Shown here in pieces: positions 1-34,870 of a stretch of DNA of 34,870 nt. The stretch covers positions 1 to 34,870 of the forward strand of contig JAURVT010000024.1 of the NCBI GenBank assembly GCA_030655315.1. Reading direction: 5' to 3'. This stretch comes from Nocardioidaceae bacterium. GTDB lineage: Bacteria; Actinomycetota; Actinomycetes; Propionibacteriales; Nocardioidaceae. The notes below the pieces were generated by a model. That model did no database searches. It was not told the origin of the DNA and worked only from the letters and a program-made list of their open reading frames with translations. Within the stretch, counting starts at the first letter, position 1. Each line of letters starts with the position of its first letter. Both the position numbers and the translations under genes were made by a program.

Positions 1-195
1 CGTCGACTCGATCTGCCTTCTCGGCGATTCGCGGCGGGTGAGTAGATCTCGGCGCGACGGAGGGCCGTCAGGGGCGAAGGAGGTCGCACAGGACCTGCCG
101 TGCACGCCGAGGAGGTACCCCAGCTCACTGTGACGACTGCACTGCCTGACCCAGTCCCGTTGACGAGCGCCTCGTTCAGAAGCGGTACGGCTCTC

Positions 196-243
<48 letters not shown>

Positions 244-369
244 GCGAGCGGCCGTGCGGATGCATGGGCACCTGATGACCTCATGCGTGGCCGTGCTCGA
301 GACGGGCACGACGGGATCATCTGTTGCCCACACGCTTGCTGTGGAGGAGGGTGGCAGTTCTCCGGAACG

Positions 370-468
370 GGATCCCGTGCGGAGCGCCGGCTTCTGCTGG
401 CGACAAGCGGGGAGCGTGCCGGTCGAGGTTCCCGCTATGGTCACGCTCCGCGTGAGGTTCCCCGTCAG
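370..468 (+). repeat. Dispersed intergenic repeat, copy A (full length)
   Basis: About 98 bp running from GGATCCCGTGCGGAG to CCCCGTC. It matches 14260-14357 with roughly ten differences by eye. It contains two possible hairpins: 385-402 (7-bp stem with one G-T pair, loop TTCT) and 441-455 (TCACGC, TCC loop, GCGTGA). The shared core is GGTTCCCGCTATGGTCACG. It lies about 210 bp upstream of the secreted glycosidase operator. Confidence 0.8.
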
Positions 469-676
469 GCCGAGCAGTCGGAGGTCTGGCACCGCCGTCC
501 TCGGGCAGGGGCCCAGACGGATTCCCCGGGGGCGTGGAGACAGCCGCGCGCTGGAAGCGGCGGGCGGTGTCGGTCAGAGCCGCCCATCCGCGTGTGAACC
601 TGGAACCCTCGCTTGCGCCATCCCGGGCAGTTCGTCCCCCTTGTGTGATTCCGATCACCCTGCTACTTTCCGAGCA

Positions 677-690
677 TCGAACCGGTTCGA
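677..690. promoter_or_regulatory. LacI-type operator, perfect 14-bp palindrome
   Basis: TCGAACCGGTTCGA is a perfect palindrome with a central CG, as is usual for LacI-family operators. It ends 27 bp before the ATG of the secreted glycosidase. The identical sequence occurs at 10728-10741 next to a LacI-family gene, and close variants lie at 10779-10792 and 10815-10828. Repression of the glycosidase by one or both LacI proteins is inferred. Confidence 0.8.
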
Positions 691-717
691 CGATCGAGCC
701 GGGCATGGGAGGACACC

Positions 718-2412
718 ATGAAACGTCAGCTCGCCGCAGCGGTCATCGCGACCGCCGCTCTCGGGGCCCTGCTGGTCCCCAGCTCTGCGCAGGCCGCGGG
801 GAACACCCTGATCGTGGACGTCGGCACGGTGGTGCAGCCGGTCAGCCATGTCGCAGCAGGCGGACTGTTCGGGGTGTCGTCCTCGACCACTCCCACGACC
901 GAGTCGCTGCTGGCGCTGCGCCCGAAGATGTTCACCCAGCCGCCGCCGCGCACCACTCACCAGGGCAACGGCGCGACGCAGGTGTGCTGTGATGCGCTCA
1001 AGGTCGCAGGCAACATCACCGCCGCCGGCGCCGAGCAGTACATCCGGATGCCCGACATCTACCCGACCTTCCCGTACCAGTGGCAGGGCTGGGCCGACTG
1101 GGAGGCCAAGATCGACCTGATGGTGCGCGACCGCCTCGGCGCGACCGGCACCACGAACATCGCCGGTTGGGAGATCTGGAACGAGCCCGACGGCACGTGG
1201 GACACCGCCAAGGCCGGCCCCTACCTCGACGGCTGGACCCGCAGCTACCGTCGGATCCGCGCGCTCGACACCAAGACGCCGATCATCGGTCCCGGGTACT
1301 CCTACTACGACAGCTCGCTGATGCGTGCCTTCATGAGGCACGCGCGCGACACCGGGACGCTGCCGCAGGTCGCGGTCTGGCACGAGCTGCAGGACCACAG
1401 CTACAACAACGTCGCCGCGCACGTGGCCGACTACCGGCAGATCGAGCGCGACCTCGGCATCTCGCCGCGCGAGATCTCGATCAACGAGTACGGCTCGCCC
1501 AACCAGGTCGACATCCCCAGCTCCAACGTGCACTACATGTCGGTGTTCGAGCGGCACGGCGTCCACGACGCGGAGCGCGCGTACTGGTTCGAGGCCGGCA
1601 CCTTCGACGGCCTGTTCCACAACGGTCGACCGACCGCCTCGTACTGGGCGTACAAGTGGTACGCCGACCAGACCGGCAACATCGTCCGGACCACACCGCA
1701 GTCGTGGCTCGACGGCGTCGCGTCGTACGACTCGACGCGCAAGATCGTCAACGTCGTCTTCGGCGGCGACAGCGGCACGAACACGGTCCGAGTCAACGGC
1801 CTCGGCGCCCTCGGCTCCTCGGTTCGCGTGACACTGAGCTCGACCCCGGGCACAGGTCGCTTCACCAACGTGGACGCACCCACCACCGTGTCGACGCAGA
1901 CGCTGCCGGTCAGCAACGGCAGCATCGCGGTCCCGGTCAGCGGCATGACCGCCGAGCAGGCCTACCAGCTCGTCGTGACGCCGGCCAACGGCCCGACGAC
2001 GTCGTACCAGCAGACGTACGAGGCCGAGAACGCCTCGGTCGTCAACGCCGACACCCGCAGCGCGTCGGGGGCCTCGAACGGCTCGTACGTCGGCGGCATC
2101 GACGGCAGCGCCGACATGCGCGACCAGAGCTTCGTCGACTTCACCGTCGACGTCCCGCAGGCTCGCGACTACACGATGACGGTGCGCTACGCCAACGGCA
2201 CCGGCGCCCCCGCGACCCAGGGACTGGCCTACAACGGCGGCGCGTTCGAGACGGTGACCTACCCCGCGACGGCGGGCTGGGCGCAGTTCGGATCGGTCGA
2301 CCGGACGGTCCGGCTCAAGGCCGGTCTCAACGTGGTCAGGCTCGCCAAGGGGTCGCCGAACTTCGGCGGCGGCACCGGCTTCGCCGAGCTCGACAGCATC
2401 ACCGTGAGGTGA
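718..2412 (+). CDS. Secreted clan GH-A (GH39-like) glycoside hydrolase with C-terminal CBM
   Basis: A 564-residue exported enzyme expected to act on an extracellular polysaccharide or arabinoside. Residues 1-27 form a Sec signal peptide (Lys-Arg start, Ala-rich core, cleavage near AQA|AG). Residues 30-330 look like a (beta/alpha)8 barrel of clan GH-A. GWEIWNEPDG contains the NEP acid/base Glu156, and SINEYGSP offers Glu257 as nucleophile. A beta-rich region follows. Residues about 434-564, opening with YEAENASV, look like a CBM35/CBM6-type binding module. The start is fixed by GGAGGA at 709-714. A LacI operator sits just upstream and a strong hairpin terminator just downstream. The family is uncertain: GH39-like is my best guess. 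The nearby GH127 gene points towards arabinosyl substrates, but that is inference. Confidence 0.8.
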   Translation: MKRQLAAAVIATAALGALLVPSSAQAAGNTLIVDVGTVVQPVSHVAAGGLFGVSSSTTPTTESLLALRPKMFTQPPPRTTHQGNGATQVCCDALKVAGNITAAGAEQYIRMPDIYPTFPYQWQGWADWEAKIDLMVRDRLGATGTTNIAGWEIWNEPDGTWDTAKAGPYLDGWTRSYRRIRALDTKTPIIGPGYSYYDSSLMRAFMRHARDTGTLPQVAVWHELQDHSYNNVAAHVADYRQIERDLGISPREISINEYGSPNQVDIPSSNVHYMSVFERHGVHDAERAYWFEAGTFDGLFHNGRPTASYWAYKWYADQTGNIVRTTPQSWLDGVASYDSTRKIVNVVFGGDSGTNTVRVNGLGALGSSVRVTLSSTPGTGRFTNVDAPTTVSTQTLPVSNGSIAVPVSGMTAEQAYQLVVTPANGPTTSYQQTYEAENASVVNADTRSASGASNGSYVGGIDGSADMRDQSFVDFTVDVPQARDYTMTVRYANGTGAPATQGLAYNGGAFETVTYPATAGWAQFGSVDRTVRLKAGLNVVRLAKGSPNFGGGTGFAELDSITVR

Positions 2413-2443
2413 CGGCGCAGCGCTGATCCTTCCAGGACCATCC

Positions 2444-2480
2444 CCGCCGGCGGGGCGACCCCGGGTCGCCCCGCCGGCGG
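2444..2480 (+). terminator. Strong inverted-repeat terminator after the secreted glycosidase
   Basis: Two 18-base arms (2444-2461 and 2463-2480) are perfectly complementary around a single central base, giving a very stable GC-rich hairpin 32 bp after the stop codon. It is followed by TCTT, not a long T tract, as is common in high-GC actinobacteria. It should separate the glycosidase transcript from the GH63-like gene downstream, though read-through is possible. Confidence 0.8.
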
Positions 2481-2518
2481 TCTTCCGACCACCCTCGCCT
2501 TTCCCACGGAGCCCGTGC

Positions 2519-4225
2519 ATGCCGTCCTCGCTTCCCCCCTTCGACCTCGCCCAGGTCCCGTTCAGCCGAGCCGGGTCGTGGTTCGGGCTGTCGCCCGTGG
2601 TGGCCGAGCACGACGTGCGAGCCGACGTGCACCTGGTGTCGCACCGGGGCGGCATCTGCGGCGTGCTGCGGCTCCTCCCACTGTGGGCCGGTCCTACCGA
2701 GACCCACGCCAACCCCGCCCGCCTCGTCTGGACGGGCGGCGACGGCGGGCTGGTCACGGCGGTCTTCGAGGGCGTCGACGGCCTGCGCATCCGCGGCCTC
2801 GGCGGTCACTTCGCGATCGAGGCCGCCCAGCCGAGCCTGACCCCGCACACCGGCACCTACCTGACGCCCGACCCGGCCAGCGACTCGTACGTCTTCACCT
2901 CCTACGAGACCGGTCATCGGTACCGCGTGACGGTGCACCGCGGCACCTGCTCGGTGCGAGGCGCTGAGGCCGTGGGCCGTTGCGAGCGGGCCGTCCTCGT
3001 CGGCCCGGACGACGACGGCATGTGGGAGCTCTCGATCGAGGAGCTGGCGAACACCCGGCCCGCCCGGACCGGCGAGCCGTCGTTCGATCAGCTGCGCGAC
3101 CACGTGACCGACGAGTTCGACCGCTTCCTCGACCGGGTCGTTCCCTGGCGCGACGCCACCACTCCGGCGGCCGCCCTCGCCGCCTACGTCCTCTGGTCGG
3201 CCACCGTCGTGCCGGCAGGCTTGCTCGCGCGTCCAGCCGTCCTGATGTCCAAGCACTGGATGGACAAGGTCTGGAGCTGGGACCACTGCTTAAACGCACT
3301 CGCCCTCGCGCCCGGCGACCCCGAGCTGGCGTGGCACCAGTTCCTCCTCCCGTTCGACCACCAGGACGAGCACGGCGCACTGCCCGACTCGGTCGCCCAC
3401 GGCGAGGTCCTGCGCAACTTCGTCAAGCCACCCGTCCACGGCTGGGCCCTCCTCCAGCTCCTCGACCGTCTCGGCACGCCGCCGCCGGACGACGAGCTGC
3501 TCGCGGCGTTCGAGGCAGTCGAGCGCTCCACCACCTGGTGGGCCGAGCTGCGCTCCAGCCCCGACCGCGGTCTGCCCTACTACCAGCACGGCAATGACAG
3601 TGGTTGGGACAACTCGACGGTGTTCGCCGACGGGCAGGTGCTCGAGACGGCCGACGTAGCCGCACTGCTCTCACTGCAGATGCGTCATCTGTCGACGATC
3701 GCCGACCGTCTCGGCCTGGCCGACCGCGCGCAGGTGTGGACCGCGAGGGCCGAGGAGGTCCAGGAGGCGCTGCTCGGGCACCTGTGGGACGGCGAGCAGT
3801 TCGTCTCCCGCTCCCTGGTCACGGGCGACGTCCGACGCTCGCGATCGCTGCTCACGAAGGTCCCGCTCGTGCTGGGGGAGTGGCTGCCGGACGACGTCGC
3901 GGCGGCCCTGGGCAGCCTGGTCGAGGAGCACCTCACCGACCACGGCCTGGCCACCGAGCCCGTCGACTCCCCGGACTACGAGCCCGACGGCTACTGGCGC
4001 GGCCCGATCTGGGCGCCGTCGACGATCCTCCTCGTCGACGGCCTGCGACGCACCGGCCACGTGCAGCTGGCCGACACCGTGTCCGAACGATTCCTGCGGC
4101 TGTGCGAACGCAGCGGCTTCGCAGAGAACTTCGACGCTCTCACCGGTGAGGGGTTGCGCGACCGTGCCTACACCTGGACGGCGAGCGCCTACCTGCTGCT
4201 CGCCGAGCGGTCCGTGCGGTCCTGA
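2519..4225 (+). CDS. GH63-like (alpha/alpha)6-barrel glycoside hydrolase
   Basis: A 568-residue protein without a signal peptide or membrane segment, so probably cytoplasmic. The N-terminal 220 residues are beta-rich. The rest resembles the (alpha/alpha)6 barrel of GH63 and related glucosidase/trehalase-like enzymes: KVWSWDHC near residue 250, DSGWDNS with candidate acid Asp364, YWRGPIW at 492-498 (a hallmark of this superfamily), and a C-terminal TGEG segment that may carry the base. The ATG has ACGGAG at 2506-2511. It lies about 40 bp past the terminator of the secreted glycosidase on the same strand, and probably helps degrade imported oligosaccharides. GH63 enzymes include alpha-glucosidases and mannosylglycerate hydrolases; the substrate cannot be read from the sequence. 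Confidence 0.75.
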   Translation: MPSSLPPFDLAQVPFSRAGSWFGLSPVVAEHDVRADVHLVSHRGGICGVLRLLPLWAGPTETHANPARLVWTGGDGGLVTAVFEGVDGLRIRGLGGHFAIEAAQPSLTPHTGTYLTPDPASDSYVFTSYETGHRYRVTVHRGTCSVRGAEAVGRCERAVLVGPDDDGMWELSIEELANTRPARTGEPSFDQLRDHVTDEFDRFLDRVVPWRDATTPAAALAAYVLWSATVVPAGLLARPAVLMSKHWMDKVWSWDHCLNALALAPGDPELAWHQFLLPFDHQDEHGALPDSVAHGEVLRNFVKPPVHGWALLQLLDRLGTPPPDDELLAAFEAVERSTTWWAELRSSPDRGLPYYQHGNDSGWDNSTVFADGQVLETADVAALLSLQMRHLSTIADRLGLADRAQVWTARAEEVQEALLGHLWDGEQFVSRSLVTGDVRRSRSLLTKVPLVLGEWLPDDVAAALGSLVEEHLTDHGLATEPVDSPDYEPDGYWRGPIWAPSTILLVDGLRRTGHVQLADTVSERFLRLCERSGFAENFDALTGEGLRDRAYTWTASAYLLLAERSVRS

Positions 4226-4438
4226 GGTCCCTGCGCGTCCACGGCGGCACACGGCGGCCGACTCGGCGACGGCGTCGTCACCGAGCCCAGCCCTCGACGG
4301 CCCCGCGCGAGCAGGTGGTCGATCGCCGCGTGCAGCGACCCGACACCGTCTGGTGCGCGACCCCGCGGCGGGTGACGTCGGCCCCGACGGGGTGCGCCTC
4401 CTCCTCGCGGGCGCGCGGCACCCGGGTCGTGGTCGTCG

Positions 4439-6409
4439 TCAGTCCCGGGAGGTGGAAGAGATCGGGATCCAGACCCGCATGGTCGTCGGCCCGGCCTCTC
4501 CCCACGACCGGTAGCGCCCGAGCCTGACCTCGGCGTGCTCGGACGCCACGGCGCCGCCGTCGTCAGCGCTCGTGTAGGGCCACCCGTCAGTGGGCTGCGG
4601 GCGCCGGGTGAGATCCGCGACCACCTCGTCGCCGGAGTCCGAGGCGACCAGTCCGGTCAGCACGACGTCGTCGAGGTCCCAGCCCTCCGGGAGCTCACGG
4701 CCCTCGAGGCACATCACCTCGGGTCCGCGCTCGACGGCGGCGCACCCGCGGGTGGCGTCGATCCGCGGGTCGGGGTGCGTCACGCGTGGCTCCAGGGGCA
4801 GGACGAGCCGGACGACGTCGCCGTGCTGCCAGTCGGCCTCGACGACGCAGGTGCCGGGTGAGACCGGTCGCGCCGGCTGCCGGGGCGCCTCGAGCACGGC
4901 TCCGTGCGCCCACGAGGGGACGCGCAGCTGGAGCGTCCACGGGCGATCGGGCGTGGACGCCACCTCGATCTCGACGACGCCCTCGTCGGGGTACGAGGTT
5001 CGCATCTCGAGCGACACCGGGCCGGCGTCGTGCAGCGTGACGGCGATCGACGCGTCCACGTACTGGTGCACCTGGACGGCGTCGGACGTCACCGTCGCGA
5101 CGTAGCAGGACAGGCTCGCGAACGTGCGCGCGAGGTTGGTGGGGCAGCACGACACGTCGAACCAGGGGGCGCGGGTCGAGCTCTCGGCCCTGGGGCTGGG
5201 ACGGTCGGTGGCGACGGGCTCGCCCTCGGTGCGCTGGTGCAGCGTGTTGGCGTAGAAGAACGCCTTGCCGTCGGTGCGGGGCGACGTGGCCACGACGTTG
5301 TAGAGGGTGCGCTCGATCAGGTCGGCATGGCGGACGTCGCCGGTGGCGAGCAGCAGCCGCCAGGCCACCATCACCGACGCGATCCCGGCGCAGCTCTCGC
5401 AGTAGGCGCGATCGTTGGGCAGCTCGAAGTCCTCGCCGAAGCCCTCGTCCTGGTGCCGGGAGCCCATGCCGCCGGTGAGGTAGGTCCGGCGGCTCACGGT
5501 GTGGTCCCACTGCGCGCCGAGGCGGCGCAGCAGGTCGGCGTCGCCGTCGTCGACGGCCAGGTCGACCGCGGCGGCCGTCAGGTACAGCGCGCGCACCGCA
5601 TGACCGCGGAGGGCGACGGCGTCCGCGATCGGGACGTCGTCCTGGAAGTAGGCGCGGCCGTGCGGCTGGTCTCCGAGGCTGCCGTGCCCGCGGCGCTGCA
5701 GGAACAGGCGTGCCTGGTCCAGGTAGCGCGGCTCGTCCAGCGCGCGGCCGAGCTCGGCCAGGGCGGTCTCGATCTCGGGGTGCCCGCAGATGCCCTCCCT
5801 CGCGCCGGGGCCGAACTCGTCGCACACGTGGTCGGCGACGCGACGGGCGACCGCGACCAGCTCGTCCTCGCCGGCCGTGCGGTAGCGCGCGACGGCCGCC
5901 TGGAGCAGGTGGCCCATGCTGTACAGCTCGTGCCCCATCGGCAGGTCGCTCCAGCGCGCGTCCTGGCCGTCGTGGCCGAAGCAGGTGTCGAGGTAGCCGT
6001 CGGCGTCCTGCGCCCGCGCGATGCGGGCCGTCAGCTCGACGACGGTCCGCTCGGCCCACGCGTCGCCGGTGCGGTGCGACTCCCAGGCGAGGGCCTCGAG
6101 CAGCTTGTAGGCCTCGGAGTCCGAGAAGCTCAGGCCGGGTCGCGGCGCGTCGGTGCGGCCCTCGGCCACCGCGTCGAAGTTGTCGAGCCAGCCGACCTGC
6201 TCCATCCAGGTCAGCGCGTGCGGCATGGTCGCGGAGGCGTTGACGTCCTGCAGATGCGACCACAAGCCGCCCTTGATGCGGACGGCGTCCAGCGCGAGGG
6301 GAGTCAGCGCGCCGTCGGACGGGACGACGGGGGCGACCGACGGCGGGTGGGGCGGCAGCGGCCGGTCGGGGGCGCGCTCGACGGAGTCGGGAAGGATGAC
6401 CGAGGTCAT
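4439..6409 (-). CDS. GH127 beta-L-arabinofuranosidase (DUF1680 family)
   Basis: A 656-residue, probably cytoplasmic exo-glycosidase that would remove terminal beta-L-arabinofuranose. By my count the key residues fall almost exactly where they do in Bifidobacterium HypBA1 (Glu322, Glu338, Cys340, Cys417, Cys418): Glu322 in DEGFGEDF, Glu338 and Cys340 in YCESCAGI, and the CCPTN pair at Cys421/Cys422. The second Cys pair contains the nucleophile, and the Cys/Glu set binds zinc. The ATG at 6409 is chosen because the family N-terminus (TPLALDAVRIKGGLW) follows; upstream codons in the same frame lie over the permease gene. It is the last gene of the binding protein-permease-permease operon, 44 bp after the second permease, which ties import to cleavage. 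It converges with the GH63-like gene. Confidence 0.92.
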   Translation of the reverse strand: MTSVILPDSVERAPDRPLPPHPPSVAPVVPSDGALTPLALDAVRIKGGLWSHLQDVNASATMPHALTWMEQVGWLDNFDAVAEGRTDAPRPGLSFSDSEAYKLLEALAWESHRTGDAWAERTVVELTARIARAQDADGYLDTCFGHDGQDARWSDLPMGHELYSMGHLLQAAVARYRTAGEDELVAVARRVADHVCDEFGPGAREGICGHPEIETALAELGRALDEPRYLDQARLFLQRRGHGSLGDQPHGRAYFQDDVPIADAVALRGHAVRALYLTAAAVDLAVDDGDADLLRRLGAQWDHTVSRRTYLTGGMGSRHQDEGFGEDFELPNDRAYCESCAGIASVMVAWRLLLATGDVRHADLIERTLYNVVATSPRTDGKAFFYANTLHQRTEGEPVATDRPSPRAESSTRAPWFDVSCCPTNLARTFASLSCYVATVTSDAVQVHQYVDASIAVTLHDAGPVSLEMRTSYPDEGVVEIEVASTPDRPWTLQLRVPSWAHGAVLEAPRQPARPVSPGTCVVEADWQHGDVVRLVLPLEPRVTHPDPRIDATRGCAAVERGPEVMCLEGRELPEGWDLDDVVLTGLVASDSGDEVVADLTRRPQPTDGWPYTSADDGGAVASEHAEVRLGRYRSWGEAGPTTMRVWIPISSTSRD

Positions 6410-6453
6410 GGCTCTCTTTCGTGAAGGTGGGAGGGGAGTCGCCCGGAGGGCGG

Positions 6454-7272
6454 TCAGTCCTTGACGGCGCCGGCGGTGACGCCGGCCGAGATGTGACGCT
6501 GGGCCACCACGAGCAGCACGGCGGCGGGGATCGAGGCGACGACGGCGGTCGCCATGATCGCGTTCCACTGGGTGGTGTTGTTGCCAATGAACGCGTAGAT
6601 GCTGAGCGTGATCGGGATGAGGTCGCCGGTGCGGTTGAGCGTGGAGGCGAAGATGAAGTCCGACCACGCCCACAGGAACGCGAACAACGACACCGTCAGC
6701 AGCGAGTTGCGGCTCAGCGGCAGGACGATCGAGACGAACGTGCGGACCGTGCCCGCGCCGTCGATCTGGGCCGCCTTGAGCAGATCGTCGGGGATGCCGC
6801 GCACGAACGTGGTGAACAGCAGGACGCCGAACGGCACGGCGATGGTGGAGTCGGCCAGGATCAGGCCCCAGACCGAGTTCAGCAGACCCAGGTTGAGGTA
6901 GACCGCGTAGAACCCCATCGCCATGACGACGGCCGGGATCATCTGCGCGACCAGCAGCAGGAAGTTCAGGGCCTCCGAGCCGCGAGGGCGTAGCTTGCCG
7001 AGCGCGTACCCGGCGGGTGCCGCGATCGCCAGCGTCACCAGGACCGTCCCGAACCCGATCAGCAGGCTGGTGCCCAGCGCCGGGAGCTGCTGGTCAAGCA
7101 CGGCCCGGTACCCGTCCAGCGTTCCGCCGAACGGGACCAGCCGCGGCGGGTCCGAGCGCAGGTCCGACGTCTGCGTCAGCGAGACGTTGAACATCCAGTA
7201 GACCGGGAAGAGCATGACCGCGACGAGCAGCACGCCCACCGCCGTCCTCCACCGGGGGACTCGCCTGGTCAT
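6454..7272 (-). CDS. Carbohydrate ABC transporter permease (MalG type)
   Basis: A 272-residue inner-membrane permease of the CUT1 sugar ABC family. It has six predicted membrane helices, beginning with VGVLLVAVMLFPVYWMF. The cytoplasmic EAA loop (KAAQIDGAGTVRTFVSIVLP, about residues 160-180), which contacts the ATPase, is clear. The ATG overlaps the stop of the preceding permease gene by four bases (ATGA at 7269-7272), so the two are translationally coupled. The GH127 enzyme follows. No ATP-binding subunit is encoded in the window; in actinobacteria a shared MsmK/MsiK-type ATPase often serves many CUT1 systems, and that is my inference here. Confidence 0.93.
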   Translation of the reverse strand: MTRRVPRWRTAVGVLLVAVMLFPVYWMFNVSLTQTSDLRSDPPRLVPFGGTLDGYRAVLDQQLPALGTSLLIGFGTVLVTLAIAAPAGYALGKLRPRGSEALNFLLLVAQMIPAVVMAMGFYAVYLNLGLLNSVWGLILADSTIAVPFGVLLFTTFVRGIPDDLLKAAQIDGAGTVRTFVSIVLPLSRNSLLTVSLFAFLWAWSDFIFASTLNRTGDLIPITLSIYAFIGNNTTQWNAIMATAVVASIPAAVLLVVAQRHISAGVTAGAVKD

Positions 7273-8300
7273 GCGTGCTCCCGCCTGCGCTGAAGTCGGA
7301 TGTAGACGAAGCCGGCGACGAGTGCGACGAGGATCAGCAGGTTGCCGACGGCCGCCGCGGGGGAGAACTCCGGAAGGCCGGTGCCGAACGCCTCGCGGTA
7401 GGACCACGTGGCGAACGTCGTCGAGCTGTCGCCCGGGCCGCCGCGCGTCATGATCCAGATGATGTCGACGACCTTGAGGGTGTAGATCAGCCCGAGCAGC
7501 AGGGTGATCGCCGACACCGGCTTGAGCAGGGGGAAGGTGATGCTGCGGAACTGCTGCCAGCTCGAGGCGCCGTCGAGCTCGGCGGCCTCGTAGAGCTCGT
7601 CGGGGATGTTCTGCAGCCCGGCGAAGAGGATGACGAGGTTGAACGGGACGCCGAGCCAGATGTTGGCGATGGTCACCGACAGCAGGGCGGTTCCCGGCGA
7701 CGTCAGCCAGTTGACGCCGTCGAGCCCGACGGCCTGCATCGCGCTGTTGACGACGCCGTTGTCGCTGTTGAGCATCCAGGACCACGTCGAGCCCGAGACG
7801 ATCAGCGGCAGCAGCCACGGCACCAGGAACATCGCGCGCAGCGGGGCCGAGAGCGGGAACGTGCGCCGGAAGAAGACCGCCAGCGCCAGGCCGAGCGTGA
7901 ACTGGACGGCGATGGAGCCGACGGTGAACAGGACGGTGTTGACCAGCGCGGGCCGGAACGTCGGGTCGCTCAGCACCGCACGGAAGTTGTCGAGGGCGAC
8001 GAACTGCGCGTTGCCCTGGACGAAGGCTGCCAGGTTGTAGTCGTGCAGGCTCATGTCGATGTTCCGCCACAGCGGGTACGCGTAGAACGCGACCAGGTAG
8101 GCGAGCAGCGGGAGCAGGAAGCCGAGGGCGGCCAGCCGGCGCGGGTCGAGGCGCCGCGCCGTCGAGCCGGCGGGTGCCGGGTCGACGACGGGACGGTCGC
8201 CTCGTGGTGGGGCCGCAGCCGAGGGCGGCGCGGTGACGCCCTCGTCGTGCGCCGTCCTTGTCTCTTCACGCTTGCGGCGCGAGAGTGACTGCGGTCCCAT
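7269..8300 (-). CDS. Carbohydrate ABC transporter permease (MalF type)
   Basis: A 343-residue permease partnering the MalG-type protein. A Pro/Arg-rich cytoplasmic N-terminus of about 50 residues precedes six predicted helices, the first being LGFLLPLLAYLVAFYAYPL. The EAA loop (EAAELDGASSWQQFRSITFPLL) is well conserved. Two adjacent ATG codons (8303 and 8300) are possible starts; GGAGG at 8307-8311 is three bases from the first and six from the second, so I chose 8300. It sits about 40 bp after the binding-protein gene in the same operon. Confidence 0.92.
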   Translation of the reverse strand: MGPQSLSRRKREETRTAHDEGVTAPPSAAAPPRGDRPVVDPAPAGSTARRLDPRRLAALGFLLPLLAYLVAFYAYPLWRNIDMSLHDYNLAAFVQGNAQFVALDNFRAVLSDPTFRPALVNTVLFTVGSIAVQFTLGLALAVFFRRTFPLSAPLRAMFLVPWLLPLIVSGSTWSWMLNSDNGVVNSAMQAVGLDGVNWLTSPGTALLSVTIANIWLGVPFNLVILFAGLQNIPDELYEAAELDGASSWQQFRSITFPLLKPVSAITLLLGLIYTLKVVDIIWIMTRGGPGDSSTTFATWSYREAFGTGLPEFSPAAAVGNLLILVALVAGFVYIRLQRRREHA

Positions 8301-8340
8301 CATGGTCCTCCGGTCGTGGGGTGGGTGGCGGTGCGGCAGG

Positions 8341-9606
8341 TCAGCCGGTGGCCTGGTCGGCGGCCTTCTGCGCCGTCTGGAGCGCCTCCTGCGGCGAGGC
8401 CGACCCGCTGAGCGCCTGCTGGACAGCGGTCCAGAGCGGCTCGGAGATCTTCGGGTAGTCGGTGCCCAGGTTGTCGCTGGTGCGTCCGCGGGCCTCGCGG
8501 ACCGCGTCCACCCACACCTCCAGGTCGGGCTTCTCGGCGAGGAGCTCCTTCTGGCCGGCCTCGGTCGGCGGGATGTAGTAGGCGAACGTGTTCGCCGTCT
8601 CGACGAACCCCTCGGCCGTCGTCATGCACTCGACGATCTTGGTCGTGGTGTCGTAGCGCTGAGTGTCCTGCTGGACCGGGACCACGGCGAACTCACCGCC
8701 CGTGGGAGCCGGTGCCGCGCCGCCGGCCTCGGCCGGGATCTGGATGATGCCGGTCTCGAAGTCAGCGTCGGCGGCGCTGTTGACCTGCCAGGTGCCGTTC
8801 TCGGCGAAGCCGAAGTCGCCGGTGAGGAACTGCTCCCAGACCGTGTTCTGCGAGTTGTTGATGACCGAGTTGGGGGCCAGGCCGTCGTCCAGCCAGCCCT
8901 TCCACAGCTCGAGGGAGGCCACCGCCTCGGGGGAGTCCAGGTCCGTCAGCTCGGCGCCGGAGCCCCAGAACCAGGGCAGGTACTGAAAGCTGCCCTCCTC
9001 GGTGCCGATCGCGGAGAAGGTGATGCCCTGGTTGCCCTCGGCCTTGATCTTCTCGAGCGCGTCGGTCAGCGTGGCCCAGCTGGTGATGCCGGCCGGGTCG
9101 ACGCCGGCGGCGTCCAGGACGGCCTTGTTGTAGTAAAGCGCGAGCGTGTTGGCTCCGATCGGGATGCCGTAGCTCTCGTCGTCGAGGTCGCCGGCGGCCA
9201 GCAGGTTCGGGTCGACGTCGGAGGTGTCGAGACCGAACTGCTCGGTGGTGGCGAGCATGCCCGACTCGGCGAGCGTGGAGACCGCGGGGTTGTCGAGCAG
9301 GATGACGTCGGGCGCCTCGCCCTGCTGTCCGGCGAGCAGCGCCTGGTTGGTCAGCTGGGTGGTGTCGTACGCGGTCCGCTTGATCTTGACGCCCGCCTGC
9401 TCACCGCACCGCTCGACGCGCTGCGCCCAGTCGGAGTCGGCGGCGTGCTGCGGGTACGGGTCCCACCAGGTGTAGGTGCCGCCGCTGCCGCCCGCGGCGG
9501 ACGACCCGTCGTCGCCTCCGCCACAGGCCGCGAGGCCTCCGGTGGCCAGGGTCGCCACCGCGAGGGCGATCGCCGTCCGCCGTCCGCGTGTCCACGAACC
9601 GTTCAT
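8341..9606 (-). CDS. Carbohydrate ABC transporter substrate-binding lipoprotein
   Basis: A 421-residue extracellular solute-binding protein of the CUT1 type and first gene of the sugar uptake operon. It starts with a lipoprotein signal (residues 1-28) ending in the lipobox GLAAC, so Cys28 should be acylated and anchor the protein outside the membrane. A short Gly/Ser-rich tether follows, then the bilobal fold with typical segments such as SYGIPIGANTLALYYNKAVLDAAG and WEQFLTGDFGFAENGTW. The frame extends upstream to 9642, but the ATG at 9606 has AGGAGGA at the right distance and begins a proper signal peptide. A palindromic operator lies 23 bp upstream. The ligand is probably an arabinose-containing oligosaccharide, judged only from the linked GH127 gene. 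Confidence 0.92.
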   Translation of the reverse strand: MNGSWTRGRRTAIALAVATLATGGLAACGGGDDGSSAAGGSGGTYTWWDPYPQHAADSDWAQRVERCGEQAGVKIKRTAYDTTQLTNQALLAGQQGEAPDVILLDNPAVSTLAESGMLATTEQFGLDTSDVDPNLLAAGDLDDESYGIPIGANTLALYYNKAVLDAAGVDPAGITSWATLTDALEKIKAEGNQGITFSAIGTEEGSFQYLPWFWGSGAELTDLDSPEAVASLELWKGWLDDGLAPNSVINNSQNTVWEQFLTGDFGFAENGTWQVNSAADADFETGIIQIPAEAGGAAPAPTGGEFAVVPVQQDTQRYDTTTKIVECMTTAEGFVETANTFAYYIPPTEAGQKELLAEKPDLEVWVDAVREARGRTSDNLGTDYPKISEPLWTAVQQALSGSASPQEALQTAQKAADQATG

Positions 9607-9628
9607 GTGCTGTCCTCCTGGGTGAGTG

Positions 9629-9644
9629 ATGTGAGCGTTCACAT
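9629..9644. promoter_or_regulatory. Second type of LacI-like operator before the sugar ABC operon
   Basis: ATGTGAGCGTTCACAT is a 16-bp near-perfect palindrome with one mismatched pair and a central CG. It lies 23 bp upstream of the binding-protein start, where a repressor could block transcription. It differs clearly from the TCGAACCGGTTCGA sites, so a different regulator or a relaxed specificity is implied. Confidence 0.65.
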
Positions 9645-9692
9645 CTGGGGCGACCGGGATCGGTCGTGTCCTGGGGTGTGGCCGGTGGTGCG

Positions 9693-10712
9693 TCAGGGCG
9701 TCGGCGGGGGACCGATGCTGCCCCGGTCGACGAGGGTGGGGGCGACGAGCCGCACGGTGTGGGGCTCGTCGGGGCCGCGGCGCTCGATCCGCCGGACCAG
9801 CTGCTCGACGGCCATCCGGCCCAGCACGTCCGGCGCGCTCTCGACAGCGCTGAAGGGCAGCGCGAACGTCTCGGCGAGCTCGCGGGAGTACCGACCGACG
9901 ACCGAGAGGTCCTCGGGCACGCGCAACCCCCGACCGCCGAGCACGCCGGGCAGCGCCGCGGCGGCCGCCTCGTTGTTGAGCATGAGCGCGGTGACGCCGG
10001 GGTGGTCGGTGAGCAGCCGGTCGAGCTGGTGCCCGATCTCGGGCTGCGCCGAGGCCCCGAAGACGCAGGTCAGCTGGACACCGTGGCGGGCGGCGCGCTC
10101 GAGGGCGCCCTCCTGGTGACGCCAGACGTAGGCGCCGCCTCGCGCCACGACGTCTTCACTCTGTGACACCAGGAGGATCTCGCGGTGCCCTTGCCGGACG
10201 AGACGGTCGACCATCAGCCGACCCGCCTCGGCGAAGTCGAGGTCGAAGACGTCGACGCCGCGGCAGTCGCGGGGGAGCCCGACCAGGGCGCCCGGCTGGT
10301 GCGCGGCTCGCAGTGCCGGCAGGCGAGGGTCGTCCTCGGCGACGTTGAGCAGGACGACCCCGTCGACCATGCGCGAGCTGGTGAGGCGTCGGAGCGCGCC
10401 CACGCCGTCGTCGTCGATGGCGAGGAGGATGTCGTAGCCGAGGTCGCGGGCGGTGTCCGAGACGCCGAGCATGTACTGGAGCATGGCGGGCGCGAACTCA
10501 TCGGGCAGGAACTGCGCGAGCAGCCCGATCACGTGGGTGCGGGACGTCTTGAGAGCCCGTGCGCCGGCGTTGGGCGTGTAGCCGAGGTCGTGCGCCGCGG
10601 CGGCCACGCGGTCGCGCACGACCGTGGAGATGGTGCGTCGACCTGAGAAGGCGTAGGAGGCGGTGCTGCGGGAGACCCCCGCGGCGCGGGCGACGTCGGT
10701 GATGGTGACCAC
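9693..10712 (-). CDS. LacI-family transcriptional regulator (paralogue 1)
   Basis: A 339-residue DNA-binding repressor. Residues 1-50 hold the HTH (TITDVARAAGVSRSTASYAFSG) and the hinge region with GYTPNAGARAL. The remainder is the periplasmic-binding-protein-like ligand domain. The GTG at 10712 is chosen because GGAGGAG precedes it; a TTG four codons further upstream would put that ribosome binding site inside the gene. The stop is 86 bp before the binding-protein gene on the same strand. It is divergent from a paralogue of the same length (10942-11961); the ungapped alignment shows more than half of residues identical by eye. A perfect palindrome, TCGAACCGGTTCGA, lies 15 bp upstream of the GTG, so autoregulation is likely. 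The effector is probably a sugar but is unknown. Confidence 0.9.
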   Translation of the reverse strand: MVTITDVARAAGVSRSTASYAFSGRRTISTVVRDRVAAAAHDLGYTPNAGARALKTSRTHVIGLLAQFLPDEFAPAMLQYMLGVSDTARDLGYDILLAIDDDGVGALRRLTSSRMVDGVVLLNVAEDDPRLPALRAAHQPGALVGLPRDCRGVDVFDLDFAEAGRLMVDRLVRQGHREILLVSQSEDVVARGGAYVWRHQEGALERAARHGVQLTCVFGASAQPEIGHQLDRLLTDHPGVTALMLNNEAAAAALPGVLGGRGLRVPEDLSVVGRYSRELAETFALPFSAVESAPDVLGRMAVEQLVRRIERRGPDEPHTVRLVAPTLVDRGSIGPPPTP

Positions 10713-10727
10713 CCGCTCCTCCAATCG

Positions 10728-10741
10728 TCGAACCGGTTCGA
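10728..10741. promoter_or_regulatory. LacI-type operator, identical to the one at 677-690
   Basis: The perfect palindrome TCGAACCGGTTCGA lies immediately upstream of the ribosome binding site of the leftward LacI gene. It is identical in all 14 bases to the site before the secreted glycosidase 10 kb away. Confidence 0.85.
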
Positions 10742-10778
10742 ATGGCGTGGCTCACACTCTCACGTCGACGGGCCAATT

Positions 10779-10792
10779 GGGAAGCGGTTCGA
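10779..10792. promoter_or_regulatory. Degenerate LacI-type operator half-site
   Basis: GGGAAGCGGTTCGA matches the 14-bp palindrome at 11 of 14 positions with the right half intact. It lies between the two better sites in the divergent LacI promoter region and may be a weak auxiliary site or a chance match. Confidence 0.45.
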
Positions 10793-10814
10793 TGAATTCG
10801 AGCCGCCCGGGACG

Positions 10815-10828
10815 TCGAACCGATTCGA
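10815..10828. promoter_or_regulatory. LacI-type operator variant in the divergent promoter
   Basis: TCGAACCGATTCGA matches the palindrome at 13 of 14 positions. It lies 87 bp, start to start, from the perfect copy at 10728 and 113 bp before the GTG of the rightward LacI gene. It may serve that gene's promoter or allow a loop between sites. Confidence 0.75.
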
Positions 10829-10941
10829 TTCGCGGTAGTCGACGGGTGTGGCTCGTGCGGTTTCGTCGCTCTGGGAGGCGTTGGCTGCCGGTAGGGTCTC
10901 GACCACCGCGCGCGTCGCGCGCGAGGTCGGAGGTGGAGCCG

Positions 10942-11961
10942 GTGGTCACGATCGGAGACGTCGCGACCCGCGCCGGCGTGTCCCGGAGCACCGTGTCCTA
11001 CGCCCTCTCGGGCAAGCGCCCCCTCACCGAGGAGGTGCGCCGACGGGTGGCGGTGGCGATCGACGAGCTCGGTTACACGCCCAACGCCGGCGCACGCGCC
11101 CTCGCCACCTCGCAGACCAAGGTGCTGGGCCTGCTCGCGGAGTTCCTGCCCGATGAGTTCGCCCCGGCGATGATGCAGTACTTCCTCGGCGTGACCGAGA
11201 CCGCGCGCACGTTCGGCTACGACGTGCTGCTGATCAGCGAGCCCGACGGACCGGCCGCGCTGCACCGCGTCCTGGCGTCACGGATGGTCGACGGGGTCGT
11301 GCTGCTCAACGTCGCCGAGCACGACGATCGGCTCGGCGTGCTCCGCGACACCGGCCGTCCCGGCGCACTGGTCGGGCTGCCGGCCGACCCGGACGGCGTC
11401 GACGTGTTCGACCTCGACTTCCCCGAGACCGGACGCGCGATGGTGGCCCACCTCGGCGAGCTGGGGCACCGGGAGATCGTCCTGGTGTCCCAACCCGAGC
11501 ACGTCGTGCAGCGCGGCGGAGCCTACGTCCGGCGACTCCGCGACGCGGCGCTCGACGAGGCGGACCGTCGGGGCATCACCCTCCACGCCGCCTTCGGTCC
11601 TGCCGACCAGACGCAGGTGGGCTCCTTCCTCCACCACCTGCTCGACGCCCACCCCGGTGCGACGGGTGTGTTGCTGAACAACGAGGCCGCTGCAGCCGCC
11701 CTGCCGGCCGTCCTCGACGCCCGCTCGGCGTCCGTACCCGACGTGCTCTCGGTGGTCGGACGCTGGTCCGCCGACTTCGCCCGGTACTTCTCGTTGCCTT
11801 ACAGCTTCGTCGAGAGCGCACCGGACCGACTCGGCGAGATGGCGGTGCGCCAACTCGTCCGCCGCATCGAGCAGGAGGAGGCTGCCGCGGAGCCCCACGT
11901 GGTGCGCCTTCTGCCTCCAGTCCTGGTCGACCGCGGAAGCACCGGCGCTCCGCGCGGCTGA
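10942..11961 (+). CDS. LacI-family transcriptional regulator (paralogue 2)
   Basis: A 339-residue LacI-family repressor divergent from its paralogue. The HTH is TIGDVATRAGVSRSTVSYALSG, and the hinge segment GYTPNAGARAL is identical in both proteins. The ligand-binding domain is collinear with the paralogue and shares long identical blocks (SRMVDGVVLLNVAE, LNNEAAAAALP, GVDVFDLDF). The GTG at 10942 follows GGAGGTGGAG; a GTG at 10933 is also in frame but sits on top of that ribosome binding site. The frame stays open upstream to 10663, but only through intergenic DNA and the other gene. A hairpin terminator follows. Very similar HTH segments suggest both proteins recognise the same operators, with divergence in ligand response. 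Confidence 0.9.
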   Translation: MVTIGDVATRAGVSRSTVSYALSGKRPLTEEVRRRVAVAIDELGYTPNAGARALATSQTKVLGLLAEFLPDEFAPAMMQYFLGVTETARTFGYDVLLISEPDGPAALHRVLASRMVDGVVLLNVAEHDDRLGVLRDTGRPGALVGLPADPDGVDVFDLDFPETGRAMVAHLGELGHREIVLVSQPEHVVQRGGAYVRRLRDAALDEADRRGITLHAAFGPADQTQVGSFLHHLLDAHPGATGVLLNNEAAAAALPAVLDARSASVPDVLSVVGRWSADFARYFSLPYSFVESAPDRLGEMAVRQLVRRIEQEEAAAEPHVVRLLPPVLVDRGSTGAPRG

Positions 11962-11983
11962 CCGCGTCGAAGAGGGTGCGTTG

Positions 11984-12007
11984 GTCCGCCGGGGTGGTTC
12001 GGCGGAC
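11984..12007 (+). terminator. Hairpin terminator after the second LacI gene
   Basis: GTCCGCCG and CGGCGGAC form an 8-bp perfect stem around an 8-base loop, 22 bp after the stop codon. There is no T tract, as is usual in high-GC actinobacteria. Confidence 0.6.
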
Positions 12008-12111
12008 GGGGGCCGCAAGACCGTCCCTGACGGTTCAGCGGTTCAGCGGCCGTTGCTCGGCGACGGGCGAGGTCGTCCCGGATGGCGTTCCCGCTGTATC
12101 GCCAGTTCTCG

Positions 12112-12723
12112 TCATCCAAGGCGCTCTCGGAGAACTGATGCACCCGGGCCGTGGAGCTCGTCGGCGATTCCGCGACGTCCGGCCAGCGTCAGCAGGACCG
12201 CCTCGCCGGTGCCGCGGGCCTCGGGACCACTGCCGCGCGACCAGTCCAGGTCGGTCGCAATCAGGCGTACCCCGCGTCCGTGACGCCATCCACCCAGCGG
12301 CGGGGCGGTGACCGCGAACGGCAGTGCGTAGCGCAGGCGCTCAGGCGGGATCTGCCGTCGCAAGCCGAGCGGCCGTCTCATGTCCTGATGGTGGATCACG
12401 GCGTCGACCAGGCCGACGCCACCCCCGCGGGCCGCGGTCGTGCCGCGAGGTCGCAGGTGGGAGCGGATGAACGCAACAAGGTCGGCCGGGGCCATGTCGC
12501 GGTAGCCCGAGAGGGCCGCTTCGTTGAACCGGCTGGGTCGTAGACCGGCGCGGGCCAGCATCCCGAGTACCTCCGGCTGGCTGCGTTCCTCGTAGCTGAT
12601 CAGGTGGGCTGCGACATCGCGGACCCGCCAGCCCGCACAGAGGCTGGGTCGGTCCCACTGCTCGGGCGCGAGTGTCTCGAGGAAGTCCGCGATCTCGCCG
12701 CGCTCGGCCGCCGCCATCGCCAT
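12112..12723 (-). CDS. Maleylpyruvate isomerase-family (mycothiol-dependent DinB-like) protein
   Basis: A protein of about 203 residues from the actinobacterial group annotated as maleylpyruvate isomerase family / TIGR03083. The four-helix-bundle N-terminus has the typical AERGEIADFLETLAPEQW and PSLCAGWRVRDVAAHL segments, whose His helps bind a divalent metal. A second His cluster, VIHHQDMRRPLG, sits mid-protein. Family members bind mycothiol or act as metal-dependent thiol transferases; this one's substrate is unknown. The start is unclear: the frame is open to 12807, and I chose the ATG at 12723 because GCAGGTGG precedes it and family members begin a few residues before the AER motif. It stands alone, with no catabolic partners nearby. 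Confidence 0.72.
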   Translation of the reverse strand: MAMAAAERGEIADFLETLAPEQWDRPSLCAGWRVRDVAAHLISYEERSQPEVLGMLARAGLRPSRFNEAALSGYRDMAPADLVAFIRSHLRPRGTTAARGGGVGLVDAVIHHQDMRRPLGLRRQIPPERLRYALPFAVTAPPLGGWRHGRGVRLIATDLDWSRGSGPEARGTGEAVLLTLAGRRGIADELHGPGASVLRERLG

Positions 12724-13056
12724 CACGTCCACCTGCACGTCATACACGCTGGGAGCGGTGACCGTCGAGACCCGAACGGCAGGCCGGACGTCGGCATGCG
12801 CCACCACTTGCGGTCAATCGCAGCCGTCCCAACTCTCTTCAGATGTGAGAAGCGTTGCATCGGACGCGCTGGATCGGTGCCGGCAGCAGTTCCCGCTGCG
12901 GTCTCAACCCGTGTCAGGCTCGACGTACGACGCCAAGCGAGGTGGCAACACCAGGGCCGCTGGTATCAAGCTTCCTCAAGGACGTGCCCAGGGGCGTATC
13001 AGGGCGGTGAGTCCGACCCTCGAGCAGCCGTCAGACGGCCGCTATAGGTTCGGGAG
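12724..13056. other. Non-coding spacer before the GNAT gene
   Basis: About 330 bp of somewhat lower GC content without a convincing gene. Near its right end TAGGTT (13045-13050) fits a TANNNT -10 box located seven bases before the GNAT ATG. I see no repeats or stable hairpins. Confidence 0.45.
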
Positions 13057-13533
13057 ATGAGCGACGTCGAGGTGCGGCCAGCGACGTCTTCGGACGCCCC
13101 TGCGATCGAGCGCGTGGGGCGAGAGACCTGGCCGAGCACCTATGGGTTTGCGGGTGAGGAGTACATCGCCCACGGCCTTGAGACCTGGTGGTCCGAGGAG
13201 GCTGTGCTTCGCGGGATTGATGCGACTCGAACGTTCGTCGCCGAGAGCCACGGCGAGGTCGTCGGCATGGGCAACATCGACCTCCGGCACGAGAAGCCCA
13301 TCATCTGGAAGCTCTACGTGCTTCCTGACTACCACGGGTGTGGTGCTGGGAATGCACTCATGGCCCGGCTTCTCGTTGCGGCTCCGCCCGGGAGCGCGGT
13401 GCTGCTCGAGTACAGCGAGGGCAACGCTCGTGCTGCCGTGTTCTACGAGCATCACGGCTTCGTTGAACTCCGGCGGGATGCTCCGGAGGTGGCGGGGTGG
13501 CCGGTCCAGGTCTGGATGGTGCATCACCCTTGA
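13057..13533 (+). CDS. GNAT-family N-acetyltransferase
   Basis: A 158-residue single-domain acetyltransferase that should transfer the acetyl group of acetyl-CoA to an amine. The GNAT fold is visible: strands around VEVRPATSSDAPAIERV and TRTFVAESHGEVVGMGNIDL, then IIWKLYVLPDYHGCGAGNALM, where the HGCGAG turn matches the acetyl-CoA pyrophosphate-binding motif A (Q/RxxGxG/A), and NARAAVFYEHHGF near the end (motif B). The ATG has GGGAG directly adjacent, too close for a normal ribosome binding site. With a possible -10 box seven bases upstream, the transcript may be leaderless. The substrate is unknown. Confidence 0.88.
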   Translation: MSDVEVRPATSSDAPAIERVGRETWPSTYGFAGEEYIAHGLETWWSEEAVLRGIDATRTFVAESHGEVVGMGNIDLRHEKPIIWKLYVLPDYHGCGAGNALMARLLVAAPPGSAVLLEYSEGNARAAVFYEHHGFVELRRDAPEVAGWPVQVWMVHHP

Positions 13534-13612
13534 CCGGTGCGGCTGGGTCGCTCGGGGCGGCGCGGTGTGAGCGCCTTGGAGCCGGAACGGCCCTCCCGTA
13601 GGGACCGAAGCG

Positions 13613-13685
13613 GGATCCCGCGCGGGAGGCCGGCGGCTGTCGGCGACGAGCCGGCGGCTGGCGCCGATGGAGGTTCGGCTCATGG
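13613..13685 (+). repeat. Dispersed intergenic repeat, copy C (degenerate)
   Basis: A degenerate copy of the repeat at 370-468. The first 38 bases, starting GGATCCCGCGCGGGAG, match at roughly three quarters of positions and keep the GGCGACGAG block. GAGGTTCGGCTCATGG then replaces the usual core and the tail is lost. It lies between the GNAT and VOC genes. Confidence 0.5.
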
Positions 13686-13784
13686 CGCCTCAGGCAGGTC
13701 CCGTCAGCGGGTGAGAGCACTGACGGGAGACGCCGCTTACGGATCCCCCGATGGACACCATCGTTCACTAGGCACACTGACGCC

Positions 13785-14258
13785 ATGACGACCGTGGTGA
13801 CTGTCGCCCATACTGGGATAACCGTTCGCTCCCTCGAGGCGGCGACGGCGTTCTGGGTGCAGGCCCTTGGCGCCAGTGTGGAGCGGGAGTTCGCGTTGGA
13901 GGGCGACTTCGCGTCCGACGTGACCGGTGTAGCGGGTGCCCAGATCAGTGCAGCCGTGCTCCTGCTGGGTGGGCACCGGATCGAGTTGTTGGAGTACCTG
14001 CAGCCGACACACAGGGAGCATCTGAAGCCGCGGCCCAACGACCTCGGCTCCTGGCACCTGGCACTCGAGGTGACCGATCTGGACCTCACTGCCGCGCGGT
14101 GCGGTGCGCACGACTGGCGCCTAGCAGGAGCAGCTCGAACGATGACGGCCGGTCCTCGAGCCGGGACGCGGTTCGCCTACCTGCACGATCAGGACGGCGC
14201 GACCCTGGAGCTCATTGAACAGCCTGCCCGTGACCTGAGCTCCAGTTCGGACCGCTAG
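13785..14258 (+). CDS. VOC-superfamily (glyoxalase-like) protein
   Basis: A 157-residue protein of two beta-alpha-beta-beta-beta modules, as in methylmalonyl-CoA epimerase and glyoxalase-type enzymes. Metal-ligand positions are visible: His in AHTGITVRSLE (first strand), Glu in RIELLEYL, His in WHLALEV, and Glu in ATLELIEQP. That spacing suits an active vicinal-oxygen-chelate enzyme more than a resistance-type binding protein. The segment PRAGTRFAYLHDQDGATLELIE is typical of the family C-terminus. It stands alone, so the substrate cannot be inferred. The stop is followed at once by repeat copy B. Confidence 0.85.
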   Translation: MTTVVTVAHTGITVRSLEAATAFWVQALGASVEREFALEGDFASDVTGVAGAQISAAVLLLGGHRIELLEYLQPTHREHLKPRPNDLGSWHLALEVTDLDLTAARCGAHDWRLAGAARTMTAGPRAGTRFAYLHDQDGATLELIEQPARDLSSSSDR

Positions 14259-14259
14259 A

Positions 14260-14357
14260 GGATCCCCTGCGGAGCGCCGGCTACTGCTGGCGACGAGCGG
14301 GGAGCGCGCCGGTCGAGGTTCCCGCCATGGTCACGCTCCGGGCGACTGTCCCCGTCT
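14260..14357 (+). repeat. Dispersed intergenic repeat, copy B (full length)
   Basis: A full-length copy of the repeat at 370-468, with about ten substitutions in 98 bases and only five in the first 81. The first hairpin is kept (CGCCGGC and GCTGGCG), with the loop changed from TTCT to TACT. It begins directly after the VOC stop codon. Confidence 0.8.
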
Positions 14358-14383
14358 GATCGCGCTCGCCGCTGGCTGATCAG

Positions 14384-14857
14384 CTACTGATGCGCGCCGT
14401 CGAAATGCGCGACATATCGTCGTTGCCACGGCGTCTCGACCGCCCTGACGTCCCATCGTTCACGGACCAGGCTGACGGCCTCGTCAGCCGAAGCGCCCTC
14501 CAGCACCGCGATGCATGCGAGCGCGGTACCGGTCCGGCCGCGCCCTCCGCCGCACGCGATCTCGACTCGCTCGTTCCCCGACCGTTGCCAGGCATCGACG
14601 AATGCGTCTCGAGCGTCCCGCTTGTCCGTGGGCAACCAGAAGTCCGGCCAGCGGACCCACCGTTGTTCCCACCCCATGGGCGCCGGTGGCCGCCGAAGCA
14701 GATAGAGCCCGAAGTCCGGCGCGCCATCCTGGGGCATCGGTCGTCGCAGTCCGCGGCCCCTGATGAGCCGCCCGGACGGCAACCGCAGAACGCCTGCAGC
14801 CTTCGGTGCCCACACCTTGGTCACCATCTGAGCGTAGGTGTCCGGACGACCTCCCAC
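14384..14857 (-). CDS. Protein-tyrosine-phosphatase-like protein
   Basis: A 157-residue protein of the cysteine phosphatase superfamily. The P-loop ACGGGRGRTGTALACIA has the C-x5-R nucleophile/phosphate-binding arrangement followed by the usual TG. The His that normally precedes the Cys is Ala, which could raise the Cys pKa and lower activity. GWEQRWVRWPDFWLPTDKRDARDAF probably supplies the general-acid Asp. The GTG at 14857 has GAGGA upstream; an ATG at 14827 is an alternative that would remove ten residues. It is divergent from the peptidase E pseudogene. A low-molecular or dual-specificity role is possible; the substrate is unknown. Confidence 0.72.
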   Translation of the reverse strand: MGGRPDTYAQMVTKVWAPKAAGVLRLPSGRLIRGRGLRRPMPQDGAPDFGLYLLRRPPAPMGWEQRWVRWPDFWLPTDKRDARDAFVDAWQRSGNERVEIACGGGRGRTGTALACIAVLEGASADEAVSLVRERWDVRAVETPWQRRYVAHFDGAHQ

Positions 14858-14984
14858 GGCCCGATCCTCGTGCGGACGGCCTCAAGATCCGACGAGCCGG
14901 GCGGGACGGACCCGCCCAGTTTCCGGGCGTCGGACGGTCGGTACGAGCAGGACCCGTTGGCAGCAGCGGTGGGAAGGAGGACCG

Positions 14985-15643
14985 GTGGAGCTCTTGCTCA
15001 CCTCAGGAGGCGTCACCAACGCCAGCATCAGGGCGGCCCTCGAGGAGCAGCTCGGCAAGTCCATCGCCACGAGTCATGCGCTCTGCATTCCTACCCGCAG
15101 TGGGGGCATCCGATGTGCGGGCCGGTGTCGGCACGGCGACTACTAGCCGCGGGCTCTGACTCCCCCCATCTGTCGGGCCTGGGCTGGGCCTCCCTCGGCC
15201 TCCTCGAGCTCACCGCGCTAGCCACCGTCGGCGCCGAGCGGTGGATGCCCTGGGTCCACGAGGCCGACGCACTGCTGGTGGACGGTGGCGACGCGACCTA
15301 CCTGTGTCACTGGATGCGCACCTCCGGTCTGGCCGATCTGCTTCCCTCGCTGCACGAGACCGTCTGGGTGGGGGTGAGCGCCGGAAGCATGGTCATGGCC
15401 CCCCGTGTCGGCGCCGAGTTCGTCCAGTGGTCGCACGCGCCAGATGACCGCGCTCTCGGAGTGGTCGACTTCGGCATCTTCCCGCACCTGGGAGCATTCG
15501 CGGAGAACACCGCGGACGACGCCGCGCGATGGGCGGCTGGCATCGGTATCCCCGGGTATGCCATCGACGAGCAGACGGCCATCCGGGTCGACGGGTCAGG
15601 TGTCGAGGTGGTGTCCGAAGGGCGATGGACACGATTCGGTTGA
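14985..15643 (+). pseudogene. Peptidase E (S51 family), interrupted by a frameshift
   Basis: Two frames together encode an almost complete S51 aspartyl dipeptidase. Frame one starts at a GTG with GGAAGGAGG at 14972-14980 and reads LLLTSGGVTNASIRAALEEQ to ALCIPT. Frame two continues with QWGHPMCGP and runs to the stop at 15643. The join is at about 15096: ACC-CG-CAG is one base short of a plausible Thr-Ala-Gln. The second half keeps the nucleophile motif GVSAGSMV, DGGDATYLCHW and FPHLGAF (catalytic His region). Only this one lesion is seen. It could be a recent pseudogene, a sequencing error at the CCCG run, or programmed frameshifting, which I think least likely. Intact enzymes cleave Asp-X dipeptides in the cytoplasm. 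Confidence 0.82.
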
Positions 15644-15878
15644 CCGTCTCGGACCAGCACCGCTTCGTGCGGTCGTCGGAGGCGGCGGCCGTCCGGACTC
15701 CCCTCGGGACGCAGACCGTCGCGGGTCGACGAGCTGGGACGACGTGGGTGTTCGTGGCAGCCCGTGTCGAGGTCGCGTCGGGGTGCGAGGGTGACGTCGA
15801 CACGACCACCGCCGCGCCGGGAACCGATGTGCAGCGACGCCGGCGCGCCGCCCTGGAGCTGCCTGCCGAGGACCAGGG

Positions 15879-16808
15879 TCAGCGGTCGGGGCTTTGGAGG
15901 TGTCGCCACAGCGTGGCCTGGACGGCCAGGGTGATCGTGCCGGCCACGACGATGCCCGCCAGGTTGATGGCCAGCTGCGCCAACGCCGAGGCCGCCTCGT
16001 GGAGGTCGCCCACCGCGAGGGTCAGGGCGAACGTCCCGACGGCCGGGATGGTGGTCACCGAGATGAAGACACCGACCAGCGCCGAGGACTTCGCCGCCGT
16101 CAGGGACAGCACGCCCGCCACGCCGGCGAGCATGGCCACGACCAGGGACCACACGTCCGGCGCGACGATGAACTCGGTCAGGTCGCCACTGGTGGCCGCG
16201 ACCTCGTCGACGGCGCCCAGCAGGCTCGCGACGGCCCAGAGCAGCCAGGCCACCGCGGCGGCGACACCCATGGCCGCGGCCAGGGTGCGGACCGCTCGGC
16301 CGATGAGCCGCCACCGTCCACGGGCGAGCCCGAAGCAGACGGCGGCGAGGGGGCCGAACTCGGGTCCGACGACCATCGCGCCGATGATCAGGATCGGCTG
16401 GTCCAGGTAGCGACCGATGCTCGCGATCAAGGTGGCGAGCACCATGAACGACACGAACGTCCACGTCAGCGTGGCGTTGCGGCAGGCGTCCTGCTCGACC
16501 GCGTCCCAGATCACCGCGTCGGCCGGCGACCCCGGGACGGCACGCTCGGCGTCGGTCGCCGCGTCGGACAGCACGGTCTGCGACTCCTCGATCACCAGCG
16601 ACCCGAGTCGTGGCACGTCGAGGCGTCGCAGGTCGTCGAGGACCCGGTTGGCACCCTCGCGGGCCAGGTCGAACATGACGAGGTCGCCGTCGCACGAACG
16701 GACCACCCCGGGGACGACCACGACGTTGACGACGCCGGGATCGGTCTCGATCCGCTCGACCACCCGGGAGCACAGGGAGCTCGGGGCGGTCAGTCTGACG
16801 TGCAGCAT
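15879..16808 (-). CDS. DUF389-family membrane protein
   Basis: A 309-residue protein. Residues 1-100 form a soluble, ACT-like N-terminal part beginning MLHVRLTAPSSLCSRVVERIE. At least six hydrophobic segments follow, including FVSFMVLATLIASIGRYL and QPILIIGAMVVGPEFGPLAAVC; the GAMVVGPEFGP segment is the hallmark of DUF389 (TIGR00341/TIGR00271). The function of the family is not established. It is the third gene of a leftward operon, 37 bp after the Usp-like gene, and the operon is divergent from kdp, which may hint at an ion-related role. Confidence 0.88.
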   Translation of the reverse strand: MLHVRLTAPSSLCSRVVERIETDPGVVNVVVVPGVVRSCDGDLVMFDLAREGANRVLDDLRRLDVPRLGSLVIEESQTVLSDAATDAERAVPGSPADAVIWDAVEQDACRNATLTWTFVSFMVLATLIASIGRYLDQPILIIGAMVVGPEFGPLAAVCFGLARGRWRLIGRAVRTLAAAMGVAAAVAWLLWAVASLLGAVDEVAATSGDLTEFIVAPDVWSLVVAMLAGVAGVLSLTAAKSSALVGVFISVTTIPAVGTFALTLAVGDLHEAASALAQLAINLAGIVVAGTITLAVQATLWRHLQSPDR

Positions 16809-16845
16809 GCCGTCATCCTGGCCCAGCGCCCGAACCGCGTGGGGA

Positions 16846-17301
16846 TCAGGCCGTGAGGAGCTGGTGGTAGACCACGACGTTCGGCTCCTCGGCCAGGGCG
16901 GCCTCGATCTCGGTGGCGTGCAGGGACGGACCCGAGGTGGCGGGCCGTCGCAGCTCGCTGGTGAACAGCTCGACCTGGTGCGTGGCGTGCCGACGGCGGA
17001 TCCAGTCGCGCACCGGGACGCCGACCTGGCCGTCGGCCGACCACAGCGTGACGAGGGTGACGTCGAGATCCCAGCTGGTCCACATCCGCTGCAGGCGTTT
17101 CTCGTCGGTCGAGCCGTCGCGGCCGTGGACGTGCACGGCGATGGTCTCCTGCGCGTCGACGGACAGCGCCGCCTCGAGGCATCTCGACGAGACCGCGTCG
17201 AGGTCGGCGATGGCCGCCACGGCGATGGTCCGGCCCGGGACTCGGGTGCGGCACGAGGCGCTCCAGGCGCCGGCGGCGACCGTGAGGACCGACGACCTCA
17301 C
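16846..17301 (-). CDS. Usp-like cytosolic domain protein
   Basis: A 151-residue soluble protein. An alternating alpha/beta pattern with GRTIAVAAIADLDAVSSRCLEAAL, ETIAVHVHGRD, LDVTLVTLW and a final NVVVYHQLLTA resembles the universal-stress-like C-terminal domain found fused to some APC-type permeases, here encoded alone. The GTG at 17301 overlaps the stop of the small membrane protein gene (GTGA at 17298-17301), so the two are translationally coupled. Nucleotide-binding motifs of classical Usp (G-x2-G-x9-G-S/T) are not evident. Assignment to a family is tentative, and a role as a regulatory partner of DUF389 is inference. Confidence 0.6.
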   Translation of the reverse strand: MRSSVLTVAAGAWSASCRTRVPGRTIAVAAIADLDAVSSRCLEAALSVDAQETIAVHVHGRDGSTDEKRLQRMWTSWDLDVTLVTLWSADGQVGVPVRDWIRRRHATHQVELFTSELRRPATSGPSLHATEIEAALAEEPNVVVYHQLLTA

Positions 17302-17447
17302 GGCAGCAGCATCCGCATCGTCACGGCCAGGGTGGCGGCGAGAGCGACCGCGGCGACGACCAGCAACGCGCCTCCGTCGCGCTCCCACCGGTCGGTCCAC
17401 GGGCGGGCCGGGCGTTCGGGGTCGTGGTGGGGGTGCGTGGTGGTCAT
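17298..17447 (-). CDS. Small single-span membrane protein, first gene of the DUF389 operon
   Basis: A 49-residue protein. The start is MTTTHPHHDPERPARPW, with a charged cytoplasmic segment, then one predicted helix (residues about 27-47, ALLVVAAVALAATLAVTMRM). The ATG has AGGAGACG upstream at good spacing, and the last codons overlap the GTG of the Usp-like gene. Third codon positions are nearly all G or C, supporting coding. I recognise no family; its size, single helix and tight coupling suggest a small subunit or regulator, comparable in style to KdpF but not similar in sequence. Confidence 0.7.
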   Translation of the reverse strand: MTTTHPHHDPERPARPWTDRWERDGGALLVVAAVALAATLAVTMRMLLP

Positions 17448-17532
17448 GGTCGTCTCCTGTCGGCGTGTGCGCGGTGCGCACGTTCGCCGTCGACGCTAGG
17501 CCGGGACGACGGCAAGGATCGAGACGACGGGG

Positions 17533-17549
17533 CGTCAAGAGATCGTGAA
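17533..17549. promoter_or_regulatory. CGTCAA/CGTGAA direct repeat upstream of the DUF389 operon
   Basis: CGTCAA (17533-17538) is followed by CGTGAA (17544-17549) at 11-bp spacing, 86 bp from the start of the small membrane protein gene. It resembles the repeat in front of kdpF. It is possibly a response-regulator site; inferred only from spacing and similarity. Confidence 0.4.
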
Positions 17550-17905
17550 AAAGAGTGTCGACCGTGGTGATGGATCGTGTCGCGACGTCGACGCTCCGGG
17601 CCTGGATCCTCGACGCCCGCCGGGTCGATCCTCGGCGGGTCGCCGACGGGAGCGAGCGGCGCGGGTCCACCCGAGGGGCGCGACTCACGCAGTCTCAGTC
17701 GCAGGCTCACCGGCTCCACCGAGGCATCCGCGCCGACCGCCGCCCGTCGAGCTCGCCGGCATCACGTGGCCGGTCGTGCGAGCCATCTGTCCGCGCGGAC
17801 GGCCAGGCGTGACGCAGCGCCCCGGCCGACAGATGCTTCCGCCGCGGCGAGCGCGGTCCGTCCGGCGACGAGCGCCGTGCGGCAGAGGAGGCGGGGGCAA
17901 GATCG

Positions 17906-17921
17906 CGTCAACGGCCGTCAA
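17906..17921. promoter_or_regulatory. Candidate KdpE site, CGTCAA direct repeat before kdpF
   Basis: Two CGTCAA units (17906-17911 and 17916-17921) are spaced exactly 10 bp apart, one helical turn. That is the arrangement used by OmpR-family response regulators, which bind as tandem dimers to direct repeats. It lies 51 bp before kdpF, whose operon encodes such a regulator, KdpE. Confidence 0.55.
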
Positions 17922-17972
17922 AGTCCCGTGATGATCGGCGGACGGCCCTCCGACCGGGTGTTGCCTGGGGAC

Positions 17973-18062
17973 ATGGATCTTGATTCCGCCGCCTTGCTGC
18001 TGGCCGTGGCCGGCCTGTGCGGCTACCTCCTTGCCGCCCTCGTCTGGCCGGAGAAGTTCTGA
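17973..18062 (+). CDS. kdpF: KdpF, small subunit of the potassium-transporting ATPase
   Basis: A 29-residue single-helix peptide, MDLDSAALLLAVAGLCGYLL followed by AALVWPEKF. Length, the GYLLAAL segment and the ending Pro-Glu-Lys-Phe are typical of KdpF, which stabilises the KdpABC complex in the membrane. The stop overlaps the kdpA start (TGATG at 18060-18064). Confidence 0.93.
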   Translation: MDLDSAALLLAVAGLCGYLLAALVWPEKF

Positions 18063-19723
18063 TGGGCGCGACCGCAGCGGGACTGCTGACGATCCTCGCC
18101 CTCGTCGGGGTGCTCGCCCTGGTCTACCGGCCCCTGGGTGACTACATGGCCGGCGTGCTGACGTCGACCAGGCACTCGAAGGTGGAGACGCTGGGGTACC
18201 GCGTGATCGGGGTCGATCCGGAGGGCCGGCAGAGCGCGCGCGGGTACGCGCTGTCCGTCGTCGGGTTCAGCGTCGTCAGCCTGGTGGTGCTGTTCGCGAT
18301 CCTGGTGGGCCAGTCGGTCCTGCCGTTCAGCCGCGGGCTGCCGGGCATGCCGTGGGACATGGCGCTCAACACCGCCGTCTCGTTCGTGACCAACACCAAC
18401 TGGCAGTCCTACGCCGGGGAGTCCACGCTCGGGTGGACCGCCCAGATGGCCGGTCTGGCGGTGCAGAACTTCGTCTCGGCCGCCGTCGGCATCGCCGTCG
18501 CCATCGCCCTGGTGCGCGCCTTCACCCGTCGCAGGAACGACGACCTCGGCAACTTCTGGGTCGACCTGGTGCGGATCAACCTGCGCATCCTGCTGCCGCT
18601 CGCGCTGGTCTCGGCGCTGGTGCTGGTCGGCCTCGGCGCCGTGCAGAGCTTCGCGCCCGACCGCGTCGTCGACACCGTGCTGGGCGGGCAGCAGACGCTG
18701 ACCTTCGGACCGGTGGCGTCCCAGGAGGCGATCAAGGAGCTCGGCACCAACGGCGGCGGATTCTTCAACGCCAACTCCGCCCACCCGTTCGAGAACCCCA
18801 CGGCGCTGTCGAACCTGATCGAGATCTTCCTGCTGCTGCTGATCCCGGTCTGCCTGACCCGCACCTTCGGCACCATGATCGGCAGCCGCAAGCACGGCTA
18901 CGCCGTGCTCGGGGCGATGACGTTCCTGTGGGGCGCGATGCTCACGGTCGCGCTCGTCTCCGAGGTCGGTGGCCACGGCGACTCCGCCCGCGCCGCCGGT
19001 GCGGCCATGGAGGGCAAGGAGACCCAGCTCGGCACGTGGGCCTCGACCCTGTTCGCGATCAGCACGACGGGCACCTCGACCGGCGCCGTCAACTCGGCGC
19101 ACGACTCCTTCACCCCGGTCGGCGGGGGCGCAGCGATGCTCAACATGATGTTCGGCGAGGTGTCCCCCGGCGGAGTGGGTGCCGGCCTCTACGGCTTCCT
19201 GATCGTCGCGGTGCTGGCGGTCTTCGTCGCGGGCCTGATGGTCGGGCGGACGCCGGAGTTCCTCGGCAAGAAGATCGGGACGACGGAGATGACCTACGTC
19301 GCGCTCTACACGCTGGCCTCGCCGGCCCTGGTGCTCATCGGCGTCGGCGTCGCGATCGCGATGCCCTCGTCGGCCGACGCGATGGGCAACGTCGGCGGCC
19401 ACGGATTCTCCGAGGTGGTCTACGCCTACACCTCGGCGGCGAACAACAACGGCAGCGCGTTCGGCGGCATCACCGTCACGTCCACGTTCTTCCAGCTGAC
19501 GCTGGCCGCGGCGATGCTGCTCGGCCGGTTCGTCCCCATCCTGCTGGTGCTGCGGCTGGCCGGGTCGCTCGCCCGCCAGGGCACCGTCCCCACCACGGCC
19601 GGCACCCTGCCCACCCACACCGTGCAGTTCGCCGCCCTCACCGTGGGCGTCATCGCCCTGGTGGCCGGCCTGACCTTCTTCCCGACCCTCTCCCTCGGCC
19701 CGATCGCGGAGGCCCTCTCATGA
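18062..19723 (+). CDS. kdpA: KdpA, potassium-binding channel-like subunit
   Basis: A 553-residue membrane protein that selects and conducts K+ in the high-affinity KdpFABC pump. About ten helices are predicted. The four selectivity-filter segments of the superfamily of K+ transporters are visible: [51 protein letters not shown] and [11 protein letters not shown]. The ATG overlaps the kdpF stop, although the frame is open slightly further upstream. The stop overlaps the kdpB ATG (ATGA at 19720-19723). The length is normal for the family and no lesion is seen. Confidence 0.97.
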
Positions 19724-21783
19724 CCACCCTCACCACCCCGCCGGAACCGACGACGCACACGTCGTCCAAGCGGATCCCCACCCAGCAGGGCCTGACCGGC
19801 CGCCAGCTGGTCGCCCAGCTCGTCCCCGCGGTCCGCAAGCTCGACCCGCGCCACCTGTGGCGCAACCCGGTCGTGCTGATCGTCTGGCTGGGCTCGGTGC
19901 TCACCACCGTCCTCGCGATCGCCGACCCGAGCGCCTTCGCGATCTCGATCGCGGTCTGGCTCTGGCTGACCGTCGTGTTCGCCAACCTCGCCGAGGCCGT
20001 CGCCGAGGGCCGCGGCAAGGCCCAGGCCGACTCGCTGCGCGCCGCACGCCAGGACTCGGTCGCCCGTCTCCTCGGTACCGACGGCGTCGAGACCCAGGTC
20101 GCGGGCACCGAGCTGCGTCCGGGCGACCGCGTGGTCGTCGAGGCGGGCGAGGTGGTCCCCGGCGACGGTGACGTCGTCGAGGGGGTCGCGAGCGTCGACG
20201 AGTCCGCCATCACCGGCGAGTCCGCGCCCGTCATCCGTGAGGCCGGCGGCGACCGGTCCGCGGTCACCGGCGGCACCACGGTCCTGTCGGACCGGATCGT
20301 CGTCGAGATCACCTCGGCGCCCGGCCACACCTTCCTGGACAAGATGATCGCGCTCGTCGAGGGCGCGTCGCGCCGCAAGACCCCCAACGAGATCGCCCTC
20401 TCGATCCTGCTCATCAGCCTGACGCTGGTCTTCCTGCTCGCCGTCGCCTCGCTCGCGCCCATGGCCCGGTACGCGGGCGCACCGCAGTCGACCGTCGTGC
20501 TGGTCGCGCTGCTGGTCTGCCTGATCCCCACGACGATCGGCGCGCTGCTCTCGGCCATCGGGATCGCGGGCATGGACCGGCTGGTGCGGGTCAACGTCCT
20601 CGCGATGTCCGGGCGCGCCGTCGAGGCCGCCGGCGACGTCTCGACGCTGCTGCTCGACAAGACCGGCACCATCACCATCGGCAACCGCCAGGCGTCGCGC
20701 TTCGTCGCGATGCCCGGTGTGGGCGACGACGAGCTGCGCGACGCCGCCCGGCTCTCGAGCCTGGCCGACCAGACGCCCGAGGGTCGCTCGATCGTCACCC
20801 TCGCCGAGGAGCAGGGAGGCTCCGGTGGGGTGCCGCAGGGGGCCGAGTTCGTCGAGTTCACCGCCCAGACCCGGATGTCGGGCATCGACCTCGCGGGCGG
20901 TCGGCTGGTCCGCAAGGGCGCCGCGTCGGCCGTGCACCGCTGGGTCGGCGGCGACGTCGCACCCGAGCTCGCTGACGCCGTCGACGAGATCAGCGAGGCC
21001 GGCGGCACCCCGCTGGTCGTGGCCGAGCGGTCCGGCACCGGCGGACGCGTGCTGGGTGTCGTCCACCTCAAGGACGTCGTCAAGGACGGCATGCGCGAGC
21101 GGTTCGACGAGCTGCGGAGGATGGGCATCCGCACCGTGATGATCACCGGTGACAACCCCAAGACCGCCAAGGCCATCGCCGACGAGGCCGGGGTCGACGA
21201 CTTCCTGGCCGAGGCCACCCCCGAGGACAAGCTCGCGCTCATCCGCGAGGAGCAGGCCGGCGGGCGCATGGTCGCGATGACCGGCGACGGCACCAACGAC
21301 GCCCCCGCGCTGGCCGCGGCCGACGTCGGCGTCGCGATGAACACCGGCACGTCGGCGGCCAAGGAGGCCGGCAACATGGTCGACCTCGACTCCGACCCCA
21401 CCAAGCTCATCGACGTCGTCGCGATCGGCAAGCAGCTGCTGATCACCCGCGGGGCGCTCACCACGTTCTCGATCGCCAACGACGTCGCCAAGTACTTCGC
21501 GATCATCCCGGCCATGTTCGTCGCGGCCTACCCCGGCCTGGACGCGCTCAACGTCATGCGCCTGGGCTCGCCGGAGTCGGCCATCCTCTCCGCGGTGATC
21601 TTCAACGCGCTCGTCATCGTCGGCCTGATCCCGCTCGCTCTGCGTGGGGTGGCGTACCGCGCGGCCTCGGCGGCATCGGTCCTCAACCGCAACCTGCTCG
21701 TCTTCGGCGTCGGGGGAGTGGTCGTGCCGTTCCTCGGCATCAAGCTCATCGACCTCGTCGTCTCCCCGCTGCTCTCCCTCTGA
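19720..21783 (+). CDS. kdpB: KdpB, P-type ATPase subunit
   Basis: A 687-residue P-type ATPase that drives K+ uptake. The phosphorylation motif DKTGTIT is at Asp313. The actuator-domain TGES has its Ser near residue 168, the position phosphorylated for inhibition in the E. coli protein. The P-domain hinge [12 protein letters not shown] is present, and the helix segment [21 protein letters not shown] contains the family's PTTIG. The start overlaps the kdpA stop; the long upstream extension of this frame lies entirely over kdpA and is a shadow. kdpC follows after 19 bp. Confidence 0.97.
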
Positions 21784-21802
21784 CCGGATCGGGATCCCTG
21801 AC

Positions 21803-22444
21803 ATGACCACGACCACCTCCTCCACGCCCGTGACCACTCGGCCCTCGGTGGCGTCGCTGGCCACCGACCTGCTCCGGCAGGGCTGGACCGGGCTCCGCGC
21901 GCTCCTCGTGCTCACCGTCGTGCTGGGGGTCGTCTACCCGGTCGTCGTCTGGGCCGTGGGGCAGCTCGCCTTCGGCGACCGCGCCGACGGCCAGCTCGTC
22001 CAGCAGGACGGCACCGTCGTCGGATCGGCCCTGATCGGCCAGCCCTTCGACGCCGAGACCGCGCCGGGACTGTTCCACTCCCGCCCGTCCGCGGGTGGGT
22101 ACGACCCGCTCGCGACCGCGCCGTCCAACCTCGGACCGTCCGACCCCGACCTGGTGAGGAGCATCGAGCAGCGTCGCGCGGACGTGGCGCGGACCAACGG
22201 CGTCGCGCCGTCGGCCGTGCCGCCCGATGCCGTCACCGCGTCCGGCTCGGGCGTCGACCCCTACGTCTCGCCCGCCTACGCGGCCCTCCAGGTGGAGCGT
22301 GTGGCCGAGGCCTCGGACCTGACGGTGGGCGAGGTGCGCACCCTCGTCGCCGAGCACACCCACGGCCGTTCGCTCGGCTTCCTCGGCGACCCGAAGGTCG
22401 ACGTCCTGCAGCTGAACCTGGCGGTCCTCGCCGCGGGCCGGTGA
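21803..22444 (+). CDS. kdpC: KdpC, potassium-transporting ATPase subunit
   Basis: A 213-residue protein with one N-terminal helix (about residues 33-53, LLVLTVVLGVVYPVVVWAVGQLAF) and a large external domain. GSALIGQPFDAETAPGLFHSRPSA, DPYVSPAYAALQVERVA and VLQLNLAVLA are family hallmarks. It stabilises the complex and may act as a catalytic chaperone for nucleotide binding. The stop overlaps the GTG of kdpD (22441-22444). Confidence 0.96.
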   Translation: MTTTTSSTPVTTRPSVASLATDLLRQGWTGLRALLVLTVVLGVVYPVVVWAVGQLAFGDRADGQLVQQDGTVVGSALIGQPFDAETAPGLFHSRPSAGGYDPLATAPSNLGPSDPDLVRSIEQRRADVARTNGVAPSAVPPDAVTASGSGVDPYVSPAYAALQVERVAEASDLTVGEVRTLVAEHTHGRSLGFLGDPKVDVLQLNLAVLAAGR

Positions 22445-24990
22445 CCGCTCGGCACGGACGCGGGCGCCTGCGGATCTACCTCGGTGCAGCGCCCGGCGTC
22501 GGCAAGACCTACGCGATGCTCGGCGAGGCGCGGCGTCGGGCCGAACGGGGCACCGACGTCGTGGTCGGGATCGTCGAGACCCACGGCCGGGTCAGGACCT
22601 CCGACATGGTCGGCGACCTGGAGGTGCTGCCGCGCCAGCTGCTGGACCACCGCGGGACGAGCCTCACCGAGCTGGACGTGGACGCGGTGCTCGTCCGCGA
22701 GCCCGACGTCGTCCTCGTCGACGAGCTCGCCCACACGAACGTCCCCGGTGCGGGCCGCGACAAGCGGTGGCAGGACGTCGAGGCGATCCTCGCCGCGGGC
22801 ATCGACGTGGTGACGACCGTCAACGTGCAGCACCTGGAGTCGCTGAACGACGTGGTCGAGTCCATCACCGGCGTGCGCCAGCGCGAGACGGTCCCGGACT
22901 CGTTCGTGCGGGCGGCGGACGCGATCGAGCTGGTGGACATGAGCCCGCAGTCCCTGCGGCGACGGATGGCGCACGGCAACATCTACCCCTCGGAGCGGAT
23001 CGACGCGGCGCTGTCGAAGTACTTCCGCGAGGGCAACCTGGCGGCCCTGCGGGAGCTGGCGCTGCTGTGGGTGGCCGACGGCGTCGACGCGGGGCTCGAT
23101 CGTTACCGCGAGTCCCACGACATCGACTCGACGTGGGCCACGCGCGAGCGCGTCGTCGTCGCCGTCACGGGTGGTCCGGAGTCCGAGACCCTGCTCCGCC
23201 GGGCGGCGCGCATCGCCACCCGGTCGGCCGGCGGCGAGTGGCTGGCCGTCTACGTCGCCCGCGGCGACGGTCTGGTCGGGCCGGGTGCCGACCAGCTCAC
23301 CCGGCAGCACCAGATGATCAAGGCCATGGGCGGCACGTTCCACACCGTCGTCAGCGACGACGTGCCCGAGGGCATCCTCCAGTTCGCGCGTGCCGAGAAC
23401 GCCACCCAGATCATCGTGGGTGCCTCCCGCCGCAGCAGGCTGTCCGCGGTGCTGCGCCCGGGCGTGGGGGAGACGGTGATCGCCGACTCCGGCGACATCG
23501 ACGTGCACATCGTCAGCCACGACTACGCCCGTGGTGACCACGCCACCCGGCGACCGCGACGGGGTGAGATCGGGCCCCGGCGGCTGGCCGCCGGCTACCT
23601 CCTGGGCGTGCTGGGGCCGTTCGCCCTGTCCCTGCTGCTCCTGGTGACCGACGACCTGCACGGTCTGCCGACCGAGTCCCTGGTGCTGATGGCCCTGGTG
23701 GTGGCCACCGCACTCGTGGGCGGTCTCATCCCCGCGCTGCTCGCCGCGGTGATCAGCGGGACGCTCCTCAACCTGGTCTTCGTGCAGCCCATCGGGACGC
23801 TGGGGATCGCCGACCCGGAGAACGCGTTCGCGATCCTCGTGTTCGTGCTGGTCGGGGTGGGGGTGGCGTCCGTCGTCGACCTGGCGGCGCGGCGCACGTC
23901 CCAGGCCGCGTCAGCCAGGAGCGAGGCCGATGCCCTGTCCGTCCTCGCCCACAGCCTCCTGCACGCCGGCGACGACATCTCCGAGCTGCTGCGGCAGACC
24001 ACCGAGGTGCTGCGGATGAAGGGTGCCGCCATCCTGCGGACCGACGCGGACGGGACCTCGGTCGTGGTGCAGCACGCCGAGGCACCCACGTCCATCGAGG
24101 ACTCCGACGTCGACGTCCCGATCAGCGCCGGGCTCGCTCTCGCGCTCGCCGGTCGCCGACTCCCCGCGGCCGACCGCCGGCTCCTCACCGCGTACGCCGC
24201 CCACGCCGCGATCGTCCTCGAGCGGCGTCAGGCCCGGTCGGACTCCGTCCGCGCCACCGAGCTCGCCGAGGGCAACCGGGTGCGGACCTCCCTGCTGGCG
24301 GCGGTCTCGCACGACCTGCGCAGCCCGCTCGCGGCCATCAAGGCCGCCGCGACGTCCCTGAGGTCCGAGGACGTCGACTGGTCACCGACCGACGAGGCCG
24401 CCCTCGTGGAGACCATCGACGAGTCGGCCGACCGCCTCGAGGCCCTGGTCGCGAACCTCCTCGACATGTCCCGGCTCCAGACCGGATCGGTCACCCCCCG
24501 CCGGGCGGCCGTCGACCTGGTCCACCTCGCGACGCGCGTCGTCGCGACCCTGTCCGAGCCAGGACGCGTCACCGTCTGTCGTCCGGTCGAGGACCCGCCG
24601 ATGGCGGTGGCGGACGACGGACTGCTCGAGCGGGTGCTGGCCAACGTGCTGGAGAACGGGATCCGCCACACGCCCGCCGGCACACCGGTCGAGGTTCGGG
24701 TGTCGAGCCACCGTGAGCAGGGCGCCGACCGGGTGTCGGTCCGGATCGTCGACCACGGACCCGGCATCCCGTCAGGAGCCTCGGACAGGGTCTTCGCGCC
24801 GTTCCAACGCCTCGGAGACGTTCCGCAGGGCGACGGTGTGGGCCTGGGACTGGCCGTGGCGCGCGGACTCTGCGAGGCGATGGGCGGCACCCTCGACGTC
24901 GAGGACACTCCCGGCGGCGGACTCACGATGGTGCTCGAGCTGCCCGCGCACGCCCCCGTGGACCTGCCGGCGCAGGAGCCCCTCTCATGA
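22441..24990 (+). CDS. kdpD: KdpD, sensor histidine kinase for potassium
   Basis: An 849-residue membrane kinase. Residues 10-220 are the KdpD domain with Walker A GAAPGVGKT (15-23) and Walker B-like VVLVDELAHTN. A Usp-like domain (about 235-360) contains IIVGASRRSRLSAVLRPGV. Four membrane helices follow (about 383-480, DUF4118), then a GAF-like linker. In the kinase core, His624 in VSHDLRSPLAAI is the phosphorylation site, and the N box NVLENGIRHTP, DHGPGIP and GDGVGLGLAVARGL bind ATP. It should sense low K+ or turgor and phosphorylate KdpE. The GTG start overlaps the kdpC stop, which sets it; the end overlaps kdpE by four bases. Confidence 0.96.
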   Translation: MTARHGRGRLRIYLGAAPGVGKTYAMLGEARRRAERGTDVVVGIVETHGRVRTSDMVGDLEVLPRQLLDHRGTSLTELDVDAVLVREPDVVLVDELAHTNVPGAGRDKRWQDVEAILAAGIDVVTTVNVQHLESLNDVVESITGVRQRETVPDSFVRAADAIELVDMSPQSLRRRMAHGNIYPSERIDAALSKYFREGNLAALRELALLWVADGVDAGLDRYRESHDIDSTWATRERVVVAVTGGPESETLLRRAARIATRSAGGEWLAVYVARGDGLVGPGADQLTRQHQMIKAMGGTFHTVVSDDVPEGILQFARAENATQIIVGASRRSRLSAVLRPGVGETVIADSGDIDVHIVSHDYARGDHATRRPRRGEIGPRRLAAGYLLGVLGPFALSLLLLVTDDLHGLPTESLVLMALVVATALVGGLIPALLAAVISGTLLNLVFVQPIGTLGIADPENAFAILVFVLVGVGVASVVDLAARRTSQAASARSEADALSVLAHSLLHAGDDISELLRQTTEVLRMKGAAILRTDADGTSVVVQHAEAPTSIEDSDVDVPISAGLALALAGRRLPAADRRLLTAYAAHAAIVLERRQARSDSVRATELAEGNRVRTSLLAAVSHDLRSPLAAIKAAATSLRSEDVDWSPTDEAALVETIDESADRLEALVANLLDMSRLQTGSVTPRRAAVDLVHLATRVVATLSEPGRVTVCRPVEDPPMAVADDGLLERVLANVLENGIRHTPAGTPVEVRVSSHREQGADRVSVRIVDHGPGIPSGASDRVFAPFQRLGDVPQGDGVGLGLAVARGLCEAMGGTLDVEDTPGGGLTMVLELPAHAPVDLPAQEPLS

Positions 24991-25661
24991 CCGCGGTGCT
25001 GGTCGTCGACGACGACCCCGGCATCCTGCGCACCCTGGGGATCAACCTGCGGGCGCGCGACTACGAGGTCGAGCTGGTCGCTGACGGGCGCACCGCGCTC
25101 CAGGCGTTCGCCGACGCGGTCTTCGACGTCGTCCTGGTCGATCTCGGTCTGCCCGACATCGGCGGGGTCGACGTGATCCGTCAGGTGCGCGCGACCAGCA
25201 CGGTGCCGATCGTGGTGCTGTCGGCGCGGCACGAGTCCGACGACAAGGTCGAGGCGCTCGACGCGGGCGCCGACGACTACGTGACCAAGCCGTTCGGGAT
25301 GGACGAGCTGCTGGCGCGGGTGCGCGCGGCTGCCAGGCGTGGCGGGACGCAGGCACGTCAGGCCCCGATCGAGGCGGGCGAGCTCTGGATCGACGTCGAG
25401 GACCGTCGCGTCGAGCGAGGCGGGGAGATGGTGCACCTGACGCCCACGGAGTGGCGACTCGTCGAGGTGCTCCTGGAGCATCCCGGGCGCCTGGTCCGCC
25501 AGGGCCACCTGCTGCGGACGGTGTGGGGTCCGGCCTCCGAGCGCGACACGAACTATCTGCGCGTCTACCTCGGCCGTCTGCGCCGGAAGCTGGAGGTCGA
25601 CCCGTCACGTCCGGACCACTTCGTCACCGAGCCCGGGCTCGGCGTCAGGTTCGTGCCGTGA
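24987..25661 (+). CDS. kdpE: KdpE, response regulator of the kdp operon
   Basis: A 224-residue OmpR-family regulator. The receiver domain (1-115) has the acidic pocket at Asp8-Asp10, phospho-acceptor Asp52 in VLVDLGLPD, and Lys101 in DDYVTKPF. The winged-helix DNA-binding domain occupies about 130-224 (LTPTEWRLVEVLLEHPGRLV, then YLRVYLGRLRRKLE). The ATG overlaps the kdpD stop. It should activate the kdp promoter under K+ limitation; the CGTCAA repeat at 17906-17921 is the best candidate site. I see no clear terminator after it. Confidence 0.96.
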   Translation: MTAVLVVDDDPGILRTLGINLRARDYEVELVADGRTALQAFADAVFDVVLVDLGLPDIGGVDVIRQVRATSTVPIVVLSARHESDDKVEALDAGADDYVTKPFGMDELLARVRAAARRGGTQARQAPIEAGELWIDVEDRRVERGGEMVHLTPTEWRLVEVLLEHPGRLVRQGHLLRTVWGPASERDTNYLRVYLGRLRRKLEVDPSRPDHFVTEPGLGVRFVP

Positions 25662-25739
25662 GTGCACCCCACCCGAGGACCTATGACTCGGCGCGAGCCT
25701 GGTGGACATCGGCATCACGGCCACCCTCGGTCACCAGGC

Positions 25740-26209
25740 CTAGGACGAGGTCCGCTGTAGTTGCTCGCCGTACTCGGTCAACGCTCGGCGGTAGTGAGCG
25801 ACGTCATCGTCTTCGACCTGGAGGGCCACTGAGAAGGTACCGGCGACGGCCCCGGCCGCCTCGCCGGCTTCGAGGAGCGCCAGGGCTAGGAACAGGTGGT
25901 CAGCTGCCCGATGCGGCCATTGGGCCGCTACCTTCTGGTGCACCGTGATGGCCGAAGCGGCGTCGCCGACCACGCGCAAAGAACTGCCAAGCTGCACCAT
26001 CGCCCGGAACTCCACCTCAGGATCTACGGCACGCGCCAGCCAGCACGTGCCGATAGATTGCGATCGCCTCGACTTCTCGATCCGCGGCATCCAGCCGAGG
26101 CGTGTTCGAACGCCAACTGCCCGTCGTCTGGCGCAGCCGCTACCGATGAGGCAAGTTCTTCGACCGACCGTTCCTCCGCCGGTGAATCATCGCAAACACC
26201 ATCCCACCG
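25740..26209 (-). pseudogene. TPR-repeat protein, degraded by two frameshifts
   Basis: Three frames join into one small tetratricopeptide-type protein. Frame one reads SVEELASSVAAAPDDGQLAFEHASA. At about 26095 it shifts to LDAADREVEAIAIYRHVLA. At about 26037 it shifts to ARAVDPEVEFRAMVQLGSSL and continues to the stop at 25740. Each join is explained by one extra base (or two missing). The combined sequence shows the helix-turn-helix pattern of TPRs and matches small actinobacterial TPR proteins of about 160 residues. No normal start is visible, and the 5' end meets dispersed-repeat copy D. The last 116 residues have their own ATG and could still be made. Two lesions make sequencing error less likely than decay. 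Confidence 0.65.
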
Positions 26210-26291
26210 GAGCGGGAGACGCCGCGCTAGCGCACAAGCGCACAAGCGCGCGGGTCGTCCCGGAAGTCGTTCCCGCTACGGTCACGCTCCG
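26209..26291 (+). repeat. Dispersed intergenic repeat, copy D
   Basis: The core TTCCCGCTACGGTCACGCTCCG (26270-26291) matches copy A with one change. The preceding part is divergent, holding an 8-bp direct repeat (CGCACAAG twice, 26231-26246) and keeping only a GGAGCGGGAG-like start. It lies between the TPR pseudogene and the XRE regulator. Confidence 0.6.
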
Positions 26292-26313
26292 CCGGCGGTG
26301 ATCGATGAAGCGG

Positions 26314-27174
26314 CTACCGGTGGTGGCTGAGGTCGTGGGCACCCTCGGGGCCCAGTACGTCGAGGAGGGCCAGGGCCTGGGCGGCCGGTGATCCTGGTGG
26401 CGCGGTGTACAGCACCAGGTGCTGGTCGCAGTCGGGCAGTGCGAGACCGTCGCAGTCGAGGGTGAGCTCACCGACGGCAGGGTGTTGGAAGGTCTTGGTC
26501 AGCATGGGTGCCGCCTGGACGTCGTGCCGCTGCCAGAGTCGCTCGAACTCGGTGCTGCCGGCGCGCAGGTCGGTCACCAGACCGCTGACGTCGGGATCGG
26601 CCGGGTAGCGGGCCGAGGTGGCGCGCAGCTCCATCACGACGTGGTGCCGGAAGGCGGTACCGTCCACGACGCCGTAGAGCGTCGCGCCGGGACTGTTGCT
26701 CGCGAGGAAAGCGCGCCTTGCGAGGTTGCGCTCGTCGGGGGTCACGGCGCCGAAGTCCTCCATCAGGGCGGCGGCGAGGTCGTTCCAGGCCAGCACCTCG
26801 AAGGCAGCAGACATCACGAACGCCGCCGTCTGGGGCAACCTTTCGAGGAGGGCCAGAATGCTAAGGCGGACGTCGCGCCGGTGCCGATCGCGCCGGGTCG
26901 GCATGGTCCCGGCCAGAACGTGAAGGTGGTCGGACTCCGCCTCGGTCAGTGCCAATGCACCGGCAATTCCCGCGAGCACCTCGGCCGAGGGGCGCGGGGC
27001 GCGTGCCTGCTCGAGCCGGACGTAGTACTCGGTCGAGATGTGGGCGGTCACGGCGACCTCTTCCCGGCGAAGGCCAGGTGTTCGTCGCCGCGGGCCCGAC
27101 GGGAGGCCGACGTCCTCCGGCCGCAGCCTCTCGCGGCGGCTACGCAGGAAGCTCGCGAGCTCCTTCTTGTCCAT
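26314..27174 (-). CDS. XRE-family regulator with MmyB-like ligand-binding domain
   Basis: A 286-residue transcription factor. The N-terminal HTH (about residues 5-85) contains LASFLRSRRERLRPEDVGLP and RRTPGLRREEVAVTAHISTEYYVRLEQAR, the signature of the actinobacterial group with a C-terminal PAS-like MmyB domain (about 105-270), here FEVLAWNDLAAALMEDF and FQHPAVGELTLDCDGLALPD. That domain binds a small hydrophobic ligand in studied members. The ATG at 27174 begins the canonical N-terminus; upstream codons in this frame run over the SDR gene. It is divergent from an SDR gene across 85 bp. XRE/MmyB-SDR pairs are common, and the regulator usually represses the reductase. Confidence 0.92.
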   Translation of the reverse strand: MDKKELASFLRSRRERLRPEDVGLPSGPRRRTPGLRREEVAVTAHISTEYYVRLEQARAPRPSAEVLAGIAGALALTEAESDHLHVLAGTMPTRRDRHRRDVRLSILALLERLPQTAAFVMSAAFEVLAWNDLAAALMEDFGAVTPDERNLARRAFLASNSPGATLYGVVDGTAFRHHVVMELRATSARYPADPDVSGLVTDLRAGSTEFERLWQRHDVQAAPMLTKTFQHPAVGELTLDCDGLALPDCDQHLVLYTAPPGSPAAQALALLDVLGPEGAHDLSHHR

Positions 27175-27259
27175 GGCTCCAGTCTCCGCGATCGGCAGCG
27201 CCGTGTCCTGGTACCAGTTGTGCCTGCCTCCGCGGTTGAGTTCGGGCCACGCTGGCGAC

Positions 27260-28045
27260 ATGACCAACAACAACATCAGCAACCCTGTCGGCCTGCTGAG
27301 CGGCAAGGTCGTGCTCATCACCGGCGCCAGCCGCGGCATCGGCGCAGCAGCGGCCCGCGTCTTCGCCCGGGAGGGCGCGGCAGTCGTGGCGGCCGCGCGC
27401 AGCACCACCGCGCTGGACACTCTCGTGGCCGAGATTCGCGAGGAAGGAGGTATGGCCGACGCCGTGACGATGGACCTGGCGGACCGGGCCAGCATCGGCG
27501 CCGCCGTCGACCGCGTAACCGAGCTGCACGGACGGCTCGACGGAGCGTTCAACAACGCCGGTGTGGCACAGCAGCAGCCCGGGCCGCTCGACACCACGAC
27601 GGGGGACGACCTCGAGGTGCAGTTCGCGGTGAACTTCCGTGGGCACTGGGTCGCGATGAACGCCGAAGCCACGCTGATGCGGCGCAACGGCGGTGGCGCG
27701 ATCGTCAACACCTCGAGCATCGGGAGCCGGCGGGCGAACCCGGCGCTGCCGGCGTACGGCGCCATGAAGCGCGCGCTCAACAGCATCACTGAGACCGCGG
27801 CCGTGACGTGGGCGCCGCAGGGGATCCGGGTCAACGGGATCACCCCTGGCGGCACCGCGACCGAGATGATCGAGGAGTGGGAGGCGGCGACTCCGGGCGT
27901 CGTCGACACGATCAACGCCTCCACCCCGCTGGGTCGGATGGCCGAGCCGGGCGAGGTCGCCGAGGCGGCGGCATGGCTGCTCAGCGACCGCGCGTCGGCA
28001 GTGACCGGCGCGATCCTGCCGGTCGACGGCGGCGCGGGCGCCTGA
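27260..28045 (+). CDS. SDR-family oxidoreductase
   Basis: A 261-residue classical short-chain dehydrogenase/reductase with a Rossmann fold, probably NAD(P)-dependent. The cofactor motif TGASRGIG is at about residues 21-28, NNAG near 95, the catalytic Ser in NTSSIGS, and Tyr/Lys in AYGAMK. PVDGGAGA ends the protein as is usual. Arg after the TGAS motif and in AAARSTT mildly favours NADP. It is divergent from the XRE/MmyB regulator, which likely controls it. The substrate is unknown. Confidence 0.93.
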   Translation: MTNNNISNPVGLLSGKVVLITGASRGIGAAAARVFAREGAAVVAAARSTTALDTLVAEIREEGGMADAVTMDLADRASIGAAVDRVTELHGRLDGAFNNAGVAQQQPGPLDTTTGDDLEVQFAVNFRGHWVAMNAEATLMRRNGGGAIVNTSSIGSRRANPALPAYGAMKRALNSITETAAVTWAPQGIRVNGITPGGTATEMIEEWEAATPGVVDTINASTPLGRMAEPGEVAEAAAWLLSDRASAVTGAILPVDGGAGA

Positions 28046-28180
28046 CGTGTCCGATCCGGCGAGACATCCCGGACCGGAGGAGCAGCGTCCTTGTTGGCCG
28101 TGATCTGTTGGCCCGACGATCGCCGGGTCGCTCATCGTAGGTGTCGCCGCCTCGGACGATCGTCGTCCGCCGGCGTCCGC

Positions 28181-28210
28181 GTGAGGTTCCCGCTGTGGTC
28201 ATGCTCCGCG
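28181..28210 (+). repeat. Dispersed intergenic repeat, copy E (core only)
   Basis: GTGAGGTTCCCGCTGTGGTC and the following ATGCTCCGCG match the core of copy A with two changes. The left half of the repeat is not recognisable. It lies in the 277-bp gap between the SDR and ASCH genes. Confidence 0.6.
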
Positions 28211-28322
28211 CTTCTCGGACCGGAGCCGAGGTAGATCGTGTTTCTCCTGCGTGCGGCTCCGACGAGCGACCGGTGTCCCGGTGCCGCGTAGACGGGGTGA
28301 GCGACGATCGCCACGACGTACG

Positions 28323-28790
28323 GTGATTCGCGTGGCAGCCACGATCGAGGAGCTTCGACGGGTTCGCCCTGACCTCGCGGACGCGGCGGTCGCGGAGATG
28401 GGCTCACCTGGGCCGTTGCGCGCCCAGCTGGTCGCGGCCTATCTCGACGGCACCAAGACCGCAGGCTCGAGTCTGCGGCGGGAGTTCGAGACCGAAGGCG
28501 TTCCGATGCCCGTCGTCGGCGACCGCGAGGTGATGGTCGACTCCGACGCGCGACCGGTGGCCGTGCTCGAGGTGACGCGGGTTGAGCAGGTACGTCTCGC
28601 CGACGTCGGGCTCGAGGTGGCCCTGGCCGAGGGGGAGGGTTACACCTCCGCTGCGGAGTGGCGGGCTGGACACGAGCAGTTCTGGACCTCCAACGAGGTC
28701 CGCGGCGAGCTGGGTGACCCCACCTTCGTCCCCGACGACGACGAGCAGGTCGTCGTCACCTGGTACGCGGTGGTCGAACGGCTGGGATGA
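28323..28790 (+). CDS. ASCH-domain protein (DUF984/YhfF-like)
   Basis: A protein of about 155 residues. The ASCH fold, a PUA-like beta-barrel thought to bind RNA, is indicated by the G-x-K-x-x-x-S signature (DGTKTAGSSLRREFE), then PVVGDREVMVDSDARPVAVLEVTRVEQVRLADV and EGEGYTSAAEWRAGHEQFW. The length matches the YhfF/DUF984 group, some of which have amidohydrolase activity on N4-acetylcytidine. The start is unsure: GTG codons at 28323 and 28332 are both possible, neither with a good ribosome binding site. It stands alone. Confidence 0.8.
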   Translation: MIRVAATIEELRRVRPDLADAAVAEMGSPGPLRAQLVAAYLDGTKTAGSSLRREFETEGVPMPVVGDREVMVDSDARPVAVLEVTRVEQVRLADVGLEVALAEGEGYTSAAEWRAGHEQFWTSNEVRGELGDPTFVPDDDEQVVVTWYAVVERLG

Positions 28791-29311
28791 CCCGAGCGCG
28801 GTGACTTGGCTGGCTTTGCACGGTCCGGGTTGCGAGCCGCGTGAGGCCGGTCAGATCGAGGGGTTGGCTCTGGCGTCGCTTGCCGCGGCAGGTCTGAACC
28901 GCCGAACCGATGGGCGTGCCCAAGAGAGTGCCAAGCCCGATCAGGGCTGCAGGTTGTCTGCCGCGAGGCCGATCACGGGCGCTCAGCAGGAATTCCAATC
29001 CAACGCCCCCGGCCCCCAAGGTCCCAGGGCCCCGTTCGTCTATCGGGTGGGCGCGGTGTCGCCTTCATGACGCACGTCGTCGGCCAACAGCTGCGAGTGC
29101 GCCAGATGGGGTTCGGTGAAACCGCCCGCTCGTGCCGAGTGCGGGCGTGTTCGCGGGCCACGCGGTGCGTGATCGGCTCACCTCGTGCTGTCCTGGTCCA
29201 CGACGTCCAGGGATTCTTCCGCGACGCTCGTTGAGCGCTGACCGGTGCCTGTGAAGTCGCGGGCTGCTTGACTTGCCGTCCACCTTCGAGTTGCGCCACG
29301 TGGGGACGACC
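28791..29311. other. Gene-free stretch between ASCH and SnoaL-like genes
   Basis: About 520 bp without a gene I can support. Part of it (about 28985-29035) is richer in A/T and has CCCCC runs, unlike its neighbours, which may mark decayed or foreign DNA. A 55-codon frame at 29067-29234 has codon use unlike real genes here. No complete insertion sequence or tRNA is visible. Confidence 0.4.
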
Positions 29312-29695
29312 ATGACTGATCTGCGCGCGTCGTACGACGCCTACCTCGCCTGTCTGAACGCTCGAGACTGGGACGACCTGGGCCATCACGTGCACCCGGA
29401 CGTCGAGCACAACGGCCAGACTCTGGGCGTCGCCGGCTACCGCTCGATGCTGGAGGACGACGTCGCTGCGATCCCCGATCTGCGATTCGACGTCGAACTG
29501 CTCGTGGTCCAGGCACCGCGCCTCGCCGCGCGCCTGACCTTCGACTGCACCCCCGCAGGCGAGCTTTTCGGCGTCCACGTCGATGGCAGCCACGTCCGAT
29601 TCTCCGAGAACGTCTTCTACCTGTACCGGGACGACAAGATCGCGTCGGTCTGGTCGGTCGTCGACCGCGCGGCTGTCTGGGAACAGATGGGTTGA
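29312..29695 (+). CDS. SnoaL-like / ester cyclase-family protein
   Basis: A 127-residue NTF2-fold protein. The pattern LRASYDAYLACLNARDWDDL, HPDVEHNGQTLGVAGYRSML, IPDLRFDVELLVVQAPRLAARLTF and the closing DDKIASVWSVVDRAAVWEQ is that of the SnoaL/ester cyclase group, in which a conserved pocket binds small organic molecules. The frame is open to 29273, but the ATG at 29312 follows a GGGGAC ribosome binding site and begins at the usual first helix. It converges with the AraC-family gene 40 bp away. The substrate is unknown. Confidence 0.82.
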   Translation: MTDLRASYDAYLACLNARDWDDLGHHVHPDVEHNGQTLGVAGYRSMLEDDVAAIPDLRFDVELLVVQAPRLAARLTFDCTPAGELFGVHVDGSHVRFSENVFYLYRDDKIASVWSVVDRAAVWEQMG

Positions 29696-29735
29696 GGCTC
29701 GGTTGCACACCGGCAGGGGCCTGCCGAGAGTTGCG

Positions 29736-30542
29736 TCATTCGAGTGTTCGTCGCGGCCTGGCGTACCTCGCCGGCGGCACGCCGAGCATGCGGACCATGT
29801 GACGGTGCAGGTGTGCTTGGTCGTAGAAGCCGGCAGCCACGGCGACGTCCGCCACGGATCTGCCCTCCAGCAGCAGGCGACGTGCCAGGTCGATCCGGCG
29901 CCCGATGAGGTAGCGGTGGGGCGGCAGGCCCCAGCAGGACGTGAAGGCCTTGATCAGGTGGGCGCGCGAGACCCCGATCCCCGCCGCGGCGTCGGCGAGG
30001 TCGATCCCGGGCACGACGTTTGCGTCGATCAGGTCGCGGAGCGCGAGGGCGTGGGCCGCGGGTGTGCCGGCGGCGTCCTCGGACGACGGCCGCAGGTGCT
30101 CCGATATTCGGTCGCTGACAAGGGCGAGGCGTGACGCTGTCTCCAGGCCGCCGGGGTCGGCCTCGATCGATCGGTGCAGGCCGTCGAGCTGTCGGCGCAG
30201 GGCGGGGTCGTGGAGCGTGGGGCGGTCGACGGCCGCTCCGACGAGCGCGGTGTCGATCGTGTCCTCGGCCAGGTAGAGCACGCGCTTGACGAAGCCGCCG
30301 GCCGTGCCTGCCCGGCCGTCGTGGGCCACGTGTGGGGGCAGCAGCGTGACCCCGCGCGGGACGATGCCGATCTCGTGGCGCCCGAGCTCGCTGCGCACCG
30401 AACCACGGTCGAGGATCATCAGGGTCCAGGCGGCGTGGGTGTGCAGGGGATAGGCGTGGTTGCCGAACCGGGCGTGCAGCACCTCGACGACACCGTCCAC
30501 GTCGGGTCGCCACGCTCGTACGAGCGACGGCCGGTCCACCAC
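29736..30542 (-). CDS. AraC-family transcriptional regulator
   Basis: A protein of about 268 residues. The N-terminal cupin (about 1-150) has FGNHAYPLHTHAAWTLMILDRG, LGRHEIGIVPRGVTLLPPHVAHDG and similar sensing segments. The C-terminal double HTH (about 165-265) is clear: IDLADAAAGIGVSRAHLIKAF, then SVADVAVAAGFYDQAHLHRHM and a closing GVPPARYA. The start could be GTG at 30542 or 30539, or TTG at 30554; none has a strong ribosome binding site. It is divergent from a DUF2000 gene across 46 bp and probably controls it, a pairing seen in many actinobacteria and proteobacteria. Confidence 0.9.
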   Translation of the reverse strand: MVDRPSLVRAWRPDVDGVVEVLHARFGNHAYPLHTHAAWTLMILDRGSVRSELGRHEIGIVPRGVTLLPPHVAHDGRAGTAGGFVKRVLYLAEDTIDTALVGAAVDRPTLHDPALRRQLDGLHRSIEADPGGLETASRLALVSDRISEHLRPSSEDAAGTPAAHALALRDLIDANVVPGIDLADAAAGIGVSRAHLIKAFTSCWGLPPHRYLIGRRIDLARRLLLEGRSVADVAVAAGFYDQAHLHRHMVRMLGVPPARYARPRRTLE

Positions 30543-30588
30543 ACGAACGTACAAGACCCCGGTCCGTGCCGGGCGCGACGATCGACAG

Positions 30589-30999
30589 ATGAAGTTCGAC
30601 ACCAAGATCGCCGTCGTCCTGGCCGAGGGCCTTCTGCCCTGGCAGGAGCTCAACGTCACCGCCTTCCTGGCCAGCGGTGTCACCGCCGCCCACCCGGGCG
30701 CGATCGGCGAGCCCTATGCCGACGCCGACGGTCAGACCTACCTGCCTCTCCTGGGTCAGCCCGTGGTGGTCCTCTCGGCCGCTGCCGAGGTGTTGGGTCA
30801 GGTACGTGAGCGGGCGGTGCGACGAGAGCTCGCGCTCGCGGTCTACACCCGTGAGATGTTCGGCACGGGTCACGACGAGGCGAACCGCGAGGTCGTGGCC
30901 GCGGTGGCCGGGGCAGACCTCGACCTGGTCGGCGTGGCCCTGCTCGGCCCGCGCAACGCCGTCGACAAGACCGTCAAGGGAGCCGCGATGCACCCCTGA
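30589..30999 (+). CDS. DUF2000-family protein
   Basis: A 136-residue small cytoplasmic alpha/beta protein. KFDTKIAVVLAEGLLPWQELNVTAFLASG, QTYLPLLGQPVVVLSA, the basic stretch RERAVRRELALAVYTREMF and the ending DLVGVALLGPRNAVDKTVKG are characteristic of DUF2000, whose fold resembles peptidyl-tRNA hydrolase 2. Its biochemical role is not established. The start ATG is 46 bp from the divergent AraC gene. Confidence 0.88.
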   Translation: MKFDTKIAVVLAEGLLPWQELNVTAFLASGVTAAHPGAIGEPYADADGQTYLPLLGQPVVVLSAAAEVLGQVRERAVRRELALAVYTREMFGTGHDEANREVVAAVAGADLDLVGVALLGPRNAVDKTVKGAAMHP

Positions 31000-31094
31000 C
31001 GTGGTGGGCGCACGGGCGCGGCGACGACGTGTCCTCGGAGGGCCCGCGGGGGAGCGGGGCATCCTGCCGAACAGGTGGGAGCCACCACCGGGAC

Positions 31095-31277
31095 ATGCGT
31101 CAGGTGTCGCGGCGCCCGGCCACCGTCACGGCCGGACCGTCTCGCCGCACGGTGCTGGAGAACATGCAGTCCTCGGCCCCGACCTCACCGACACCCAGGC
31201 CCAAGCTGCCCGCCCACGGGATCGACGACCCCGGGTTCCTGCAGCCCGTCCGCCCGATGTCGGCGATCGGTGGCTGA
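31095..31277 (+). CDS. Small hypothetical protein, coupled to the next gene
   Basis: A 60-residue Pro/Ser/Arg-rich peptide, MRQVSRRPATVTAGPSRRTV onward, without a recognised family, signal peptide or membrane helix. About nine in ten third codon positions are G or C, which supports coding. Its stop (TGA, 31275-31277) overlaps the GTG of the next gene (31270) by eight bases, suggesting translational coupling. It may be disordered. It could instead be a leader peptide. Confidence 0.45.
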   Translation: MRQVSRRPATVTAGPSRRTVLENMQSSAPTSPTPRPKLPAHGIDDPGFLQPVRPMSAIGG

Positions 31278-31626
31278 GGTCGACGTGGCCGAGACCGCCA
31301 CCGAGCCGCTGACCTGCTCGTCCAAGGGCTGCCAGGCCGCTGCGGCGGCGGTGCTGCAGTCCGGCCGGCGCGCGGCCGCGATCGGGTCCGGCCTGCTCAG
31401 CGGGGTGCCGGTCGCCGACGCCGTCTACGGGCTCACCGTAGTGGCCGACACCACCAGTCCGGTCTACTGGACGCTCGTCCTGGTGGTCACCTCCGTGCTG
31501 CTGCTCGCGGTGGCCGCCGCGCGCCTCACGACCCTCCGGCTCGTCGGCCTTCAGCTGGCGACGGCCGCGGTCGTCTTCGTGGGGGCGAGCTGCGCCTTCG
31601 CCGTCCTGGTCGCGATCGCATCCTGA
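31270..31626 (+). CDS. Small hypothetical membrane protein with a CxxxxC N-terminus
   Basis: A 118-residue protein. The N-terminal 30 residues carry TCSSKGCQAAAAAVLQ, reminiscent of the start of the short actinobacterial proteins annotated as acetone carboxylase, but the expected continuation with a WNNPKxHxPxRRK-like motif is absent. The rest is two to three hydrophobic segments (about 60-85 and 95-117 clearest). Strong third-position GC supports coding. The GTG start lies inside the end of the preceding small gene. I do not recognise its function. Confidence 0.6.
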   Translation: MAEVDVAETATEPLTCSSKGCQAAAAAVLQSGRRAAAIGSGLLSGVPVADAVYGLTVVADTTSPVYWTLVLVVTSVLLLAVAAARLTTLRLVGLQLATAAVVFVGASCAFAVLVAIAS

Positions 31627-31816
31627 CCCCGGAACGGCAGATCCCCTCCGGCCGAGCGCGTCCGGCAGCGCCGACGCAGGTCGTGCGGGCGCACCGTCGA
31701 ACCACCCAGGTGCGACTGCTGGGCGGGTGAACGGACGCGTCCCGGTGAAGGAGCCGGTGACGTCCGACCTGCACGCCTCGATGACGACGGCGCAGAGACG
31801 TTGCACGATCAACTCG

Positions 31817-32554
31817 CTACGTGGGTCGGCCGCCGGCATCGATGCGTAGGCCTTTGGCGGCTGCGATCAGCGTGGCGTTGCCCGCCGCACGGCTGCCGTC
31901 GGGCAACCGGTCGGTGTCCTCGAGCCCGGCGCGCAGACCGTGGCCTCGCGCGGCGGCCCACCGCAGGACGTCCCACGTCGCGATGCCCACGCCGTGGAAC
32001 ACGCGCTCCAGGGTGTTGTGAGCGTCGTCGAGAACGCGGTTCATCGCCTCGGCATCGGCCACCGCGCGCCGGGGTTCCACATCTGTCGGCTCGACGAAGA
32101 TCCTCTCGTACCGCAGTGGGCTCTGGCGCGTGACGAAGGTGTGAGCGTCGTCGACCGAGAGCAGGCACGCCTCGACACCCACCCCGCGAGCGGCGAGACG
32201 CTGGGCGATCTCGTCCACACCCTGCTCTCCCTGGTTGGCCGGGATCAGGTCGGGCAGCACGGTCCAGGCTGAGATCTGCGCCAGCCGCACGTCCGGATCC
32301 GGCTCGATCACCGCGAACGTCGTCATGTTGAGCGGCACCCCGGGGCACCGCTCGCGCACCGCCCGCAGCGTCCGGGACACGTACCGGTCCTCGAACGTCT
32401 CGATGCCGTCGTCGTCGAAGGCGTGCAGGTGGATCGCGTTGGCGCCGGCCGCGACCGCCGCCGCGGCGTCGGCAGCCGACTCATCGGGCGTGCGCGGCAT
32501 CCCGTCGTGCAGAGCCGCGCCGTTCAACGCCACCTGCAGCAGACGAGAATCCAT
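31817..32554 (-). CDS. BKACE-family (3-keto-5-aminohexanoate cleavage) enzyme
   Basis: A 245-residue TIM-barrel protein of the beta-keto acid cleavage enzyme family, which condenses a beta-keto acid with acetyl-CoA to give acetoacetate and a CoA ester. The zinc ligands are visible: AIHLHAFD contains the His-x-His pair, and GLEDT near the end supplies the Glu. DESAADAAAAVAAGANAIHLHA is the typical opening strand-helix unit. It is a little shorter than classical Kce (about 270-310 residues). Family members accept different keto acids, and no lysine-fermentation genes are nearby, so the substrate is open. The ATG at 32554 fits the family N-terminus. Confidence 0.87.
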   Translation of the reverse strand: MDSRLLQVALNGAALHDGMPRTPDESAADAAAAVAAGANAIHLHAFDDDGIETFEDRYVSRTLRAVRERCPGVPLNMTTFAVIEPDPDVRLAQISAWTVLPDLIPANQGEQGVDEIAQRLAARGVGVEACLLSVDDAHTFVTRQSPLRYERIFVEPTDVEPRRAVADAEAMNRVLDDAHNTLERVFHGVGIATWDVLRWAAARGHGLRAGLEDTDRLPDGSRAAGNATLIAAAKGLRIDAGGRPT

Positions 32555-32639
32555 CTGCTCATGCTCGCATCCGACTGGACCGCTCGACGGTCACGACCAG
32601 CTCGCTTCGCGGGCACGAGGCGAGCGTGTGGTTGTCGGT

Positions 32640-32682
32640 GGGGTTCCCGCTGTGGTCGCGCCTCGCGTGAGGTTCTGCTGTC
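32640..32682 (+). repeat. Dispersed intergenic repeat, copy F (right part)
   Basis: GGGGTTCCCGCTGTGGTCGC followed by CTCGCGTGAGGTTCTGCTGTC matches copy A through both core and tail, including GCGTGAGGTTC. The left half is only weakly similar. It lies between the BKACE-family gene and an 85-residue hypothetical gene. Confidence 0.6.
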
Positions 32683-32760
32683 GGGACGACTTCGCCTCGG
32701 TGCGCGGCCGGGGAGTGAGCCGGCCGCGTGTCGGGCGCGCTTCGGCGTCTCGTGGTGGGC

Positions 32761-33018
32761 TCAGTCCTTGACCGAACGGCCTGCCGCGTGCTCCTCGGTG
32801 ACATCGACCACCAGCTTCCCCCAGGATTCTGCATCGTCGAACGTGATGGTCCGCACGGCGTCGTCGAAGGACGATCCATCGCGCTCGGCCACCCGCTCGA
32901 CCTCCAGGGTGATGTACCACCGGATCCACGGCAGGGGCGCCAGGTACCCCCGGCTCCAGCACGCTGCCCTCATGGAGTCGGTCAGTGCGTCGAATCGCGA
33001 CGTCCGCGGTGTGAGCAT
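32761..33018 (-). CDS. Hypothetical protein (85 residues)
   Basis: A short soluble, acidic protein. It begins MLTPRTSRFDALTDSMRAAC and ends in a helix-rich ESWGKLVVDVTEEHAAGRSVKD. No membrane segment or family recognised. I chose the ATG at 33018, which has GGGAAGGGAG upstream; the frame is open to 33147, but that extension lies in the spacer. It is divergent from the FAIM1-like gene. Confidence 0.55.
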   Translation of the reverse strand: MLTPRTSRFDALTDSMRAACWSRGYLAPLPWIRWYITLEVERVAERDGSSFDDAVRTITFDDAESWGKLVVDVTEEHAAGRSVKD

Positions 33019-33185
33019 CGGGGCAACTCCCTTCCCTCGATCGGCGCCGGACCTGTCGGTCAGCGTCGGCCCTGATGTGATTGAGAACACCACTTGGTCG
33101 GGCGGAGCCGTCTGTTCGTCACGTCGGCCGGACGTGACCTGGGTCACGACCGCGCGGAGACCCCGTGACTGCCTACGATCGGGCC

Positions 33186-33458
33186 ATGAGCGAGGCGAAC
33201 AACGCGTGGCGGGTGCAGCTCGACGGCCACGAGTACGAGGTGGAGCTGGTGCACGGCACCATCAGTGGCAGTCGGCAGATCACCGTGAACGGAGTGGTCG
33301 TGGACGAGGGAAGGAAGTTCTTCGACACCGGCAGCAGGCACGCCTTCGACCTGGGTGGCCATTCAGCCCGAGTCGACATCGACGTCGTGCACTCCGGGTT
33401 CGCCCATGAGAGCACGCTCCACGTGGACGAGCGCTACGTCGAGCCGCTGGCTCGGTGA
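33186..33458 (+). CDS. FAIM1-domain-like small protein
   Basis: A 90-residue all-beta protein. By eye it aligns along nearly its whole length with one repeat of animal FAIM1 (Fas apoptosis inhibitory molecule): AWRVQLDGHEYEVELVHGTISG with the invariant HGT-x-SG-x-R, the VNG turn, FDLGGHSARVDID, and SGFAHESTLHVD near the end (SGFAYEYTLEIN in the human protein as I recall it). It has no signal peptide or membrane helix. FAIM1 acts in animals in apoptosis control and protein-aggregate protection; what a bacterial single-domain form does is unknown. The ATG at 33186 is chosen because the next in-frame start upstream lies outside the domain. Confidence 0.7.
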   Translation: MSEANNAWRVQLDGHEYEVELVHGTISGSRQITVNGVVVDEGRKFFDTGSRHAFDLGGHSARVDIDVVHSGFAHESTLHVDERYVEPLAR

Positions 33459-33728
33459 CCCGGCGCCGGCCACGGATGACGGTGGCTGTGCGGTGGAGCA
33501 CCCGCCTCGACGGGTGCGTGACTGATCGATGACGGCTGACGCGGGCTCGACGGGCCTCGAGGGCGCTGCCTTGTATCGGTATGGGCTTCAGGTCCCCACC
33601 CTGCGACGTGCCCAGGTGCGCGGTGTGGTGATGCACGGTGTCGGTGTGAATGGACTCGACGTCGACAGTCATGACCTGTTCCCCGGTGGCCTGGTCGTCA
33701 ACGGGACGACGTCGTTCCGCTCGTGGAC

Positions 33729-33768
33729 GCAGAGCTCGACCTGCAGTTGCAGAGCTCGACCTGCAGTT
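33729..33768. repeat. Perfect 20-bp tandem duplication
   Basis: GCAGAGCTCGACCTGCAGTT occurs twice in direct succession (33729-33748 and 33749-33768) without a mismatch. A recent duplication, not in any supported gene. Confidence 0.95.
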
Positions 33769-33860
33769 CCCGCGGCGCGAGGTGCAGTCATCCCGGACGC
33801 CTGGTGCCTGCGTGAGGGGTGGGCCGCCGTACGGTCCGCGTGGCGGGCGACGGTAGCTAG

Positions 33861-33878
33861 TCCTTGTCCTTGTCCTTG
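33861..33878. repeat. Hexamer tandem repeat, three TCCTTG units
   Basis: Three perfect TCCTTG units followed by a near unit, TCCTGG. The base composition differs from the surrounding GC-rich DNA. Simple-sequence repeat in the gene-poor stretch. Confidence 0.85.
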
Positions 33879-33981
33879 TCCTGGTCCTCGTTCGAGGCGA
33901 CGGCAGCGGAAGCACTCGCGCACCGGCGCGCGGTGCGACGAGCCCGGTGTCGGGCGCCACGGCCCCGGCGGATGGTGAGGC

Positions 33982-34308
33982 TCACGGTCGTGGGCCTCGG
34001 GGTGACCGGCGGGGACGCCGGTCGAGCTCGTCGCGCAGGCGGGCGTTCTCGTCCTCCAAGGGCAGCACCATCGCGATGCCGGCGAGGTTGAGTCCCCGTT
34101 CGAGCAGGTCGGTGATCCGCTCCACGATCTCGAGGTCGGCGGGGCTGTAGCGGCGCGTGCCTCCGGGTGTGCGGTACGGGGCCACCAGGCCGCGCTCCTC
34201 GTACGCCCGAAGATTCTGCACGCCGACTCCGACGAGCTCGGCCGCGACCGAGATGCCGAACTGGGCATGCCCGTGGCTACCGGCTGCGGGTGGAGAATCT
34301 GTACTCAT
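33982..34308 (-). CDS. MerR-family, HspR-like heat-shock regulator
   Basis: A 108-residue regulator. FGISVAAELVGVGVQNLRAYEERGLVAPYRTPGGTRRYSPADLEIVERI (residues 17-66) is the winged HTH of the MerR family and resembles HspR (VISVAAEL...LRTYDRLGL...RTSGGGRRYS); NLAGIAMVLPLEDENARLRDEL then follows as in HspR. HspR represses chaperone genes with DnaK as co-repressor. It is divergent from an Hsp20 gene across a 102-bp region, which strongly suggests repression of that gene and of itself. The ATG has no strong ribosome binding site, and the TGAGT half-site at 34313-34317 lies right at the start. Confidence 0.85.
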   Translation of the reverse strand: MSTDSPPAAGSHGHAQFGISVAAELVGVGVQNLRAYEERGLVAPYRTPGGTRRYSPADLEIVERITDLLERGLNLAGIAMVLPLEDENARLRDELDRRPRRSPRGPRP

Positions 34309-34353
34309 GACTTGAGTGTATCTGTGGTCGTTGCTATAAAGGATATGTACTCA
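34303..34353. promoter_or_regulatory. Divergent hsp20/regulator promoter with inverted half-sites
   Basis: For the rightward hsp20 transcript, TTGAGT (34312-34317) and TATAAA (34335-34340) form a -35/-10 pair with a 17-bp spacer. Half-sites related to the HAIR motif (CTTGAGT...ACTCAAG) are present: ACTCA (34303-34307), CTTGAGT (34311-34317) and ACTCA (34349-34353). TGTACTCAT occurs twice, 46 bp apart. The -35 box is inside a half-site, so a bound repressor would cover the promoter. Confidence 0.65.
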
Positions 34354-34410
34354 TCAACACAGATCGAGGCCGTCGACCGGCCGTGATCGAACGTCTGGAG
34401 GTTCTTCACC

Positions 34411-34830
34411 ATGATGCTGCGCACCGACCCCTTCCGTGACCTCGACCGCCTCACCCAGCAGGTGCTGGGGACCACGTCCCGGCCGTCGGCGATGCCGATG
34501 GACGCCTGGCGCGACCAGCAGACGCTCGTCCTCGAGCTCGACCTGCCCGGCGTCGAGACCGACTCGATCGATCTGGACGTCGAGCGCAACGTCCTCACCG
34601 TCAAGGCGGTCCGCCCGCCCCGGGAGCATGAGGAGTACATCGCCGAGGAGCGCCCCCGCGGTGTGTTCAGCCGCCGCGTCATCCTCGGCGACACCCTCGA
34701 CGTCGACCAGATCAGCGCGACCTACGACGACGGGGTCCTCACCGTTCGCATCCCGGTCGCCGAGCGCGCCAAGCCTCGCCGGATCCACGTGACCCGGACC
34801 GCCGGCGACCAGGAGGCCATTCCCGCCTGA
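34411..34830 (+). CDS. Hsp20/alpha-crystallin small heat-shock protein
   Basis: A 139-residue ATP-independent holdase chaperone. A short N-terminal arm, [20 protein letters not shown], precedes the alpha-crystallin domain (about residues 27-118): [61 protein letters not shown] with the signature GVLTVRIP. A short C-terminal tail follows. The first of two ATGs is chosen because GGAGG (34397-34401) is nine bases upstream. It is divergent from the HspR-like regulator with a well-formed promoter between. A hairpin terminator follows. Confidence 0.95.
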
Positions 34831-34847
34831 GGCTGACGGGGGCCGCC

Positions 34848-34870
34848 GGTTGCCGTGTCGCACGGCAACC
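34848..34870 (+). terminator. Hairpin terminator after hsp20
   Basis: GGTTGCCGTG and CACGGCAACC form a perfect 10-bp stem with a TCG loop, 17 bp after the stop. The window ends at the last base of the stem, so any T tract cannot be seen. Confidence 0.8.

Follow-up and report, generated by a model that had tools for sequence, protein, structure and literature searches.

A three-gene set divergent from kdp in a Nocardioidaceae genome, a possible accessory operon of potassium homeostasis

In KhtSTU of Bacillus subtilis and CpeABC of Streptomyces, a small protein and a c-di-AMP-binding RCK_C regulator go together with a K+/H+ antiporter, or likely one (PMC10117811, in the portion of the paper available). 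A second described system of relevance is KimA of B. subtilis (PDB 6s3k, 8b70, 8b71), which joins an APC-type membrane part to a cytosolic domain; the accessible part of PMC10284832 reports that this domain binds c-di-AMP through Gln581 and Ser582 together with Arg337 of the membrane part. Here we describe a locus in a Nocardioidaceae bacterium (assembly GCA_030655315.1) whose parts recall these systems. The window, i.e. the whole stretch of DNA that was analysed, comprises 34,870 nucleotides of contig JAURVT010000024.1 and contains a kdpFABCDE operon, from which three genes on the minus strand diverge: those of a 49-residue single-span protein (hereafter the mini-protein), a 151-residue soluble protein and a 309-residue DUF389 protein. 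The likeness to KhtSTU and CpeABC is one of layout only, with a tiny ORF, a cytosolic regulator and a polytopic protein in a K+ setting, and no homology is claimed. Where those systems have RCK_C and a cation/H+ exchanger, the present set has a KimA-type domain and DUF389, and Pfam detects no RCK_C or cation/H+ exchanger domain in the three proteins. An earlier note had described a three-gene set divergent from kdp and coupled by a 4-nt GTGA overlap, and both the frames and the overlap were confirmed in the DNA, as follows (positions are those of the window).

15879-16808, minus strand: DUF389 protein, 309 aa, ATG start (PF04087, E 5.4e-30)
15897-16526, minus strand: DUF389 residues 95-304, membrane part in the predicted structure; nearest solved folds FNT channels/aquaporin, suggestive
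16554-16808, minus strand: DUF389 residues 1-85, PII-like (ferredoxin-like) domain in the predicted structure
16846-17301, minus strand: 151-aa soluble protein, putative stand-alone relative of the KimA cytosolic domain by profile comparison; GTG start
16864-17223, minus strand: residues 27-146 of the 151-aa protein, the part that hhalign aligns with the cytosolic domain of KimA
17298-17301, minus strand: GTGA overlap of the mini-protein stop and the likely GTG start of the 151-aa gene, seen in the DNA
17298-17447, minus strand: mini-protein, 49-aa single-span membrane protein; ATG start, Shine-Dalgarno sequence CAGGAG 6 nt upstream
17316-17372, minus strand: predicted transmembrane helix of the mini-protein, residues 26-44, by hydropathy; helix conserved in relatives
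17448-17972, no strand: 525-nt divergent intergenic region, mini-protein to kdpF
17973-18062, plus strand: kdpF (PF09604, 1.9e-6)
18062-19723, plus strand: kdpA (PF03814, 1.7e-218); start from gene calling
19720-21783, plus strand: kdpB, P-type ATPase domains (Pfam); named by domain and place
21803-22444, plus strand: kdpC (Pfam KdpC, 1.4e-63)
22441-24990, plus strand: kdpD (Pfam KdpD)
24987-25661, plus strand: kdpE, response regulator (Pfam); named by domain and place

The 151-aa gene and the DUF389 gene run in the same direction with 37 nt between them, and third-position G+C is 0.92-0.96 in all three genes, as in the genes of the host genome, versus 0.72 in the intergenic region. The gene caller was trained on four pieces, one of them out of frame, and nonetheless recovered the known genes. 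On the far side, a peptidase S51-like gene (15125-15643; PF03575 match over profile positions 80-205 of 206) converges on the DUF389 gene. For comparison we used 294 genomes of the family, 143 of which contain kdpA, and examined 103 kdp loci in all, namely 100 further loci and those of the window, G141 and G132.

Our preferred reading, to which we give a probability of roughly 0.55, is that the three genes form an operon with an accessory role in K+ homeostasis, linked to the Kdp pump. The mini-protein would sit in the membrane as a small subunit or modulator, either on Kdp or on a different K+ transporter; the 151-aa protein would act in trans on a K+ transporter, and the DUF389 protein would be the polytopic partner providing a regulated ion pathway, its PII-like N-terminal domain perhaps sensing a cytosolic signal. 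By analogy, this would be the logic of KhtSTU and CpeABC built from unrelated parts. Gene order, the likeness of the 151-aa protein to the KimA domain and the recurring K+ linkage of each part are observations; which proteins bind one another, what the ligand is, which ion moves and in which direction regulation works, we infer.

The 151-aa protein had been called Usp-like, a label that we drop, since it has no PF00582 match in Pfam. Indeed no Pfam family matches it (none up to E 5), nor does any PHROGs entry, and its sole NCBIfam line is far below the cut-off. A profile made from three members of its family (A1), on the other hand, matches KimA (6s3k) over residues 477-533 with an E-value of 4.7e-6, the next match being at 0.17. 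In an hhalign comparison whose query was four stand-alone sequences, one of them a remnant, the family aligned with the C-termini of 25 KimA-like permeases, selected because A1 matched them, at a probability of 95.4 over 117 columns, versus 8.7 for KdpD Usp domains, and the parallel previously drawn with the Usp domain of KdpD is therefore abandoned. With KimA itself the alignment is confined to residues 477-533, and the full domain length is covered by way of the KimA-like permeases, whose kinship to KimA was checked for two, that of G348 (E 1e-118) and that of the host genome. Judging from these profiles, the 151-aa protein is a diverged stand-alone relative of the KimA cytosolic domain. It resembles KimA in this domain (the 117 aligned columns) and differs in being soluble, without the APC-type membrane part, and in lacking the HNQ[ST] segment, where KimA has its c-di-AMP contacts Gln581 and Ser582 and which in the stand-alone proteins is replaced by HATEI (window) or SGAEA (G141), in a part where the alignment is weak. 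Since this segment is lost, the protein would be a diverged relative rather than a canonical c-di-AMP-binding KimA domain, and a simple reading as a c-di-AMP sensor was rejected because the c-di-AMP-contacting segment is gone. A single-sequence AlphaFold model reached a pLDDT of 38. As for the start of the gene, the conserved core begins near residue 26 and an alternative GTG exists at residue 28 (17220), but GC3 is 0.96 over residues 1-27, which makes the overlapping GTG the likely start.

Elsewhere in the family we found three other clear stand-alone copies of this domain, all at kdp or kup (the latter assigned by Pfam): that of G141 is divergent from kdpF with kup adjacent, that of G131 adjoins kup, and that of G098, downstream of kdpE, is a remnant truncated by a mobile element. 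At the level of the class, kdpA or kdpB lies within the 1.5-kb flank in 4 of 23 loci with the domain (G570, G348, G427 and G445). A 160-aa domain gene of G570 (L344, 3984-4466), with neither kdp nor kup matched across 9 kb, counts against the K+-operon reading. The best class-level match, a full permease in G462 (L350), has no kdp or kup match in 10 kb, and a second G462 piece, of 82 aa (L345, 4383-4631), directly follows kdpC-kdpE-kdpD. Short class-level frames in G342 and G433 belong to permeases that run off the end of their contigs, the match in G453 falls outside the called permease gene, and a weak match in G009 is carried by no called gene. That of G570 aside, these short frames carry little weight either way. 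Two arrangements were seen in passing. In G570 a KimA permease before kdpF (L290, 1127-1899) is seemingly split in two frames, leaving the cytosolic domain separate, possibly as a pseudogene or as a step to a stand-alone domain. In G427 (L351) a KimA-type permease is flanked by a divergent kdpA-kdpB pair on one side and by a second kdpB on the other, and permeases of the L112 type (see below) follow.

The host genome also encodes a full KimA that retains HNQT (contig C13; E 2e-110 to 6s3k) and a Kup (contig C9), and it contains a gene with a DAC domain, so that c-di-AMP is probably made in the host. The full KimA gene (L343) is divergent from two genes that we take to be similar to TrkA-type K+ regulators. 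It is conceivable, and we allow it an appreciable if minor chance, that the mini-protein and the soluble domain act on this existing KimA, on Kup or on Kdp, the domain pairing with or competing for the KimA cytosolic domain, while the DUF389 protein is a bystander. The presence of full KimA and Kup in the same cell is consistent with this, as is the situation in G141 and G131, where the stand-alone domain lies beside kup and no DUF389 gene occurs in the 12 kb read. KimA cytosolic domains, according to the accessible part of PMC10284832, also pair within the dimer. Against it, the DUF389 gene is co-directional and only 37 nt downstream, and DUF389 genes are kdp-linked in four genomes of another clade.

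The smallest frame of the set also appears to be a gene. G+C by codon position is 0.74/0.58/0.92 in the mini-protein, versus a flat 0.71/0.75/0.72 in the 525-nt intergenic region, hydropathy predicts a single span at residues 26-44, and relatives of similar size have the helix pattern G..L...A..LA...A...R in common. Given the codon-position bias and the like-sized relatives with their common helix pattern, the frame looks coding, and the earlier note's view of it as a real gene is supported. A profile of the window, G144 and G132 copies (A2), leaving out those of G019 and G089, was run on the 294 family genomes; its next-ranked matches were G019 (E 1.0e-4) and G089 (E 1.8e-4), copies that were already known before this test though excluded from the profile. 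Both diverge from kdp, no more than 0.5 kb away from its first genes, and by a rough estimate the chance of both falling within ~1.5 kb of kdp in ~4-Mb genomes is ~1e-6. The G132 mini-protein overlaps the end of kdpC, while that of G144 is not at kdp and adjoins a 90-aa gene resembling a SAV_915 member beside kup in G131. A match in G014 (E 3.3e-4) was taken as chance, as it crosses a 540-aa gene in another frame, and 54-56-aa proteins after kdpE in G018, G047 and G085 (E 0.011, 1 and 0.1, with a circular profile) were not counted as members. No further clear mini-protein was found outside the family in 335 class genomes, where the best match (E 2.6e-4) lay in a 744-aa frame.

Like KdpF, the mini-protein is tiny, single-span and Kdp-linked. 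It lacks the PE[RK]F end (a motif taken from the kdpF frames of the surveyed loci), has a longer polar N-terminus and does not directly precede kdpA; that it is itself KdpF is contradicted by the separate kdpF of the window. We note that a second tiny hydrophobic ORF, often of 27 aa, occurs before kdpF at other loci, or replaces kdpF before kdpA (e.g. L179, L184 and L187). A rough rule finds both ORFs at 15 of the 103 kdp loci and only the non-kdpF ORF at 20, at least three of which (L191, L210 and L219) have in fact a kdpF with a variant end. The 90-aa gene recurs as well (L100:6544-6816, of the SAV_915 family; L098:6141-6413; L238:531-803), and its settings include a KimA-type domain with kup (G131), a mini-protein (G144) and kdpE with a CorA gene (G062).

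The DUF389 protein matches PF04087 over its full length (104.6 bits against a cut-off of 23.9) and TIGR00271 at 1.7e-40, just under the NCBIfam cut-off, and it is the single copy found in the 4.18-Mb host genome. Members of this family (PF04087; TIGR00271, TIGR00341) mostly sit at other loci, in contrast to the window's copy in its three-gene set divergent from kdp. Flanks were examined for 29 distinct DUF389 loci, and nearly all of these apart from G126 lie at unrelated sites. In G126 the gene comes after a pair that encodes a short kinase and a regulator resembling KdpD (49% identity) and KdpE (57% identity), in G023 and G135 it comes directly after kdpE, and in G197 one DUF4118 gene lies between the two. 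The identity of a permease beside the G126 gene as KimA was rejected: the PDB gives no match at E 1, Pfam gives none above cut-off, and by profile the protein is remotely related to the membrane part of KimA alone. DUF389 lies within 10 kb of kdpA in 3 of the 25 genomes with both, or 2 of 24 without the window, for which a binomial P of 0.008 is too small, since G023 and G135 fall together in the tree and may represent one event. In a tree of 61 DUF389 proteins, the four kdp-linked relatives belong to a clade of eight and the window's protein is placed elsewhere, with starred support. Kdp linkage requires three changes on this tree, at least two of them forced, and most simply the linkage in the window is a separate gain, although long branches meet here, that of L184 (G197) is long, and two changes could be a gain and a loss.

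How far the three genes belong together is a different question, and the earlier note's expectation of a conserved unit did not hold. The 294 family genomes yielded no other complete trio, and in them clear relatives of the mini-protein and of the 151-aa protein occupy different genomes, so that the parts travel separately. Among 149 family genomes, and with the window included in every count, 54 carry a DUF389 relative, 4 the 151-aa protein and 3 a clear mini-protein, and among the 103 kdp loci the mini-protein is found at 4, DUF389 at 4 and the KimA-type domain at 3. Nevertheless, each part recurs beside kdp or kup in some other genomes. One may also consider that the slot divergent from kdp simply hosts unrelated genes and that the three have no common process. 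The slot is indeed very variable across the 103 loci, the trio was found once, and K+ neighbours are absent at most DUF389 loci examined. Yet such a loose neighbourhood would not lead one to expect that the leave-out mini-protein profile matches adjoin kdp in two more genomes, that all three further clear copies of the KimA-type domain in the family lie at K+ genes, or that the DUF389 tree most simply calls for separate gains of kdp linkage, and we consider it unlikely. What stands of the earlier idea of an undescribed ion- or stress-responsive set is a group of uncatalogued genes, each with a K+ linkage elsewhere and with a coding-looking mini-protein, whereas its KdpD-Usp parallel does not. 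A phage origin was rejected, with no PHROGs match.

Within the preferred reading of an accessory K+ operon, the DUF389 protein would be the ion pathway, and its predicted structure bears on this. An AlphaFold model from 26 sequences (pLDDT 79.5) gives residues 1-85 a ferredoxin-like fold, nearest to the PII-like protein CPII (Z 10.7, rmsd ~2), with ribosomal and spliceosomal factor domains scoring near CPII and a Foldseek E of 0.046. For residues 95-304 the top folds are FNT channels (Z 11.4, rmsd 4.5, 199 residues) and aquaporins, with a Z that is under the tool's safe level for helical models and can arise by chance. Foldseek returned no match to the model at E 0.001, there was no PDB sequence match at E 10, and an internal inverted repeat was rejected on a profile comparison with a probability of 1-2%. 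The model is thus at most suggestive of the six-helix, inverted-repeat fold of FNT/aquaporin-type channels. It would be bolder still, and we think quite improbable, to see in DUF389 an unrecognised channel family that combines a PII-like sensor with an FNT/aquaporin-type pore and balances Kdp-driven K+ uptake, with gating in trans, at this locus, by a KimA domain split off from its transporter and with a new small subunit that anchors the channel to Kdp. Finally, a reading close to the earlier note, in which the 151-aa protein would serve as a stress sensor of the Usp type and act on KdpD as UspC does, is highly improbable in view of the Pfam and profile results above, even though the KdpD of the window has a Usp domain (PF00582, 6e-10) and UspC is reported, in the part of PMC11018627 that was accessible, to bind KdpD of E. 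coli at its Usp domain.

The occurrence of kdp linkage in two parts of the DUF389 tree suggests a testable role of this family in K+ homeostasis. By analogy, a KimA regulatory domain apart from its transporter would mirror the separate RCK gating subunits KhtT and CpeA, another such subunit being KtrA, and the mini-protein, as a new tiny Kdp-linked membrane protein, is a candidate extra subunit of a well-studied pump. In those parts of the open-licence literature that were available, we found no function for DUF389, which is named there as unknown, as a neighbour or as an over-expressed unknown (for instance among the over-expressed unknown genes of macrolide-resistant pneumococci), and no account of TIGR00341 or TIGR00271 function, of a stand-alone KimA domain or of a PII-FNT fusion.

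A further family was observed beside kdp, consisting of permeases of ~500-650 aa and represented by L112:1356-3230 and by 14 of the 103 kdp loci (e.g. L177, L185 and L243). For the copy tested, neither Pfam nor NCBIfam gave a match above cut-off and the PDB gave none at E 1; a profile comparison pairs it with the membrane part of KimA at a probability of 96.6.
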